64,000 nt of DNA from Bryobacteraceae bacterium (lineage in GTDB: Bacteria > Acidobacteriota > Terriglobia > Bryobacterales > Bryobacteraceae): positions 1-64,000 of the forward strand of contig JARKOC010000371.1 of assembly GCA_029975915.1 (NCBI GenBank), in the 5' to 3' direction. The position numbers and the translations under genes are program-made. Below are positions 1 to 64,000 of this stretch, piece after piece. Below the pieces are notes generated by a model that saw nothing but the letters and a program-made list of their open reading frames with translations, had not been told where the DNA came from and did not search any database. Position 1 is the stretch's first letter. Each line of letters begins with the position of its first letter.

Positions 1-852
1 GGCTTTCTTGAAGTCTCCCTGGAGATCGGCAGGGAGTTTCTTGTGGTACCAGGAGGTTGCTGTCATGGAGGGCAGCAGCGAGAGGTACGGCAAATCGTTA
101 CCTGGCAGCGTCGAGGTCGTTTGGAAGTTCAGAATGCTGGAAACCAGCAGCACGCCGTTGAAGGCGATGCCTTTGTTGACAAGGTGCCCGGCGACGCCGG
201 CGGCGCGAAACGTCCCGTAGCTTTCGCCGATGACATACAGCGGCGAGGTCCAGCGGTTGTAGCGCGTAAGGTAGAGACGGATGAACTCGCCGACGCTCTC
301 GATGTCGCCGTCGACGCCATAAAACTTCTTGCCGAGTTCGGCCGTGGCGGCTCGGCTGTATCCAGTGCCGACAGTGTCGATGAAAACCATATCAGTGAAG
401 TCGAGGAAGGTGTGCTCATTGTCGACAAGTTGGAACGGCGGCGGAGGATACGAGCCGTCCTCGTTCAGCTTCACGCGCTTGGGCCCGATCATGCCCAGGT
501 GCATCCAGACGCTCGCTGCTCCGGGCCCGCCATTGAAGGAAAACATGAGCGGGCGCTCTGCTTTAGGAGTAGGCGTGTCGAGAGTATAGGCCATGAAGAA
601 GACATGTGCCTCGGTCTGTCCGGTGCGCTCATTGACCAGCGGGAGGCGTCCGGCTGTTGCCTTGTATTTCAGAGTGCGGCCGCCGATTTTCAGTTCATGA
701 TCGGTAACTACGGGAGCTGGCTCGGGTGGCAGCGGCTTGGCCGGGGCGGTAGTCTGAGCCGCGGCAGGTGTGGCCTCGGGATCCTGCCTCTGCGACTGTG
801 GCCGCTGGGCGAAGAGCGATAGCGTGATGGCGAAAGCGAGAACGAACCGCAT
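1..852 (-). CDS. Peptidase S10 (serine carboxypeptidase) family, 3' truncated by window edge
   Basis: This is the N-terminal 284 codons of a secreted alpha/beta-hydrolase-fold serine carboxypeptidase; the C-terminus with the Asp and His of the triad lies outside the window. The ATG at 852 gives a short hydrophobic signal peptide ending near FAQ, then a Pro/Ala-rich linker. FNGGPGAASVW is the oxyanion-hole motif of S10 enzymes, and GESYG carries the predicted nucleophile Ser211. The family removes C-terminal residues from peptides; the substrate cannot be told here. The gene has no close operon partner in the window: the next upstream gene ends 80 bases away on the same strand. The family call is firm; the specific activity is not known. 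Confidence 0.85.
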   Translation of the reverse strand, partial: MRFVLAFAITLSLFAQRPQSQRQDPEATPAAAQTTAPAKPLPPEPAPVVTDHELKIGGRTLKYKATAGRLPLVNERTGQTEAHVFFMAYTLDTPTPKAERPLMFSFNGGPGAASVWMHLGMIGPKRVKLNEDGSYPPPPFQLVDNEHTFLDFTDMVFIDTVGTGYSRAATAELGKKFYGVDGDIESVGEFIRLYLTRYNRWTSPLYVIGESYGTFRAAGVAGHLVNKGIAFNGVLLVSSILNFQTTSTLPGNDLPYLSLLPSMTATSWYHKKLPADLQGDFKKA

Positions 853-931
853 GCAATCATGATACGCGACGAGCACTGCCGCGCTGCACATTCATCCCCG
901 GCCATGGTCATGTCAGTTCGCTCCGGACGGC

Positions 932-2554
932 TTACTCTGCGTCCGAATTCGCCCTGGATTCGGCGCCCATGCCGCTTCTGCCCACGAAGTCCATCGGGCC
1001 TGTGAAGCCGGGCCCTCCGGCCCCGACGTATCCCCGGCTGGCTCCGCTCGCGTCCGGACTCACCCAGAACGCATACAGATCGCCGTTTCTGAGATAGAAC
1101 CTGAAGCGCACCGGCAACCCGTGCAACCGCGACAACTCGGCGACGCCTTTCCACCTCACGTGGATGAGCGTTCCATCGCTTCGGATCGGCTCACAATTGT
1201 CTCTCGAACATCCGCCCGCCACCTTCCCATCGGCGCCGATGATCTCCACCAGCAGTTCGCCGGATGCCGCCGCTGCATTCACGAACACCTGCGATCCCGA
1301 AAACAGCACCGGCCGCGTTGTCAGCACGCCGCCGGCGTTGCCTGCCCGCATCGACGCGAATCCATCCCGCCTGAGAATCCCCAGCCCGGTCGTGCAAACT
1401 CCGTCGGTCTTCGAGCCCGGCACGCCCGCCCGCCCGGAGACATAGAAATACAGCTTGTCGCGTACCACCAAGACGCACCCGCCCGCCGACTGCACGTTGC
1501 CCCAGTTCCAATCGCCCTGCCTCTCGGAGACTGGCAGCAGCGCGCGGCGGTTCGGCCGGTGCCAATGAAAACCATCCCTGCTGAATCCGGCCAGCACCTC
1601 GTTCGGCTTGGGCCGGTCCTCCGGCTGACCCTTCCAAATGCTGAACAACCCCAGAAGGATGCTCTCATAGGCCACCGCGTCCAGGTTGTACAACTCCGCG
1701 GGAACCTTCATGTCCGTCCTCCGCGGATCGAGCGGATCGGCCCCCACCCAAACCGGCGTGGTCCTTTTCGTCCAGAAGAAACCGTCCTCGATGTTCTCGC
1801 TCTCCCAATAGAGCCGCATCCGCTGGTCGCGGTTGTCGTCCTTCAGGCTGAATATCCACCTCTTCCGGAACGGGTTGTAAAACATTGTGCTGCGGTCTTT
1901 TGCCGTCCCACTCATCGCTGCCACAGCGCTCCAGTGAATCCCGTCCGGCGAGTAGTGGAGGGCAAAACGCGGCGGTTTTTCCCCGCCCATCTGCCTGAAC
2001 AGCTTGAACCGACGGTTCGGATTCGGCTCATTGTGGTCGAGCCACACTGTCGTCGAACCTCTCGGAATGTCCAATACGATGTTCGTGCCGCGCCGGACAT
2101 CTAATGCCGGCTTCTCCCAACGAATGCCGTCCTTCGACCAGGCGTAGGCCATAGGCCCCCAATAACCCGCCATGTACCAGATTTTGAAGAGGTTGTCCGC
2201 CGGATCGAACCACACCCCGTCGCTGAACACCATCGATACTGAGGCTCGCTCCGTCTTCTCCCACGGCCGGTCCGGCCTCAGCACCGGGCTTTCCGGATGA
2301 TACTCCGCCTGGTGATACACGCGTTCGAGCGTCGTCTCGGCAATCAGAAAATCGTCCACGAAGAGCTGCCGACCCACATCGATCGGGATCACCTCAGGCG
2401 GCGAGGCCAGGTAGGGCACGTCCATCGGCTTGTATTCGAGGATGTGCTTGCGGGGAGGCCATTCCGCTGGCAACACGATCCCGTTGTGTAGAACCTCCTG
2501 TGCTGCCAACGGCGCAGCGGCGGCGAAGATAAAGGCTTGGCGTCTGGTCATCAT
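932..2554 (-). CDS. Exported five-bladed propeller-like protein (GH32/GH43-like), function unknown
   Basis: The 540-residue protein starts MMTRRQAF followed by an Ala-rich stretch ending AAQ, a Tat-like leader. The body has a propeller-like pattern of short repeated blades: WFDPADNLFKIWYMAGYWG, then AYAWSKDGIRWEKP, then LHYSPDGIHW, then FSRDGFHWHRP. Such 'S-x-DG-x-x-W' blades are typical of GH32/GH43-like proteins annotated in Acidobacteria and Planctomycetes. VDDFLIAET near residue 70 is typical of this uncharacterised subgroup. I cannot identify a convincing catalytic Asp/Glu set, so it may be a glycoside hydrolase or a binding protein. It stands alone on the minus strand, divergent from the MerR gene. 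Confidence 0.6.
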   Translation of the reverse strand: MMTRRQAFIFAAAAPLAAQEVLHNGIVLPAEWPPRKHILEYKPMDVPYLASPPEVIPIDVGRQLFVDDFLIAETTLERVYHQAEYHPESPVLRPDRPWEKTERASVSMVFSDGVWFDPADNLFKIWYMAGYWGPMAYAWSKDGIRWEKPALDVRRGTNIVLDIPRGSTTVWLDHNEPNPNRRFKLFRQMGGEKPPRFALHYSPDGIHWSAVAAMSGTAKDRSTMFYNPFRKRWIFSLKDDNRDQRMRLYWESENIEDGFFWTKRTTPVWVGADPLDPRRTDMKVPAELYNLDAVAYESILLGLFSIWKGQPEDRPKPNEVLAGFSRDGFHWHRPNRRALLPVSERQGDWNWGNVQSAGGCVLVVRDKLYFYVSGRAGVPGSKTDGVCTTGLGILRRDGFASMRAGNAGGVLTTRPVLFSGSQVFVNAAAASGELLVEIIGADGKVAGGCSRDNCEPIRSDGTLIHVRWKGVAELSRLHGLPVRFRFYLRNGDLYAFWVSPDASGASRGYVGAGGPGFTGPMDFVGRSGMGAESRANSDAE

Positions 2555-2674
2555 TTCCGGTTAGTAACCACTCTATCCTTCCATGTACGGACGTGTCTTA
2601 CTGGAACTTCGGGAGACTTTCGGCAGAGTCAACAGCCGAAGGAGCGAATTATCCCGAGCCATGACAAGAAGTGC

Positions 2675-2706
2675 TTGACCTGTCTACAACTAGAGGGTCG
2701 AAGGTA
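2675..2706 (+). promoter_or_regulatory. Candidate MerR-type promoter/operator
   Basis: TTGACC at 2675-2680 could be a -35 box. It overlaps a dyad, GACC at 2677-2680 and GGTC at 2696-2699. Regulators of the MerR family bind dyads inside overlong spacers (19-20 bp) and often control themselves. The -10 box is poor (AAGGTA, 2701-2706, 20-bp spacing), so autoregulation is only a suggestion. Confidence 0.33.
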
Positions 2707-2722
2707 GAAACAGGAGGTGCTA

Positions 2723-3250
2723 ATGACCGTTACGGAACTCGCCCGGCAATGTGGTTTAAGCCGCACGGCCGTTCTTTACTACGAATCGGAAGGTCTATTG
2801 CCGCCGCCTCCCCGCACTGCCGGCAACTACCGGAGCTACGGCGAACCGCATCGCGAGCGGCTCGCACGCATCCGGGCCTATCGCGATGCGGGGCTCACGC
2901 TCGACGACATCCGCGGCTTGCTCGAGGCCAAGGCCGGAAACGAAGCATCGGCCGTGCTCGAACGCCGCCTGGCAGGGATCACTGCGGAGATCGAACGGCT
3001 CAGGGGCCATCAACGCTCCATCCTTCAACTGCTCAAAACCAGATCGACCTTCAGGAGATACAAAATGCTGACCAAAGATAAACTCGTTTCCATCATGCGG
3101 GCCGCCGGACTCTCCGACGACGACATGAACCGTTTCCACGCTGAGTTCGAACGCTCGGCGCCGGCTGAACACCAGGAGTTCCTCGAATTCCTCAAGATCC
3201 CGTCTGCTGAGATCAGCCAGATTCGGGAGTGGTCCCGCAAAGGCAAGTAG
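2723..3250 (+). CDS. MerR family transcriptional regulator
   Basis: A 175-residue one-component regulator. The N-terminal winged helix-turn-helix reads MTVTELARQCGLSRTAVLYYESEGLLPPP, the MerR signature, followed by the wing (NYRSY) and a dimerisation coiled coil around residues 75-110. The C-terminal 65 residues form a small effector region without the Cys pairs of metal or SoxR types, so the ligand is unknown. A GTG six bases upstream is also in frame, but AGGAGG at 2712-2717 is placed 5 nt before the ATG at 2723, which decides the start. It is convergent with dnaB. No obvious target operon is adjacent, so a self-regulated role or distant targets are possible. Confidence 0.88.
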   Translation: MTVTELARQCGLSRTAVLYYESEGLLPPPPRTAGNYRSYGEPHRERLARIRAYRDAGLTLDDIRGLLEAKAGNEASAVLERRLAGITAEIERLRGHQRSILQLLKTRSTFRRYKMLTKDKLVSIMRAAGLSDDDMNRFHAEFERSAPAEHQEFLEFLKIPSAEISQIREWSRKGK

Positions 3251-3271
3251 CGGGCGGGCTTCAACCACCGG

Positions 3272-3300
3272 GCCGCTGGCGAAGATCAAGCGCCGGCGGC
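3272..3300. terminator. Hairpin between convergent MerR gene and dnaB
   Basis: GCCGCTGGCG (3272-3281) pairs with CGCCGGCGGC (3291-3300) over ten positions with one G-T pair and a 9-nt loop. It lies between two converging genes, where a shared terminator is expected. Neither strand has a T run after the stem, so this may work weakly or need Rho. Confidence 0.35.
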
Positions 3301-3315
3301 CCCGCAGCCATTTGG

Positions 3316-4701
3316 CTAACCTTCCTCGTCGACGAAATCCTCGGCCGGATTCTCGAATTTGGTGTACTCGTGCAGGAAGACCAGCGGCACCTTTCCCGTG
3401 GGGCCATTTCTCTGTTTGGCTAGGATCAATTCGGCGACGCCTCTCAAGTCCTCGCGGTCTTTCTGGTAAACCTCCGGACGGAAGATGAATGCCACGAGGT
3501 CGGCATCCTGCTCGATGGATCCAGATTCGCGCAGATCGCTCAACTGCGGCCGGTGGTCTCCGATCCTCTGCTCCGGGGCGCGGCTCAACTGCGACAGCAC
3601 GAGAAACGGAACATTCAAATCCTTCGCCAGCAGTTTCATGCCACGCGATAGAGCGCCAACCTCCTGGGTCCGGTTGCTGTTCCGGCCGAGCGACGGCGTC
3701 GGCATCAACTGGAGGTAATCCACCACAACGAGACCGAGATCGGTCTGCGTGCGCAGCTTGCGCAGTTTGGCGTTGATGTCCATCATCGTCGTTGAACTCG
3801 TGTCGTCAATGTAGATCGGGGCGTCAAACAAATCCGAAGCGGCCATTGAAAGCCGGCCGCGATCCTCACGATCGAGTGCGCCGATGCGGAACTTCTGCTG
3901 ATTGACTCTGGCCCTGGAACAGATGAGCCTCGTCATCAACGACTCCTTCGACATCTCCAACGAGAAGATAGCCACTCCCTTCGGGTTCCGGTGATGTGTC
4001 GCCATGTGCAACGCGATATTCAGCGCCAATGCCGTCTTGCCCATGGCGGGACGGGCCGCCAGGATGAAAAGCTCGCCGCCGTGCAGGCCTCCGGTCATGT
4101 CGTCGAACTTGATGAAGCCAGTGTGGAGACCGGACTCGCGATGTGCAGGATCAAGAAAAGCGCCCAATCCGCCTTCATAGTTCTCAAAGACCTGGCGCGC
4201 GCTGACCAGATCGGCCTTGGTCTGCGATTCACTGAGTTTGAGCAGCGAGGTCTGGGCAGCGCTGATGATCCCCGAAGGCGACTCCTCGCCTAGGTAGCAA
4301 CGCTGCATGATCTCCTGCGACGAGAAGATCAATTCCCGCAGAACGGCCTTTTCCTTGACGATCTGAACGTAGCTGTCGAGGTTGTGCAGTTCCGGAAGTC
4401 CTTCGTCAAGGCTGATCAGGTAACTCAAGCCGTCGACGGCTTCCAGTTCTCCGTACTTCATCAACTCATTGGCCAGGGTGACTCGGTCGATGCGCTCTTC
4501 CCGCTCATTGAGTTCCAGCATTCGCCTGAAGATCTTGCGGTGCTTCTCGATACTGAAATCGTCGGCGAGCAGGACCGATGCCACGGCGACAAAGGACGCG
4601 TCGTTGAGCAGGATCGCTCCGAGCACCATGCGCTCGGCGTACACATTGGATGGAAGTCCACGCTCGAATTCGGGATTGCCGCTATTGCCGGAAGCCGCCA
4701 T
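3316..4701 (-). CDS. dnaB: Replicative DNA helicase DnaB
   Basis: A full-length 461-residue hexameric 5'-3' helicase that unwinds the replication fork. The N-terminal DnaG-interacting domain starts at about residue 17 (PSNVYAERMVLGAILL). The RecA-like motor has Walker A at AARPAMGKTALALN (GKT at 221-223), Walker B at LGLVVVDYLQLM, and the conserved LSQLSRAPEQR and DLRESGSIEQDAD motifs. No intein interrupts it. Its upstream region carries a cluster of DnaA-box-like sites at 4781-4812. It is a monocistronic-looking minus-strand gene, convergent with the MerR gene and downstream of the fucosidase gene. Confidence 0.97.
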   Translation of the reverse strand: MAASGNSGNPEFERGLPSNVYAERMVLGAILLNDASFVAVASVLLADDFSIEKHRKIFRRMLELNEREERIDRVTLANELMKYGELEAVDGLSYLISLDEGLPELHNLDSYVQIVKEKAVLRELIFSSQEIMQRCYLGEESPSGIISAAQTSLLKLSESQTKADLVSARQVFENYEGGLGAFLDPAHRESGLHTGFIKFDDMTGGLHGGELFILAARPAMGKTALALNIALHMATHHRNPKGVAIFSLEMSKESLMTRLICSRARVNQQKFRIGALDREDRGRLSMAASDLFDAPIYIDDTSSTTMMDINAKLRKLRTQTDLGLVVVDYLQLMPTPSLGRNSNRTQEVGALSRGMKLLAKDLNVPFLVLSQLSRAPEQRIGDHRPQLSDLRESGSIEQDADLVAFIFRPEVYQKDREDLRGVAELILAKQRNGPTGKVPLVFLHEYTKFENPAEDFVDEEG

Positions 4702-4780
4702 GGGTGGGATCGAAGTTCATTCTATCGCGGCTGGCCCGCTGCCCTGAGGATTTGCACGCCTTTATTCGGTTTTGAAGAGT

Positions 4781-4812
4781 CCATCCACAGGATTTCCACA
4801 GGCTGTGGATTA
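4781..4812. promoter_or_regulatory. Cluster of three DnaA-box-like sites upstream of dnaB
   Basis: Three matches to the TTATCCACA DnaA box lie within 32 bp: CCATCCACA (4781-4789), ATTTCCACA (4792-4800) and, inverted, TGTGGATTA (4804-4812, 8 of 9). They lie 80-111 bp upstream of the dnaB ATG and overlap the fucosidase stop codon. DnaA acting on dnaB is plausible, but none of the three is a perfect box. Confidence 0.4.
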
Positions 4813-6123
4813 CTTCATGTCCACCGCCAGAACGGTGACGTGTGGATCCGCCTTGACCGAGGAGAGATCGATCACGAGTTTTGCGCCGGCTCGCCTGAAT
4901 CCTAGCGTAGATGGGCCGCCGAGCCAGCGGACGCGGCGCACACCTCCGGAGAGGCCCTCCACCGTGAGTTCATTCCCCGGCCAGTCAAACAGATGTAGGT
5001 ACACAGTCTTTCCCTTCTCCGTGGAACGAATTCCGGGGGTCTGTTGCAGAGGTCCGAATGTGGTTCCATAGATCGCCTCGCCGTTCTTGCCCAGCCAAAC
5101 ACCCATTTGCTCCAGCCGCTCGACGAACTCAGGTTGGATCTCACCCTCTGGCGTGGGCCCCACATTCAGAAGGAAGTTGCCACCCTTGCTGGCGGCGTCG
5201 ACCAGCGCACGGATCAATGTCGTCGTGGACTTGAAGTTGCGGTCGTTCCGGTTGTACGCCCATGTCTCATTGATTGTCATGCAGGTCTCCCACGGCTGGA
5301 ACTGGTCCCGCGTCGGCGCCGCTGTGCTGAGTCCGGCATCATTTGGGTCGGTATTGCCGACTTTGGCTCCCTTCACCGGGATCGCCCTGGGCAGCCTCTG
5401 TTCTGGTGTCACATAGTCTCCGGTCAGACCGATCCGATTGTTGATCAGCGCCGCCGGCTGCATTTCGCGGATCAGCTTATGAAAACGATATCCGTCGTAC
5501 TTGCGTTGATCAGCAAGGCCATCAAACCAGATCACGAAAAGCTGTCCATAGCCCGTAAGTAATTCACGCAACTGAAGTTCCATGTAATCCAGGTAGGTAG
5601 ACCATTCGGCCCGCCAGGGCTCGCCCCGCCAGTTCTTGTTGGAGTCGACCGACGTATCGCGGTAACCAGGATGGTTCAGGTCCGGCGGAGAGTAGTAGAA
5701 CCCGAGTGGAATGTTCTCCTTGCGTGCGGCCACGGCTAATTGCGCCGCGATGTCTTTGCCGTACGGTGTCCGGGTGATCTTGTAGTTCGTATATGCAGAA
5801 TCGAACATGCAGAAGCCGTCATGGTGTTTCGAGGTGAAAACTATATATCTTTGACCGGCGGCCTTGGCCAAACGAATCCATGCGTCCGGGTTAAACTTCA
5901 CCGGGTTGAACCGTTCCGGCAGCTTACGGTATTCGGGTTCTGAGATACCCCAGCGGCTCTGGCCCATGATTGGCCAGGATGCTTCCACGCTTGCTAAGGA
6001 GTAAGGCCCCCAATGAATGAACATTCCGAATTTGGCTTCGTTGAATCTGACGATCCGATCTTCCGGTTGAGAGGCCAGCGCGGCGAGACACACGCTAGCG
6101 GCGAGGATTGTTCTGGCGATCAT
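4810..6123 (-). CDS. Alpha-L-fucosidase, GH29
   Basis: An exported retaining fucosidase that releases terminal alpha-L-fucose from glycans. The open frame extends 54 codons further upstream, but the ATG at 6123 begins a clean signal peptide (MIARTILAASVCLAALAS) and matches the family N-terminus EDRIVRFNEAKFGMFIHWG. Conserved GH29 features are FGMFIHWG, the KHHDGF motif near residue 99 and VIWFDG with predicted nucleophile Asp201. The 437-residue length fits a catalytic barrel plus a C-terminal beta-sandwich. It is divergent from the acyl-CoA synthetase gene. Together with the GH95-like gene at 37.7-40.1 kb it points to use of fucosylated plant or microbial polysaccharides. Confidence 0.93.
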   Translation of the reverse strand: MIARTILAASVCLAALASQPEDRIVRFNEAKFGMFIHWGPYSLASVEASWPIMGQSRWGISEPEYRKLPERFNPVKFNPDAWIRLAKAAGQRYIVFTSKHHDGFCMFDSAYTNYKITRTPYGKDIAAQLAVAARKENIPLGFYYSPPDLNHPGYRDTSVDSNKNWRGEPWRAEWSTYLDYMELQLRELLTGYGQLFVIWFDGLADQRKYDGYRFHKLIREMQPAALINNRIGLTGDYVTPEQRLPRAIPVKGAKVGNTDPNDAGLSTAAPTRDQFQPWETCMTINETWAYNRNDRNFKSTTTLIRALVDAASKGGNFLLNVGPTPEGEIQPEFVERLEQMGVWLGKNGEAIYGTTFGPLQQTPGIRSTEKGKTVYLHLFDWPGNELTVEGLSGGVRRVRWLGGPSTLGFRRAGAKLVIDLSSVKADPHVTVLAVDMK

Positions 6124-6131
6124 GGCGGGAT

Positions 6132-6160
6132 TGTATAACGGACAGTGGACCGGTGGCGAA
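6132..6160 (-). promoter_or_regulatory. Candidate promoter of the fucosidase gene
   Basis: On the minus strand TTCGCC (6155-6160) and TATACA (6132-6137) are separated by 17 bp. The -10 box is good and the -35 is weak. It ends 8 bp before the fucosidase ATG, so the leader would be almost absent. Confidence 0.33.
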
Positions 6161-6290
6161 CGGCAGAGCCTTATGGTCGCCGGAGTTAGGATAAAACCGC
6201 CCAATAGTGCGCACGACCGGTTGAAGTGCCGGCGGACGAAGGTCGAAGATAAGAGAGTAAAGAGACTTTTCTGTCGGGAACTCACAACAC

Positions 6291-9041
6291 ATGAAACCTA
6301 TAGGCTTCAAACCCGAATCCGCTCACGACATTTTCAAACACGACGTATTTAAACGTGAGGCACACCCGCTCGATCCGTTCTTCACCCCGAAGAATGTGGC
6401 CATGATCGGCGCCACAGAGAATCCTGGCAGCGTTGGCCGCACGACCATGTGGAACCTCATGAGCACCCCGTTCGGCGGCGCCATCTTTCCCGTGAATCCA
6501 AAACGCCAGAGCGTGCTCGGCATCAAGGCGTACCCGACCGTGAAGGACATTCCGGCCGCGGTGGACCTGGCTGTGATCACAACGCCTGCCAAGTTCATTC
6601 CGGGGATTGTCCGCGAATGCGGCGAGGCGGGCATCACAGCCGCAGTGGTCATCTCGGCCGGGTTCAAGGAAGCCGGCGATGAAGGCAAGCGCTTGGAGAG
6701 AGAACTCCTTGCCGAAGCCGCGAAGGCGAATATGCGGATCATCGGGCCGAACTGTCTGGGTGTCATGGTTCCGCCGAGCGGATTGAATGCAACCTTCGCC
6801 GCGTGCATGGCGAGGCCAGGCAATGTCGGATTCCTGTCGCAATCCGGCGCACTGTGCACGGCAGTGCTGGACTGGTCGATGCGCGAGATGGTCGGATTCT
6901 CTGCGTTCATGAGTTTGGGTTCGATGGCCGATGTGGGTTGGGGCGACCTGATCTACTACCTGGGAAACGATCCAAAGACGCGGTCGATCCTGATCTACAT
7001 GGAGTCGGTTGGCGATGCACGGAGTTTCCTGTCGGCAGCGCGCGAGGTGGCGATGAACAAGCCCATCATCGTCATCAAGGCAGGCAGGACGGCGGCAGGG
7101 TCGAAGGCGGCGGCCTCGCATACGGGATCGCTGACTGGTTCGGACGACGTTCTGGACGTGGCGTTCATGAGGTCCGGCGTGCTCCGGGTGAACAACATTT
7201 CGGACCTGTTCTATATGGCCGAGGTCCTAGCCAAACAGCCACGCCCGAAGGGGCCGCGGTTGACAATCCTGACCAATGCGGGCGGTCCGGGCGTTCTGGC
7301 GGCGGATGCCCTATTGCTGGGCGGCGGCGAACTGGCGGATATCTCAGACCAGACCATCGAAGAGATGAACAAATTTCTTCCTGCCTCCTGGAGCCACTCG
7401 AATCCAATCGACATCATTGGCGATGCGGGCCCGGAGCGCTATGCCAAGGCGCTCGAAGTGGCGGCGAAGGATCCGAATTCGGACGGCATGCTCGTCATCC
7501 TGACTCCTCAGGCCATGACAGACGCCACTCAGACCGCAGAGCACCTGAAGCCATACGCGAAACTGGGTGACAAGCCTGTGCTGGCTTCTTGGATGGGCGG
7601 AACCGATGTCGCGGCCGGAGAGCAGATTCTCAACAATGCCGGCATCCCAACCTACGCCTACCCCGACACCGCCGCCAGGCTGTACAACTACATGTGGCAG
7701 TACGCAAAGAACGTGAACGCCCTCTACGAGACGCCGCGTTATGGCGGCTCCACCGAGGCTGACGACAGAGAAGCCGCGGCGGCCATCGTTGAAAAGGTGC
7801 GCAAGACGGGACGCACGATTCTAACCGAGCACGAGTCCAAGCAGGTACTCGCGGCCTACGGCATTCCAACGCTGCCTTCGGTGATCGCCACCAGCGCCGC
7901 CGCTGCGGTGGAGGCGGCTGCCGGAATGGGCTATCCGGTCGTGCTCAAGCTTCATTCCGAGACAATCACCCATAAAACAGACGTCGGCGGCGTAGTGTTG
8001 AACCTGAAGGATGCGGCGGCCGTCGAGGCGGCATTCGAATCGATCCGTGCATCCGTGGCAGCCAAAGTGGGCGCGGAACATTTTGGCGGCGTGAACGTGC
8101 AGCCTTTCGCGAAACTCGACGGCTACGAAGTGATCGTAGGCAGTTCAGTCGATCCCCAGTTCGGCCCGGTGATGCTTTTCGGCATGGGCGGTCAACTGGT
8201 CGAGGTGTTCAAAGACCGCTCCCTGGCGTTGCCGCCCCTAAACACGACGCTGGCCCGGCGCTTGATGGAACGGACCAAGATCTACACCGCGTTGAAAGGG
8301 GTGCGTGGCCGCAAACCGGTGGACCTCGCCGCGCTTGAACAATTGCTGGTTCGCTTCAGCCTGCTTGTCGTCGACCACCCCTGGATCAAGGAGATTGACA
8401 TTAACCCGCTACTAGCGTCGCCCGAAAGACTGCTGGCCCTTGATGCTCGCGTGGTCCTGCATGATCCGTCGACGCCCGAGTCCGAGTTGCCCCGGCCTTC
8501 CATCCGTCCGTACCCGGTCCAGTATGAATCAGAGTGGACGATGAAGAATGGCGAGACCGTCTTGATTCGTCCTATCCGTCCGGAGGACGAACCCATGCTC
8601 GTGAAGTTCCACCAGGCGCTTTCCGAGCGGACCGTATATCAGCGTTATCTCCAAATGCTGAATCTCAGTCAGCGGATCGCGCACGAGCGTCTGACCCGGA
8701 TCTGTTTCATCGACTACGCCCGGCAGATGGCGCTCGTCGTTGAACGCGAAGTGCCCGGCACAGGCGAGAAGGAAGTGATCGCCGTGGCGCGGCTGCAAGG
8801 CCTCTCCGGAGCCACTGGTTCCGAATTTGCCATCGTTGTCACCGACGAACATCAGAAGACTGGCCTTGGCACTGAACTGCTGAGGCGGCTCATCGAGATC
8901 GGCCGGGCGGAAGGCGTGAAGGTGATCACCGCCGATATCCTGGCGGAAAACACCGCTATGCAGAAAGTAAGCGAGAAACTCGGGTTCAAACTGACCCGTG
9001 AGCCAGGCGATCCGGTGGTTTCGGCCAGACTCGAATTGTAG
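6291..9041 (+). CDS. Acyl-CoA synthetase (ADP-forming) fused to GNAT acetyltransferase (Pat-like)
   Basis: A 916-residue fusion. In order: a CoA-binding Rossmann domain (about 25-150), succinyl-CoA-synthetase-like domains (about 150-470), an ATP-grasp domain (about 500-720, with [11 protein letters not shown]) and a C-terminal GNAT domain from residue 751 ([16 protein letters not shown]; acetyl-CoA site near [10 protein letters not shown]). This architecture matches the Pat/YfiQ protein lysine acetyltransferases, which acetylate acetyl-CoA synthetase. In enterobacterial Pat the synthetase part is reported to have lost the phospho-histidine. Here His277 sits in [11 protein letters not shown], as in active ADP-forming acetate-CoA ligases. 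It could therefore be an enzyme, a regulator or both. The gene is divergent from the fucosidase gene. Confidence 0.88.
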
Positions 9042-9104
9042 TATCCTCGCAGACAAGCTCAAATCGTGGCATGCGTCCACGAAGTCTTGGATGGAGGAAT
9101 GAAT

Positions 9105-9599
9105 ATGGCTTTCTGCCCAAATTGCGGAGCGCAGGTCAACGGGAACTTTTGCGGCAACTGCGGCGCAACGATGAATGCCGGCGCAACGCCCGGATCCGGT
9201 CCGCAGTACCAACAACAGCAATACCAGCAGCCCCAGTATCAGCAGCCTCAGGCCGCCGGGATGCCGAACAATACGGCTGCTGCGCTCTGCTACCTGGCTG
9301 GGTTCGTCACCGGGATCATCTTCCTGGTTCTCCAGCCTTACAATACCGATCCGAAAATCAAGTACCATGCCTGGCAGTCAATTGGTTTCAACGTGGCGAT
9401 GATTGCGATCATGGTCCTGTTGAGCATCCTGACGGCGCTGACTGGGGGGATTCTCGGCTTGGTGCTGGCGCCGCTTGGCCTGATCATCTGGCTCGGCGCG
9501 TTCGTGCTGTGGCTGTTCTTGATGTACAAAGCCTACCAGGGCGAAGGTTTGCACCTGCCGGTAATCGGCGACTTCGCCAAGAAACAGGCAGGCATGTAG
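9105..9599 (+). CDS. Zinc-ribbon DUF4870-like membrane protein
   Basis: A 164-residue protein with a zinc ribbon at the very N-terminus (Cys4, Cys7, Cys16, Cys19), a Gln/Tyr/Pro-rich linker (repeats of QYQQP, about 38-55), and three hydrophobic segments typical of DUF4870 membrane proteins, with the conserved KYHAWQS motif. Its role is unknown. Upstream in-frame starts exist, but GGAGG at 9093-9097 is correctly spaced for the ATG at 9105 rather than 9099. It follows the Pat-like gene on the same strand after 63 bases and ends before a strong hairpin. Confidence 0.82.
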   Translation: MAFCPNCGAQVNGNFCGNCGATMNAGATPGSGPQYQQQQYQQPQYQQPQAAGMPNNTAAALCYLAGFVTGIIFLVLQPYNTDPKIKYHAWQSIGFNVAMIAIMVLLSILTALTGGILGLVLAPLGLIIWLGAFVLWLFLMYKAYQGEGLHLPVIGDFAKKQAGM

Positions 9600-9629
9600 T
9601 CAGATTTCGATTCGTACCGGCCCGTATCG

Positions 9630-9656
9630 GCGGGGACCGCGCGTGTCGGTCCCCGC
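9630..9656. terminator. Bidirectional terminator hairpin
   Basis: GCGGGGACCG and CGGTCCCCGC form a perfect 10-bp stem with a 7-nt loop, between the convergent zinc-ribbon gene and rfbB. The T run is poor on both strands, so termination is inferred mainly from position and stem strength. Confidence 0.6.
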
Positions 9657-9680
9657 ATCCTTGTTGGCACTGCTCCTGGT

Positions 9681-10691
9681 TCAGCGGTTCGAGTAGTTGC
9701 GTTCGTAATAGTCCTGATAGGCGCCGGACTTCACTCGCGCCGCCCATTCCTGATTGGCGCGATACCACCCAATCGTTCGTTCAAGACCCTCCTCGAACTC
9801 AACCTGAGCCCTCCATCCTGTTGCCCGTTCAAGTTTCTCCGTCGTGATGGCGTATCGCCGGTCGTGTCCGGGCCTGTCTTTTACAGTCTGCATCAGGCTG
9901 TGCGGCTTGCCGACTGCATTCAGGATCATCTCCACAACCGTACGGTTTGGCAGCGCCCGCGACCCGCCGACATTGTAGATTTCGCCCGGCTCGCCCTTGC
10001 TCAGCGCCGCCCAAATCGCCCTGCAATGGTCGTCCACGTAGAGCCAGTCGCGCACCTGCATGCCGTCGCCATAAATCGGCAGCGGCTTGTCCTCCATGGC
10101 ATTTGTGATCATCAGCGGGATCAGCTTCTCGGGGAACTGGTAGGGACCGTAGTTATTTGACGCCCGTGTCACGGTGACCGGAAAACGGTATGTCGTCCAG
10201 TAGCTCAACGCAAGCAGGTCCGAGCCGGCTTTCGAAGCGGAGTAGGGGCTGGAAGGCTTCAGCGGGTAGTTCTCGTCCGCATCGTGGGGCTCCTCGATCG
10301 ACCCATATACCTCGTCGGTAGACACATGCAGGAGCCTGCCGATGCCGGCCGCACGCGCCGCTTCCAGCAGCGTGAACGTGCCTCGGAGATTGGTTTCGAA
10401 GAACGCGCCTGGCCCGAGAATCGAACGGTCGACATGGCTTTCAGCGGCGAAGTGTACGATCGCATCGGGGCCCTCTTCATCCAGCAAGCGGGCCACCAAC
10501 TTTGAATCGTTGATGTCGCCGTGGACAAATCTATACGCGGGATCGCGCTCGACTTCGGTCAGGTTCTCGAGGTTGCCGGCGTAGGTGAGCTTGTCCAAGT
10601 TGACGAGGCGGCTCGTCCATCCCTCGGTCAATGCCAGCCGGACAAACGCCGACCCGATGAAGCCGGCGCCGCCGGTGACGATCAATTTCAT
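9681..10691 (-). CDS. rfbB: dTDP-glucose 4,6-dehydratase
   Basis: A 336-residue short-chain dehydrogenase-type enzyme converting dTDP-glucose to dTDP-4-dehydro-6-deoxyglucose in the cytoplasm. It shows the NAD-binding GGAGFIGS at residues 7-14, HFAAESHVDRSI, the STDEVYG motif and the YSASK active site. The start is the ATG at 10691, which overlaps the rfbC stop as ATGA, indicating translational coupling; the open frame runs far upstream only because it passes through rfbC in another register. It is the last gene of rfbA-rfbC-rfbB. No rfbD (dTDP-4-dehydrorhamnose reductase) is present here, so the end product (rhamnose or another deoxysugar) is uncertain. Confidence 0.95.
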   Translation of the reverse strand: MKLIVTGGAGFIGSAFVRLALTEGWTSRLVNLDKLTYAGNLENLTEVERDPAYRFVHGDINDSKLVARLLDEEGPDAIVHFAAESHVDRSILGPGAFFETNLRGTFTLLEAARAAGIGRLLHVSTDEVYGSIEEPHDADENYPLKPSSPYSASKAGSDLLALSYWTTYRFPVTVTRASNNYGPYQFPEKLIPLMITNAMEDKPLPIYGDGMQVRDWLYVDDHCRAIWAALSKGEPGEIYNVGGSRALPNRTVVEMILNAVGKPHSLMQTVKDRPGHDRRYAITTEKLERATGWRAQVEFEEGLERTIGWYRANQEWAARVKSGAYQDYYERNYSNR

Positions 10692-11239
10692 TTGTGCTGC
10701 AACTCCCAGTCGTAGTTGATTCCGGCTTCGTTGTAGGCGATGCGGCCTTCGTCCTCGGGGGTGTAGATGCGGTCGGTGAGGTAGACCAGCATCGCCGGTT
10801 CGGTCCCGATCACTTTGTAGCCGTGACCAACGCCCGGCGGTATCGAAACCGCCCACGGCCTCAGTTGTCCCAGATACAACGTGTTCTTGCGCCCAAAGGT
10901 CGGCGAGTCCGGCCGCAGATCGACCAGCGCCACCTGCAGCATCCCCCGCACGACGTTCCAGAAGTCGGTTTGATGGCGGTGGAAGTGAAACGCCTTGATG
11001 GCGCCCGGATAGTTCAGTGCGCAACTCACCTGCGTCGATGCGCCGGGGAAATCGGCCACCAGCCCCTGGCCCAGCCGCGCCACCTCCATGAAGTAGCCGC
11101 GGTCGTCGGCCCAGATCAATTGCGGCTGCACACGCACGCCGTCGATCAGGTGCGCCGAGTCCGGCGTCATGATCACGCTGCCGATGCCCGGCGCGCAGGA
11201 CGGAATCTCGATCCGCGGAAGTGCGTTTGGCGATGACAT
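10688..11239 (-). CDS. rfbC: dTDP-4-dehydrorhamnose 3,5-epimerase family protein
   Basis: A 183-residue cupin-fold epimerase. It carries GYFMEVAR, the catalytic-His region AFHFHRHQTDFW, the PPGVGHGY motif and the conserved C-terminal YNEAGINYDW, all typical of RmlC. It should epimerise C3 and C5 of dTDP-4-dehydro-6-deoxyglucose. It starts 3 bases after the rfbA stop and overlaps rfbB by 4 bases, so the three genes form a tight operon. A single-site epimerase variant is possible, since 3- or 5-epimerases of other deoxysugar routes look alike. Confidence 0.9.
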   Translation of the reverse strand: MSSPNALPRIEIPSCAPGIGSVIMTPDSAHLIDGVRVQPQLIWADDRGYFMEVARLGQGLVADFPGASTQVSCALNYPGAIKAFHFHRHQTDFWNVVRGMLQVALVDLRPDSPTFGRKNTLYLGQLRPWAVSIPPGVGHGYKVIGTEPAMLVYLTDRIYTPEDEGRIAYNEAGINYDWELQHK

Positions 11240-11242
11240 GGC

Positions 11243-11968
11243 TTACTCGGCGGGCCGCGATTCGGCCACCAGGCGGCTGGCGCGCAGCAGCGAATCGAAC
11301 GTGCCGGCGTCGGTCCACCAGCCATCGATGTAGCTGAACTCCATCGCGCCCTCGGCGATATAGGCGTTGTTGACGTCGGTGATCTCGAGCTCGCCGCGGC
11401 CCGACGGCTTCAGCGTCTTGATCTTGTCCCAGACGGTTTCGTCGTAGAGATAGATGCCGGTGACGGCGAAGTTCGACTTCGGCTTCGCGGGCTTCTCCTC
11501 GATGCCAACGATCTTGTCGCCGTTCATTTCAGCCACCCCGAAGCGTTCGGCGTCGGGAACCTCCTTGAGCAGGATGCGGGCGCCGCGCTGCTGGCGGCGG
11601 AAAGCGTCGACGGCGTCCTTGATGGGCTTTTCGAGGATGTTGTCGCCGAGCACGACGCACAACCGGTCGCCCTCGGCGAAGTGCTGGGCCAGGCCGAGCG
11701 CATCAGCAATGCCGCCCTCGCCCTCCTGGTAGGTGAAGTTCAGGTGGGTGAGGCCGAACTCCTTGCCGTTGGCCAGCAGGCGGAGGAAGTCGCCGGCGTT
11801 GCCGCCGCCGGTGACGACGAGAATGTCGCGGATGCCTGCATCGACAAGCGTCTGGATCGGATAGTAGATCATCGGCTTGTCATAGACAGGCAACAGGTGC
11901 TTGTTGGTGATCTTGGTGAGGGGATACAGACGGCTACCCTTGCCGCCCGCCAGTACGACGCCTTTCAT
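11243..11968 (-). CDS. rfbA: Glucose-1-phosphate thymidylyltransferase, short type
   Basis: A 241-residue sugar nucleotidyltransferase that joins glucose-1-phosphate and dTTP. The N-terminal signature LAGGKGSRLYPLT at residues 6-18 and the VLGDNI metal-site motif are present. Enterobacterial RmlA is about 290 residues; this one lacks the C-terminal extension that forms the allosteric dTDP-rhamnose site, so feedback control may differ. GAGGGAGC lies just upstream of the ATG. It is first in the rfbA-rfbC-rfbB operon, and is divergent from the cupin gene by only 40 bases. Confidence 0.9.
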   Translation of the reverse strand: MKGVVLAGGKGSRLYPLTKITNKHLLPVYDKPMIYYPIQTLVDAGIRDILVVTGGGNAGDFLRLLANGKEFGLTHLNFTYQEGEGGIADALGLAQHFAEGDRLCVVLGDNILEKPIKDAVDAFRRQQRGARILLKEVPDAERFGVAEMNGDKIVGIEEKPAKPKSNFAVTGIYLYDETVWDKIKTLKPSGRGELEITDVNNAYIAEGAMEFSYIDGWWTDAGTFDSLLRASRLVAESRPAE

Positions 11969-12008
11969 GAATGCTCCCTCATGATTCTCTCATGCTACAC
12001 TGTGCCCC

Positions 12009-12356
12009 GTGACTCATATCAAATGGTCTGACGCGCCGCGCGAGGCGATGAACGACAAAATGACCAGGCAGGTCGTCCATACCCCGCAATTCACCATCGC
12101 ACGTCTGGAGATGAAGGCAGGAGCGGTCGTGCCGTCGCACAGTCATACAAACGAGCAGGTCACAACCGTACTCGAAGGGCTCTTGCGGTTCAATATCGGA
12201 GGTGAATCTGTCGATCTCGTTCCGGGGCAGAGCTTGACTCTCGCCTCCCTGGAACCGCACGGCGTTGAGGTGCTTGAGGATTCCGTTGTGCTCGACGTCT
12301 TCTCCCCGCCGCGCCAGGATTGGATCGACGGCGACGACGCCTATTTGAGGCGGTAG
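12009..12356 (+). CDS. Small cupin-domain protein
   Basis: A 115-residue single-domain cupin. The metal-site pattern is HSHTNEQVTTVLEG (the G(X)5HXH(X)3-4E(X)6G type), followed by the second motif PGQSLTLASLEPHGVEVLED. A GTG start at 12009 is used. Small cupins of this kind bind a metal and may act as isomerases, dioxygenases or sugar-binding proteins; nothing here decides. Its last 16 bases overlap the convergent gene at 12341, and it shares a 40-bp intergenic region with rfbA. Confidence 0.8.
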   Translation: MTHIKWSDAPREAMNDKMTRQVVHTPQFTIARLEMKAGAVVPSHSHTNEQVTTVLEGLLRFNIGGESVDLVPGQSLTLASLEPHGVEVLEDSVVLDVFSPPRQDWIDGDDAYLRR

Positions 12357-13282
12357 ACGACGCGGGGCCCGTGATCGAAAACGGCCCAGACATCCTTGCC
12401 CGCTTGGATTAACGCGGTGGCGGGTTGCGTTGTATGAATTCGTCTGGTCCAGCCGGTCGCCAGCCTTGTATAGAAATCGATGCCTGCTGCGTGCGCCGCA
12501 ATCAAACCGTCCTTGACGGCGAGCAGGGAGCGAAGCTTCGGTGGGGGATCGGGCAGCGGCGCGGCGTTCCAAAGTTGCGTTGGATCCGCGCCGGGAGTCA
12601 TGAAGACCAACCGTGGCGGGCCGGTCGAAGCCCCCCAATAGAGACGCCCCTCTGAATCAAAGGCCAGTCGAGCCAGCGCAGAATCGGGTTGCTCGAAGTA
12701 GGTGTTGATCGCGAAAAGGCGCCAATGCGTTCCGGGTTCATTTGGCCGGCGCAACCAATAATTGCCCCATAGCAGATCCTGGCGTCCGTCTCCGTCGATG
12801 TCGGCTTCGAGCAGGCCGCCCTGTTTTGACGGCGTATAGATGGAATAGAGATCAACCGGCGGCTCCGTCCGGCTGTAGAAACGCAACTGAAGATGCCGGT
12901 GGGGGATGAGAACCCCCCGCCGCCCGTTCATCGTCCAAGGCAGGCAGTCCTGGAACTCTGTGTCGGGTTCGAGCAACATTGTTTTTGAATAGGGCGGGGA
13001 AGCCGTTATCAGGTGGCGGCCTTCGAGCAGATACAGCGTTCCGTCGCGATCAGCGCAACCGGCGCCGTATCGTCCGCTCTGGAGGTATCGCTTTGGCGAT
13101 CCGCTGCCTAGCGGCCAGACAGCCACGCCTTCGCCCCAGGCCAGAATCGCGCGAGCCGGTTTCTCGACGAGCGCGGCGCCCGCCACGCCGCCGATTTGCG
13201 ACTGCGCGGCGCACGCGGCGGCCAGGGATGCCGCCACAAGGATGATTCGGGTCGCGCCGAGGCGTTGGTCGAGGCGAGCCAC
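12341..13282 (-). CDS. Exported FG-GAP/VCBS-like propeller protein
   Basis: A 313-residue protein with an N-terminal hydrophobic segment (RIILVAASLAAACAAQ) consistent with export. LEADIDGDGRQDLLWGNYW near residue 157 is a calcium-binding FG-GAP/VCBS-type blade, and other weaker blades (LAFDSEGRLYWG, LAVKDGLIAAH) suggest a propeller. No enzyme motif is visible. It lies between the cupin gene (convergent overlap) and the beta-galactosidase gene, 25 bases downstream of the latter on the same strand. It may be co-expressed with the galactosidase. Confidence 0.55.
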   Translation of the reverse strand: MARLDQRLGATRIILVAASLAAACAAQSQIGGVAGAALVEKPARAILAWGEGVAVWPLGSGSPKRYLQSGRYGAGCADRDGTLYLLEGRHLITASPPYSKTMLLEPDTEFQDCLPWTMNGRRGVLIPHRHLQLRFYSRTEPPVDLYSIYTPSKQGGLLEADIDGDGRQDLLWGNYWLRRPNEPGTHWRLFAINTYFEQPDSALARLAFDSEGRLYWGASTGPPRLVFMTPGADPTQLWNAAPLPDPPPKLRSLLAVKDGLIAAHAAGIDFYTRLATGWTRRIHTTQPATALIQAGKDVWAVFDHGPRVVYRLK

Positions 13283-13307
13283 GTCCTATTGTCTCAAGGC
13301 GTGGCTG

Positions 13308-16490
<3,183 letters not shown>

Positions 16491-16644
16491 TTATCACAGA
16501 GGGATCGCATTGGGACCGGGGCGGTGTCGAAAAGTCCGGCGAACCGAGTCAGGCGAACTCGGACGTGACTCCGGTCATCAGACTTTTCCGTTCAGCTAAA
16601 AATCCTGAATCCGATCGGGGGCGTCACGCGTCTGTTCAGATGTA

Positions 16645-16673
16645 TTAGTTAGTACATTTGAATATTCAACTAA
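16645..16673 (+). promoter_or_regulatory. Nested inverted repeats next to the ribosome-binding site
   Basis: TTAGTT (16645-16650) is complementary to AACTAA (16668-16673), which shares two bases with the Shine-Dalgarno AAGGAG (16672-16677). Inside lies the perfect palindrome TTGAATATTCAA (16658-16669). This could be an operator or an mRNA hairpin affecting translation of the gene at 16686. Confidence 0.35.
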
Positions 16674-16685
16674 GGAGATCAAATC

Positions 16686-17186
16686 ATGACCAACACCATT
16701 CTCACCTTCACCCTGGCTCTGGCCGTTGCGATCCCCGCTTTCGGACAGGCTGGAAACAGCAACTCAATCGAAGCTCAACTCAACGAACTCCGCATCCAGA
16801 AGACCCAGACGCTCAGCGCTTTCTCGCTAATGGCTGCCCATGCCCGCTCGCGGGTTTCCTGGGAGTCGCATCTGGAGAATCTCGACAACATCAAGGTCAG
16901 CGTGAACCGCTCCGCGGCCATCATCCGCAACCTCGAGTCGAAGCGCGACAGTATGAGCGCGGCTCAGCAGGCCCGGTTCGACGAGCTGCAGTCACAGACG
17001 GCCAATCTGGCCAGTGTGACCAACACGCTCATCAAAAGGCTCAAGGAAAGCGGGTACGTGACGATGAATCCCCACTTCCACAATGCAGTGAATGAGGCAT
17101 ACAAAAACGCATTGGGATCGCGGCAGGCGGTCCGGGACCTCATCGCCATGGGTTCGCAGGGCTCCGCAATGCCAGCCGGCAACTGA
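16686..17186 (+). CDS. Small exported helical protein, unknown function
   Basis: A 166-residue protein with a signal peptide (MTNTILTFTLALAVAIPAFGQ) and a mature part that is almost all helix, with heptad-like stretches around residues 25-110 (EAQLNELRIQKTQ, LENLDNIKVSVNR). It has no Cys and no recognisable domain. A strong AAGGAG at 16672-16677 fixes the start. It stands alone: divergent from the galactosidase gene and followed by a strong terminator. Its strong translation signals suggest it is abundant. Confidence 0.7.
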   Translation: MTNTILTFTLALAVAIPAFGQAGNSNSIEAQLNELRIQKTQTLSAFSLMAAHARSRVSWESHLENLDNIKVSVNRSAAIIRNLESKRDSMSAAQQARFDELQSQTANLASVTNTLIKRLKESGYVTMNPHFHNAVNEAYKNALGSRQAVRDLIAMGSQGSAMPAGN

Positions 17187-17215
17187 TCCTTGCCCAATCC
17201 TCAATCGCTGATAGA

Positions 17216-17246
17216 GGCCCGGGTTCACGCTGAGCCCGGGCCTTTT
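17216..17246 (+). terminator. Rho-independent terminator
   Basis: GGCCCGGGTTC and GAGCCCGGGCC form an 11-bp stem (one G-T pair) with loop ACGCT, followed directly by TTTT. It lies 30 bases after the stop of the small exported protein. Confidence 0.85.
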
Positions 17247-17317
17247 GATGTCCGCAGGCGGGGACGGCCGTCTCCGGAAAGCAACGACCGTCGTGCGTCC
17301 CGGGACCAATTGTGATC

Positions 17318-17334
17318 AGGACCCTGATAAGTTG
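17318..17334 (+). promoter_or_regulatory. Promoter-like motif AGGACCCTGATAAGTTG (copy 1)
   Basis: This 17-bp motif ends 15 bases before the DUF1080 start. A copy with 16 of 17 identical bases lies at 42877-42893, just before the zinc-knuckle gene. TGATAA could be a -10 box. Here it also overlaps the dyad ATCAGG-AC-CCTGAT (17315-17328). Confidence 0.35.
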
Positions 17335-17349
17335 GTGTGTAACATTCCA

Positions 17350-17994
17350 ATGAGTCTCAGTCGCCGCTGCCTGTTTGCCGTTCCACTGATTTCGCGAACT
17401 TTCGCCGCCAACCCGCGTGCGATCTTCGATGGAAAGTCAGAGGCGGGCTGGGTGACCTATCGTGGCAGCGGATTTCCGTCGGATGGGTGGGAGATCAGGG
17501 ACGGCTGCATCCACGCCAAGCAGGCGTATATGGTCCCGTGCCTGGCGACGGTGGACGTCTATACGGATTTTGACCTCAGCTTCGAATGGAAGATCGCACC
17601 GGGTGGCAATGCCGGCGTCTTTTATTCCTGCCGGGGCAAGGAGCCGCCGGTTGGCACGGGGGCAAAGCCGGAGTCGTGGTGGCACCGGACGCATTCGTCG
17701 CGCGGACAGGAGTATCAAATCCTAGACGATGCCGCGGCATCCGAACGGACCGAACCGTCCAAGACGTCGGCTTCGCTGTATGGAAAGATCGCCGCGCCGC
17801 CCAACAAGCCACTGCGCCCAGCGATGCAGTGGAATGAAGGGCGCATTGTTGTGCGCGGACTCCATGCCGAGCACTGGTTGAACGGCATGAAAGTGGTGGA
17901 CTACGAGATGAAGCCGGACGAGAAGAAGCCTTCACCGATTGTCCTCCAGCATCACCACTCGGAAGCCTGGTTCCGGAATCTCCGCATCGCATAG
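17350..17994 (+). CDS. DUF1080 (3-keto-disaccharide hydrolase-like) exported protein
   Basis: A 214-residue concanavalin-like beta-sandwich protein of the DUF1080 family. The signature IFDGKSEAGW near residue 25, the FDLSFEWKIAPGGNAGVFY stretch and the late HSEAWFRNLRIA ending are typical. Some relatives cleave 3-keto-glycosides; most are uncharacterised. The N-terminus (MSLSRRCLFAVPLISRTFAA) looks like a Tat or Sec leader and supports the ATG at 17350; the frame is open further upstream without a good start. It is followed by a sulfatase gene 39 bases downstream, likely co-transcribed. Confidence 0.82.
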   Translation: MSLSRRCLFAVPLISRTFAANPRAIFDGKSEAGWVTYRGSGFPSDGWEIRDGCIHAKQAYMVPCLATVDVYTDFDLSFEWKIAPGGNAGVFYSCRGKEPPVGTGAKPESWWHRTHSSRGQEYQILDDAAASERTEPSKTSASLYGKIAAPPNKPLRPAMQWNEGRIVVRGLHAEHWLNGMKVVDYEMKPDEKKPSPIVLQHHHSEAWFRNLRIA

Positions 17995-18033
17995 CGACGG
18001 GCGTACACTGGTTCATTCAACGGGAGAACCAGC

Positions 18034-19476
18034 ATGCTCAATCTCACGAGACGGTCGTTCTGCGCGTCGCTGGCGGCTGCGGGATCTGCACCTGCCGCGT
18101 CAGCGTATCGTCCCAACATTGTCTACGTCCTTGCTGACGACCTCGGGTGGGGAGATGTGGGCTGTTACAACCCCCACTCAGCCGTGCCGACACCGAACAT
18201 GGACCGTCTCGCGGGACAAGGCGTCCGGTTCACCGACATGCACTCGCCCTCGGCGGTTTGCACGCCGACACGCTACGGGATCATGACGGGCCGCTACTGC
18301 TGGCGGTCGATCCTGAAAAAGGGGGTGCTATGGGGATACTCGCCGAACCTGATCGAAAAGGACCGGCTGACTGTTCCACGGCTGCTCAAACAGGCCGGAT
18401 ACGACACCGCGGGAATTGGCAAATGGCATCTTGGGCTTGGCACGGCGGAGAAGACCGACTACACCAAGCCGTTCGACATGAGTCCGATTAGCCATGGATT
18501 CGACAGCTATTTCGGCATCCCGGCATCGCTCGACATGGAACCCTACGTGTACATCCAGAACGACAGGGCGATCGAGCCGCCAACATCTCACACGCCGGGG
18601 AGCAATTCGCCGCGCGGGGTTTTCTGGCGGCCCGGGCCGATGGCTCCTTCATTCAAGCACGAAGAAGTGCATCAGACGTTGACAGAGAAGGCGTTGGAGT
18701 TCATCAGCAGCCGTGCAGAGAATCGATCCAACCCGTTCTTTCTCTATCTGCCGCTGGCTTCGCCGCACACGCCGTGGCTGCCTACAGGGAGTTTCCGGGG
18801 ACGCTCGAAGGCGGGAGTTTATGGCGACTTCGTGATGCAGGTCGACGACACGCTGGGCCAAATCATGCGGGTCTTGGACGAGAAGGGCCTGGCATCGAAC
18901 ACACTGCTCATCATGACCAGCGACAACGGCGCCGACTGGAAGCTAGAGGACAAGGCCCGTTTCGCGCACCTGGCCAACTCGACGTGGCGGGGCGAAAAAG
19001 CGGACGCCTGGGACGGCGGGCACCGCATCCCGTTCATCGCGCGGTGGCCGGGCAAGATCCGGGCTGGTGCGGTCAACCCTCAACTCGGTTGCCTGACCGA
19101 CCTGATGGCGACGTGCGCCGCTATCACCGGACAAAGACTGGCGCGCGATGCCGGCGAGGACAGCTATAACCTGCTGCCGGCGCTGCTGGGCACGGCGAAA
19201 GCGCCCATTCGGGAGGCCATCGTCCACCATTCCAACGATGGTCTGTTTGCCATCCGCCAGGGTAACTGGAAGCTGATTCTCGGACTGGGATCAGGCGGAT
19301 TCAGTCCGCCGCAGAATGCTGAGCCGGCGCCGGGCGGGCCGGCGGGCCAGTTATACGACCTCGCCGCTGATCCGGCCGAGAACTACAACCTCTATCAGAG
19401 GCGTCCGGAGGTCGTGGAGCGGCTGACCGCTTTACTTGAACGTTACAAACAACAAGGGTACAGCCGCCCGGTTTGA
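18034..19476 (+). CDS. Type I sulfatase (arylsulfatase A-like), Tat-exported
   Basis: A 480-residue sulfatase that removes sulfate esters. RPNIVYVLADDLGWGDVGCY gives the metal-binding Asp pair, and SPSAVCTPTRYGIMTGRY is the sulfatase signature C-x-P-x-R in which Cys76 would become formylglycine. ASPHTPW and TSDNGADW are further active-site segments. The leader LTRRSFCASLAAAG is Tat-like. No sulfatase-maturing enzyme is present in the window. Placement after the DUF1080 gene and near the galactosidase suggests attack on sulfated glycans. It converges with the next gene with a 5-base gap. Confidence 0.93.
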   Translation: MLNLTRRSFCASLAAAGSAPAASAYRPNIVYVLADDLGWGDVGCYNPHSAVPTPNMDRLAGQGVRFTDMHSPSAVCTPTRYGIMTGRYCWRSILKKGVLWGYSPNLIEKDRLTVPRLLKQAGYDTAGIGKWHLGLGTAEKTDYTKPFDMSPISHGFDSYFGIPASLDMEPYVYIQNDRAIEPPTSHTPGSNSPRGVFWRPGPMAPSFKHEEVHQTLTEKALEFISSRAENRSNPFFLYLPLASPHTPWLPTGSFRGRSKAGVYGDFVMQVDDTLGQIMRVLDEKGLASNTLLIMTSDNGADWKLEDKARFAHLANSTWRGEKADAWDGGHRIPFIARWPGKIRAGAVNPQLGCLTDLMATCAAITGQRLARDAGEDSYNLLPALLGTAKAPIREAIVHHSNDGLFAIRQGNWKLILGLGSGGFSPPQNAEPAPGGPAGQLYDLAADPAENYNLYQRRPEVVERLTALLERYKQQGYSRPV

Positions 19477-19481
19477 GAGAT

Positions 19482-20672
19482 CTACTTCTTCTTTTTGGCG
19501 CGAAAGAGGTCGACGATACGCTGACTGGCTTCGCCCACGCTGGCGGCAGGGGCGGCGGCGGACATGGCCGATGTGGTGAGGTCGGGGAAGTTCAGGCTGA
19601 ATTGGCGGACCGAGCGGATCTGCTGGCTGGGCAGGATTTCCAGTTGTTCGATGCTGGTGTCGAAGGTAAACGAAGTGCCGGGCGGAGTGGGCCCGGTGTT
19701 GGTGCGGATCACTTCAAATGCGACGTTGCGGGCCTGGCCGGGGGAGAGGACAAACTGCGGATCGGCTTTGCCGCTGGAGACGACACCCATGCCGGTGACA
19801 GGCTGTGAGCCAGGTCCGTAGCGTCCTCCAGTGTTGTCCACGACGACGTGAGAGCGGTATGTGCTGGCGAGGATCAGCGGTTGATTAGTGGTGTTCCTCA
19901 GCCGGACGTTAAAGCGCAGGATGTGATGGCGGTTGCCATAGATGCTGCTTGAGACCTGGAGGACTTCGGCGGCGAACACACCTGCGTCAAAGCACCGGGC
20001 GAGGCCGGCGCAGTTGTTCCTGGGAGGGTCAAGCGCCGACGTTCCGGAATGCGCCGCCGCGTTCGGAGTGTCCGGCTGCTGGGCTGCAGTAACCACAGCT
20101 GGCGATTGAGGTCCGCGGTTGGAGACCGGCGAAGCCGCGGCGTTGGCCAGCCCGCGGAAGCGGATCGGGTGTTCAGCGCCGAGCCGGAACTGGCCGCTGG
20201 GCGTTTGCGCCATTTCGCGGACAGTCAACTCCATGTCAAATGTGAGGCCGAAAATTTCCCTGCCAGACCAACCCCAGACCATTTCGAATCGAGTGTCGCC
20301 CGCGGCGCCTGGCGCGAGGACGAATTTGGGATCGACGCGGCCGTGGGCGATGAGTCCGATGCCTCGGACGCCGTCGGCGGATTGAATCGTATAACGGTTG
20401 CCCTGATCGTCGGTGGTGGTCCCTGATCCACCGACATAGCCCAGGATGATCGGGCGGTTGAGTTTGTTCTCGAAGCGGATGGATGCTGTCACCACTTTGT
20501 AGCGGCCGGCAGTGCTCGTTCGGAAATCGGTGATTCGTGCGGCGAACGGGGCGGTTTCGACGCACATGGGGTCGCCGGCGCAAACGGAGCCGGCGGTCTG
20601 ACGTGCGATGGCCGTGGGGCCGAACAGCACGCAAACAGCCGGGACGGTGAGAGAAAGAAGTCGGATTCGCAT
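19482..20672 (-). CDS. Exported protein with two tandem copies of a beta-rich domain
   Basis: A 396-residue exported protein of unknown role. Two copies of a domain are visible: one starts at CAGDPMCVETAPFAARITDF and the other at NCAGLARCFDAGVFAAEVLQV. Both continue with paired patterns such as FENKLNRPIILG and LRNTTNQPLILA, then DPKFVLAPGAAGDTRFEM and DPQFVLSPGQARNVAFEV. The pattern recalls DUF4352-like immunoglobulin folds. Each copy has two Cys near its start. A GTG ten codons upstream is possible, but the ATG at 20672 follows GGGAGA and begins the signal peptide. It is 26 bases downstream of a small membrane gene, probably one operon. Confidence 0.65.
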   Translation of the reverse strand: MRIRLLSLTVPAVCVLFGPTAIARQTAGSVCAGDPMCVETAPFAARITDFRTSTAGRYKVVTASIRFENKLNRPIILGYVGGSGTTTDDQGNRYTIQSADGVRGIGLIAHGRVDPKFVLAPGAAGDTRFEMVWGWSGREIFGLTFDMELTVREMAQTPSGQFRLGAEHPIRFRGLANAAASPVSNRGPQSPAVVTAAQQPDTPNAAAHSGTSALDPPRNNCAGLARCFDAGVFAAEVLQVSSSIYGNRHHILRFNVRLRNTTNQPLILASTYRSHVVVDNTGGRYGPGSQPVTGMGVVSSGKADPQFVLSPGQARNVAFEVIRTNTGPTPPGTSFTFDTSIEQLEILPSQQIRSVRQFSLNFPDLTTSAMSAAAPAASVGEASQRIVDLFRAKKKK

Positions 20673-20698
20673 GACGTCTCCCGAAACTTGCCGCCGCT

Positions 20699-21016
20699 TC
20701 ACGCCGTAGCCGCCCGTCCTATTGGGCTTGCGGCGGTGATGTACTCGGCGTAAGCCGATTCCGCGGTTTCAATGTTGGTCCGGATGCGTTTCTTGACCCA
20801 CAAACCAAACAAAATGGCCGGAATGCCGACGACGGCTCCGATGATGGTGAGGCACATCACGGCGCCGAGGATGACAGGGAAGATGCCCAGGATCTTCATC
20901 TTCCTTGAATCCGCGAGCAATTCCTCCTTGCGCGCGAAGAGAACGTCCGGGTCATGCGACCCGCAGGCCTTCAAGGCTCCGAGGACCTGTTGTCTTTCAA
21001 CTTTTGCTACTGGCAT
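20699..21016 (-). CDS. Small two-helix membrane protein
   Basis: A 105-residue protein. The start at 21016 follows GAGGAG; the frame stays open for 29 more codons upstream but without good signals. Residues 1-40 are soluble and helical, then two close hydrophobic segments follow (ILGIFPVILGAVMCLTII and VVGIPAILFGLWV), then a charged C-terminal tail. No family is recognised. It is divergent from the sigma-factor gene and upstream of the duplicated-domain protein. Confidence 0.6.
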   Translation of the reverse strand: MPVAKVERQQVLGALKACGSHDPDVLFARKEELLADSRKMKILGIFPVILGAVMCLTIIGAVVGIPAILFGLWVKKRIRTNIETAESAYAEYITAASPIGRAATA

Positions 21017-21101
21017 CTCTTGCTCCTCTATTTCGATGGGCTTCACCGAGGGGGCGGGAAGCGTATACTCTGAATTACGCGGGATGCTTGACGAAACCGT
21101 C

Positions 21102-21707
21102 ATGTCAGACGATCTTTTTTTGTTTGCTTCTGGGCAGGCGCGCGGTGTTCCGGGTTGTCCGCCGCCGGATCGTGAGGCGCTAGACCATTTGTTTAGTGTG
21201 ACTTACGAGGAACTTAGGCGAATGGCGGCGAGCGTGAGAAAGCGTGACCACGCGGCGAGTGTCAGCGCGACGACGCTGGTGAACGAGGCCTGGATCAAAC
21301 TTGCCCGGACCCCGTCGGTAGCCTACACCTCCGAGTTGCACTTCAAGAGGATCGCCGCCAGGGCGATGCGCCAGGTACTGGTGAGTGCAGCTAGGCGGCG
21401 CAGAGCCGCCAAGCGGGATGCGGGACAGGGCATGTGCATCACCCTGGACGAGTCCATCGCCGGGGGCATCGCCCGCGACGAAGAACTGCTGGCGCTGGAT
21501 GAGGCTTTAGACGAGTTGTCGAGGATGAGTCCGCGCCAAGCGCAGACGGTGGAAAGCCGGTTTTTCGGCGGAATGGAATCGGTCGAGATCGCCGAACTGC
21601 TCGGCGTATCGGAGGCGACGGTGTTGAGGGATTGGCGGGCGGCGAGGGCGTGGCTCATCGGGCGCCTCAGGGAAACCGGGCAGAGGGGAGGGCCGGCGAG
21701 TGGATGA
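21102..21707 (+). CDS. ECF-type RNA polymerase sigma factor (Solibacter ECF_SigF-like subgroup)
   Basis: A 201-residue sigma-70 family factor. Region 2 includes LDHLFSVTYEELRRMAASVRK, with the typical VSATTLVNEAWIKLA. Region 4 has the helix-turn-helix MESVEIAELLGVSEATVLRDWRAARAWL at the C-terminus. Length and motifs match the ECF subgroup commonly paired with Ser/Thr kinases in Acidobacteria and Planctomycetes. An earlier in-frame ATG (21084) exists; a TATACT box at 21064-21069 would put the mRNA start between the box and either ATG. It overlaps the kinase gene by 8 bases, so the two are coupled. No anti-sigma factor is adjacent; the kinase may control it. Confidence 0.85.
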   Translation: MSDDLFLFASGQARGVPGCPPPDREALDHLFSVTYEELRRMAASVRKRDHAASVSATTLVNEAWIKLARTPSVAYTSELHFKRIAARAMRQVLVSAARRRRAAKRDAGQGMCITLDESIAGGIARDEELLALDEALDELSRMSPRQAQTVESRFFGGMESVEIAELLGVSEATVLRDWRAARAWLIGRLRETGQRGGPASG

Positions 21708-24351
21708 TGGGCGCTGGCAGAATATCCTCGATTTGTTTCACACAGCCGTGAACCTGCCTGCGGAGCAACAGGAAGATGCTGTTCGAGCCGCCTGTTCGGA
21801 GGAATCCGTCGTCGGGGAAGTCCTAAGACTGCTTGCCCACGACCGGGAGGAGGCTGGACTGCTCGACCTGCCTGTGACGGAACTGGCGAGGGAAACCTTG
21901 GCGGGCGGAGCCGGGGATCTGACCGAGGGGAGGCAGATCGGTCCGTACCGGACCGAGCGGGTGCTGGGCGAGGGCGGCATGGGCACGGTTCTCCTCGCAA
22001 CGCGGGCCGATTTGGGGACCAAAGTGGCGATCAAGGTCCTGCGAGACGCCTGGATTTCGCCAGCCCGGCGGAAACGCTTCGCGCTGGAACAGCGGACCTT
22101 GGCCCGATTGAACCATCCGAACATCGCGAGGCTGCTTGATGCCGACACACTGGAGACCGGTGCTCCGTATTTTGTCATGGAGTACGTGGACGGGGTACCC
22201 CTGGACACATATTGCGCCGGAAGAAATCTTACGGCTCCTGAAGTGTTGAGGCTGTTCAAACGCGTTTGCGAAGCAGTTCAGTACGCGCACCAGAATATGG
22301 TGATCCATCGCGACTTGAAACCGTCGAACATCCTGGTGGCGCCGGATGGGACAGTAAAACTCCTGGACTTCGGCATAGCCAAGCAAATCAACGATATGGA
22401 CATGCCAGTAGATCGGACCAGGACTGGATTGCGGATGTTGACGCCGGCCTACGCATCGCCCGAACAGGTGACCGGCGAGGCGGCCGGAGTCGGCGGGGAC
22501 GTGTATTCGCTGGGCGTGATTCTCTACCAGTTGCTCACAGGACGGCTGCCGTATGATGCCAGCGGGCGCACACCGGCCGAGGCGCTCGACGTCATTCTGC
22601 GGAGTGATCCGGTCAAGCCTTCGCTGGTAGCGCGCCGGGTCCGGCAAAGGGAAGGAAGAAACCGGCCGCAAGACAGCGGCGGAGTTCTGGGGTGGGACGA
22701 TCTGGACGTTCTTTGTTTGACGGCGATGCACCGCGACCCGGCGAAGCGGTACGGATCGGTGGAGGCGCTGCTCCGGGACATCGACCGTTACCTGAGAGCC
22801 GAACCGTTGGAGGCGCGGCCTGACAAGCTTGGGTATCGATTTGGAAAGTTCGTGAGAAGGAACCGCATGGCGGTCGCGGCCGGCGCCTGCGCCGCCGTTC
22901 TGATGATCGCGATAAGCCTGTATTTCGCCGTCCGGCTGGCGGCGGAAAGGAATACGGCGCTCAGTGAGGCCGCAAAGGCGCAGCGCATCCAGGCGTTCAT
23001 GTTGAACTTGTTTCAGGGGGGCGACGAGGAGGCTGGTCCGGCGCATGACCTGCGAGTGTTGACGCTGCTCGATCGCGGCGTCCAGGAAGCTGGCGCACTT
23101 GGCCGGGATCCCGCTCTCCAGGCTGAACTCTACGAGACCCTGGGCGGCATTTACCACAAACTCGGTCAGCTTGACCGGGCGGAACAGCTTCTCAAACGGG
23201 CGCTTGAGCGCCGGAGGGCCGTGACGCAGGATGATCAGGCGCTAGCGGGAACGCTGGTCGCACTTGGACTTCTGCGCGTGGACCAAGCACGGCTCGACGA
23301 AGGCGAAAAGATGGTGCGCGACGGGCTTCAACTGGCCGAAAGGAGTCTAGCCCCAGGCCACCCGCATATTGCCTCAGCGCTGGATGCACTAGGCCGCGTG
23401 CTGGAGGAGAAAGGCGATTACGACGAGGCAGCCTCCGTGCTGGAACGGGCGGTGCGGATCAGGTCGGCCAGGGAAAGCGAGGACAGCTTGCTGGCAGGAA
23501 GCCAGTACGGGCTGGCCAACGTCCATTTCTACGCAGGCCGTTACAAGGAATCGGAGTTGCTCAACCGTCGGGTGCTGGAGTTGAACCGTAGGACGTTCGG
23601 CCCGGGCCACCCGAAAGTGGCCGAGGCGCTCATCAATCTTGGGGCGATCCAGCAAGACCTGGGGCACTACGCGGAGGCGGAGCGGCTGCATCGAGAGGCT
23701 CTCGTGATCAACCGCAGCTTTTATGGCGAGAATCACTTTCGCACGGCATCGAACCTGACGCTGGTGGCCAGGGCGCTGGTGTTTCAGAAGCGTCTGGATG
23801 AAGCTTCGGCGCTGCTGCGGCAGGCCGTCGCGATTCAGGAGAGAGTTTTCGGCGCCGATCATCCGCGGGTGGCGTCGGCGGTGAACGAACTGGGCAATAT
23901 CGCCATTCAGCGGGGCGAGTATGACGAGGCCAAGGCGGCGTACGGCAAGATGCTGGCGATCTACCGGGCGGTGCATCCAGGCAGGCATTACCTGATCGGG
24001 ACGGCGTTGTCTAACCTGGGCAGCGCCCACATGGCGGCAAAGGAGAACGAGCAGGCCGAAGGGCTGTTCCAGCAGGCGATTGAGATGTTTACGGCGACGC
24101 TGGCGCCGGATCATATCAACACGGCCATTGCCCGGATCAAATACGGGCGGGCGCTGCTCAGGCTCAGGCGGTACGCGAAGGCGAAGGAGCAGAGCCTGGC
24201 GGGATACGAGGTGCTGTCGAAGCAGGCGAAACCGTCGATCGGCTACCTGAATGCGGCCCGCGGCGACCTTGCGGAGATCCATGCGGCACTGGGGGAGCAG
24301 GAACGGGCGGCGGCGTTCAGGGAAGAGATGGCGGCCGCCCAGGCGAAGTGA
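21700..24351 (+). CDS. Ser/Thr protein kinase with TM segment and TPR repeats
   Basis: An 883-residue PknB-like receptor kinase. The kinase domain starts near residue 79 (IGPYRTERVLGEGGMGTVLLA) with AIKVL lysine, catalytic loop HRDLKPSNI (Asp205) and DFGIAK. One transmembrane helix at about 391-411 separates it from an extracytoplasmic region with multiple TPR-type repeats to residue 860 (ALGGIYHKLGQLDRAEQLLKRAL, ALINLGAIQQDLGHYAEAERLHR). It starts with GTG at 21700, inside the end of the sigma gene. The TPR part probably senses a protein partner. The likely output is phosphorylation of the sigma factor, an inference from the coupling. Confidence 0.93.
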   Translation: MDDGRWQNILDLFHTAVNLPAEQQEDAVRAACSEESVVGEVLRLLAHDREEAGLLDLPVTELARETLAGGAGDLTEGRQIGPYRTERVLGEGGMGTVLLATRADLGTKVAIKVLRDAWISPARRKRFALEQRTLARLNHPNIARLLDADTLETGAPYFVMEYVDGVPLDTYCAGRNLTAPEVLRLFKRVCEAVQYAHQNMVIHRDLKPSNILVAPDGTVKLLDFGIAKQINDMDMPVDRTRTGLRMLTPAYASPEQVTGEAAGVGGDVYSLGVILYQLLTGRLPYDASGRTPAEALDVILRSDPVKPSLVARRVRQREGRNRPQDSGGVLGWDDLDVLCLTAMHRDPAKRYGSVEALLRDIDRYLRAEPLEARPDKLGYRFGKFVRRNRMAVAAGACAAVLMIAISLYFAVRLAAERNTALSEAAKAQRIQAFMLNLFQGGDEEAGPAHDLRVLTLLDRGVQEAGALGRDPALQAELYETLGGIYHKLGQLDRAEQLLKRALERRRAVTQDDQALAGTLVALGLLRVDQARLDEGEKMVRDGLQLAERSLAPGHPHIASALDALGRVLEEKGDYDEAASVLERAVRIRSARESEDSLLAGSQYGLANVHFYAGRYKESELLNRRVLELNRRTFGPGHPKVAEALINLGAIQQDLGHYAEAERLHREALVINRSFYGENHFRTASNLTLVARALVFQKRLDEASALLRQAVAIQERVFGADHPRVASAVNELGNIAIQRGEYDEAKAAYGKMLAIYRAVHPGRHYLIGTALSNLGSAHMAAKENEQAEGLFQQAIEMFTATLAPDHINTAIARIKYGRALLRLRRYAKAKEQSLAGYEVLSKQAKPSIGYLNAARGDLAEIHAALGEQERAAAFREEMAAAQAK

Positions 24352-24391
24352 TGACCACGCGGTCGCTCGCCGTTTCACTTACAATGGCGTC

Positions 24392-25165
24392 GTGATCCTC
24401 AACCGACGCCAGTTTTTCGGGGCCATACCGGCAGCGGTGCCGATGGCGGCCGCAGCGCAGACGCAAGTCAAGACGAAGTTCTATGTCCTTGAGCGGTTCT
24501 TTTTGGAGAATGGGTCGCAACCGGCGCGGCTCGCAGAGTTCTTTTCCAAATCGCTCCTGCCGGCGATGAAGAAGGTCCACAATGGGCCGGTCATCGTCAT
24601 GGAAGCGCTGGCGGCGCCGCACATGCCGCAGGTGGTGCTGATCATGGGGGTGGAGTCGTTCGACCAGATGTGGTCGGTTTCGAAATCGCTTTTCGCTGAC
24701 AAGGAGTTCAACGCGGCGTTCGAGAAGTGGGAGATGGGCGAGCAGGCGTACCTGTCGCAGGAGAGCCAACTGCTGGAGGCGACGGACTATTCGCCGGAGA
24801 TCGTCACGCCAGCGAAGCCACCCTCGACCCCGCGGGTTTTTGAACTGCGGACTTACCATTCGCCCACGGCACGGCAGTGGAAACTGCTGCACGAGCGGTT
24901 TGCAGGGCCGGAGATCAAGATCTTTCACCGGACCGGGGTCCATCCCTTGTTCTATTCATCGACCGTATTCGGTCCGAACCGGCCGAATCTGACGTACCTG
25001 ATCCCGTTCGACAGCCTGGCCGCGCGCGAGAAGGCATGGACGGCTTTCGGGGCTGATCCGGAGTGGGTGAAAGTGCGGGCGGAATCGATTGCCAAGGGCG
25101 GGCAGATTTCCGCGATCAGCGACATTTCGTTGTACCGGGCGGCTGCCTATTCGCCGATTCGCTAG
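24392..25165 (+). CDS. NIPSNAP family protein with Tat-like leader
   Basis: A 257-residue exported protein with two ferredoxin-like NIPSNAP domains: KFYVLERFFLENGSQPARL near residue 28 and VFELRTYHSPTARQWKLLHERF near residue 145. NIPSNAP proteins are poorly characterised. A GTG at 24392 is taken because it begins NRRQFFGAIPAAVPMAAAAQ, a Tat-like leader; a nearby ATG at 24384 is in another frame and stops at once. It begins 40 bases after the kinase stop and converges with the UxuA-like gene, with overlapping stop codons. Confidence 0.82.
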   Translation: MILNRRQFFGAIPAAVPMAAAAQTQVKTKFYVLERFFLENGSQPARLAEFFSKSLLPAMKKVHNGPVIVMEALAAPHMPQVVLIMGVESFDQMWSVSKSLFADKEFNAAFEKWEMGEQAYLSQESQLLEATDYSPEIVTPAKPPSTPRVFELRTYHSPTARQWKLLHERFAGPEIKIFHRTGVHPLFYSSTVFGPNRPNLTYLIPFDSLAAREKAWTAFGADPEWVKVRAESIAKGGQISAISDISLYRAAAYSPIR

Positions 25166-26235
25166 CCTTTCGCGAACTCGGCGTCGGCGCGCTCCTTCAG
25201 CGCCTTCATGTAAGCGATCGCGTAAGCAAAAGAGGCGTAGCGGCCGCCGACCATGCCGGGGACGTGGTCGGCGATGATGCAGCCACGGAAGTCCACCTCC
25301 CTCAACGCACGCACAATCTTGTACATGTCGAAGTAGCCGTCGTCCAGGAAGGTCTCGACGAAGTGCGGCATAGGCGCGTTGACGTTGCGCAGGTGGACCT
25401 TGAAGATCTTGCCCTGCTTGCCGAAATAGCGAATGGTTTCGATGATGTCGCGGCCCATCAGTTTGCCGCCTTCGAGCCAGCAGCCACAGCAAAGGCAAAG
25501 CCCGATGTTGGGTGAGTTGGCGATATCCAGCGCTTTACGGTAGCCGTCGAAGCTGGAAAAGATGCAGCGGGGGACGCCGGCGATCGAGGGGGCGGGCGGG
25601 TCGTCGGGGTGGATGCCGATCCGGATGCCGAGCTCTTCGGCGACGGGGATGACTTCCTTGATGAAGTGGGTGTAATTGTCCCAGATCTCGGTTTCGGAGA
25701 ACTTGCGGCCGTGGGAGAGCGGCTCCTCGAAGACGGCGCCGGCCCAGTAACCCTTAGGTTTCTTCGAGGCGTCGTAGGCTCGCGACGATGCGCCGCCCCG
25801 GGTAGATTCGCGGTCTGAACTCCAGATGCCGTTGCCCATGTGGGCGTAGGTTGTGTAGAAGATGCCGGCTTGTGCGAGGTTGCGGAGATACTGCTTGTAT
25901 TCCTCGATCTTTCGGGTGCGGCCTTCGAGATTGAGGGTGACCTCCGGCATGTTGTGGACGTTGGAGTTGCCGATGTTCCAAACCTTCAGGCCCGCGGACT
26001 CGACGCGGCGTTTCAGTTCGACGAACGTCTGGAGAGTGGCGCGCTCGCCGCCAGTGGGGATGTTGACGTACTGGACGCCGAGCTGCTTGATGAAAGCGAG
26101 GTCGTCATCGGTAGGGCTGGTGGGTAACTGGACCGAGATTTTCATGCCCGGCGCCCACTGTTCGAGGGGGCGTCTCCGTGGGGCCGAAGTAAGGGGCACG
26201 GCGGCGAGGGTTGCGAAGGCGCGTCGGGTTGGCAT
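25162..26235 (-). CDS. UxuA-like mannonate dehydratase/xylose-isomerase-fold protein, exported
   Basis: A 357-residue TIM-barrel protein similar to D-mannonate dehydratase, which dehydrates mannonate to 2-keto-3-deoxygluconate. GIRIGIHPDDPPAPSIAGVPR is the UxuA-type metal-site motif; FKVHLRNV and DHVPGM fit the remaining metal ligands. Unusually the N-terminus (MPTRRAFATLAAVPLTSA) is Tat-like, whereas UxuA is cytoplasmic, so an exported sugar isomerase/epimerase is equally possible. The frame is open for 13 more codons with further Met codons, so the exact start is uncertain. Confidence 0.7.
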   Translation of the reverse strand: MPTRRAFATLAAVPLTSAPRRRPLEQWAPGMKISVQLPTSPTDDDLAFIKQLGVQYVNIPTGGERATLQTFVELKRRVESAGLKVWNIGNSNVHNMPEVTLNLEGRTRKIEEYKQYLRNLAQAGIFYTTYAHMGNGIWSSDRESTRGGASSRAYDASKKPKGYWAGAVFEEPLSHGRKFSETEIWDNYTHFIKEVIPVAEELGIRIGIHPDDPPAPSIAGVPRCIFSSFDGYRKALDIANSPNIGLCLCCGCWLEGGKLMGRDIIETIRYFGKQGKIFKVHLRNVNAPMPHFVETFLDDGYFDMYKIVRALREVDFRGCIIADHVPGMVGGRYASFAYAIAYMKALKERADAEFAKG

Positions 26236-26299
26236 CACGATCATCAAGTTATGCCAGATCGGAGGCGAACACAACCCTGCCGGAAATGAGCAGCCGCTT

Positions 26300-27412
26300 C
26301 TAAAGAAGTTCTTCGATCGCCGTGCAGGGGATACCCTGGCTCTCGGCCACGGCCGGGTAGGTGCACTGGCCTTTGTAGGTGTTCACGCCGAGACGCAGCG
26401 CCTTGTTTGCAGCGATTGCAGCCTGAGGACCCTTGTTGGCCAACTGCATCAGGTAAGGCAGGGTGGCGTTGTTGAGGCCGTAGGTCGAGGTATGCGGCAC
26501 GGCGGCGGGCATATTCGAGACGCAATAGTGCAGCACGTTGTCAACAAAGTAGACCGGGTCGGTATGAGTGGTGGCGTGGGAGGTTTCGAAGCAGCCGCCC
26601 TGGTCGATGGCCACGTCGACGACGACAGCGCCGCGCTTCATCTGCGAGATCATCTCGCGTTTGACGAGTTTCGGCGCCGCAGCGCCGGGAATGAGAACGG
26701 CGCCGATGACGAGGTCGGCGTGTTTCAACGATTCGGTCACAGTCCAGTGGTTTGAGGCCAGAGTTGTGATCAGGCCGCCGTAAATGTCGTCGAGTTGGCG
26801 CAGGCGGTTCAGGTTCTTGTCGATGACAGTGACGTTCGCCCCCATGCCCACTGCGATCTTGGTGGCCGAATGGCCCACGACGCCTCCGCCGAGGATGACA
26901 ACATTGGCGGGAGCAACACCTGGCACACCGGCGAGGAGAATGCCACGGCCGCCATTGGGCGCTTCGAGATACTGCGCTCCGATCTGGACCGCCATGCGGC
27001 CGGCGACCTCGCTCATTGGAGTAAGCAGCGGCAGGGAGCCGTCGTCCTCCTGGATCGTTTCGTAGGCAATCGAGCAAACGCGCGACTCCATCAGCTTGGC
27101 GGTGAGTTCGGGCAATGGAGCGAGGTGGAGATAGGTGAAAAGGGTCAGGTTACCGCGAAAGAACCCGTACTCAGAGGGTTGCGGCTCCTTCACTTTTACA
27201 ACAATGTCCGCCGAATTCCAAACGTCGGCCGCAGTCGGAACGATCCGCGCACCAGCGTGGATGTAATCTTCATCGAGCAGTGACGAAAGCGCGCCTGCGC
27301 GTGTCTGCACGACAACTTCGTGGCCCGCCTCGACTAGCGCGGTAACGCCGTGCGGAACCAGGCCGACTCTGGACTCGTGGTCCTTTACTTCTCTGGGAAC
27401 ACCAATAATCAT
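26300..27412 (-). CDS. ald: Alanine dehydrogenase
   Basis: A 370-residue NAD-dependent enzyme interconverting alanine with pyruvate and ammonia. The N-terminal [18 protein letters not shown], catalytic Lys75 in VVKVKEP and His96 in TYLHLAP, and the Rossmann [13 protein letters not shown] near residue 175 all match the family. Length is standard. Its ATG overlaps the stop of the upstream peptidoglycan-binding-like gene as ATGA, so translation is coupled. It probably serves nitrogen and redox balance, or supplies L-alanine for cell-wall synthesis. Confidence 0.96.
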
Positions 27413-27921
27413 GGCTGTTGTCCTTCAGGTTTGTTTTTCGGCTTCTCTGCCTGTGGCCCCCGTTCTGGACCAAGACCGAGAGCGATGAGTGTGAGAGAGT
27501 CCAATTTTCCCTTCCCTGTGAGGTTCTTGATCTCGTTGTCATCCTGAAACTTGGCCAACGCCGACACCGAGCGCTGGTCCCAGACTCCGGAAGGCTCGAC
27601 ATCGTAGCCCCGGCTCGCCAAAGCCGATTGGATCTGTTTGATCCTCTCAGGTTCTGGCGCTCGCTGGCCTTGGTTCCGCGCTGCAATCCGGCGGGAGGCG
27701 CGCCGCCGGCGGGAACTTTTGGCCGCTGACTTCTTTGGAACACCCGACTTCGCAGTGGACCGTTTGGAAGTACTCTTGGCCTGGGACTTCTTTGCCGGGG
27801 AGACGGCCTTCTTCTTTGTAATACCGGAGGCTGGTTGCAGGAGTAGTGCTGGGAGAATCAAAGCCAGCAACAGGGGCAGCGGTCGAACGATTCTCACATT
27901 CGCCAGTCTAACAGACGTCAT
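27409..27921 (-). CDS. Exported peptidoglycan-binding-like protein with Lys/Arg/Ser-rich linker
   Basis: A 170-residue protein. A signal peptide ([20 protein letters not shown]) is followed by a Lys/Ser/Arg-rich low-complexity linker (about 37-85), and then a PG_binding_1-like helical domain: [37 protein letters not shown]. The linker resembles histone H1-like tails but is outside the cell if the signal works. The ATG at 27921 is used; the longer frame has no clear signal. It is coupled to ald by an ATGA overlap. Confidence 0.75.
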
Positions 27922-27931
27922 GAACCGGAAA

Positions 27932-27961
27932 CGCCCGGCGGATCTGTTCGTCCGCCGGGCG
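27932..27961 (-). terminator. Terminator of the HtrA gene
   Basis: CGCCCGGCGGA and TCCGCCGGGCG form a perfect 11-bp stem with an 8-nt loop. On the minus strand it follows the htrA stop (27995) and is trailed by TTT. It separates htrA from the downstream pgb-ald pair. Confidence 0.75.
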
Positions 27962-27994
27962 CAATTCAAAGATCTGCGCTTCCGAAAAAATCAG

Positions 27995-29569
27995 CTAATC
28001 ACGCGGCAGAGTTCCGGCGAGGTAGATGCCAGCCCAACTCACCTGGCCGCGGCGCGAGGTTTGAACGGCGCGCATGACGCGGAAAGCCACGGGGTCGCCG
28101 CCCTTGAGGGTGGACTGAATCCTTTTGACGTCCTCGAAGCTGGCCACGGGTTGACGGTTGATGGAGACGATAATGTCCTTCTCGCGGATGCCGATCTCCT
28201 CGGCAAACGACCCCTCCTCGACGACCGTAACGCGGACGCCGCCTTCGGCCTCGAAGTCGAGGTCTTTGCGTTCGCTGGCCGTAAGAGGCTGAATGCCGAT
28301 GCCGAATTTGGCGGTGGTTTCAGTCTCCTTGGCGGGGTCAGTGATTTCCGGACGCCGGCCCGCGAAACGTGGATCATCCTTGAAGACCGTGGCGCGGTCG
28401 CCGACTGTAACTTTCTTTTCGATACGCTTCCTGCTGCGGTCCAGTCCAAGCGTCACTACGGTGCCGGCGGGCATCTCGGAGATGCGCGCCACCAGGTCGT
28501 CTCCGTCCTTGATCGGCTTTCCGTTCAAAGTCAAGAGGATATCGTCAGCCTGGAGGCCGGCCTTCTCTGCCGGGCCGCCGGGCGTGACCTCGGTGACAAT
28601 TACGCCGTTTTCGAATCCGAGAGCCTTGAGCGCCTCCGGCTTCATTTCCTTCGGGAAGGAAACGCCAATGGAGCCGCGGGATACGCGTCCCGTCTGGATG
28701 ACCTGGTTATACACTTTCGCCGCCATGTTGATCGGCAGGGCGAAGCCGATACCCTGGTAGCCGCCGCTCGACGTGGCAATCATCGTGTTGACGCCGATCA
28801 CTTCGCCGTTAATGTTCACCAGAGGGCCGCCGGAGTTGCCGGGGTTGATGGCGGCGTCAGTCTGGATAAACCGCTGAAACTGCTGAGCGCTGATATCCCG
28901 TCCTGTGGCCGAGACGATGCCGGCGGTCACGGAGGCTTCAAGGCCGAAAGGAGCGCCGATGGCGATCGCCCAGTCACCCACCTGGACCGAATCTGAGTTC
29001 GCGATCTTGACCGTGGGCAGCGGCTTGCCGGCATCGATCTTGATGATGGCGACGTCGGTTTCGAAGTCGCTGCCGATGAGCCGGGCCTTATATTCGGTAG
29101 GGTCGCCGTGCATCTTCACCTTGATCGTTGTCGCGTTGTCGACAACGTGCAAGTTGGTCATGATGTAGCCGTTCTTGTCGACAATGAATCCGGTACCTGT
29201 GCCTGCGCTCCGGCGCGGCTGCTGCTGTTCCGGGAACGGCATGCCGAAGAAGCGGTGGAACATGTCGGTCTGGTCGTCGTCCTCGCCTTGGGGCGAGCGC
29301 CGGCTGGTGACGCGCTGCTGGACCTTGGTTTCAGTCGTAATGAAGACGACGGAGGGTTCAAGCTGCCGGGCGATCTTCACGAAATCGTTCGTCAAGGTTT
29401 TGACGGGCGGGATGGTAATGGGGGTAGCGTCAGGCGCGGCCTGCTGGCCGCTGGCGGCGGTCACGCCTGTCGTAATCAGTGTTCCAATGAGGATCCCCAC
29501 TGACAAAGTGAAGACGGTCAACACAATTGAGAATCGCCGGTCTTGCCGGATACGGTTTTGCCAGTTCAT
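27995..29569 (-). CDS. HtrA/DegP (Do-like) serine protease with two PDZ domains
   Basis: A 524-residue periplasmic quality-control protease. A membrane anchor or signal lies at residues 14-38 (IVLTVFTLSVGILIGTLITTG). The trypsin-like domain has the triad His141 (TNLHVVD), Asp172 (TDVAII) and Ser246 (GNSGGPL). Two PDZ domains follow, the first at about 300-385 and the second at about 430-515. AAGAGG precedes the ATG. A good promoter lies at 29609-29636. It is its own transcription unit, ending at the hairpin 27932-27961. Confidence 0.95.
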   Translation of the reverse strand: MNWQNRIRQDRRFSIVLTVFTLSVGILIGTLITTGVTAASGQQAAPDATPITIPPVKTLTNDFVKIARQLEPSVVFITTETKVQQRVTSRRSPQGEDDDQTDMFHRFFGMPFPEQQQPRRSAGTGTGFIVDKNGYIMTNLHVVDNATTIKVKMHGDPTEYKARLIGSDFETDVAIIKIDAGKPLPTVKIANSDSVQVGDWAIAIGAPFGLEASVTAGIVSATGRDISAQQFQRFIQTDAAINPGNSGGPLVNINGEVIGVNTMIATSSGGYQGIGFALPINMAAKVYNQVIQTGRVSRGSIGVSFPKEMKPEALKALGFENGVIVTEVTPGGPAEKAGLQADDILLTLNGKPIKDGDDLVARISEMPAGTVVTLGLDRSRKRIEKKVTVGDRATVFKDDPRFAGRRPEITDPAKETETTAKFGIGIQPLTASERKDLDFEAEGGVRVTVVEEGSFAEEIGIREKDIIVSINRQPVASFEDVKRIQSTLKGGDPVAFRVMRAVQTSRRGQVSWAGIYLAGTLPRD

Positions 29570-29608
29570 ATGCCTCTTACTCTGATTAGACGAGCCAGGT
29601 TGATATTT

Positions 29609-29636
29609 GTATTATCTCCTCGTTTGGGGCGGTCAA
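29609..29636 (-). promoter_or_regulatory. Promoter of the HtrA gene
   Basis: On the minus strand TTGACC (29631-29636) and TAATAC (29609-29614) are separated by 16 bp, giving a leader of roughly 30 nt before the ATG at 29569. It looks like a housekeeping-sigma promoter. Confidence 0.55.
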
Positions 29637-29766
29637 GAACAGGGAAGAGATCTAATCAATGGATGCCGGACTGGACCATGTGGTTACAGCCGCCGCAAAG
29701 GGGGCGGTGAAGTGCAACCCACTGTCAATTAGGTTTCAGGCTGGGCGTGCTGGTAGAATCCTGACT

Positions 29767-30243
29767 ATGAAGGGCAACGACACCGTAATCGATTATTTGC
29801 AGCAGGTTCTGACGGCCGAGTTGACGGCCATCAACCAGTACTTCCTGCACGCCGAGATGATGGAAAACTGGGGGTATGAACGGCTGGGCAAGATCACGAA
29901 GAAAGAATCGATCGAGGAGATGATGCACGCCGAGAAACTGCTGCACAGAATGCTGTATCTCGACGCGTCTCCGAACATGAGCGAACTCTTTCCGCTGCGC
30001 ATCGGCCAGAACGTCAAGGAGATGTTCGAGAACGACCTGGCGCTGGAACTCGAAGCGGTTGCGCGGCTGAACAAGGGCGTTAAGGCGGCAGTCGAGGCAG
30101 GCGACAACGGTTCTCGCGAGCTGTTTGAGAAGATCCTGATTGACGAAGAGCACCACATCGACTACCTGGAAGCTCAGTTGTTCATGATCAAGGAGATGGG
30201 CTACGAAAACTACCTGGCCCAACAGATCAAGGAAGGCGCATAG
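29767..30243 (+). CDS. bfr: Bacterioferritin (copy 1)
   Basis: A 158-residue heme-type ferritin that stores iron and oxidises Fe(II). It starts MKGNDTVIDYLQQVLTAELTAINQYFLHA, very close to E. coli Bfr. The ferroxidase ligands Glu18, Glu51, His54, Glu94 and the HID motif (Glu127/His130 region) are kept, and Met52 is the predicted axial heme ligand. The frame is open for 36 further codons, but the ATG at 29767 matches the family start. A TAGAAT box at 29754-29759 is close upstream. No bacterioferritin-associated ferredoxin gene is adjacent. A paralogue lies at 46153. Confidence 0.95.
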   Translation: MKGNDTVIDYLQQVLTAELTAINQYFLHAEMMENWGYERLGKITKKESIEEMMHAEKLLHRMLYLDASPNMSELFPLRIGQNVKEMFENDLALELEAVARLNKGVKAAVEAGDNGSRELFEKILIDEEHHIDYLEAQLFMIKEMGYENYLAQQIKEGA

Positions 30244-30279
30244 GGAAACGCCAGACTGGGCGGCTAGAGTGACGCAGGA

Positions 30280-30311
30280 GGGCAGGATCCAAGGGAGGCT
30301 CCTGCCCGTTT
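30280..30311. terminator. Hairpin between bacterioferritin and convergent GNAT gene
   Basis: GGGCAGGA (30280-30287) pairs with TCCTGCCC (30300-30307), a perfect 8-bp stem with a 12-nt loop, followed by GTTT on the plus strand. It lies between converging genes. Confidence 0.5.
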
Positions 30312-30317
30312 CACGTC

Positions 30318-30821
30318 TCAGGGCATGAGCGGTTGAGAAAATTCCAGCCGGGCCGCGCCTAACTCAGCAAAGAATCCCGGATGGAGTTCCAGTGCCTGGA
30401 GGTACGGGCCGGAATACGGGCACTGGAGCAGTGCGGCAAATTCTGCCCTGAAGCCGAATCTTCCGTAGTATGCGGGTTCCCCGACCAGGACGATGGCCGG
30501 GAAATGGAGATCGCGTAGCATTTCGACGCCACGGTGGACGAGGGCGGCGCCAATCCCCTTGCATTGCCTGTCCGGCCGGACCGCCATGGGAGCCAGACAG
30601 GCCAACTGCCTTACCCCGGCGGGCGTGATTGCGGCGAGCCGGGAAAATGCGATGTGTCCCACCACCTCACCGTGCGACTCGGCAACCAGCGCGAAGATCA
30701 TGTCCGGCGTCAGCCTGAGCTTGCGCATGATCTGGGCCTCGTCCGGACGTCCGAATGCGGCTTTTAGCAAGTCGTCGATATAGTCGAAGTCCTCTGGCGA
30801 CTCTGGGCGGATTCCGATCAC
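30318..30821 (-). CDS. GNAT family N-acetyltransferase (YhbS-like)
   Basis: A 167-residue acetyltransferase. IGIRPESPEDFDYI is the beta-1 start, MAVRPDRQCKGIGAALV is the acetyl-CoA pyrophosphate loop, and LVGEPAYYGRFGFR is the typical YhbS-like C-terminal motif. The substrate is unknown. A GTG at 30821 is the start. It is the last gene of the cluster lpdA-lipB-E2-helical protein-GNAT, 36 bases after the preceding stop. Confidence 0.85.
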   Translation of the reverse strand: MIGIRPESPEDFDYIDDLLKAAFGRPDEAQIMRKLRLTPDMIFALVAESHGEVVGHIAFSRLAAITPAGVRQLACLAPMAVRPDRQCKGIGAALVHRGVEMLRDLHFPAIVLVGEPAYYGRFGFRAEFAALLQCPYSGPYLQALELHPGFFAELGAARLEFSQPLMP

Positions 30822-30857
30822 GACAGTCGAATTGTATCAGCCGGGCGGACGGCGCGA

Positions 30858-31871
30858 TCAAAAGATGCCTTTGAATATCGACGATTTCTTTCCTCCGAGG
30901 AGGCCGTTGAGTTGGATCAACAACATGCGGACCCGCAGGGATCTGTGAGTCAGCCCAAGTTCTTCGGGATCGATCTTGTTTTCATCGAGGTACTCGGCGA
31001 AGAGCCGGACCATCTCGCCAGGAGAGCCTTCGCCTTTGAATGACGTACAGGCGGCCGACTCGCAATCGAACATCTTGACGAATGTCTGTTCGAGCATTTG
31101 GGCAGCAAGCGAGGCTCCGGGCCGGTCGCCTGCTTCATAAAGGCGGCGGGTGAGCATGGACTGTGAGAACAGGCGGTCAGCGTCGCCCACTGGCAGTCTC
31201 TCCGTGTCCGGAAGGACCTCAGCGGCGAGCGCGGCGCCTCTGCGCGGCGGGGTTTCCTTGTCGTCGATCACCGAGAGAAACATTTCGATCCGGACCAGAG
31301 GATCTTTCTGCCTCCGGGCCAGCTCGATCAACTCGTCGGCGTTCTTGCCGCTGGCGCCCGGCCATTTGGCCTTTGGCTTGTCGATCTCCTCCTGGTTGGC
31401 GGGATCAAGTTTCCGGATACGCTCGAACTCGGACTTACATGCCGAGGCGAGTTCGGGATGGCGGACTTCAATCAGGCTTGAGAACGAGTCGAGCAAAAGG
31501 CCATCATCGAGGGCCGCTTTCCTTGACTGGATTGCTGCCAGGTGCGCTGTGATCACTTGAATCGCCTCAGCGGGTTCATGCCTGTAAAGGATTTCGACGG
31601 CTGGGAAAACGAGCATCCGGATCGTATGAGGGTCCGTCAGCGAACCAGCGCGGTTCAGGGCATTCCCCAGGAATCTGCGGCCGTCAGACGGACGGGCGTT
31701 CATAAGAATCTTGGCCGCCTCGGTCTGCGTGTCGATGCCAAGAAGGGGCGGTTCGGCCGCAGCCAATGTCTCGATTTCCTCGATCAACTTCGACGCCGGA
31801 TCAAGCGGCGCGGGCGTCTGCGCGAGGCAAACGCCCGTGAGGATGAGGCCCAAGAGGACGTTGAGGGGCAT
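30858..31871 (-). CDS. Exported helical-repeat-like protein, unknown
   Basis: A 337-residue protein with a signal peptide (MPLNVLLGLILTGVCLAQ) and an almost fully helical mature region with irregular helical pairs (AEAAKILMNARPSDGRRFL, IQVITAHLAAIQSRK, ASLAAQMLEQTFVKMF). It resembles Acidobacterial proteins annotated only as hypothetical. No catalytic motif is seen. It starts 31 bases after the E2 stop, so it may be co-transcribed with the lipoate genes, but a metabolic link is not evident. Confidence 0.6.
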   Translation of the reverse strand: MPLNVLLGLILTGVCLAQTPAPLDPASKLIEEIETLAAAEPPLLGIDTQTEAAKILMNARPSDGRRFLGNALNRAGSLTDPHTIRMLVFPAVEILYRHEPAEAIQVITAHLAAIQSRKAALDDGLLLDSFSSLIEVRHPELASACKSEFERIRKLDPANQEEIDKPKAKWPGASGKNADELIELARRQKDPLVRIEMFLSVIDDKETPPRRGAALAAEVLPDTERLPVGDADRLFSQSMLTRRLYEAGDRPGASLAAQMLEQTFVKMFDCESAACTSFKGEGSPGEMVRLFAEYLDENKIDPEELGLTHRSLRVRMLLIQLNGLLGGKKSSIFKGIF

Positions 31872-31902
31872 GCGCCCATAACCTCCTTGGATCGGGATCC
31901 GG

Positions 31903-33195
31903 CTAGAGGATCTGGTCGGACCAGTTTTCGAGAACGGCCTTGACTTTCTGGCAGAACTGGTCAGCAGTTGCGCCGTCGATCAGCCGGTGGTCGAACGTCA
32001 GAGCCAGGTAGGCCATCTGGCGAATGGCGATCGCGTCGTCGATCACCACCGGCGCCTTCTCCACCGCTCCCACACCGAGAATGGCCACCTGGGGCTGGTT
32101 GATCACAGGCGTGGCGAACAACGAACCAAACGAACCGAAGTTCGTGATGGAGAACGTACCCCCCTGAACATCCTCAGGCTTGAGCTGTTTGGAACGCGCG
32201 CGAGCGGCGAGATCGACGATGGAGCGTTGCAGGCCGACAATGTTCTTCTCGTCTGCGCCGCGAATGACGGGAACGATGAGCCCGTTATCGAGCGCAACCG
32301 CGATTCCTATGTTCACCTCGTTGTGAAAGAGAATGTTTGTCCCTTCAATGGAAGAATTGAAGATCGGGAACTGGCGAATGGCTTCCACTGCCGCGCGGGT
32401 GACGAAGGGCAGAAACGTCAAAGGGAAACCGTAGCGCTGCTGGAACTCCTCTTTCACTTTCGCCCGCAGCCGGGCGATTTTGGTCATGTCGATTCGGTGA
32501 ACTGTGGTGACATGGGCCGAGGTCCGTTTAGACATCACCATGTGCTCGGCGATCTTGGCGCGCATGATCGACATCGGCTCGACACGAGTTTTGACCGGTT
32601 CGACGCGGGCGACCTGGGCGGTGATCGGCGCAGTTTGCGTCACCGGCGCCGCCACCGGGACTGGAGCCGGTACTGGAGCCACCACTGGCGTCTGAACGCG
32701 CCTGGACGCGATGAATGCTTCCATGTCGGCCTTGGTGATCCGCCCGCCTGGCCCGGTGCCAGGGACCTGCTTCAAGTTCACGTCGTTTTCACGAGCCATG
32801 CGCCGGACTAATGGGGAAACAGGACCTGTCTCCTCTTCGGCGGCTTGCGCCACGGCAGGAGGCGGGGCGGTCTCGACTGCCACGGCCTGGGGTGCGGGAA
32901 CCGGCTCGGGTGCGGGAGCGGGCGCCTCAACAGGAGCCGGGGCGGCGGAGACGGCCTCGCCCGCTTCTCCGATGCGCGCCACCACCGTATTGACCGCAAC
33001 GACCTGGCCTTCCTTGACCAGAATCTCGGTCAGAACGCCGGCCGCCGGAGACGGAATTTCGGAATCCACTTTGTCGGTGGAAATTTCAAAGAGGGGTTCG
33101 TCCCGTTCGACCCGGTCGCCTGCCTGCTTGAGCCATTTGGTCAGAGTTCCTTCGGTAATCGATTCGCCCATCTGGGGCATGACAACATCGGCCAT
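31903..33195 (-). CDS. Dihydrolipoyllysine-residue acyltransferase (E2 of a 2-oxoacid dehydrogenase)
   Basis: A 430-residue E2 with one lipoyl domain (lipoylation Lys42 in STDKVDSE), an Ala/Pro-rich linker (about 80-120), a peripheral subunit-binding domain (SPLVRRMARENDVNL...GRITKADMEAFI, about 123-160), and a second flexible linker. The catalytic domain follows, with the FDHRLIDGA motif (His403, Asp407). It could belong to the 2-oxoglutarate, pyruvate or branched-chain complex; the single lipoyl domain fits 2-oxoglutarate or branched-chain E2. No E1 gene is in the window. It starts 27 bases after lipB. Confidence 0.92.
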   Translation of the reverse strand: MADVVMPQMGESITEGTLTKWLKQAGDRVERDEPLFEISTDKVDSEIPSPAAGVLTEILVKEGQVVAVNTVVARIGEAGEAVSAAPAPVEAPAPAPEPVPAPQAVAVETAPPPAVAQAAEEETGPVSPLVRRMARENDVNLKQVPGTGPGGRITKADMEAFIASRRVQTPVVAPVPAPVPVAAPVTQTAPITAQVARVEPVKTRVEPMSIMRAKIAEHMVMSKRTSAHVTTVHRIDMTKIARLRAKVKEEFQQRYGFPLTFLPFVTRAAVEAIRQFPIFNSSIEGTNILFHNEVNIGIAVALDNGLIVPVIRGADEKNIVGLQRSIVDLAARARSKQLKPEDVQGGTFSITNFGSFGSLFATPVINQPQVAILGVGAVEKAPVVIDDAIAIRQMAYLALTFDHRLIDGATADQFCQKVKAVLENWSDQIL

Positions 33196-33222
33196 GGTGT
33201 TTGCTCCGTTTCCTTTCGACTG

Positions 33223-33894
33223 TCAGCCAGCCACTCTACCGGCGGGCGCGGTCAGGTGCGCCGTCTTATATTCAAAAACCTCGGCGAAAGCATCCAGCAG
33301 TACATTCAATACCGCCGGACGTTCCACGTTCGCTCCCAGCTTCCACATCGATGTCACCGGCCTGGCGAGCCCGCACGGCACGATGTAGTCGAAATACTTC
33401 AAATCGGTCTTCCAGTTGAGCGCAAAACCGTGCGTGGTCACCCACCGGCTGATATGAACGCCGATAGCACAAATTTTAGCCCCTTCCACCCAGACTCCAG
33501 TTGCCAACGGGTCTCTGCCGGATTCGATGCCGAAGGCGCGCAGAGTTCGAATGACCGCCTCCTCCAGCCCGCGCACGTAAGCTACAACGTCCTTCTTCCA
33601 TTCTCGCAAATCGATGATCGGATACCCGACGATCTGGCCAGGGCCGTGATAGGTGATGTCGCCTCCACGGTCGATTTCCACCAGGTCGATCCCCATTTCA
33701 GCTAGATGCTCGCGGGAGGCCAGGAGGTTCTCAATGTGCCCGTTCCGGCCGAGCGTGAGTACATGTGGGTGCTCGACAAATATCAACTGGTCGCGGATCT
33801 CGCCTTTCTTGCGGCGCTCACTGAGCTCCCTTTGAAGTCCCCACGCCCTGGCGTACTCCATCCGGCCCAGGTCGCGAACCTCCAACTCACGCAT
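33223..33894 (-). CDS. lipB: Octanoyltransferase LipB
   Basis: A 223-residue enzyme moving octanoyl groups from ACP to lipoyl domains, the first step of lipoate synthesis. VEHPHVLTLGRNGH, the RGGDITYHGPGQIVGYP motif, catalytic Lys140 (GAKICAIG) and Cys174 (VPCGL) are all present. The ATG at 33894 overlaps the lpdA stop by 8 bases, supporting this start over more upstream codons. Being in one operon with E2 and E3 couples cofactor supply to complex assembly. No lipA is present here. Confidence 0.95.
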   Translation of the reverse strand: MRELEVRDLGRMEYARAWGLQRELSERRKKGEIRDQLIFVEHPHVLTLGRNGHIENLLASREHLAEMGIDLVEIDRGGDITYHGPGQIVGYPIIDLREWKKDVVAYVRGLEEAVIRTLRAFGIESGRDPLATGVWVEGAKICAIGVHISRWVTTHGFALNWKTDLKYFDYIVPCGLARPVTSMWKLGANVERPAVLNVLLDAFAEVFEYKTAHLTAPAGRVAG

Positions 33895-35284
33895 TGATGG
33901 CAAGGCCATAGACGTTATTGAACGCCTCGCCGACCGCTTCATAGAGGGTCGGGTGGGCGTGAATCGTCGTCATCATCGTCTCTACCGTCGCTTCGGACTC
34001 CATCGCTGTGACAGCCTCGGCGATCAGTTCGTAGGCATGCGGGCCAATGATGTGGACGCCAAGGATCTCTCCGTACTTGGCGTCGGCGACTATCTTCACG
34101 AATCCATCGTGGGAGCCGAGGATCGACGCCCTGGAGTTGCCCAAGAAGGGAAACTTGCCGATCTTGACCTCGTATCCCTGTTCCTTGGCCTGTCTCTCCG
34201 TGAGGCCGACGCTCCCGATGCCAGGCTCGGTGTAGGTCGCGCCGGGGATGCGTTGCTTGTTGATGGGCCGGACCTGCTTGCCGGCGATGTGGCCGACGGC
34301 CACCATCCCCTCCATCGTTGCTACATGGGCCAGTTGCGGCGTGCCAGCCACGATATCCCCAATGGCGTAGACTCCGGGTTCGGAGGTGCGCTGGTAGGCG
34401 TCCACCTGAACGAAGCCACGGTCGAGGACGATCTTGGTCTTCTCGATACCGACTCCATCCGTGTTGGGTTTACGGCCGACGGCCACCAAGAGCGTGTCGC
34501 CTTCTACTTCCTCGATCTTGCCTGCGCTCAACTCCACCTTCAGCCTGACGCCGGATTCGGTCTTATTGACTTCCAATACCTTCGCGCCGGGTTCGCAGTG
34601 GATGCCCTGCTTTTTGAATGAACGCTGGAGTTCCTTGCTGACGTCCTCGTCTTCGACCGGGACCAACCGCGGCAACATCTCATAAACCGTCACATCCGAG
34701 CCATAGCGCTTGAAGATCGAAGCGAATTCGACACCAACCGCCCCGGCGCCAATGACCAGAAGCTTCCTCGGCACGGCGGGCATGCGGAGAATTTCGACGT
34801 TGGTGACGATTCTGCTTTCGTCCGGCGTCAGGCCGGGCAACATGCGGGCGACCGATCCGGTGGCCAGGATGATGCTGTTTGCCTGGATCGTCTTCGTGCC
34901 ATCTGGCCCGTCAACCTGGACTTTGCCTCCGCCAAGCAGTTTGCCGAATCCCTTGATCACCTCGACTTTGTTTTTTTTCATTAACATGCCGACGCCCGAG
35001 GCATGTTTAGAAACGATCTTGTCCTTCCGTGCCAGCACCTTGGGCAGGTCGAGCGATGGATTTTCGCAGTGGATGCCTTGCTCGGCGGAGTGCTTGAAGT
35101 AGTCCCAAACCTCGGCTGTGTGCAGCAGCGCTTTGGTCGGAACGCATCCGACATGAAGGCACGTCCCACCAAGGTGAGGATCTTTTTCGATCAGGGCGGT
35201 CTTCAGGCCATACTGGCCGGCTCGAATCGCAGCGGAGTAGCCCCCCGGTCCGCTGCCGATTACCACGACATCGTAGGACATCAC
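33887..35284 (-). CDS. lpdA: Dihydrolipoyl dehydrogenase (E3)
   Basis: A 465-residue FAD flavoprotein that reoxidises dihydrolipoamide and reduces NAD. It has the FAD motif GSGPGGYSAAI, the redox disulfide Cys42-Cys47 in GGTCLHVGCVPT, the NAD-binding GAGAVGVEFASIF near residue 185, and the C-terminal HAHPTLYEAVGE His-Glu pair. It is first in the lpdA-lipB-E2 cluster and divergent from the POTRA protein gene. Confidence 0.96.
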   Translation of the reverse strand: MMSYDVVVIGSGPGGYSAAIRAGQYGLKTALIEKDPHLGGTCLHVGCVPTKALLHTAEVWDYFKHSAEQGIHCENPSLDLPKVLARKDKIVSKHASGVGMLMKKNKVEVIKGFGKLLGGGKVQVDGPDGTKTIQANSIILATGSVARMLPGLTPDESRIVTNVEILRMPAVPRKLLVIGAGAVGVEFASIFKRYGSDVTVYEMLPRLVPVEDEDVSKELQRSFKKQGIHCEPGAKVLEVNKTESGVRLKVELSAGKIEEVEGDTLLVAVGRKPNTDGVGIEKTKIVLDRGFVQVDAYQRTSEPGVYAIGDIVAGTPQLAHVATMEGMVAVGHIAGKQVRPINKQRIPGATYTEPGIGSVGLTERQAKEQGYEVKIGKFPFLGNSRASILGSHDGFVKIVADAKYGEILGVHIIGPHAYELIAEAVTAMESEATVETMMTTIHAHPTLYEAVGEAFNNVYGLAINA

Positions 35285-35323
35285 CCCCAGTTTAGCATCC
35301 GGCCTTTTTCAGATAATGGAAGC

Positions 35324-36682
35324 ATGAGGCGGCTGGTTGCGGTTTTCCTAATGTTCTCAATGGCGCTGCTGGCGCAGGCGCCAGCGAAGAAAGGCCCTCG
35401 CGCGAAGGCGCCCGCCGCCAAGCAGCCCGGTCCGGTGATTGAGTCGGTTCGGGTAGAGGGCGGAAGCCGCATCAGCGAGGCCGAGTTGATTCGTTTAAGC
35501 GGGCTCAAACCGGGACAGCCGCCGTCGAAGGAGGTCTTTGAGGGCGCCCGTGACCGGCTGCTGGAGACGGGCTGTATCGAAACCGTCAGTTGGAGATATG
35601 CTCCGTCGCCGGCTAAAACGGGCTATGAAGCCGTCATCTCGATCACCGAAGCCGACCAGTTTCTGCCCTGGTCGATTGAACGGTTGCCCGTCACCGCGGC
35701 CGAATTTGCCGCCGCGGCATCAAAGGAACTCCCTTGTTTTGGCAAGGACTTGCCGACATACGAGCGATACCTGACAAGAGCTACCACGGTGATGCAGAGG
35801 TTGCTGGAGGGAAAAGGCGTCAAAGAGCAGGCCGCGGCCAAGGTCGGGCTTCCGGACGGCAAGACTCTCACGATCGTCTTTCAACCCAGCACCCCGCCTC
35901 CCAATATCTACGATGTTCAGTTCACCGGTAACAAGAGCGTGCCCGGTCCGGATCTTCGCAAACCCCTGGCGCAGGCGGCGATCGGCCTTCCGTACAGCGA
36001 GACATTGTTCAGGCAATTGCTGGAGAACCAAACGAAGCCGATCTACGAAACTCTGGGGAGGTTGACGGTCACGTTCCCGTCCATCAAGGTCGTGCCGTCG
36101 CCGGAACCAGGCGTTAACGGCGTGCTGGTGATCGTGGAAGTGGACGAAGGGCCGGTCTACACGCTGGACGACATCAAGGTGGAAGGCGCGCCGATCGAAG
36201 AGGCGGAAATCGAGAAACTGGGCCAGTTCGACCGGGGCAAGACCGTGAACCATACGAATCTCGGGCTCGCCATGGAGCGCATACTGGGTGAACTGCGCAA
36301 CCGGGGCTATCTGAACTGCTCATACAGAGCGCTACGCAAACTCGACACTGAGCGCAAGACGGCCAGTATGACGATTCAGGTGACTCCAGGCGACCAGTAC
36401 CTCATGGGCCGGCTCACCATCGTTGGCCTGGACGTGATCACCGAACCGGTGATCCGCAAGCTGTGGATCCTGGAGCCCGGAAAGCCGTTCAGGAAGGACT
36501 ATCCGGAGTTTTTCCTCAATCAGATCCGTGCGCGCGGAGTGCTCGATTTCCTCGGCGAGACCAAGTCCGAGGTCAAGATCGACGAACAGGCCAAACGCGC
36601 CGATGTCACGTTGATTTTTAAGGGGGGCGCGCAGCCGCTCGATTCGCGTCAACCTGAAAGGCTGCCACGCCGGCCTCAATAG
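35324..36682 (+). CDS. Exported POTRA-repeat protein without a beta-barrel
   Basis: A 452-residue protein starting with a signal peptide ([18 protein letters not shown]) and a Lys/Pro linker. Several POTRA-like repeats follow: [74 protein letters not shown] and [23 protein letters not shown]. The C-terminus ends soon after the last repeat in a short basic tail, so the Omp85 barrel found in BamA or TamA is missing. It may be a periplasmic partner of the Bam machine. The ATG at 35324 is inside a longer open frame that runs antisense to lpdA. Confidence 0.8.
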
Positions 36683-36752
36683 GGATGCGAGTTCCTCGCT
36701 TGCTCCCGGCGCAGCCTCGGACTATCGTAATGGAGTCAGAGGAGGAACACCG

Positions 36753-37643
36753 TTGAAATACAAACCAAGCGCCGTGGTGGATCGGCTCACCGTCCCTACC
36801 GGCGGAAAAACGATCTCCCTAATAAAAGATTTCCCTCCAGGTTGGACCCCTAAGGGACTCGACAAAGACAAGGCGGAGGACCTACTCAAGGAGGGCGTTG
36901 AGACTCTGGCCGAATTGCAGGACAGGCTCTACGCGCAGGATACCTATGCCCTGTTGGTCATCTTTCAGGCCATGGACGCCGCCGGAAAGGATGGCGCCAT
37001 CAAGCACGTCATGAGCGGAATCAATCCGCAGGGCTGCCAGGTGTTCGCGTTCAAGGGGCCGTCGGCCGAGGAACTCGACCACGATTACCTGTGGCGTTGC
37101 ATGAAGTGCCTGCCCGAGCGCGGCCGGATAGGCATATTCAACCGCAGCTATTACGAGGAGGTTCTGGTGGTCCGGGTCCACCCGGAGATCCTGGCGAAAC
37201 AGAAACTGCCGGATAAGTACAAGAATGGCAAGATCTGGAAGCAGCGCTTCGAGGAGATCAACAACTTCGAGCGGTACCTGGTGCGGAACGGAGTCGAGAT
37301 CGTGAAGATCTTTCTCAACGTTTCCAAGGACGAGCAGAAGCGGCGATTCCTTGACAGGATCGAGCAGCCCGAGAAGAACTGGAAGTTCTCTCTGGCCGAC
37401 GCCAAGGAGCGCGGACTATGGGACGACTACATGGCCGCCTATGAGGATGCGATCCGTCACACAAGCACGAAGCACGCACCGTGGTACGTGATTCCGGCCG
37501 ACAATAAGTGGTTTGCTCGGCTGGCGGTAGCGGCGGTGATCGGTGAGAAACTGAAGTCTCTGAAGCTCGCCTACCCTGAGATCAGCGGGCAGCAGAAAGA
37601 AGCGCTGGCCGAGGCGCGCGAGGCGCTCGAATCGGAGAAATAG
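36753..37643 (+). CDS. ppk2: Polyphosphate kinase 2 family protein
   Basis: A 296-residue PPK2, a P-loop kinase transferring phosphate between polyphosphate and nucleotides. Walker A is [19 protein letters not shown], followed by [11 protein letters not shown]; the lid and Walker B region is [20 protein letters not shown]. The [13 protein letters not shown] style resembles the class that phosphorylates AMP/ADP, but the class cannot be settled here. The start is TTG at 36753, with GGAGGA at 36741-36746 six bases away. It lies 70 bases after the POTRA gene and converges with the GH95-like gene. Confidence 0.93.
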
Positions 37644-37649
37644 GGCTCG

Positions 37650-40118
37650 TCAGGCCTGATTCAGGTCGTAGACGCCACCCGGCCGGGTATCGAACTCCAC
37701 GGCATCGCCAGCCGCGCGGATAGAGACCGGCTTGCCGGCAGACGTGACGGCCAGTTGGCCGCTTGGCCAAGGCGATACGATGCGCACGGCGCCGCCCTTT
37801 TCGCTTTCGATCCGGACGCCACTGACGGTCTTGCCGTCCCAGGCTGCCGACACCAGGAACGCGCCTTTGGCCCGCAGATGGCGGAATCGGGCCGGGCCAA
37901 GGTTCTTCGTATTCGGGAACAGCCGGATGACGCCGGAACAGCTTTGCAGCATGCACTCGTTCAACACGCCCGGCAGCGAGAGATTCTCCGTCCAAACGCC
38001 CATCTCCAGCATGTAGTCGAAATTGGTGCCGTCGCTGAAGCGGCCATCGATCTGCCGGACACGGTCGTTGGCGATCCCATTCTTCACCGTGCAGTATCGG
38101 ACCTCGCGCTTGAACCAGCCAAGGTCTAACATGCCGAGCCGGGCGCGCATCATCGGCTGCCAGACCAGATCATTGCTGCCCTCCAGACGGACAGTGGCAA
38201 CGGTTCGTTTGGCCAAACCCAGCATGTCCCGGCGGCGGTCCAAACCCACCTGCTCGGCCGGGAAGACCGGCGCGGCGGTGACCGGGACGTTGTACACCCA
38301 CTCGGCTGGTGCATCGGCGACATCCAGCCAGACCTCGCCGTACGGGCCCTTGACTGTAGGGTAAGGCGCCAGATTTTCACGAAGTTCTTTCCACTTCGGA
38401 CGGAGTGCGGAGTCGACGTTCAGCACGGCCGATGCTTCGAGCATGGCATCCAACAGGAACTCGGTGAGGGCCAGATCGATGATGCAGTCCCGGTTCAACC
38501 GGTAGTTCACAGTCAGGCCCCAGTTCTCCGGTGAAACGGACGGATTCAGCCGGTACTTTCCGTCAGCGCCTTTCCTGGCGTAGGCAGCGAGGAAATCTGT
38601 CGCGGCGCGCATGAGTGGATAAGCGCGCTTCAGGAACGCCTCATCCTTGGTGTATTCGTAGTGCCACCAAAGGCTCTGGACGGTCCAGGGCGTTTCGCAG
38701 ATCTCATAGCCCCACGGGGGAACCGGGTATGGATTCACCTTGCTCGGGACGGGATAGGCGGTGTGAGGGAAGAACGCCCCGGGCAGTCCGAACTGCTCAC
38801 GCGCGTTCCATTCCGACATGGGCATCAGCTTCTCGACAAGATCGACATACGGCAGGTGCTGCTCTGCGTGGTTGGACGAGAATACACCCCAGTAGACCTG
38901 CTGGGTGTTGTAATTCATGTGATAGTCGCCGTGCCATGCCGTCCCAATCGCACCCTTCGACCAGTTGCCAAACAAACCCGGTGCGACCACGCCCGGTTTC
39001 AAGCAGCAGGCGAGCCAATACTGATTCTGGTACCAGATGCGTTCGAGGTCGCGGTCGGCTATATCGACCGCCGATTTCGACCAGAACTCGCTCCACGCCG
39101 CCGCCGACTTCCTATGCAGTTCGTTGAAAGGCGTCGCGGCCATCCGGGCCGCAAGTTGGGCTGCGGCTTGGCGGTTTTTCGGTGTGTCACGGGGCGTGAG
39201 CAAGGCGATGTCCAGCCGGAAAGAGGAATCGCCAGTCGCGGGGCGTTTGAAGAAGACGCGCCTGCGCCGTTGGTCAACGGAGCCCTGCCAGCCGGGACTC
39301 ATTCTGGCCGAAAGCGCAAAGTTCGAGTCGTCCGGTGAGGCGGGCGGTGATGGGACCGCTTCGGTTGGAGCCGTTGCGGGGCAGAGCTGAAAACAATCGA
39401 ATGCCGGGCCGTCACAGGATAACACCGGCTCCGGCATCAGCGCCTTCGCCTCGTAGTGCGGATAGTAGGCCACAGAAACAAACGGCGCCGGTGCGTCAGT
39501 AGTCAAAACCATGTGGTTCGTGTCGCGGCTGACGAAACACCGGACACTCACCTGGCGAGGCGGCTTGCCGGGCTCATTCACGTGAAGCGCAACCTCGTAG
39601 AGTCCATCGGTGATGGACAACTTCTGTTGACCGACCGTCACCCATCGCGAATCCCAATGCAACCAAACGGATCCGCAGGGCCAGGGCCGCGGCCAGGGCT
39701 TCGAGTAGGAACTGCGAACCTTGCCGTGGTAGGCCGACAACTCGGGGTCGGAATTCTCCATGTATGTGGCGTCTGGACGGCCGGCGGCAATGGCGCGCTG
39801 GCTGGCGCGCTCCCACATTTCGATCACTTTGGCGAAAGGCAGGACATGTTGGGCGTGGTCTTCACTCACGCGGATGTCCCATGCATCCTCTTTGCCGAAG
39901 TGCAGCCCGATGGCGTCGGGACGGACGGTGATGCACAGTCCGACGTCGCCGTTGCCGAGCAACATGCCCTCGAAGAAACCGGGTGTCGGGCCTTCACGAA
40001 CGACGGCGTGGCGCGCCGCACCGTTCAACGCATCCAGCCCTGATTGCCGCTTCGAAGGCGCCGGCGCTGCACTGGCCGCAGCCGCGCCAGCAAAGAATTC
40101 CCTGCGGGTGGCTCGCAT
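37650..40118 (-). CDS. GH95-like glycoside hydrolase (putative alpha-L-fucosidase), exported
   Basis: An 822-residue enzyme with a Tat-like leader (TRREFFAGAAAASAAP). It has the N-terminal beta-sandwich, an (alpha/alpha)6 barrel in the middle (GTAWHGDYHMNYNTQQVYWG resembles the GH95 WGSDYHLNINLQMNYWP motif), and a late MLQSCSGVIRLFPN similar to the GH95 HTGVIRLFP region. GH95 enzymes are inverting 1,2-alpha-fucosidases or galactosidases. The relation is visible but distant, and a GH65/GH95-type relative is possible. The amidohydrolase gene lies just upstream on the same strand. Confidence 0.72.
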   Translation of the reverse strand: MRATRREFFAGAAAASAAPAPSKRQSGLDALNGAARHAVVREGPTPGFFEGMLLGNGDVGLCITVRPDAIGLHFGKEDAWDIRVSEDHAQHVLPFAKVIEMWERASQRAIAAGRPDATYMENSDPELSAYHGKVRSSYSKPWPRPWPCGSVWLHWDSRWVTVGQQKLSITDGLYEVALHVNEPGKPPRQVSVRCFVSRDTNHMVLTTDAPAPFVSVAYYPHYEAKALMPEPVLSCDGPAFDCFQLCPATAPTEAVPSPPASPDDSNFALSARMSPGWQGSVDQRRRRVFFKRPATGDSSFRLDIALLTPRDTPKNRQAAAQLAARMAATPFNELHRKSAAAWSEFWSKSAVDIADRDLERIWYQNQYWLACCLKPGVVAPGLFGNWSKGAIGTAWHGDYHMNYNTQQVYWGVFSSNHAEQHLPYVDLVEKLMPMSEWNAREQFGLPGAFFPHTAYPVPSKVNPYPVPPWGYEICETPWTVQSLWWHYEYTKDEAFLKRAYPLMRAATDFLAAYARKGADGKYRLNPSVSPENWGLTVNYRLNRDCIIDLALTEFLLDAMLEASAVLNVDSALRPKWKELRENLAPYPTVKGPYGEVWLDVADAPAEWVYNVPVTAAPVFPAEQVGLDRRRDMLGLAKRTVATVRLEGSNDLVWQPMMRARLGMLDLGWFKREVRYCTVKNGIANDRVRQIDGRFSDGTNFDYMLEMGVWTENLSLPGVLNECMLQSCSGVIRLFPNTKNLGPARFRHLRAKGAFLVSAAWDGKTVSGVRIESEKGGAVRIVSPWPSGQLAVTSAGKPVSIRAAGDAVEFDTRPGGVYDLNQA

Positions 40119-40137
40119 TCATTCCTCCCCTCGCCGG

Positions 40138-41295
40138 CTAAGCCTTCAGCGGCGGCAGCCCCAGGATGCGGGCCGCGTTGTCGTAGTAGACCTTCTTCAG
40201 AATCGCGTCCGGTAGACCGATCCCGTAGATCCGCCAGCGGCCCTGCGGGGGCACGGGCGCCGGCGCGTAGTCGAAGTACTCATCCTCGGTCTCCAGGAAA
40301 CGGTAGTAGATCTTGTAGAGCTCATCGCCGAAGATCTGCTGTGGAGTTGAGTATCCCTTCGGAACTGCGTCAGTGCCGAACATGATGCGGTCCTGGTACC
40401 TCTCGAAGAACTTGCGCGAGGTGCGCGGTTGGCGGCCCAGTTCGCCGATGCGGGCGGCGAGTTCGACGTGCATGTTCGGGAAGCGGTCGAGCGAACGTGA
40501 GACATGGCCGAGATTCTCGGCGAAGTGGCCCACGTGAAGAGCGATGAACTGCGTCTTCGGGTGTCGAGCGAAGACCCGGTCGCGCGCTTCAAGCAGTTCC
40601 TCGTTCGATGGGAAGTCCTTTCCGTGGAACGACCAGTCGGGGTGGTTGTTCAATTCCTCAAATCGTTCGTTGTACTTGTCGGTCGGGGTGAAAAAGGCGG
40701 CCGGATCTGAGACGTGGATGGCCACAGGGATCTTCAGCGCGGCGCAGGCTTCCCACATCGGGTCGAAACGCGGATCATCCACCTTGATCAGCTTGCCGTT
40801 CGAGTCGCGGACAACCAGACCCAGGTTTTTGAGAACCTTCACCCCCTTCGCCCCGGCTTTGTGCGCCGCAACGATCGCGTCAGCCTGCATCTTTGCGTAG
40901 CCGGGTTCGTTCATCCGGCGGTAGTAGGGCTGGGTGAATGTGATAAACCGGCCCGGATAGGCGCGGTCAAGCGCATCAACGAAGGGTCTCACCCCCTCGC
41001 CCGCTCCGCCGGTGACGTTCACCAGGATGCGTATGCCTCGCCTGTCCATTACCTGAAGGAGTTCGGCGGGCGGAGTCGGGAAGGTAACTCGATCGGTTCC
41101 CTCCCGTGCAAAGGTCAAGTGGGTGTGAACGTCGATTACCGGAAACCGCGGCTTCTCGACGATGTGCTCGTCCACCACCAGCATGCTCTTGGGCTGAAAA
41201 TCGTTGATGTCGAGAGGAGGAGCCTTCCGTTCCTGCGCCATCGCCAGAGGGGCTGCGCCCAGTCCTGCGATCAATCCACGCCGTGTCGTCTTCAT
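40138..41295 (-). CDS. Amidohydrolase_2 family metal-dependent hydrolase, exported
   Basis: A 385-residue TIM-barrel hydrolase with a Tat-like leader (MKTTRRGLIAGLGAAPLAMA). FPVIDVHTHLTF supplies the first metal HxH, KGVKVLKNLG the strand after it, VAIHVSDP a further His and MFGTDAVPKG the catalytic Asp, as in the PF04909 family of hydrolases and decarboxylases. It could act on lactones or aromatic acids. It ends 19 bases before the GH95-like gene on the same strand, so the two may be co-expressed. Confidence 0.82.
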   Translation of the reverse strand: MKTTRRGLIAGLGAAPLAMAQERKAPPLDINDFQPKSMLVVDEHIVEKPRFPVIDVHTHLTFAREGTDRVTFPTPPAELLQVMDRRGIRILVNVTGGAGEGVRPFVDALDRAYPGRFITFTQPYYRRMNEPGYAKMQADAIVAAHKAGAKGVKVLKNLGLVVRDSNGKLIKVDDPRFDPMWEACAALKIPVAIHVSDPAAFFTPTDKYNERFEELNNHPDWSFHGKDFPSNEELLEARDRVFARHPKTQFIALHVGHFAENLGHVSRSLDRFPNMHVELAARIGELGRQPRTSRKFFERYQDRIMFGTDAVPKGYSTPQQIFGDELYKIYYRFLETEDEYFDYAPAPVPPQGRWRIYGIGLPDAILKKVYYDNAARILGLPPLKA

Positions 41296-41425
41296 GTCGA
41301 TTCATGTTATCCGAGTCGCGCGTGTTATTGGTCCCTTTCTTCTAGAGGCGGGCGGTGGCTGGCAGTTGGCGTCCCGCTGGCCTAAAGTCGGTCCTGCTGT
41401 TGGAGTGACCGGACCGGAGGGAATC

Positions 41426-41950
41426 ATGAACTGGACAGAACTGCTCAAAACGGAGACCGAGACGGCTTTCACAACAACGCTCGCTCTGCTCGATCAAGTC
41501 GATTACGGCCGGCTGGACTGGAAACCGCCCACCGGCAACAATTGGCTGATAACGGGACAATTGCTGAAATATATTGGCGACGGTTGCGGCGCTGCGTGCC
41601 GGGCGTTTCTGACCGGCGATTGGGGGCTCCCGGGAGGTGTGAAGATCAAGGAGTTCAAGCCTGAGGAAATGCTGCCTCCAGCGGAGAAACTGCCCACGAC
41701 AGGAAGTGTGGACGAAGTCAGAAAGCTACTGGTTGAGGACAAAACACTGACAATCCACATGATCGATCAAGCGGGCGAAGAGGTGCCAGCTAACCGCGAA
41801 CTCGCAACGCCATGGACTCCGGGCGTGGTTAGAGTCCTCGGATGGCATTACCTTCAGATGATCCAGCACCTGGACCGTCACAAGGGACAGCTCTTCTACT
41901 ACTTGAAGCTGCAGGGCCAGCCAGTCAACACCGGCGACCTCTGGGGATGA
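41426..41950 (+). CDS. DinB/YfiT-like family protein
   Basis: A 174-residue four-helix bundle protein. The His pattern LGWHYLQMIQHLDRHKGQLFYYLKLQG at the C-terminal side is the typical DinB metal site (HxxxH). The usual early His is weak here, so activity is uncertain. Relatives are thiol-dependent or stress-induced enzymes, often unassigned. GGAGGG at 41415-41420 fits the ATG at 41426; the frame is open upstream but begins antisense to the amidohydrolase gene. Confidence 0.8.
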   Translation: MNWTELLKTETETAFTTTLALLDQVDYGRLDWKPPTGNNWLITGQLLKYIGDGCGAACRAFLTGDWGLPGGVKIKEFKPEEMLPPAEKLPTTGSVDEVRKLLVEDKTLTIHMIDQAGEEVPANRELATPWTPGVVRVLGWHYLQMIQHLDRHKGQLFYYLKLQGQPVNTGDLWG

Positions 41951-42117
41951 CAACTCGGGTTCACCTGTGAGAGGGAGCGACGCCGCGGTTGTCGGCGGTT
42001 CATTCGCTGGGACAGCACAGTCCGTTGGAGAGGTCTGTGCTGCCAGACGCGTGCAACGAAAGGGGCGCTGATGGCAGGCTTCTCATTCTCTACAATGGAA
42101 TTCAGGAGCTTCACAGG

Positions 42118-42504
42118 ATGAGTGTTTCCGAAACGATCAAAACCAACCTGGCCTACGGTAAAGAACTGGTAGAGTCAGGCATTGAAGGCGCCAATGAGGC
42201 GCGGAAGGCGGCTTTTGAATCGCCAGCGACCACCGACATGGTGACGGCGGCCGCGCAGGAATCGTGGCAGGCTGCGGCGATCGGCGCCATGGTCGGAGCG
42301 ATCTTCGGCGTGCTGGCTGACGACCGTAAGCCCGTCCGGGGTGTGATCGCCGGAGGACTTCTGGGCGCAGCCGCGGGATTCGCGGGCAGTTTCGCTTGGA
42401 AGACCCGGCCTCTCACGTCTGAAATGGCTCGCGAGGCGGGCAAACGTATCGGGGCTGTGCGAGACGAACACTGGCTGGCCTCCAATCCTGTGAATTACGG
42501 TTAA
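42118..42504 (+). CDS. Small membrane-associated glycine-zipper-like protein
   Basis: A 128-residue protein with a soluble helical N-terminus (about 1-45) and a central Ala/Gly-rich hydrophobic stretch (AAAIGAMVGAIFGVLA, then VIAGGLLGAAAGFAGSFAW) that looks like two glycine-zipper membrane helices. The C-terminus is short and charged. CAGGAG lies upstream of the ATG at 42118. No family is recognised. It follows the DinB gene on the same strand after 167 bases. Confidence 0.65.
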   Translation: MSVSETIKTNLAYGKELVESGIEGANEARKAAFESPATTDMVTAAAQESWQAAAIGAMVGAIFGVLADDRKPVRGVIAGGLLGAAAGFAGSFAWKTRPLTSEMAREAGKRIGAVRDEHWLASNPVNYG

Positions 42505-42898
42505 TCAGAACTCCGGGATCACATGCCCTGTTTCCCGCCATCCGCCCGGCCGGACGTGCCGAATCGACACGAGGGCATACAGCGGTTCTCTTGATTCCAG
42601 CTTTCGGTTTGGCACATTACAGGCGGATTCGATTCCAGATACCGATTTTGCGGCTGCGAAGGAACCGGTTCGGCGCCCGCACCACGCACATCTGACATTA
42701 ATCCCAGCCGATCTCTACCATTTAGAGCGGCACGCCGGGTTCCTTCATGAATCCCGACTATCTGGCGGTAGAGGTGTAGATCCTGGCCCCCAACACCACA
42801 CGTCCGGTTTTACACTGTCCAGACAATCATGAAAGATTGTTGAGGTACTAATTAAAAAAACCATTGCCCCTGTAGAAGGACCCTGATACGTTGTAGAC
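42505..42898. other. 394-bp intergenic region, no gene seen
   Basis: No convincing ORF, tRNA or repeat array is visible. The right end is AT-richer, with a run of seven A at 42854-42860, and holds the promoter-like motif at 42877-42893. GATTCCAG is repeated twice around 42593-42640 without clear meaning. Confidence 0.6.
42877..42893 (+). promoter_or_regulatory. Promoter-like motif AGGACCCTGATACGTTG (copy 2)
   Basis: This motif matches 16 of 17 bases with 17318-17334. It ends 5 bases before the zinc-knuckle ATG at 42899. If TGATAC is a -10 box the transcript would be nearly leaderless, which agrees with the lack of a Shine-Dalgarno sequence. Confidence 0.35.
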
Positions 42899-43159
42899 AT
42901 GCCTGATGTTAGCGCTACACTCGAAAAGTTGAAGAAGCTGGACGCCGAGAGAAAGACCCTGCTCGAAGCTACCAAAAACGGGATCCTTGAAACTATCCAA
43001 GTTCAGCTTTCCTCACTGAGGGAACTCGGCTTTGATTATGAGCTGGTTGAATCCGGTGGGCGAGGCGGATCCAGCAGGCGGGAGAGAAAGCCCGGAGGGC
43101 GGGTTTGTTCGGTTTGCCACAAACCAGGGCACAATAGCAGAACTTGCCCGGAAAAGTAG
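42899..43159 (+). CDS. Small coiled-coil protein with C-terminal CCHC zinc knuckle
   Basis: An 86-residue protein. Residues 4-45 form a charged helix (LEKLKKLDAERKTLLEATK), residues 52-67 are Gly/Arg/Ser-rich and residues 70-83 form a retroviral-type zinc knuckle: Cys70-x2-Cys73-x4-His78-x4-Cys83 (CSVCHKPGHNSRTC). CCHC knuckles bind single-stranded nucleic acids in eukaryotes and retroviruses and are rare in bacteria. A short coiled coil plus a basic tail recalls a nucleoid-associated or RNA-binding protein, but no family could be assigned. It is a monocistron preceded by the shared motif at 42877. Confidence 0.7.
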   Translation: MPDVSATLEKLKKLDAERKTLLEATKNGILETIQVQLSSLRELGFDYELVESGGRGGSSRRERKPGGRVCSVCHKPGHNSRTCPEK

Positions 43160-43260
43160 GCCCTTGCAGGGCTGGTGGATGCTTGCCAGCAGGGTTGAAT
43201 CTTTTGCCGACGATTTATTAGCACTCGATAATATAAGTGCGTCAGGCGAAGATTGACGAA

Positions 43261-43536
43261 TTAGCGTGAGCGCATCTGGCGGAAAGCTTTTGTGGCAAGG
43301 AGAATCGAGCCCAATAGCAAGCCGAGTTTGGCATAGAACTTTGGGTCTGAAGGATTTACCAGGTCTTTCAGCGACCAATCGGGGTTCTTCTCAGGCTGCC
43401 GTGGCGGTGGTGACTCGGTGCTGGCCGACGGTGGATCGAGATTTGAAGGGGAGAGTTCTTCGTTCGGGTGTTGGCCGACGAGCGTTAGAGCCCCTGCCAA
43501 CACCAAAGAGCAAACGATCCTGACAAATAGCTTCAA
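43261..43536 (-). CDS. Small exported/membrane protein, unknown
   Basis: A 91-residue protein with an N-terminal signal (IVCSLVLAGALTLVG), a Pro/Ser-rich middle (about 30-52) and a second hydrophobic helix near the C-terminus (YAKLGLLLGSILLATKAF) followed by a basic tail. No family is recognised. It lies between the zinc-knuckle gene (convergent) and a larger exported protein gene upstream on the same strand. Confidence 0.5.
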   Translation of the reverse strand: MKLFVRIVCSLVLAGALTLVGQHPNEELSPSNLDPPSASTESPPPRQPEKNPDWSLKDLVNPSDPKFYAKLGLLLGSILLATKAFRQMRSR

Positions 43537-43576
43537 ATCCCTATCCTACATCAACCCACTTCCCGCCTCATCCGCC

Positions 43577-44959
43577 TCAAGTGTACATGAACTCAGCCGT
43601 TGCGGTGCAATTGGCGCTTGGGGTGAGACGCACCCAATGCGCCGTGAAGCCGGGCGGGAACTCATGGTGGACATATCGGCCGCCAGGCAACGTTTCATAG
43701 GCTTCCCACGAACCATTGCCGAGAAAATCGACCTCCACTTTGACCTGGCCCCCGGTCGTGGACAGGTGCAACATCTTCTTGTCATAGCCGGTCATCAGGA
43801 ATGGTTCGCTTGGTTGTCCACCTTGGACTTGGCTCTTGCGCCACGGGCCGCCCCACCCCTGCGGCTTTCCCCATCCCCAAAGATCATCTGTCTTTCCGAA
43901 CCAGATGCCGGACTGCGGTTGACCGGCGGCCGGATTATTGTCCCTGTTCGGCGTTGTCTGATTTCCACCTAACGCAAGCAAACCGCGGAAGGCGCAGTAA
44001 TCTGGGATGATCCTCAAATGCTGGCAAACCGGCTTCAGCCCCCAAATCCGGCCTTCAAATGCCATCGGCTGCAGCTCAAAGAACGATCCTTGAATGTCTA
44101 CCATGAAGTGTTCCGTTTCGACTTCGCGGATTCTCATCCATTCGGTTTGCCAAGCATGGGCGAATGCGTGGCTCGCCTTCGGCAGCCTGTATTTTTGCCA
44201 CTGGCCTTTCACAAGCGCCCAGAAAAGCACCGAACTCTCGTCCCACCCGGTGCAAAAGATGACTTCGTGCATATCCATCCGCCCCGCACAATCCACGTGG
44301 GGCTTGCCGCTCAGCTTCTTCCAACTGTCTTTGCCTTCCCACGCATACAACCCGGCATCATTCTCGCCAAATTCATAAAACCCGTTGTTGGCCACCACAA
44401 CCAGGCCCTGTCCGGTAAAAGCACCCTTGAAGTGAGGCCGCTTGGCCAACTGAACTTCCTTGATCAAATCGAACAGCAACCGCGGCTTTAGATCATTGAC
44501 GTCCATCTCGAATAACAGGCCTTCCATTGTTTGGAAGTAGACTCGATTAGCGGGATCCACCAGATGCCGCATGGTCGCTGTGAGCCGGTGGTTTTCGAAT
44601 TCTCTGATGAACTTCCAGTTGCCCTTTGCGTCAATCGCGTACGGGCCGATGAGACAGGTGCTCGACTCCCGATGGATCAGCCTGTTGGCATGGGTCCCAT
44701 TGTGGGTATGAACAAGCTGCGGATTCAACTGGTCATCAATCGCGTAGAGACCAAGTCCGGTTCCTGTCGGTTTCATGTGCGAGTTGTAGGTCACAGCCCA
44801 GAGAACGTCCGCCCAAGGCATCAGCGCACCCACACCGCACTCCGACCTCGGCGGCCCCGTCTCCGCCTTGAGACCGACGTTAGGCAAACCCGGCGTGCGC
44901 GACTGCGCCAACGCGGGAGAGGCACTCAGAAGCGAGAGGAGCGAGCGGCGTGTCAGCAT
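43577..44959 (-). CDS. Exported beta-rich protein, unknown (planctomycete/acidobacterial type)
   Basis: A 460-residue protein with a Tat-like leader (MLTRRSLLSLLSASPALAQ). The body shows propeller-like strands (YSIDDQL-type turns such as LGLYAIDDQLN, GLYAWEGKDSW, VLFWALVKGQWQKY) and a C-terminal beta-sandwich (WEAYETLPGGRYVHHEFPPGF...WVRLTPSANCTATAEF) like a carbohydrate-binding module. No catalytic residues can be assigned. It lies 28 bases downstream of the BNR protein gene on the same strand and is probably co-expressed. Confidence 0.65.
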   Translation of the reverse strand: MLTRRSLLSLLSASPALAQSRTPGLPNVGLKAETGPPRSECGVGALMPWADVLWAVTYNSHMKPTGTGLGLYAIDDQLNPQLVHTHNGTHANRLIHRESSTCLIGPYAIDAKGNWKFIREFENHRLTATMRHLVDPANRVYFQTMEGLLFEMDVNDLKPRLLFDLIKEVQLAKRPHFKGAFTGQGLVVVANNGFYEFGENDAGLYAWEGKDSWKKLSGKPHVDCAGRMDMHEVIFCTGWDESSVLFWALVKGQWQKYRLPKASHAFAHAWQTEWMRIREVETEHFMVDIQGSFFELQPMAFEGRIWGLKPVCQHLRIIPDYCAFRGLLALGGNQTTPNRDNNPAAGQPQSGIWFGKTDDLWGWGKPQGWGGPWRKSQVQGGQPSEPFLMTGYDKKMLHLSTTGGQVKVEVDFLGNGSWEAYETLPGGRYVHHEFPPGFTAHWVRLTPSANCTATAEFMYT

Positions 44960-44987
44960 ACCGCCGCTATCATACAGGAACGCCGGT

Positions 44988-46100
44988 TCAGCGTTTCACG
45001 CCCTCCTTGGCCTTTGCGTCCAATTCTTGGAGTTTCAGCCTCACGCTAACGATATAAGGTTGCTCGCCAGCCGTCCAGTGGCCGTAGGTGGTCGTCACCA
45101 GCGTCCCGTCGGGCAGTTTTTCAAGCCCTGGGTAGCAGCAATCGTCGCCTTTGGTGTTGTCCATCAGCCGGACACGGTACTGCCCCTCGCGCCCTTGAAC
45201 AATATCCTCATAGCGGCCCACCCAGGCCACCCAGTCGCCTTTAGTGGGGCTCTCAAGGGTCGTGTCACGAAAGGTGATGAACAACCTTCCATCAGGACCA
45301 TATACCCCCACATGGCGGTCACCTGTAAGTGCCCCGGGCAACTGCCGCGGTTCGGTCCACGTCGCTCCCTCGTCGTTGCTGAAGGCTACGAACGAGTTGA
45401 ATTTACGGCTGTTTTCGCGCATCAGCATGGCGAGTTGCCTGCCGTCGGGAGACCGGATGATACCCGGCTCGCACAGATGAGCCTGGGGATGGGAGGCGAT
45501 TTCGACGGGCTCTCCCCAGCTGCGGCCGTTGTCCATGGAAATCGTTTTGTACACGATGAATCTGCCGGCTTTCCCGGCGTTGCGGAAAAAACGGCCGTCG
45601 TCATGGAAAACGGCCATGAGCCTGCCGCCGGAAAGTTGAACGAGGGCGGACATGGCGACGATCCCGCCGAAGTCGCCGATCTTTTCAAGCGGCGACCAGG
45701 TCGAGCCGCCATCTGTTGACTCCGCCATCCGGATCGGGTATAGCCCGGAGAACAGAATCATCCTCCGCGGGTTGATCCAATGAATCGTTGGTGTCTCGAG
45801 TGAGGTTGCCCAATTTTCTGGAGTTGGCAGACGGGCAGACCAGGTCCTGCCCCCGTCCGTAGACCTTTTGTACAGGATTGGGCCCTTACCGTGGCCCTTC
45901 GGGTAGACGATGAGAATCGTTTTGCCGTCAGGAAGAAGCGCGGTCGTGGGGTGACCGAGATACTGGCCTGGCTCGCGGTCGACGACGACTTGACGGGCGG
46001 TCTCAGAGGATATGTCGATGATCGGAATCGAGTAGCCTTTCGGAGGTTGTGCCGCGATCGCAGCGGCTAACAGGAGCATTAGGGCAGCAAAGCGAATCAT
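44988..46100 (-). CDS. BNR/Asp-box sialidase-like exported protein
   Basis: A 370-residue six-bladed propeller protein with a signal peptide (MIRFAALMLLLAAAIAAQ). Four Asp-boxes (S-x-D-x-G-x-x-W) are visible: STDGGRTW, STDGGSTW, SMDNGRSW and SNDEGATW. These occur in GH33 sialidases and in related non-sialidase proteins. The Arg triad of true sialidases cannot be assigned with confidence, so other glycan hydrolases or binding proteins remain possible. It pairs with the downstream exported protein as a short operon. Confidence 0.82.
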   Translation of the reverse strand: MIRFAALMLLLAAAIAAQPPKGYSIPIIDISSETARQVVVDREPGQYLGHPTTALLPDGKTILIVYPKGHGKGPILYKRSTDGGRTWSARLPTPENWATSLETPTIHWINPRRMILFSGLYPIRMAESTDGGSTWSPLEKIGDFGGIVAMSALVQLSGGRLMAVFHDDGRFFRNAGKAGRFIVYKTISMDNGRSWGEPVEIASHPQAHLCEPGIIRSPDGRQLAMLMRENSRKFNSFVAFSNDEGATWTEPRQLPGALTGDRHVGVYGPDGRLFITFRDTTLESPTKGDWVAWVGRYEDIVQGREGQYRVRLMDNTKGDDCCYPGLEKLPDGTLVTTTYGHWTAGEQPYIVSVRLKLQELDAKAKEGVKR

Positions 46101-46152
46101 GCCTGGGATTGTAACAGCCTGGCCGCGTTACGATAGTGCCTAGGGAGCAAAC

Positions 46153-46623
46153 ATGAAGGGCAACGACAAGGTCATCCAAGAATTGAACGCCGCGCTCAGC
46201 AGCGAACTGATGGCGATCATGCAATATATGGTTCACGCCGAGATGCTGACCAACTGGGGCTATCAGCGTTACGGCGGCCTCATCAAAAAGCAGGCCATCG
46301 ACGAGATGAAACACGCTGAGGGGCTCATTGAGCGCATTCTCTACCTGGACGGCGTCCCGAACGTCCATATCAAGCTCGACCCCAAGATCGGCAATGACGT
46401 CAAAGCGCAGATCGAAAACGACTTGGCGGCCGAGGTAGAAGCTGTCACCCAATACAACAATGCGGCCCGGATCTGTGTCGAAGCCGGCGACAACGGCTCA
46501 CGCGAGATCTTCGAGCGGATGACCATCGACGAAGAACAGCACGTCGATTTTCTCGAAGCCCAACTTGACATGATCAAGCAGATGGGCCTGCAAAACTACC
46601 TCGCCCAGCAGATGAAGGGTTGA
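46153..46623 (+). CDS. bfr: Bacterioferritin (copy 2)
   Basis: A 156-residue second bacterioferritin. It keeps Met52 (AIDEMKHAEG) for heme, Glu18, Glu51, His54 and the DEEQHVDFLE stretch of the ferroxidase site. It differs from copy 1 in about half of its residues, so it is not a recent duplicate. GGGAG precedes the ATG. It is divergent from the BNR protein gene. Two subunits may form a mixed 24-mer, as in some pseudomonads. Confidence 0.94.
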   Translation: MKGNDKVIQELNAALSSELMAIMQYMVHAEMLTNWGYQRYGGLIKKQAIDEMKHAEGLIERILYLDGVPNVHIKLDPKIGNDVKAQIENDLAAEVEAVTQYNNAARICVEAGDNGSREIFERMTIDEEQHVDFLEAQLDMIKQMGLQNYLAQQMKG

Positions 46624-46734
46624 TTTCCGCTCCTGGGGGCCTTGCGCTCGAGCCCAACCGTGAGCAGCCTCCGCGACTGGGCCGAGGAATCGGTCGAGAA
46701 AGCGATACAAAGAGTTTGATATCTTCTTGTATGA

Positions 46735-47250
46735 ATGAAGATTCCACGCGCCACGCTTCTTGCGCTGCTCGCTCTCGCCGCCCCGGCCGCCGTCGCTGAG
46801 GAGCATGCCGCCGAACATTATCACCGTCACCACTTTGCCGCGCTTCTGTCAGGCAGCCATTCCGGGGTAAAGAACGGGTTCACCATAGGCGGAGATTACG
46901 AATTCCGGTTCGCCCGACCGTTAGGCTTCACGGTGACTGGCGAGTACGTCGCCGGGGACTTTCGCGAAGATCTCGTTGCGTTCACGGCAACAGTGCATCC
47001 ATGGAAGGGGTTGAAACTACAGGCCGGACCGGGTTTTGACCACGAACTTCGCCGTCACGAAGCTGAGCACAGTGAAGAAGCGCAAGTTCACCACAAGGTG
47101 AATCGCGCTCTGTTCCGCGTTGGCGCAGGCTACGACTTTGAGCTGGGCAAGCACATGAGCATCGGCCCCGATTTCGCTTACGACATATTGAAAGGCGAAA
47201 GAGTGTTCGTCTATGGCATCACGATCGGGTTCGGCTTCGGCGAGCGCTAG
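46735..47250 (+). CDS. Small outer-membrane beta-barrel-like protein
   Basis: A 171-residue protein with a signal peptide (RATLLALLALAAPAAVAEE) and a His-rich N-terminus (EEHAAEHYHRHHF). The remaining sequence alternates hydrophobic and polar residues in short strands (GFTIGGDYEFRFA, GFTVTGEYVAGDF, RALFRVGAGYDFELG, VFVYGITIGFGFGE), typical of eight-stranded outer-membrane barrels. The His cluster could bind metal. It follows bacterioferritin copy 2 on the same strand. Confidence 0.68.
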   Translation: MKIPRATLLALLALAAPAAVAEEHAAEHYHRHHFAALLSGSHSGVKNGFTIGGDYEFRFARPLGFTVTGEYVAGDFREDLVAFTATVHPWKGLKLQAGPGFDHELRRHEAEHSEEAQVHHKVNRALFRVGAGYDFELGKHMSIGPDFAYDILKGERVFVYGITIGFGFGER

Positions 47251-47281
47251 ACCGCCTGTTTAAGGGATCACGCCGCCATCC

Positions 47282-47686
47282 TCATCGTTGCGCGTCCCGA
47301 AAAGCGGCGTCCACCGGCACACGGTAGCCGTTTGCCAGGCGGTTGGTTTGGTTGGCCAGCGCCGCCACGGCCAGCACCTCCCCGAGCATCTCTTCAGACA
47401 TGCCTTTTCCCCGGGCTGACGCGGTGTGCGAGTAACTGCAATACTCGCAGTTGTTTGTCGCACTCACGGCAATGTAGATCAGTTCCTTGACCAGCGGATC
47501 GAGCGTTCCAGGGGCCATCACCTCCTTCACTTCGGCCCAGACGCGTTTGAGCGTCGGCGGGTGGTTTGCCAGGGCCATCCAGAAATTGTTCACACGGTCG
47601 ACGCCCCGGGTCTTCATAATGTCATTAAAGACCTGGCGTACCTCGTCCGATGCGGTACTGTAGTCGATTAGCGGTGAGATAGACAT
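47282..47686 (-). CDS. AhpD-like carboxymuconolactone decarboxylase family protein
   Basis: A 134-residue helical protein. The redox motif is NNCEYCSYSH with Cys80, Cys83 and His87, as in AhpD, which transfers electrons for peroxide reduction. It could instead act as a decarboxylase-like protein, since the family is mixed. The ATG at 47686 is preferred because the residues before it do not match the family. It is divergent from the methyltransferase gene with only 30 bases between. Confidence 0.85.
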   Translation of the reverse strand: MSISPLIDYSTASDEVRQVFNDIMKTRGVDRVNNFWMALANHPPTLKRVWAEVKEVMAPGTLDPLVKELIYIAVSATNNCEYCSYSHTASARGKGMSEEMLGEVLAVAALANQTNRLANGYRVPVDAAFRDAQR

Positions 47687-47716
47687 GAGTCCTATCTTCA
47701 CCCAAGGCAGGACTGC

Positions 47717-48508
47717 GTGTTGAACCCGTTTGAAACTCCGAGCATGGCATTGGGTTACGCAAAGGCCCGTCCGCCAGTACATGCCCACGTTATCGGCCTC
47801 GTCCGGGACAAACTCGGAGAGCGCCTGAAGGTGAGGCGGGCGCTTGACATTGGCTGCGGGGCGGGCCTGTCGACAAGACCTCTGCTGGACTTAGCACCTT
47901 TCTGCCTTGGCATTGAGCCCGCTGATGCGATGCTGAAATGCGCTGGAGACATCGCTCCCGGCGCTTACTTCGCGGCCGGCGCAGCCGAAGCGCTTCCCAT
48001 CAAGGACCACTCAATCGACTTGCTGGCGGCTGCAGGCTCGCTGAACTACGTCAAGTTGGACTTGTTTTTCCCCGAGGCTGCGCGCGTGCTCGCTCCCGGG
48101 GGCATACTTCTTGTGTACGATTTCTCCGCAGGCCGAAGTTTCAGATCGAACGAGGATCTCGACCACTGGTTCGGCCACTTCCGAGCCCGTTACCCGGTTC
48201 CGCCGGGAGAGGCCGTGAAACTGTCGCCCGAAATCTTGGAGCGGATCAGTACCGGTTTTCGCTTGTCAGACCACTCCTACTTCGAGACCGGGATTCGCAT
48301 GAGCGCGGAGGCATATGCCGCATACATGATGACGGAGACCAACGTGGCCAAGGCGGTCCGTGACGGCAAGCCCGAACTTGAGATCAAGGAATGGCTCATC
48401 CAAACGCTGGTTCCTGTCTTCAAAGCCCCGGAGCGTGAAATCGTATTCCGGGGCTACTGGGCGTGTCTTGAGCCGTCCGTGGTCACCAGCCGAAGACATT
48501 TTCAATAG
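47717..48508 (+). CDS. Class I SAM-dependent methyltransferase
   Basis: A 263-residue methyltransferase. ALDIGCGAGLSTRPLL is motif I near residue 43, GIEPADAML motif II and AGAAEALPIKDHSIDLLAAAGSLNYV the acidic loop, followed by VLAPGGILLVYDFS. The substrate is unknown. The start is GTG at 47717 (an in-frame TTG follows at once). The divergent arrangement with the AhpD-like gene leaves a very short shared promoter region. Confidence 0.85.
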   Translation: MLNPFETPSMALGYAKARPPVHAHVIGLVRDKLGERLKVRRALDIGCGAGLSTRPLLDLAPFCLGIEPADAMLKCAGDIAPGAYFAAGAAEALPIKDHSIDLLAAAGSLNYVKLDLFFPEAARVLAPGGILLVYDFSAGRSFRSNEDLDHWFGHFRARYPVPPGEAVKLSPEILERISTGFRLSDHSYFETGIRMSAEAYAAYMMTETNVAKAVRDGKPELEIKEWLIQTLVPVFKAPEREIVFRGYWACLEPSVVTSRRHFQ

Positions 48509-48535
48509 CGGCTGGCTCCAGGAGCGGGGCTGCGT

Positions 48536-49015
48536 CTAGGGAACTGGGATTGAGGGTGCGGTACATGAATCGCCCCAGGGGGCATAGCTGATGATCTGGT
48601 CGTCCCGGTTCACGTAGAGGCTCACCATTTCATTGTTTGGAAGAAGGTCGGTGCGGATGATCCCGGATTGGCAGTGCCGCGTCACAAGTTTACGGCCGCG
48701 GGTGATGGTGGAGTTGGCCGAATGGGGGCCCCAGTCTTCCATGAAGCTGGCATAGGAGTAATCGCGGCAAGGCTTGGCCTTTTCGCAGCCCCACATCCGG
48801 TAGGCGTCCTCGTAGCGCTTCTCTTCCAGGGCAGAGAGGAACGAGCGGATGCGCCACTGGGAGCGGAAGTCGGAGATGTTGTCCTTGCCCAGTTTGCCTA
48901 ATGTCCAATCCACGGCCCACAGCACGAGGACGGCGAGGATGGTGAGGAAAAACCATTTCACCACCCTTTCTCGCAGGCTGGTCTTGGTTTCGTACTGCTC
49001 GAAAAAGCCGGCCAT
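48536..49015 (-). CDS. Membrane-anchored protein, unknown
   Basis: A 159-residue protein with a cytoplasmic N-terminus (about 1-18), one transmembrane helix (VVKWFFLTILAVLVLWAVDW) and an outer domain resembling DUF4864-like folds (FLSALEEKRYEDAYRMWG). Cys residues in GCEKAKPCRDY and HCQSG may form disulfides. It starts 15 bases after the skp stop and is likely in one transcript with skp. Confidence 0.6.
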   Translation of the reverse strand: MAGFFEQYETKTSLRERVVKWFFLTILAVLVLWAVDWTLGKLGKDNISDFRSQWRIRSFLSALEEKRYEDAYRMWGCEKAKPCRDYSYASFMEDWGPHSANSTITRGRKLVTRHCQSGIIRTDLLPNNEMVSLYVNRDDQIISYAPWGDSCTAPSIPVP

Positions 49016-49030
49016 GGGAGGCCTCCGGTC

Positions 49031-49558
49031 TTACTTTTTCACGGGGTAGGCGGCATCGTATGCCGCCGTGACGTCCGCTGAGATGTCAAAGGTCGGTCTG
49101 ACGAAAAGAGTAGACTGTGCATCGACCACCACATCCAACGTCTTCGTCTCGGCCACCTTTTTCACGATCTCTTGCAGGCGCTGGCCAACGCGGTTGAGAA
49201 TGTCCTGTCGCTCCCGATTCACTTCATCTTGCAGCGCCTGAGCATTGCGCTGGTACTGGCGCTGGCGGGTCTGGATCCGGGCGGCGAGGTCGGCCAGTGC
49301 GGCTTCTGTGTACTTTGTTTGGTTGGCCTCATAGTCTTGTTGCATTTTGGCCAGTTCCTTTTCCGTGGCAGCCAATTCGTCCTGGCGGGGGCCGAAGCGG
49401 GCTTTGAGGTCAGCTTCCGCTTGCTTGATTTCCGCTGTGCCCTGAAGGACTTTCTGCAGGTCCACCACGCCAACTTTTATCTGCGCACTGGCGGCGCCGG
49501 CGGCAACCAGTAAGGCAGCGGCCAGCAGGAAAGGCCGCATCAGTTTTTTACTCATCAT
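49031..49558 (-). CDS. skp: OmpH/Skp family periplasmic chaperone
   Basis: A 175-residue chaperone for unfolded outer-membrane proteins. A signal peptide (FLLAAALLVAAGAASA) is followed by IKVGVVDLQKVLQGTAE and a long coiled coil (about 45-130) forming the Skp tentacles. Two Met codons in tandem (49558, 49555) follow GGAG; the second is slightly better spaced. Its leader is about 210 nt if the promoter at 49778-49807 is used. The 3.2-kb mobile element lies just upstream of that promoter. Confidence 0.88.
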   Translation of the reverse strand: MMSKKLMRPFLLAAALLVAAGAASAQIKVGVVDLQKVLQGTAEIKQAEADLKARFGPRQDELAATEKELAKMQQDYEANQTKYTEAALADLAARIQTRQRQYQRNAQALQDEVNRERQDILNRVGQRLQEIVKKVAETKTLDVVVDAQSTLFVRPTFDISADVTAAYDAAYPVKK

Positions 49559-49777
49559 CGATCTCCAATCTAGATAGAACTCTCATCCGGATCGGCTCCA
49601 GTCCTGCCGATCCCCAGCGCCGGATTGGCGGGCGGCGTGACACGCCTCACCGTGCGGCCAACCGTTGGCCGGGAAAACCCTGTTTCCGCGCAAAGAATTA
49701 GACGCCGGAAACGCCGGTTTGGGTCCTCCGTTGCGCTTAAGCTGCTAGCCGGCCGCGCACACGGACCCACCCTCCGA

Positions 49778-49807
49778 ATTGTAGGGACCCTGAGGAACCA
49801 CTGTCAA
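49778..49807 (-). promoter_or_regulatory. Near-consensus promoter toward skp, next to the insertion site
   Basis: On the minus strand TTGACA (49802-49807) and TACAAT (49778-49783) are 18 bp apart. Three bases of the -35 box fall in the 8-bp target duplication (49805-49812). The 210-nt leader includes a strong dyad at 49655-49671 (CGGCCAAC-C-GTTGGCCG). The element did not destroy the promoter but replaced everything upstream of it. Confidence 0.6.
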
Positions 49808-49812
49808 TCCAG
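49805..49812. repeat. Target-site duplication, left copy (CAATCCAG)
   Basis: Exact 8-bp copy of 52994-53001, directly outside the left terminal repeat. It shows that the element inserted as a unit, and 8-9 bp is the size made by IS1-family transposases. Confidence 0.8.
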
Positions 49813-49836
49813 GGTAGTGTCCTAAGGGTGCGTTGA
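49813..49836. repeat. Left terminal inverted repeat
   Basis: Begins GGTAGTGTCCTAA (49813-49825), then GGG, then TGCGTTGA (49829-49836). It matches the reverse complement of 52970-52993 at 21 of 24 positions. Confidence 0.82.
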
Positions 49837-49855
49837 GGGTGCTGATGGAATCTTC

Positions 49856-49884
49856 TTGCGTAGTGGCGTGTAAGTTCTTATACT
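49856..49884 (+). promoter_or_regulatory. Promoter of the dcd/dut-like gene
   Basis: TTGCGT (49856-49861) and TATACT (49879-49884) are 17 bp apart. The palindrome TCGTCATGACGA (49884-49895) overlaps the expected transcript start, a place where a repressor would act. The leader to the ATG at 49994 is about 100 nt. Confidence 0.5.
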
Positions 49885-49993
49885 CGTCATGACGAAACAA
49901 ATCTTGCGTATCCTATTTTGGGCGTGGGGTGGTAGAATCCAGTCTGTCGCCCCCGCCTCCCCCGTAGATTCGCCATAGTGCGCTGGAGGAGAA

Positions 49994-50674
49994 ATGATTC
50001 TCACTGACAGACAGATCCTGGAAGCACATCGCTCTAGAGAAATCGTTATAGAACCGTTCGCGGCAGAGCAGATCCAAGGAGCAACGTACGATCTGCGGGT
50101 TGGCGATCAAGGTGCGACCACGAGCGGAAAGCGTGTTGTCAACCTAAAGGAAGCAGGCTTCATTAGTATTCAACCAGGTGACTTCGCTGTCCTAACAGTG
50201 CTTGAAATTATTCGCCTGGGTCCTCAGTTTGTGGGGCGCTTCGGACTTCGATCAAAGTTCGCCAGGAAGGGCCTCATTGCTACCACGGGGCCTCAGATTG
50301 ATCCTGGTTTCCATGGACGGCTCATCATTGGGATCACGAATCTCTCGCCAAGGCCGGTGTCGCTCTCTCATGGCGACGATTTTGTCTCGCTTGAGATCCA
50401 CAAACTGGAAGAAGCCTCGACGAAGCCTTACTCTGGCCCCTATCAGGACAAGGTGTCCCTGGGTCCAGACGAGATTGAGTCAATAACCGAGAGCGAGGGA
50501 ATGGCTCTATCTGAAATGCTCACAAGCCTCCGCGTTCTCACTCAGAACGTCGGGACGCTGGCGAGTGATGTGACCACTCTGACAACGGAAATGAAGTCGC
50601 TGAAGTTCTGGGTACCCTTCATCGTAACAATCGGGTTTGCGATTCTCAGCATCCTTGTTGCTTTCAAGAACTAG
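49994..50674 (+). CDS. dCTP-deaminase/dUTPase-fold protein with C-terminal membrane anchor
   Basis: A 226-residue protein. Residues 1-140 follow dCTP deaminase (MILTDRQILEAHRS; ATYDLRVGD; GLRSKFARKGL with Arg86, Ser87 and Arg91 of the phosphate site; GPQIDPGFHGRL). The Glu that deaminates dCTP (in VLEF of E. coli Dcd) is Gly113 here (LIIGITN), so dCTP deamination is unlikely; Asp103 could serve a dUTPase reaction. Residues 160-204 are a coiled-coil-like stalk and 205-224 a transmembrane helix, absent from the known enzymes. GGAGGAG gives the start. It is a plus-strand passenger convergent with the transposase. Confidence 0.8.
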   Translation: MILTDRQILEAHRSREIVIEPFAAEQIQGATYDLRVGDQGATTSGKRVVNLKEAGFISIQPGDFAVLTVLEIIRLGPQFVGRFGLRSKFARKGLIATTGPQIDPGFHGRLIIGITNLSPRPVSLSHGDDFVSLEIHKLEEASTKPYSGPYQDKVSLGPDEIESITESEGMALSEMLTSLRVLTQNVGTLASDVTTLTTEMKSLKFWVPFIVTIGFAILSILVAFKN

Positions 50675-50693
50675 ATCGCATACTGCGCTAGAA

Positions 50694-51662
50694 TCAGGCC
50701 CTTGTCAGTAGATCGCGTAGACTCCAGATATCGTTGACAAGCCCAGTCTCCATAGCGGGCGTGACCCTCAGTGACTTATGGACGCGGCAGAAGTTGTAAT
50801 AGGCGAAGTGCAGGCAGAGCGCGGCCCACAGGTTCTCCCACTTCTTTGAGAAGGCATTCGTCAGCCGCGTGAGGCGGCGGATCTGCATGCGCATCGTCAA
50901 GTTTTGACGCTCCACGATAGACGTGCAGATGCGCTTCGGGTCGGGATCGCCCAACACTGGCACGGCCTCCGTATCGACCACATCAGCCGGTGAGTATCGC
51001 GCCTCACCTTCACGCGGGGCCGCGTAGACCTTGATGAGTTGGGCGAAGTCAACGCGGTCAGATAGCGTGTAGTCGATGGCGTTTCGGTAGGGCGCGAAGC
51101 CGTCAGTTGTGATCTGGAACCGCTGAGGCGAGGTAGCGAGGCGCAGCCCTTCGATGAAAATGCTTGTGGTGGCTTGGTTGCGCCGTCCAAGTGCGAAGTT
51201 CAGAACCAGCTTCGTGTTGCGCTCGATGGCGACGAAGCAATAGGCGTCTCCGATGGCCTCATTGTGTTGCTCGTGCGGGAGCTTGCGCCCTTCCTTCTTT
51301 GCGACGTAGCCCCATATCTCATCGCACTCCACATCCTTGACAGGGATGTGGACGATCAACCGTGCCATTAGCCGTTCGGAGCGCTCACCTGCAAGCACCA
51401 GAAGCCTTAGGATCGTATCGCGGTGAAGGCCGGTAATTCGCTCCGTTGTGCGGACGCTGGAGCCTTCCAGGAGCAATTGCAGCGCAAGGACGGCCTTGTC
51501 TATCGGGATGAGCATATCTCCCAAGGGCCGCTCATGCGCTTCGGTGTAGGTCTTGCCACAGTCCGGGCAACGGAAGCGCTGCAAGCCGTTGCGATGCTTG
51601 CCGAAACGGCGGCACTCCACCTTACAGGTGGTGCAGGTCATCGTGATGGCTTCCGTCTTCAT
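50694..51662 (-). CDS. IS1-like family transposase
   Basis: A 322-residue single-frame transposase combining InsA- and InsB-like parts. The N-terminus has a zinc ribbon (CTTCKVECRRFGKHRNGLQRFRCPDCGKTY) and a helix-turn-helix (SSVRTTERITGLHRDTILRLL). The catalytic core shows DEIWGYVAKKEG, ITTDGFAPYRNAI and the final SIVERQNLTMRMQIRRLTRLTNAFS. The frame is open a few codons upstream, but ATG 51662 lies right after the TTGACA/TATTCT promoter. It is intact, so the element may still be active. Confidence 0.9.
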   Translation of the reverse strand: MKTEAITMTCTTCKVECRRFGKHRNGLQRFRCPDCGKTYTEAHERPLGDMLIPIDKAVLALQLLLEGSSVRTTERITGLHRDTILRLLVLAGERSERLMARLIVHIPVKDVECDEIWGYVAKKEGRKLPHEQHNEAIGDAYCFVAIERNTKLVLNFALGRRNQATTSIFIEGLRLATSPQRFQITTDGFAPYRNAIDYTLSDRVDFAQLIKVYAAPREGEARYSPADVVDTEAVPVLGDPDPKRICTSIVERQNLTMRMQIRRLTRLTNAFSKKWENLWAALCLHFAYYNFCRVHKSLRVTPAMETGLVNDIWSLRDLLTRA

Positions 51663-51668
51663 ACACCT

Positions 51669-51697
51669 AGAATACAGCAAGCGCTTGCTGTTGTCAA
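51669..51697 (-). promoter_or_regulatory. Transposase promoter with perfect palindromic operator
   Basis: On the minus strand TTGACA (51692-51697) and TATTCT (51669-51674) are exactly 17 bp apart. The spacer is filled by a perfect 18-bp palindrome, ACAGCAAGCGCTTGCTGT (51674-51691). A protein bound there would block RNA polymerase, a usual way to keep transposase low. The ATG follows 6 bases after the -10 box, so the mRNA may be leaderless. Confidence 0.65.
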
Positions 51698-51727
51698 TTC
51701 TTTTGTTCTGGTGCTTTCCAAATAGTC

Positions 51728-51754
51728 AGGGCCAGCGGCGAAACCGCTGGCCCT
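51728..51754. terminator. Hairpin separating the HARE-HTH gene from the transposase
   Basis: AGGGCCAGCGG and CCGCTGGCCCT form a perfect 11-bp stem with loop CGAAA. It lies 25 bases after the HARE-HTH stop on the minus strand and upstream of the transposase promoter. The T run is poor. Confidence 0.6.
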
Positions 51755-51779
51755 TGATCGTAACGGGATTGCCGTTAGG

Positions 51780-52205
51780 CTATGCGACTTCCTGTAATGG
51801 CCCTTGGTTGGGCCGGGTCTTCCACTCCGGCAAGCCGAAGGTGCTAGGCCCAAACTTGTCAACCCGGCGAGCCTTCACTTTGGCGATGTGACGGTTTAAC
51901 CCCGGCTCAATCGTGGTGCGCCGCACTTCACTACCCCTGAGTGCCGATAGGCGTTCGGCAATCACCGTGATATGCAACGGGCTCCCCTCTGCTCGTAGGA
52001 TATCAACGATATCGTCAAACTTATCACGCTCACGGCTTGGGGCTACTGCGCCAGTCGTCACCATCGACGTTCGAGCTGCATGGGGGAGTTGCACTGAGCC
52101 GGAGAGCTTCGAGATCATCTCTCGCAACTGCTCCTCAACTTCATTCAAGGCGGCACGCTGTGAATCAACCTCTGCCAATGCTTCTTGGAGTTTCGTAAGG
52201 ATCAT
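51780..52205 (-). CDS. HARE-HTH domain protein
   Basis: A 141-residue protein. Residues 1-35 form a coiled coil (ILTKLQEALAEVDSQRAALNEVEEQLREMI), 36-60 are a linker, and 62-127 match the HARE-HTH winged helix: KFDDIVDILRAEGSPLHITVIAERL, then RRTTIEPGLNRHIAKV, then the closing KFGPSTFGLPEW. HARE-HTH domains occur in RNA polymerase delta subunits, restriction enzymes and chromatin proteins, and are thought to recognise particular DNA features. Here it is the best candidate for binding the element's palindromes. GAGGG precedes the ATG at 52205. Confidence 0.72.
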   Translation of the reverse strand: MILTKLQEALAEVDSQRAALNEVEEQLREMISKLSGSVQLPHAARTSMVTTGAVAPSRERDKFDDIVDILRAEGSPLHITVIAERLSALRGSEVRRTTIEPGLNRHIAKVKARRVDKFGPSTFGLPEWKTRPNQGPLQEVA

Positions 52206-52268
52206 TGTACCCTCCGGTCTTTTACCGTTGACAACATCGCACAGATCAATACTACAATCATCGCAGGA

Positions 52269-52294
52269 TGGGGATGGGCGGCAACCCACCCCCA
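52269..52294 (-). terminator. Hairpin after the 42-residue ORF
   Basis: TGGGGATGGG pairs with CCCACCCCCA (9 of 10) around a 6-nt loop. On the minus strand it follows the stop of the small ORF at 52305. There is no T run, so this is tentative. Confidence 0.35.
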
Positions 52295-52304
52295 CCCTGA
52301 GGTT

Positions 52305-52433
52305 TCAGCTTAGGAGCGCCCATGGCTCCAGCGTGACCTCGTAGGAGCCGTCGGCAAGCTGGCGGATCGAAACGATCCTAAAGCCTTTCGGCGGGACATA
52401 CGCGACAACAGTAGGAACGACTACAGTAGTCAT
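52305..52433 (-). CDS. 42-residue ORF inside the mobile element
   Basis: This short frame reads MTTVVVPTVVAYVPP then KGFRIVSIRQLADGSYEVTL and ends EPWALLS. A GGAGG sequence lies 11 bases upstream of the ATG, a little far but strong. The composition (a hydrophobic beta-like start, then a DGSYEVTLEP strand-turn-strand) is not random-looking, which supports translation. No function can be given; an adaptor, antitoxin or leader peptide are all possible. It is on the same strand as the other minus-strand passengers. Confidence 0.5.
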   Translation of the reverse strand: MTTVVVPTVVAYVPPKGFRIVSIRQLADGSYEVTLEPWALLS

Positions 52434-52470
52434 AGAGGAAGAAACCTCCTTTCTCGCACCAAGCGATAGA

Positions 52471-52492
52471 AGCTCAGGCTGTAACCTGGGCT
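52471..52492. other. Hairpin upstream of the 42-residue ORF
   Basis: AGCTCAGG and CCTGGGCT form an 8-bp stem with one wobble and a 6-nt loop. On the plus strand it is followed by TTCTCCTTTTT, as a terminator would be, but no plus-strand gene ends nearby. On the minus strand it would sit in the leader of the 42-residue ORF. Confidence 0.35.
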
Positions 52493-52587
52493 TTCTCCTT
52501 TTTGGAGCGCCCGTTCACCCCACCAAGAAGAACATGCCTTCCATCTCTCGGTTACGAGAAACCCTACACCCACAAGCATAGACTGGA

Positions 52588-52614
52588 AATGATCCCAATG
52601 CAAACGGGATCATT
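52588..52614 (-). terminator. Terminator-like hairpin after the basic-protein gene
   Basis: AATGATCCC and GGGATCATT form a perfect 9-bp stem with a 9-nt loop. On the minus strand it lies 19 bases after the stop at 52633 and is followed by TTTCC. Confidence 0.5.
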
Positions 52615-52632
52615 GTTGGGTCTACTAACGAT

Positions 52633-52917
52633 TCAAGCCGAAGCGGTTCTTTTCGGTCTTCCCCCCGCCCGCGTCTTCCGCATGGCCGCGATCTTGGCGA
52701 AGTACTCAGGCCCGCGCTTCGCCGTCTTCGCGCCACCCTTGGCCCCGAGCGCTGCGGCTGGCTTCGCTTGACTGAGGTTGTCGGCCAGGGCCAGCGCAGC
52801 CGTTAGAAGCTCGACGGCGCGGGCCGTGCGGCCTTGCGGCAGGTCTGCCGTCTCGACTGTCAGTTTCGCTTCGTGGATGAGAGCGTAGAGCGCCTTGATG
52901 TCCGATGGTTCAGCCAT
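52633..52917 (-). CDS. Small protein with basic C-terminal tail, passenger gene
   Basis: A 94-residue protein. Residues 1-50 are helical (ALYALIHEAKLTVETADLPQGRTARAVELLTAALALADNL); residues 55-94 are rich in Lys, Arg, Ala and Gly and end in KRGPEYFAKIAAMRKTRAGG then RPKRTASA, in the style of an AT-hook or nucleic-acid-binding tail. The ATG at 52917 is preferred; an in-frame ATG lies six codons upstream. The near-palindrome at 52948-52963 lies 31 bases upstream, matching the operator of the transposase promoter. Confidence 0.55.
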   Translation of the reverse strand: MAEPSDIKALYALIHEAKLTVETADLPQGRTARAVELLTAALALADNLSQAKPAAALGAKGGAKTAKRGPEYFAKIAAMRKTRAGGRPKRTASA

Positions 52918-52947
52918 GTTTCTAGGATGCGCCACGCTGAATCTAGA

Positions 52948-52963
52948 AGCAAGCGGTTGCTGT
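52948..52963 (-). promoter_or_regulatory. Second copy of the element's palindromic site
   Basis: AGCAAGCGGTTGCTGT matches 15 of 16 bases of the palindrome core at 51676-51691. CTAGAA also flanks both copies on the same side. On the minus strand a TTGAAG box and TTCTAG box surround it at 19 bp spacing. It is upstream of the basic-protein gene at the right end. Confidence 0.5.
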
Positions 52964-52969
52964 TTGGCT

Positions 52970-52993
52970 TCAACGCAGGATTAGGACACTACC
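52970..52993. repeat. Right terminal inverted repeat
   Basis: Reads TCAACGCA (52970-52977), AGGA-type divergent bases, then TTAGGACACTACC (52981-52993). It is the inverted partner of 49813-49836. Confidence 0.82.
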
Positions 52994-53001
52994 CAATCCA
53001 G
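52994..53001. repeat. Target-site duplication, right copy (CAATCCAG)
   Basis: Exact 8-bp copy of 49805-49812, directly outside the right terminal repeat. The rebuilt empty site would read ACTGT-CAATCCAG-GCAGAAC. Confidence 0.8.
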
Positions 53002-53018
53002 GCAGAACTGCCAAACGA

Positions 53019-53051
53019 AACGGCGGAAGACGATCTGAGTCTCCCGCCGTT
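53019..53051 (-). terminator. Terminator of the nitric oxide reductase gene
   Basis: On the minus strand AACGGCGGGAGAC pairs with GTCTTCCGCCGTT over 13 positions (one G-T pair) around a 7-nt loop, then TCGTTT. It begins 25 bases after the norB stop. Confidence 0.7.
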
Positions 53052-53075
53052 GAAGTCGACTGGTAGCCACTCCGG

Positions 53076-55310
53076 CTATTGCACGGTCTTCCGGGGCCTG
53101 ATGGTGAACACGAAGGCGACCAGAACCGCTGCTCCAAGGGCAAAAAGAGCGTCCCCGGGGCCGCGCAGCCAACGCAGAGTCTGCATGTGGTCCTGCTGCA
53201 TGAACTCAGTCGATCTGGCGTACCAGTATCCGTTTTCCACACTGGCCCATGTCTGAAGCAGCCCCACCGGGAGCAGGCTGAGGACGCACATCGCGAGCAG
53301 GCCTATGTTCATGGACCAAAAGGAGAATTTAAGCCATCCCTCACGCCACTTCTGCTCTGGATTGAGCGCTCGGAGACAGACCAGCATCAATCCGATGCCG
53401 AGCATGCCATAGACGCCAAACAAAGCGGCGTGGCCGTGGAGCGGGGTGGTGTTTAGTCCCTGCATGAAATAGAGCGCGATCGGCGGGTTGATCATGAAAC
53501 CAAACAAACCAGCGCCGACCATGTTCCAGAACGCGACCGCAACGAAGAAATACACAGGCCACTTGTAGCGCACGGCCCAAGCGGCCGAACGCCCGCGGCG
53601 CAGGTCCTCGATGGCGGAATAAGCCACCAGAGTCAGCGGAACCACCTCCAGTGCGCTAAACACCGCGCCCCAAGCCATGGCAAGCGTCGGGGTGCCAGAC
53701 CAGTAGAGGTGGTGGCAGGTCCCGATGATGCCGCCCGCGAGATAGATCGTCGCCGACAATAGCGCTCCTTGAGCCGCCAGCTTTGGGCGGATCAGGCCCA
53801 AGCGCATGAAGAAGAAGGCGATGACGGCCGTGGCGAACACCTCGAAGAACCCTTCCACCCAGAGGTGGACAACCCACCATCGCCAATACTCGACAATCGA
53901 GATGTGAGTATGGTGCCCCCAAGTGAGGCCGGCGCCGTAGAAGAGCCCGATGGCAGCCGCGGACATCAGGAAAAGCCCGAGAAGCGGCTTCTGCTCACTT
54001 CGTTTGGTCAATGCGGGGCTCGGCGCCAGCGCTGGACGGACCGAGCGGACCACAAGAAACAGCCAGATGAACAACCCGGCGAACAGCAGCCACTGCCAGC
54101 CACGACCGAGATCGACATATTCATACCCTTGATGGCCCCAGTAGAACGACTGTGAGTCGCTCAACTTATTCATAATGCTCATCCACTCGCCGGTCAGCGA
54201 CCCGGCGACGATCAACAGCAACGCGCCAAACAGCACGTTCACCAGCAGGCTTTGCAGCTTGGGTTCCTTGCCGCTGACCAGCGGGCCAATAAACAGCCCG
54301 GCGGCGAGCCAGGCGGTAGCGATCCAGAAGATGCCGAGCTGGACGTGCCAGGTGCGAGTGACCGAATAAGGCAGGATTTCGGCAAGTTTAATGCCGTAGA
54401 AGCCATCTCCCTCGACGCCGTAGTGAACTGTGATAATACCGACGGCGATCTGAACCAAGATCAGCGCGGCCACCACCCAGAAGTACTTCAGCGTCGCCAG
54501 TTGACTTGCGGTCGGCAGCCAGGAGCCGAGGGGGTCAGAGGATGGAATCAGGCTTTTGTCTTCCGGCTCATGCCTCTGTGAGGCGTACCACCAGACCAGG
54601 GCACAGATGCCACCCAGCAACATGATGATGCTGACACCCGTCCACATGACGGTGTCGCCGGTGGGGCGATTGCCGATGAGCGGTTCGTGTGGCCAGTTGC
54701 CGGTATATGTAACCGTGTCGTCCGGACGGTTCGTTGAAGCCGACCAGGCCGTCCACCAAACAAAGGCCGATAGGGCCCTGGCCCGCTCCGGATCGGCTAC
54801 GGAGCCAGGCGGGATGGCGTACTCGGCTTTGCCGTCCCTGAACACACCGGAGTAATAAGCAGAGTTGCTCGCAATCGCGTCCGCTCTGACCGGATCGATT
54901 GTGATTGTGCCGCTTGCCGGCGTGTAAGTATTGGCCTTGTACAGAGACGTCAACCTTCCTTGGAGCGCGGCCTTCTGCTCGGCGGACAATTGCTCGTACG
55001 GCTTGCCGTGGTCATTTTGCGCCCAGCGCGACAGAACGAACACCAATTCCCGATGCAGCCAGTCCGCAGTCCAGTCGGGTGCGACATAGCTGCCATGGCC
55101 CCAGATCGAGCCCACTTGCATGCCGCCCATCGACTGCCAGACGTTCTGGCCCTTCTCGATGAGGCCGGCTTCGAAAACAGTTTGGCCGGTACTGGTGACC
55201 ACCGACGACGGAATTGGCGGCTTTTCCTGATAGATACGGGTTCCAATCCATCCCAGGACCCCGAATGACAAGATTAGGACCGCTGCGAAGCTCCACCACA
55301 ATCGTTTCAT
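53076..55310 (-). CDS. norB: Quinol-dependent nitric oxide reductase (qNorB)
   Basis: A 744-residue single-subunit NO reductase, which reduces 2 NO to N2O with electrons from quinol in the cytoplasmic membrane. The long N-terminal segment (about 30-220, cytochrome-c-like fold without heme motif) marks the quinol type rather than the cNor pair. The twelve-helix catalytic part has HVQLGIFWIATAWLAAGLF, HLWVEGFFEVFAT (FeB His plus Glu), GTCHHLYWSG (the two further His) and HGHAALFGVYG (heme). No NorR, NsrR or DNR gene is close. Detoxification is more likely than full denitrification, as no other denitrification gene is here. Confidence 0.95.
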   Translation of the reverse strand: MKRLWWSFAAVLILSFGVLGWIGTRIYQEKPPIPSSVVTSTGQTVFEAGLIEKGQNVWQSMGGMQVGSIWGHGSYVAPDWTADWLHRELVFVLSRWAQNDHGKPYEQLSAEQKAALQGRLTSLYKANTYTPASGTITIDPVRADAIASNSAYYSGVFRDGKAEYAIPPGSVADPERARALSAFVWWTAWSASTNRPDDTVTYTGNWPHEPLIGNRPTGDTVMWTGVSIIMLLGGICALVWWYASQRHEPEDKSLIPSSDPLGSWLPTASQLATLKYFWVVAALILVQIAVGIITVHYGVEGDGFYGIKLAEILPYSVTRTWHVQLGIFWIATAWLAAGLFIGPLVSGKEPKLQSLLVNVLFGALLLIVAGSLTGEWMSIMNKLSDSQSFYWGHQGYEYVDLGRGWQWLLFAGLFIWLFLVVRSVRPALAPSPALTKRSEQKPLLGLFLMSAAAIGLFYGAGLTWGHHTHISIVEYWRWWVVHLWVEGFFEVFATAVIAFFFMRLGLIRPKLAAQGALLSATIYLAGGIIGTCHHLYWSGTPTLAMAWGAVFSALEVVPLTLVAYSAIEDLRRGRSAAWAVRYKWPVYFFVAVAFWNMVGAGLFGFMINPPIALYFMQGLNTTPLHGHAALFGVYGMLGIGLMLVCLRALNPEQKWREGWLKFSFWSMNIGLLAMCVLSLLPVGLLQTWASVENGYWYARSTEFMQQDHMQTLRWLRGPGDALFALGAAVLVAFVFTIRPRKTVQ

Positions 55311-55395
55311 CTTTTCCCGTTTGCTCCTTCCGTGCGCTCCTGACCGCTGTCCGAGCGCTCTACCCGACGAGAGTAGCTGGATTCATCCAGAACCG

Positions 55396-55425
55396 GTATG
55401 ACTTTGGTCACAGCGGTCAGGTCAA
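55396..55425 (-). promoter_or_regulatory. Candidate norB promoter
   Basis: On the minus strand TTGACC (55420-55425) and TCATAC (55396-55401) are 18 bp apart, leaving a leader of about 80 nt. TGACC occurs twice in a row (TGACCGCTGTGACC) in the spacer and could be a regulator site. No FNR-type box was seen. Confidence 0.33.
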
Positions 55426-55465
55426 CATCACAGAAGAGGCCGACGGCAGGAGGATGTCGGCGAGA

Positions 55466-57394
55466 CTATCGGAGGTTTCCGACTGCGACGGCATCATAGA
55501 GAGCCCCGGCGCGTGAGACGGCTCTTTCACGGTCCTCTGGCAACATGAAGCGCCCTTGAATCAGTGCATTAGCGGCAGCTGTCACTCGTTCAACATAGTC
55601 GTCACGCTGGCCGTATCGGGCGCGCACGGCGGCCGGCGACATGGGGAAGAATGCTCCAATCAAGGGTGCCGGCTCATTCTGGGCGCCTATTATGGCCGAT
55701 CGGAAATTCCAGCCCGTCAGCGCGCCCAAGGGCACGGACGCTTCGGGCATACGGATGCCGCCAAGATCGATACCGTCAGCGTCGGGCTTGGGAACCAAAG
55801 CCGGAAATGCCGGCCCAATTTCAGGCGGCTCGATGCCAACGATCCCCTTGGGTTCGAAATCAGGCCCGAAATTCAGCCGGAAGGCCGCCAAGACCCGTCT
55901 TGGGTGTGGACCCGCCGGATTTTTGTAGCGCGACACTGGGATGAGTTCCCCTTTGGAGATGCGTGGATATCGCGAGTCCGGAGGAGCAGTGCCGGAGACC
56001 ACCCAGCTTCGCATGGCTTCCAGCAGCGCCTTGTGAATGGGGCGGAAATCGACGGGGTTGGCCAGATGCCGGGTGTTCTGCCGCACGGGAGGTAACCGGC
56101 CCGACCCGTGCTGCGTCCCAGCGAGGAAGTACACGCGAGTGTTGGCGGGTAAAGGAGCATCCTGCCTGCCGTCGGGAGTGACGTGAATCAACGCTGCGGC
56201 ACGGCCCCAGTATTCATGTGATCCGTTGGTGTAAAAAATCTTCGGCTGAACTTCCGGCTTCAGGCGGTCCAAGAGGCCCCGTTTGTCGCGGGTGATGGGA
56301 TCCTCCAGCGCGATGTCGGTGAACGGATACAAGTCCGTTTGGTAGTGGAGATTGAAGTACGCCTGGCCATCCCGCGAGGCTTGTGCAAATCTGTGGTTAA
56401 AACTGCCGCGGCCGGCGCCAGCCACATCGGCCCAAATCCCGTCGAAGACCTTTCGCCCCTTCTCGTCCGCGTTCATGCCAAAGTAGAGGAACGTTCGCAG
56501 GAAACGGCCGCTTTGCGAGACTCCGAAAGCGATGGCATGCCGCAGAAAACGGGGCTGGTCTCCCAGAACGCTCAGCCCGTCGGACTGGTGCTTCATGAAA
56601 GAGACCAAGTCCCGCACCGCCGCCATGCTCACACCCTGAATCCGTGGGTTGGACGCCGTATATACGGCCTCATAGATGACGCCGGGCTTGAAACCTGACG
56701 CCATGAAGATCGATTGGCCGTCTGACGAGACCCTCCATTTCGAAGGATCGATCGGCGTGGGTTTCGCCTCGGGCTCTGTTCGCTGTGTCAACGTGACGGG
56801 AGTGCCTTGAACGGGCGGGTACGCCTGGTGATTACGGTCAGCCAGAGGCATCTGCGTGGCTGGTGAGTTGGGTATGAACTCAGCTCGGACCGGGCCGGTG
56901 ACACCGTGAGCTGCCGGTGCGTCCAAACGGAGCAGTCCAGGCGTCTTGGGCAAATCCCACTGCCAGCCAAGCCATACCAGCGTGTAGCCTTGCTTGAGCA
57001 GCCAAAGATCGCCAAACTGCTCCGGCGTCGCCGGGTTGTAGGATGCCGTGGCGTGGTTGAAACGGCCCAGTAAGCCTTTGCCGCCCCGGTTCGAAACCTC
57101 GAACAGGAGCACGCCGTTTCCTTGGGCTGGATCGCGTGGTTTAAGGACATACAAATCCGCTGAAAACTCCACCTTGCCCTGCGCGTTCCGCTCGGCCAGT
57201 GGCAAGTCATGAATCAACCGGTTTGCGGGCAGCTTCGGGTCGAGGGCAAACCGCACTTTCGCGATTACCTTTTCGTACGCGCCGGCCGGGCCCAGAGGCC
57301 TGCCATCGAGGACGTCGGTCCGCTCGACGACATGGATTCGTGTGACCTCCGCGTTCAGCAGGTAAGGGAGAGCAAGAAAGGCGAGCCAGCGCAT
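55466..57394 (-). CDS. Exported alpha/beta-hydrolase-like protein (PF20091 type)
   Basis: A 642-residue protein with a signal peptide (MRWLAFLALPYLLNA); an ATG six codons upstream at 57412 is also possible. VTRIHVVERTDVLDGRPLGPAGAYE is the family start, GVSQSGRFL holds the probable nucleophile Ser in GxSxSG, and FYTNGSHEYWGRAAALIHV and FLAGTQHGSG are further conserved pieces. Members are uncharacterised esterase-like proteins common in Acidobacteria. The gene begins close after the tsaD stop and may be read from the same promoter, though their roles are unrelated. Confidence 0.78.
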   Translation of the reverse strand: MRWLAFLALPYLLNAEVTRIHVVERTDVLDGRPLGPAGAYEKVIAKVRFALDPKLPANRLIHDLPLAERNAQGKVEFSADLYVLKPRDPAQGNGVLLFEVSNRGGKGLLGRFNHATASYNPATPEQFGDLWLLKQGYTLVWLGWQWDLPKTPGLLRLDAPAAHGVTGPVRAEFIPNSPATQMPLADRNHQAYPPVQGTPVTLTQRTEPEAKPTPIDPSKWRVSSDGQSIFMASGFKPGVIYEAVYTASNPRIQGVSMAAVRDLVSFMKHQSDGLSVLGDQPRFLRHAIAFGVSQSGRFLRTFLYFGMNADEKGRKVFDGIWADVAGAGRGSFNHRFAQASRDGQAYFNLHYQTDLYPFTDIALEDPITRDKRGLLDRLKPEVQPKIFYTNGSHEYWGRAAALIHVTPDGRQDAPLPANTRVYFLAGTQHGSGRLPPVRQNTRHLANPVDFRPIHKALLEAMRSWVVSGTAPPDSRYPRISKGELIPVSRYKNPAGPHPRRVLAAFRLNFGPDFEPKGIVGIEPPEIGPAFPALVPKPDADGIDLGGIRMPEASVPLGALTGWNFRSAIIGAQNEPAPLIGAFFPMSPAAVRARYGQRDDYVERVTAAANALIQGRFMLPEDRERAVSRAGALYDAVAVGNLR

Positions 57395-57415
57395 GGGACT
57401 ATTGCAGAACATAGT

Positions 57416-58498
57416 CTAGGCGAGAGTCAATCCTGCCTTTGCTTTGAGGGTTAAATCCGCGAATTCGCCACGCTCGAACTTGCTGATTGCCGCCGCCGCG
57501 ATCATGACCGCATTGTCGGTCGACAAACTCGGCGTTGGGAAGTAGACGGGGCAGGTGAATCTGCCGGCGGAGGCGGCTTGGCGCAGCCCCTGATTGCAGG
57601 CAACTCCACCTGAAACGACGATGGCCTGCGCTTCAATCGATTCCATCGCTTGATTCAGGCGTCTCAGCAGTTCTTCGATGACAACAGCCTGGAATGCCGC
57701 TATGGCATTTAGCGTTTCGCGTGGTGTGGCTGCTAGCCACTGCTCGAGCGTGGGAACTCCGGATTTGATCAGTGACCTGCGGGCGGCGATCTCGGCGTCC
57801 ATTTCGCGGGCCTGGACCCAACGCAGCATGGCAGTTTTGAGCCCGCTGAAGCTGAAGTCGAGCGCGTTCCCCTTCATCTTGGAGAAGGGCAACCGGACCC
57901 CCGACGCATCGCCGTAAGGCGCAAGGCGGTCGAGAATCGGCCCCCCTGGGTAGCTGTAGCCAAGGAGTTTCGCGACTTTGTCGTATGCTTCGCCAGCGGC
58001 GTCATCGCGCGTCTTGCCCAGCAACCGGTACTGGCCTTCACCCGGCAGTTCAAAGAGGTGTGTATGACCGCCGCTCGCTACGAGCGCCAGGGCAGGGAAG
58101 CGGATGGCGTCCCCGCAGGCCCGTGCCTCCATCAGAACGGCGTGTATATGTCCCTCAATGTGGTTCACGCCGATCAGGGGGAGGTTGCGTGCGGCACAGA
58201 TCGCCTTCGCGAACGTCATCCCAACGAGGAGAGATCCCACGAGCCCCGGTCCCTCCGTGACCGCAACCGCGGAAAGTGAGTCAAGAGAGAGGCCGCTTTG
58301 CTCCAAAGCTTGCCTGACCACTGGCACGATTGATCTGAGATGTTCACGGGATGCCAGTTCCGGCACGACGCCGCCATACTTCATATGTGTAGAAATTTGC
58401 GAGGCGACGGCGCTCGAAACGACGCTGCCCGGCGACCGGACAACAGCCGCCGCTGTCTCGTCGCAAGAGCTTTCAATCCCGAGAATATTGAAGGGCAT
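57416..58498 (-). CDS. tsaD: tRNA N6-adenosine threonylcarbamoyltransferase
   Basis: A 360-residue ASKHA-fold enzyme that makes t6A at tRNA position 37 with TsaB, TsaC and Tsa[18 protein letters not shown] is the start, NHIEGHIHA the metal-binding HxxxH, then [11 protein letters not shown], the [12 protein letters not shown] motif and [11 protein letters not shown]. Length and motif order are standard. It is divergent from queA with 48 bases between, both tRNA-modification genes. Confidence 0.96.
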
Positions 58499-58546
58499 GA
58501 GTGCTTTCTTCCAGGCAAATCGATATGCTGGATTTGCGGACTTCGG

Positions 58547-59569
58547 ATGAAACTAGCCGATTTCGATTATCGCCTTCCGGACGAGTTGATTGCTCAAGAG
58601 CCGCTGACCGAGCGCTCTGCATCGCGCATGCTCGTCGTGGACAGATCCACTGGTACACTTCAGGATCGTACATTCACCGATCTTCCAGCCTACCTCAGGC
58701 CGGGCGACTGCCTGGTGTTGAATGACAGCCGCGTTTTCCCGGCGCGTCTGTTCGGCAGAATCGAGAACTACCACCGCGAGGTTGAGGTTTTTCTCCTTCA
58801 GGCAGTTTCTCCTGATCGCAAGCTCTGGAGCGCACTAGTCCGTCCAGGCAGAAAACTGCCTAGGGGAGTGCGGGTCTGGTTTTCGGAAACACTCTCCTGC
58901 GACATCCTCGAATCAGGGCCGGGAGGAGAACGCACGATCCATTTCTTTACGGCCAACGACATCGATTCCGAAATATCTGCCGCGGGCCATGTGCCGCTGC
59001 CGCCGTACATTCACCGGAAAGATCAGGCTACCGACAAAGAACGGTATCAGACCGTCTACGCTGACAGGCCAGGATCCGCAGCCGCACCTACCGCCGGTCT
59101 GCACTTCACGCCCGAAGTTCTTGAGGCCTGCCGGCGAGCCGGAGCCAGGATCGCCAAGGTCACACTGCATGTGGGCCTGGGCACGTTCCAGCCACTCCTG
59201 TACGACGACATTTCAAGGAACCAACTGCATTCCGAAATGTTCCAGGTAGGCCCGGCTGCGGCTGAATCGATCCGGAGCGCCACGCGCATTGTCGCGGTTG
59301 GAACGACGGCTGTCCGGACTCTTGAGACCGCGGCCAGGCGGAACGGCGGTCTCGGCGCATGTTCGGGGGAAACGAGTATTTTCCTCTATCCTGGCCAGGA
59401 GTTCCGCGCCGTCGGCGCGATGCTGACGAACTTCCACCTGCCGAAATCGAGCCTCCTACTGCTAGTCTGCGCGTTCGGTGGAGTGGACTTGATGCTTGCC
59501 GCCTACAGGCATGCAGTTGAACAACGGTACCGGTTCTTCTCCTACGGCGACTGCATGCTGATACTCTGA
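58547..59569 (+). CDS. queA: S-adenosylmethionine:tRNA ribosyltransferase-isomerase
   Basis: A 340-residue enzyme adding the ribosyl part of SAM to preQ1 in tRNA to make epoxyqueuosine. [53 protein letters not shown] and [10 protein letters not shown] are all family signatures. The ATG at 58547 matches the family start; the open frame extends upstream antisense to tsaD. It converges with the ABC permease gene. Other queuosine genes are not in the window. Confidence 0.96.
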
Positions 59570-59580
59570 CCAGCCTGGCG

Positions 59581-60732
59581 TCAATCCAGCCGTTTGTGGA
59601 AACGGAGGGCGCTAAACGTCAGGATGGACACACCAAAGACGGCCATCGCCAGCAACTGAGGCCAGAGCACGTCCAGTCCGCTGCCCTTCAGAAAGACGCC
59701 GCGCACCACCTCCATGAAGTAACGCATCGGGTTCAGGTAGGTGAGGTACTGGATCGGTTCCGGCATGTTGCGGATTGGGAAGGTGAATCCGCTCAACATC
59801 ATCGTCGGCAGAAAGAAGAAGAACGAACCCATCATTGCCTGCTGCTGAGTGCCCGAGATCGTCGATAGAAAGAGCCCGGCTCCGAGAGTTGTCAGCAGGA
59901 AGAGGATGGTTGCGAAGAGCAGCACCAGGATCTGGCCCCGAAACGGCACCTGGAAGACCAGCAGAGCTGCTGAACTCACCAGCAGCATGTCAAGAAGACC
60001 GATGAGTGCAAACGGGATCGTCTTTCCCAGCATGAGTTCGATGGACCGGATGGGCGTTACCATCACCTGCTCCATGGTGCCGATCTCCTTCTCCCGGACG
60101 ATGGATAGCGCGGTGAGCATCAACGTGACCAGCATGAGAATGTTCACCACTACTCCAGGAACGAAGTAGTTGCGGCTGAGAAGCTCAGCATTGAACCAGA
60201 CCCGCGTCGCGGGAATGACTCCTGGCAGCGCCAGGCGGACCGGGCCCTGCCGCGTTCGCGCGACCAGTTTCTTAAGTTGCGTTGCCCTGAGCAGTTCCTG
60301 ATTGTATGCAGCGACTGCCGAACTGGAGTAGGCAGCCACAAGCGCGGCTGTATTGGAATTGGCTCCATCGACCAGAATCTGGATTTCAGTCTGGCGTCCA
60401 CGAGCGACATCGGCGCCGAAGCCGGCCGGAAGCCGCACCATGGCCTGGACGCGGCCCCTGTCAAGCAGGTCTTGCGATTCGCTTTCGCTGGAGGCGCGGG
60501 CGAGGACCTCGAAGGAATTAGAGGCGGCGAAGCGGTCGATCAGCTTGCGGCTTTCGTTGGTGCGGTCCAGGTCCATGATGCCAAGGCGGACCGAAGTCAC
60601 GTCCAGGTTCACGGCAAAACCGAACACGATGGTCTGCAGAATCGGCGGGATAATGAGCACGAATCGAAGGCGAGGGTCCCGCAGGGTCTGGCGGAACTCC
60701 TTCACGATGATTTGGCGGATGCGTTCCCACAT
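59581..60732 (-). CDS. ABC-2 type permease (YbhR-like)
   Basis: A 383-residue permease. After one N-terminal helix (residues 25-45) there is a long periplasmic domain (about 50-175) and then five further helices (about 195-380). IVREKEIGTMEQVMVTPI is the coupling-helix motif of ABC-2 exporters. It is the last gene of the five-gene exporter operon and follows the other permease with a 1-base gap. Substrates of YbhFSR systems include drugs and cations in E. coli; the substrate here is unknown. Confidence 0.9.
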   Translation of the reverse strand: MWERIRQIIVKEFRQTLRDPRLRFVLIIPPILQTIVFGFAVNLDVTSVRLGIMDLDRTNESRKLIDRFAASNSFEVLARASSESESQDLLDRGRVQAMVRLPAGFGADVARGRQTEIQILVDGANSNTAALVAAYSSSAVAAYNQELLRATQLKKLVARTRQGPVRLALPGVIPATRVWFNAELLSRNYFVPGVVVNILMLVTLMLTALSIVREKEIGTMEQVMVTPIRSIELMLGKTIPFALIGLLDMLLVSSAALLVFQVPFRGQILVLLFATILFLLTTLGAGLFLSTISGTQQQAMMGSFFFFLPTMMLSGFTFPIRNMPEPIQYLTYLNPMRYFMEVVRGVFLKGSGLDVLWPQLLAMAVFGVSILTFSALRFHKRLD

Positions 60733-60733
60733 C

Positions 60734-61867
60734 TCATGCCACCTTCTGCTGCATTCTGCGGCTTGCGACTGCGAATATTATCGCGGCATAGACGAACAGG
60801 AAAACCACTTCAGTCCAGAGCACTTGGATACCCGTACCCTTTAGGAAGATCCCCTGAAGAATGGTGACAAAGTACCTTGAGGGGACGATGCGCGTGATCT
60901 GCTGGATCACCACCGGCATGTTTTCAATGGCGAAGATGAATCCGCTTAACAGGAAGGCCGGCAGAAAGCTTGACACGATGCTCATCTGGAAGGCAAGCAA
61001 CTGCGACCTTGCGACAGTGGAGAGAAAAATACCCCAGCAGAGCGCGCCGAACAGGAAAAGAGAACTCGTGGCGATCAGCAAAAGGACGTTTCCGCGCAAG
61101 GGAACGTGGAACACACCCACGCCGACGACGAGCGCCAACACAACGTCGGCCATCCCGAGAACGAAGTAGGCGCAGAGCTTGCCCAACAGGAGTTCAGCCG
61201 GGCGGACGGGCGTCGAAAGCAGTTGCTCCATCGTCCCGGACTCCCATTCCCGGGCGATGGTCAGCGACGTCAGCAACGCCGAGACGATCATCAGCACGAC
61301 CGCGATAATGCCGGGAATGATGAAGTTCTTCGACTTCAGCTCATGGTTATAGAGCACCCGTATGCGGGCGTCGATCGGCATCTTCAACTCGCCCATGCCC
61401 CGCCGCTTTAGGGCCGCATCCCGCAGCGCCGCTGAGTGCGCCATAACGAGGGCCTCGGCGTATCCGGCGGCGATTGAGGCCGTGTTCGAATCCGAACCAT
61501 CGAGAATCAACTGAACTGAAGCCTCCTGCTCCCGCGCCAGTGAGCGGCTGAAATCGCTCGGGATGACGACACCCAACAGCACGCGGCTTTGATCAATGCC
61601 TTTGCGTATGGCCGCATGGCCTTCGAGTGTCTCAGAGACGGTGAAGAAGCGCGAGCCTTTGAATTCAGCGACCAACGCCCGGCTTTCCGGCGACTGGTCC
61701 TGGTCCCAGACCAGCGTTGGGATCCGGTCGACGTCCAGTGTCAGGGCATATCCGAAGATCAGGATCATCACAACCGGGACACTCAGAGCGACCAGAAGAC
61801 TTCGCGGGTCGCGGATGATGTGGAGCCCTTCCTTGCGAAATATTGCTCGAAAGCGGAGGTAATTCAT
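60734..61867 (-). CDS. ABC-2 type permease (YbhS-like)
   Basis: A 377-residue permease with the same plan as its neighbour: MNYLRFRAIFRKEGLHIIRDPRSL, a helix, a periplasmic domain, then AREWESGTMEQLLSTPVRPAELLLGK and four or five helices. The ATG at 61867 overlaps the ATPase stop as ATGA. The two permeases are paralogues that should pair with the two ATPases. Confidence 0.9.
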   Translation of the reverse strand: MNYLRFRAIFRKEGLHIIRDPRSLLVALSVPVVMILIFGYALTLDVDRIPTLVWDQDQSPESRALVAEFKGSRFFTVSETLEGHAAIRKGIDQSRVLLGVVIPSDFSRSLAREQEASVQLILDGSDSNTASIAAGYAEALVMAHSAALRDAALKRRGMGELKMPIDARIRVLYNHELKSKNFIIPGIIAVVLMIVSALLTSLTIAREWESGTMEQLLSTPVRPAELLLGKLCAYFVLGMADVVLALVVGVGVFHVPLRGNVLLLIATSSLFLFGALCWGIFLSTVARSQLLAFQMSIVSSFLPAFLLSGFIFAIENMPVVIQQITRIVPSRYFVTILQGIFLKGTGIQVLWTEVVFLFVYAAIIFAVASRRMQQKVA

Positions 61868-62622
61868 GCTGAAGCCCTCTCGCGCGAGGCGTCTTCGCGT
61901 TCGATGGACTCGACGAAGACGTCGTCCATGGTCGATCCGGGTCCGCAGGCGGCCTTCAGTTCGGCCGGAGAACCAAGCGCGATCACACGCCCGCGGTACA
62001 TGAGCGCCAGGCGGTGACAGTATTCGGCCTCCTCCATGTAGTGGGTCGTGACGAAGACCGTGGTTCCGCCGCCGGCCATCTCGTAGATCAGGTCCCAGAA
62101 CCTGCGCCGGGCAATCGGGTCGACCCCGGATGTCGGTTCGTCCAGGAAGACTACAGGCGGCGAGTGGAGAATCGCGCTGCCGAGCGCCAGCCTCTGTTTC
62201 CAACCCCCAGCCAACTGGCGCGTCATTGTTCCGCGCTCGGCCTCCAGGGCCGCCATCCGTAGGGCATAGGCTTTACGCTCCTCACGCAGATGCTTCGGGA
62301 CGCCGTAAACGCCGCTGAAGAAGTCGAGGTTCTCGTCCACGGTCAGGTCGTCATAAAGCGAGAACTTCTGCGACATGTATCCGATGGACTGCTTCACTTG
62401 CTCGCTCTCGCGCCCGACATCGAATCCATTGACCAGCGCCGTTCCCGACGTTGGCGCCAGCAGTCCGCAGAGAATCCGGATGGTCGTGGACTTCCCGGCG
62501 CCGTTCGGGCCCAAGAAGCCGAATATCTCGCCCTTGGCGACGTCGAGCGTGACGTTGTCCACGGCCGTGAAACTGCCAAAGCGCTTCACCAACGACTTGC
62601 ATATGACAGCGGCGTCAGCCAC
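61864..62622 (-). CDS. ABC exporter ATP-binding protein (second subunit)
   Basis: A 252-residue ATPase. Walker A is GFLGPNGAGKSTTI, the Q-loop YMSQKFSLYDDLT, and the signature region LAGGWKQRLALG is shifted from the consensus LSGGQ. Walker B is PPVVFLDEPTSGVD and the switch is FVTTHYMEE. The changed signature suggests it might be the less active member of a heterodimer. It overlaps the other ATPase by 8 bases and the YbhS-like permease by 4. Confidence 0.9.
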   Translation of the reverse strand: MADAAVICKSLVKRFGSFTAVDNVTLDVAKGEIFGFLGPNGAGKSTTIRILCGLLAPTSGTALVNGFDVGRESEQVKQSIGYMSQKFSLYDDLTVDENLDFFSGVYGVPKHLREERKAYALRMAALEAERGTMTRQLAGGWKQRLALGSAILHSPPVVFLDEPTSGVDPIARRRFWDLIYEMAGGGTTVFVTTHYMEEAEYCHRLALMYRGRVIALGSPAELKAACGPGSTMDDVFVESIEREDASRERASA

Positions 62623-63538
62623 GGCTTTGCTCCATTCGAATCAACGCGATGAAGGCGTCTTCCAGCGTCGGTTCGACGGGTTCAATCGATGCCGTCGCGC
62701 CGGTTGCACGGGAGAACGCCTCGGCAAGCGCAATTAGCTCTCTGCCCGAGTTGCGTGTATAGAGGTGCAGCGACGTCCCGGCGGGTTCGGCGCCGATTAC
62801 GCCCTCTTTACCCTGCAACCAAGCGTGCGCTTCACGGCGGGCGGGTGTGTCTACTTTGTAACAAAGCGGGCGCACAGCGTCTCTGAGTTCGGCCGGTGAA
62901 CCGGTACGAATCAGGCGCCCCGAGTACATCAGGCCAAGACGGTCGCAGCGCTCGGCCTCGTCCAAGTACGCCGTTGTTACCAGGACGGTCAGCCCCTCCT
63001 CGACAAGCGAATGGAGAATCTTCCAGAAATCCCGGCGGGAAAGCGGATCTACGCCGTTGGTCGGCTCATCCAGCATTAGGACCACCGGCTTGTGCAAGAG
63101 CGTGCACATCAGCGCCAGCTTCTGCTTCATGCCGCCCGATAGTTTCCCGGCGGCGCGCGACCGGAATTCGGCCATACGAGTCATGGCGAGCAGACGCTCC
63201 ATGAGAGGCGCCCGGGTCGCGCTATCCAGGCCGAATAGGTCCGAGTAGAACCGCATATTCTCCTCGACCGTCAGGTCTGCATACAATCCGAACCTCTGCG
63301 CCATGTAGCCGATGCGGTCCTTCACCTGCTCGATGTGCGTCGCCACCGCAAGCCCATCAATCTCCATATCGCCAGCGCCCGGGTCGAGAAGGCCGCAAAG
63401 CATCCGAAGCGTCGTTGTCTTGCCCGCTCCGTCTGGTCCGAGCAACCCAAACACCTCACCTCGCCCGACCTCGAACGAGAGGTTGTCGACTGCTTTTACG
63501 GTCCCGAACTGTCTGGATACGCCTGCCACTCGAATCAT
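62615..63538 (-). CDS. ABC exporter ATP-binding protein (first subunit)
   Basis: A 307-residue ATPase. Walker A is GLLGPDGAGKTTTLRML, the signature LSGGMKQKLAL, Walker B PVVLMLDEPTNGVD and the switch LVTTAYLDEAERCD. In E. coli YbhF both ATPase halves are one chain; here they are two genes, overlapping by 8 bases. It has a C-terminal extension (residues 235-307) typical of drug-export ATPases. Confidence 0.9.
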   Translation of the reverse strand: MIRVAGVSRQFGTVKAVDNLSFEVGRGEVFGLLGPDGAGKTTTLRMLCGLLDPGAGDMEIDGLAVATHIEQVKDRIGYMAQRFGLYADLTVEENMRFYSDLFGLDSATRAPLMERLLAMTRMAEFRSRAAGKLSGGMKQKLALMCTLLHKPVVLMLDEPTNGVDPLSRRDFWKILHSLVEEGLTVLVTTAYLDEAERCDRLGLMYSGRLIRTGSPAELRDAVRPLCYKVDTPARREAHAWLQGKEGVIGAEPAGTSLHLYTRNSGRELIALAEAFSRATGATASIEPVEPTLEDAFIALIRMEQSRG

Positions 63539-63544
63539 GTCGTC

Positions 63545-64000
63545 CTAGTTCGTCCGGATTACCGCATCCACCGGCATGTTCGACTTCAACTCGCGGTTCG
63601 GGTTTTCGACCTCGATCTTCACCCGGTAGACCAGTTTCACTCGCTCTTCCGTTGTCTGGATCTGTTTCGGCGTGAACTCCGCCTCGCTGTTGATGAAGGT
63701 GATCCTACCCTTGTAGACCTTGCCTGGGTAGGAATCCGTGGTCACTTCCGCCGCCATGCCGATTTTGACGCGTCCGAGATCACGTTCACCAATGTAGCCA
63801 CGCACCCAGGGCCGGTCGATGTCGCCTACGGTGAGCAGCGCCGCGCCGCCGGCCAGCACCTCGCCCACTTCGGCGGATTTCGACAGGACCACGCCATCGA
63901 CCGGCGACGCGATCTGGCGGTCTGAGATCTGCGCCTGAAGCACGCCTTTCTGCGCCGCCGCCCGTTCGATGTCGGCCTGCCGCATGGCGAGCTCCTGCCG
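63545..64000 (-). CDS. HlyD/YbhG-like membrane fusion protein, 5' truncated by window edge
   Basis: The C-terminal 151 residues of a periplasmic adaptor. It shows the end of the helical hairpin (MRQADIERAAAQKGVLQAQI), the lipoyl-like half motif IASPVDGVVLSKSAEVGEVL and the beta-barrel part (VRGYIGERDLGRVKIGMAAEV). It is the first gene of the exporter operon, ending 6 bases before the first ATPase. The N-terminus with its signal or anchor is outside the window. Confidence 0.88.
   Translation of the reverse strand, partial: RQELAMRQADIERAAAQKGVLQAQISDRQIASPVDGVVLSKSAEVGEVLAGGAALLTVGDIDRPWVRGYIGERDLGRVKIGMAAEVTTDSYPGKVYKGRITFINSEAEFTPKQIQTTEERVKLVYRVKIEVENPNRELKSNMPVDAVIRTN

Follow-up and report, generated by a model that had tools for sequence, protein, structure and literature searches.

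The locus analyzed here lies in a window of 64,000 nucleotides (the whole stretch of DNA that was analyzed) and holds a 3181-bp element at positions 49813-52993, between 24-bp inverted ends, with the following features.

49031 to 49558, minus strand: flanking host gene, OmpH/Skp-like, outside the element (profile match; synteny)
49805 to 49812, no strand: left target-site duplication CAATCCAG (from sequence; identical to 52994-53001)
49813 to 49836, plus strand: left terminal inverted repeat GGTAGTGTCCTAAGGGTGCGTTGA (inverted repeat I1; L047 has this end next to the same passenger)
49994 to 50674, plus strand: passenger gene for a 226-aa dCTP-deaminase/dUTPase-fold (DCD-fold) protein, predicted to be membrane-tethered and dUTPase-type (profiles, structures, alignment)
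50694 to 51641, minus strand: transposase related to IS1, encoded by a single ORF, 315 aa, with zinc finger and DD(63)E motif (ORF and profile matches)
51780 to 52205, minus strand: putative coiled-coil protein with C-terminal HTH, 141 aa (HARE-HTH, E 0.0089, 16.8 bits, cut-off 25.9)
52305 to 52433, minus strand: 42-aa open frame, doubtful gene (no family match)
52633 to 52935, minus strand: gene of the recurrent companion, a basic protein of 100 aa, directed from the right end into the element (homologue comparison)
52970 to 52993, minus strand: right terminal inverted repeat GGTAGTGTCCTAATCCTGCGTTGA, as read on that strand (inverted-repeat and pattern search)
52994 to 53001, no strand: right target-site duplication CAATCCAG (from sequence)
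53076 to 55310, minus strand: host gene for a NorB-type nitric oxide reductase, flanking the element from outside (profile match; 86% in G535)

The two ends, compared as 49813-49836 (plus) against 52970-52993 (minus), agree at 21 of 24 positions, in the order 13 identical, 3 differing and 8 identical, and an identical 8 bp lies on both outer flanks; coordinates and end match thus agree with the exact 8-bp duplication, 24-bp ends and 3.2-kb unit described in an earlier note on this DNA. With up to two mismatches allowed, the 13-mer GGTAGTGTCCTAA occurred twice in the 64-kb window, both times exactly and both times at an end of the element, with a chance expectation of 0.38 for the search. Members of the IS1 family have ends of the form GGnnnTG and duplicate 8-9 bp of target, and ends starting GGTAGTG with an 8-bp duplication agree with this rule. 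In one relative the order of norB and ompH was kept and the insert was absent, giving an empty site; there the gene order was conserved, with identities of 86% for norB, 83% for OmpH and 70% for the gene after it. Four norB regions were compared and ompH adjoined norB in just one of them, so the empty site rests on that single relative, and loss of the insert there, instead of insertion here, stands as a formal alternative.

The transposase start was placed at ATG 51641 by comparison with relatives, the open frame from TTG 51680 giving 328 aa. The protein scored 30.3 bits against PF03400 (cut-off 24.1) but 85.4 bits against NF033558, which is under the cut-off of 100, a split profile result for the IS1-like identity originally proposed, and there was no match up to an E-value of 1 to the IS1595 zinc ribbon or ISXO2-type DDE domains (PF12760/PF12762). 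IS1 is the textbook case of minimal mobile DNA. Shared with E. coli IS1A (InsA/InsB) are the PF03400 match, a zinc finger, ends of the form GGTxxTG, the 8-bp duplication and a similar ERxNLxxR block past the catalytic Glu, but the element differs from this classical layout: one open frame of 315-328 aa stands in place of insA/insB, the motif is DD(63)E where InsB has DD(24)E, identity to InsB in the aligned columns is 29%, and the unit is 3.2 kb long with passengers. The D-E spacing is 63 residues in the element and 62-65 in those 14 rows, out of 19 (the element included), in which the motif search succeeded, compared with 24 in InsB. A long single-ORF subgroup of the IS1 family is known in ISfinder as the ISMhu11 group; among the titles listed in our literature search there was none on passenger-carrying elements of this sort, and none for ISMhu11. 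The suggestion of a "transporter" form of the IS1 group stands insofar as an IS1-type transposase does accompany passengers, with the qualification that this transposase departs from classical IS1.

The exact end pattern was found in 56 genome stretches, all with titles of Acidobacteriota lineages (the lineage check used four names). After removal of redundancy, the fetched loci held 24 elements in which both ends were present and the flanking duplication was exact, of 8 bp in all but one (9 bp), and the 24 duplications were all different; the count was 28 in raw rows, against one row over five shifted offsets as a control. The earlier note had named several copies with the same boundaries and different 8-bp duplications as a check of whole-unit mobility. 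The relatives found here, with the same ends and different duplications, speak for such mobility, as do the empty site and a Bryobacterales contig, L047, with the same DCD-type passenger (90% aa identity) behind the same end. Similarity of L047 to the element sets in with the end's first base and the outer flank is unrelated; only one end was seen before the contig stops, and no other full copy carrying this set of passengers turned up. Cargo differs between elements with the same ends, as between L003 and L048, where transposases are 81% identical. MITE-size derivatives and unpaired ends were common among the fetched loci. An exact duplication was absent from the end pairs L003/L005, L031, L015, L058, L061, L002+L006, L135 and L141. 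It could be argued from the frequency of such small derivatives and single ends that the locus consists of an ordinary IS1-like element and of host genes caught between two solo ends of separate elements, with a duplication arising by chance, but this would not account for the exact 8-bp duplication at both ends together with the empty site, the 24 duplicated elements against one control row, the likeness of the two ends at 21 of 24 positions, or the L047 copy, and we consider it very improbable.

Rather, 49813-52993 is very probably one intact-looking passenger-carrying IS, a unit moved by its transposase with a basic companion and exchangeable cargo that includes the DCD-fold protein. A single transposase gene lies between terminal inverted repeats and a target duplication, genes unrelated to transposition lie within the same ends and move together with them (empty site, L047, 24 elements), and since the passenger moves with the ends in the L047 copy, the unit may be called a transporter IS. 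That concept is already in print (PMC3129680, PMC7986276, PMC9330008), and it was with the IS1595 family that transporter ISs were described (Siguier et al. 2009, as cited in PMC3129680). Both kinds have IS ends and a transposase enclosing genes unrelated to transposition, but the present unit has an IS1-type transposase, a recurrent basic companion protein, and an exact end pattern that in genome contigs was found only under Acidobacteriota titles. Two alphaproteobacterial plasmid elements delimited in this analysis, from Hoeflea (L205, 4224 bp) and Mesorhizobium (L207, 3370 bp), share ends starting GGTAGTG and an exact 8-bp duplication, and they too have passengers next to a transposase annotated as IS1 family, but differ in the inner end sequence, CAGTTTGAA, and have transposases 36-37% identical to that of the element. 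The single-ORF DD(63)E transposase is presumably active on the element's ends; it would recognize the 24-bp GGTAGTGTCCTAANNNTGCGTTGA ends and would have inserted the 3.2-kb unit as a whole between norB and ompH, with duplication of 8 bp.

The small basic protein has a conserved C-terminal motif, GxxGGxxTAxRGxxYxxxxxxxRKxxxGGR, and stands beside one end in 8 of the 12 duplicated elements longer than 2 kb; it is missing from the other four (L142, L043, L035, L025) and is therefore not strictly needed. Of seven strong matches to it in newly fetched loci, five had an adjoining end with at most four mismatches, in a sample that is not wholly independent, 4 of its 11 loci having been known beforehand. 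Homologues scored numbered 2190; among the matches listed, the named ones were "hypothetical" and there was no Pfam domain. The protein had been described as a passenger; it is present and conserved, but, as judged from these comparisons, it is a recurrent companion of the ends and not incidental cargo. An alternative explanation, which we regard as somewhat unlikely, is that it is no more than cargo, namely a nucleic-acid-binding or stress protein rich in glycine and lysine, with no part in transposition. This would fit its absence from a third of those longer elements, the finding that its C-terminal part alone matches within longer frames elsewhere, and a similar glycine-rich stretch, seen by eye, at the start of P63C cargo proteins, but not its constant position and inward direction beside one end while the cargo differs. 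As a companion of the ends, the basic protein probably binds DNA, either the ends or the target, and may help or control transposition.

The remaining genes would be exchangeable cargo, here including a probably membrane-tethered dUTPase-type protein under purifying selection (element vs L047: NG86 dN 0.044, dS 0.964; YN00 0.045, 0.770; dN/dS about 0.05). This passenger has a long C-terminal helix (158-225) with a hydrophobic segment at 206-224, consistent with a membrane location, and its closest solved structures are archaeal-type DCD-fold dUTPases (8y1w, Thermococcus pacificus dUTPase; 9ln0, dUTPase P45), with TM-scores to the target of 0.91-0.92 and 34-35% identity; their chains, of about 155 residues, are without the C-terminal helix and hydrophobic segment. 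Gly113 occupies the position of the deaminase glutamate (Glu in the 4xjc and 2qxx alignments; E138 in the E. coli enzyme) and is invariant in 25 of 25 aligned sequences, so that the catalytic glutamate of dCTP deaminases is lacking; 9ln0 and 8y1w likewise have no Glu there, carrying Met. E138A/D entries were present among the listed dCTP deaminase structures. Absence of the glutamate and proximity to dUTPases suggest that the protein is more likely dUTPase-type than a dCTP deaminase, and it may hydrolyze dUTP. Of the membrane-anchored dCTP-deaminase/dUTPase-fold gene first proposed, the fold and the C-terminal hydrophobic segment thus held up, and the choice of activity shifts towards dUTPase. 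Known defence dCTP deaminases act as anti-phage effectors, and a true dCTP deaminase here could do so by raising dUTP or depleting dCTP. Consistent with this are a score of 101.7 bits against the dCTP deaminase equivalog TIGR02274 (cut-off 92.8), the depositors' molecule name "dCTP deaminase" for 9ln0 and 8y1w, and thymidylate kinases carried by other elements. It is nevertheless improbable given Gly113, the dUTPase titles of those same nearest structures with Met at that position, the lack of a PADLOC match, and the different fold of the known defence enzymes.

Other cargo is less certain. The HTH protein is 141 aa from ATG 52205 (171 aa in the open frame from GTG 52295), its coiled coil was recognized by eye, and no homologues were found in 65 other sources compared; the match behind its earlier HARE-HTH label is weak and below the cut-off. 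That coiled-coil/HTH-like cargo proteins form one family was unsupported (two pairs compared, E 0.18 or worse). The 42-residue ORF is real as an open frame but unsupported as a gene, with no homologue in the same 65 sources and no family-profile match. In searches up to E 0.01, PADLOC gave no match for the DCD-type, transposase, HTH or basic proteins of the element, and a small part of the cargo of sister elements matched defence-gene models. The defence role suggested earlier is therefore plausible through a few sister cargo genes, but not through the element's own passengers, and the cargo may function in conflict with phages or mobile elements.

These findings indicate that IS1-type transposases drive 2-4 kb cargo transposons in Acidobacteriota. 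They also draw attention to a companion protein family and to a candidate family of membrane-tethered dUTPase-type proteins, relatives of which are found repeatedly on mobile elements of other types. Because the 24-bp end makes it simple to gather the cargo, it offers a route to candidate conflict genes, which may sit outside defence islands. It is possible, and we suggest it only tentatively, that IS1-derived cargo transposons form a large, mostly unannotated, Acidobacteriota-centred group that shuttles host-conflict genes with a dedicated companion at one end and free exchange of cargo, the membrane-tethered dUTPase being a new kind of effector; such a group would have more distant kin on phage contigs and on plasmids of alphaproteobacteria, and dUTPase-type relatives also in an IS1595-type element and Mu-like prophages. 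At E<=1e-40, a DCD-type gene was found in a 396-genome phylum sample only in G001, the centre genome already known to carry it. No pair of GGTAGTGT-type ends flanked the DCD-type loci L066, L068 and L070. A relative of the passenger lies inside an IS1595-type element in L067, pieces of which match PF12760 and PF12762, and the contig bearing the L066 gene also has a match to Mu Gp27. By eye, gene order on the L068 contig is like that of L066, and the DCD-type gene of L070 adjoins genes resembling a toxin-antitoxin pair.

The 3181-bp element at 49813-52993 of the window contains five open frames worth considering, and its inverted ends agree at 21 of 24 positions with CAATCCAG immediately outside both, confirming the ends and target duplication described in the earlier note. 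The ends and the three genes discussed below are as follows:

49813, start of the left end, GGTAGTGTCCTAAGGGTGCGTTGA
49994..50674 (+), DCD-type passenger (dCTP-deaminase/dUTPase fold)
50694..51641 (-), IS1-related transposase
52633..52935 (-), companion, a 100-aa basic protein
52993, start of the right end, read inwards, GGTAGTGTCCTAATCCTGCGTTGA

A 13-mer of the end, searched in the window with up to 2 mismatches allowed, has two matches, both exact and both the element ends (chance expectation 0.38). The flanking norB-type gene was searched in 399 genomes of one class, that of G001; this genome, titled Bryobacterales, is the source of a second copy (L047), and a lineage check places Bryobacterales within Acidobacteriota. 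It was matched at E<=1e-200 in 58, best in G535 with 86% identity. Among the regions of four of these 58 that were compared, only that of G535 also carries the genes next to norB in the window, with OmpH at 83% and the one after it at 70%, and its norB-OmpH region is without the element. When the window flanks were joined with one CAATCCAG retained and aligned to G535, 88 of 124 columns were identical with 14 gap columns, and the match continues through AACCACTGTCAAT, after which a few bases are different. Because of this empty site and the duplication, the aligned sequences are most simply read as insertion of the entire 3181 bp together with one CAATCCAG copy; precise loss of the element in the G535 relative is formally an alternative. 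Beyond the evidence for insertion, L047 has the same end and the same inner bases followed directly by a DCD-type gene with 90% amino acid identity to that of the window. Within the element 689 of 834 positions (83%) are identical from the first base of the end, as against 32 of 100 bases outside it. The passenger moves together with the ends; the L047 contig terminates within the passenger, with one end visible. Mobility of the element as a whole unit, as had been proposed, is well supported by the empty site, the duplication, and the L047 copy.

Exact matches to the 21-base end pattern GGTAGTGTCCTAANNNTGCGTTGA were present in 9 viral and 56 genome stretches, all 56 of the latter titled as Acidobacteriota lineages (placement was checked for Acidicapsa, Sulfotelmatobacter, Bryobacterales, and Terriglobales). 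With at most 3 mismatches there were 147 matches, compared with 12 for a reversed control pattern, in 40 genomes that were the sources of loci with ends, presence in all 40 being by construction. Facing end pairs with an exact 8-bp (or 9-bp) duplication made up 28 rows, compared with 1 row for a control at five shifted offsets, in loci selected by their ends and not by duplications. The 24 non-redundant elements (311-3847 bp; one from the window, one from a viral contig, L001, and 22 from genomes) have 24 different duplications. An exact duplication was absent from the end pairs L003/L005, L015, L031, L058, L061, L002+L006, L135, and L141. The pair finder required more than 150 bp between ends and thereby left out L027:188-233, a 46-bp mini-element whose two facing ends are flanked by the 8-bp duplication GTTTTTCA and separated by hardly any sequence.

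The D-to-E spacing of the window transposase is 63 residues, in contrast to 24 in E. coli InsB. The motif could be located in 14 of 19 rows, counting the window, and the spacing there is 62-65; 12 of these 14 have a zinc-finger pattern. In a tree of 20 rows, with InsB on a very long branch, the window grouped with eight others (seven Acidobacteriota and one viral contig, support 96/95). Since the Acidobacteriota rows L014, L029, L035, and L141 fell outside this group, the tree does not establish the Acidobacteriota elements as one clade. Like the window element, its cousins have GGTAGTG... ends and exact 8-bp duplications: a 4224-bp element on a Hoeflea plasmid, a 3370-bp one on a Mesorhizobium plasmid, and others from viral contigs, the shortest of 1505 bp. 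An Acidiphilium plasmid (L206:3965-5685) has a related IS1-type transposase adjoining a RES/Xre toxin-antitoxin pair, and no GGTAGTG-type end pair was found around the transposase. The window element is a transporter IS, an insertion sequence with passenger genes, of an IS1-related group; the IS1-related lineage suggested previously is retained, and two features of classical IS1 are not found in this group. In the literature searched, which took in neither ISfinder nor most subscription papers, no description of such elements turned up. The recurrent companion gene, breadth, and cargo make the group worth a specialist's attention.

Relatives of the companion occur in 17 of 66 sources compared, window included (L004 and L007 in this count are the same DNA). 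Eight of the 12 duplicated elements >2 kb carry the gene (window, L014, L016+L065, L029, L038, L048, L162, L166), oriented inwards from one end. Thirteen other aligned sequences are 46-57% identical to that of the window, and the C-terminus has a conserved glycine/lysine/arginine-rich motif. In the class sample the companion was found at E<=1e-8 in 36 of 399 genomes. Fourteen matches reached at least 80 bits, and 9 of the 11 examined at their locus had an end with at most 4 mismatches; removal of four loci chosen earlier by their ends (L174-L177) gives a fair count of 5 of 7. The protein database yielded 2190 homologues among 7996 candidates scored, with no Pfam domain among the 120 matches listed. 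An AlphaFold2 model has three helices (mean pLDDT 73, pTM 0.37) and is too weak for a fold claim.

A full-length transposase frame is present in 10 of the 12 duplicated elements >2 kb, with only a transposase piece in L142 and no transposase frame in L016+L065. Cargo differs among the 12, and includes proteins without a family match besides those listed here:

L014, ClpP-like
L029, IrrE/M78 peptidase and SocA-Panacea
L035, P63C
L142, P63C, assigned by 52% identity to the L035 protein
L025, thymidylate kinase and an AAA-like protein, the latter just below the model cut-off
L016, NYN

A shorter element, L139, has a second thymidylate kinase, 61% like that of L025, and this pair from different elements (L025:2114-2911, L139:1589-2323) has a cysteine-containing C-terminal tail. 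L003, without exact duplication, and L048 have transposases 81% identical but different cargo. P63C-type proteins, with a glycine-rich start (KGG-like, by eye), recur as cargo across subgroups (L035:1403-2470, L142:1131-2156, L097:3885-4889). L022:1653-3003 (1351 bp) has a HATPase + DUF4325 protein between ends with an exact 8-bp duplication and no detected transposase, and is perhaps a mobile cassette reliant on other elements. A PADLOC scan of 46 of 87 frames, picked by eye, matched 89 families, 25 of them listed, and many were redundant models on one protein. The L029 peptidase matches the RmrA defence model (1e-77, model positions 126-336 of 397), L097 a Type II methyltransferase defence model (1e-63; in Pfam, DNA methylase and Mrr-like domain), and L031 PDC-S42 (1e-16). 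Only L029 of these is among the 24 duplicated elements, L097 having an exact duplication and an end related to but different from the window type, and the L031 element having no exact duplication. We infer that cargo may have a defence role.

The DCD-type passenger scores 101.7 bits against the dCTP deaminase model TIGR02274 (cut-off 92.8), and the Glu of the solved deaminases 4xjc and 2qxx is replaced in it by Gly113, a glycine invariant in 25 aligned sequences of our choice from 120 matches listed. Its predicted structure, with a mean pLDDT of 87, comes nearest to dUTPase P45 (9ln0) and the dUTPase of Thermococcus pacificus (8y1w), at TM to target 0.91-0.92 and 34-35% identity; both have Met at the Gly113 position, and their entry titles give dUTPase and the depositors' molecule name dCTP deaminase. 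The C-terminus is a long helix, and at its end residues 206-224 are hydrophobic, with a mean hydropathy of 2.4. We call the passenger a putative dUTPase-type protein because of Gly113 in place of Glu and the dUTPases as closest structures, and predicted membrane-tethered because of the terminal segment. The previously proposed fold stands, without the deaminase Glu. Between window and L047, dN/dS is ~0.05 (NG86) or 0.06 (YN00) and indicates purifying selection. At E<=1e-40 the gene was found in one of 396 genomes of a phylum sample, G001, the centre itself; since none of the other 395 matched, it is rare cargo in Acidobacteriota. At E<=1e-10 it was found in 3 of 19 genomes reached through loci (that of L047, G013 at 65%, and G016 at 28%), and a search of the G013 locus, L070, found no ends of the window type. 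Relatives with 64% amino acid identity lie on other mobile DNA (L066, L067, L068). In L067:5874-9442 the gene sits within an element of 3.6 kb that has CGGCATTAGGTAGCAAACTCACCTA ends, the 8-bp duplication GAAATATC and an IS1595-type transposase in pieces; by eye, the phage contig has HNH-like and terminase-like frames on either side of it. In L066 the contig of the DCD-type gene also has a match to Mu Gp27, and L068 has a similar gene order (by eye). On the latter, a phage contig that is Mu-like by eye, a PDC-S42 candidate defence protein (L068:6709-7602) directly adjoins the DCD-type gene.
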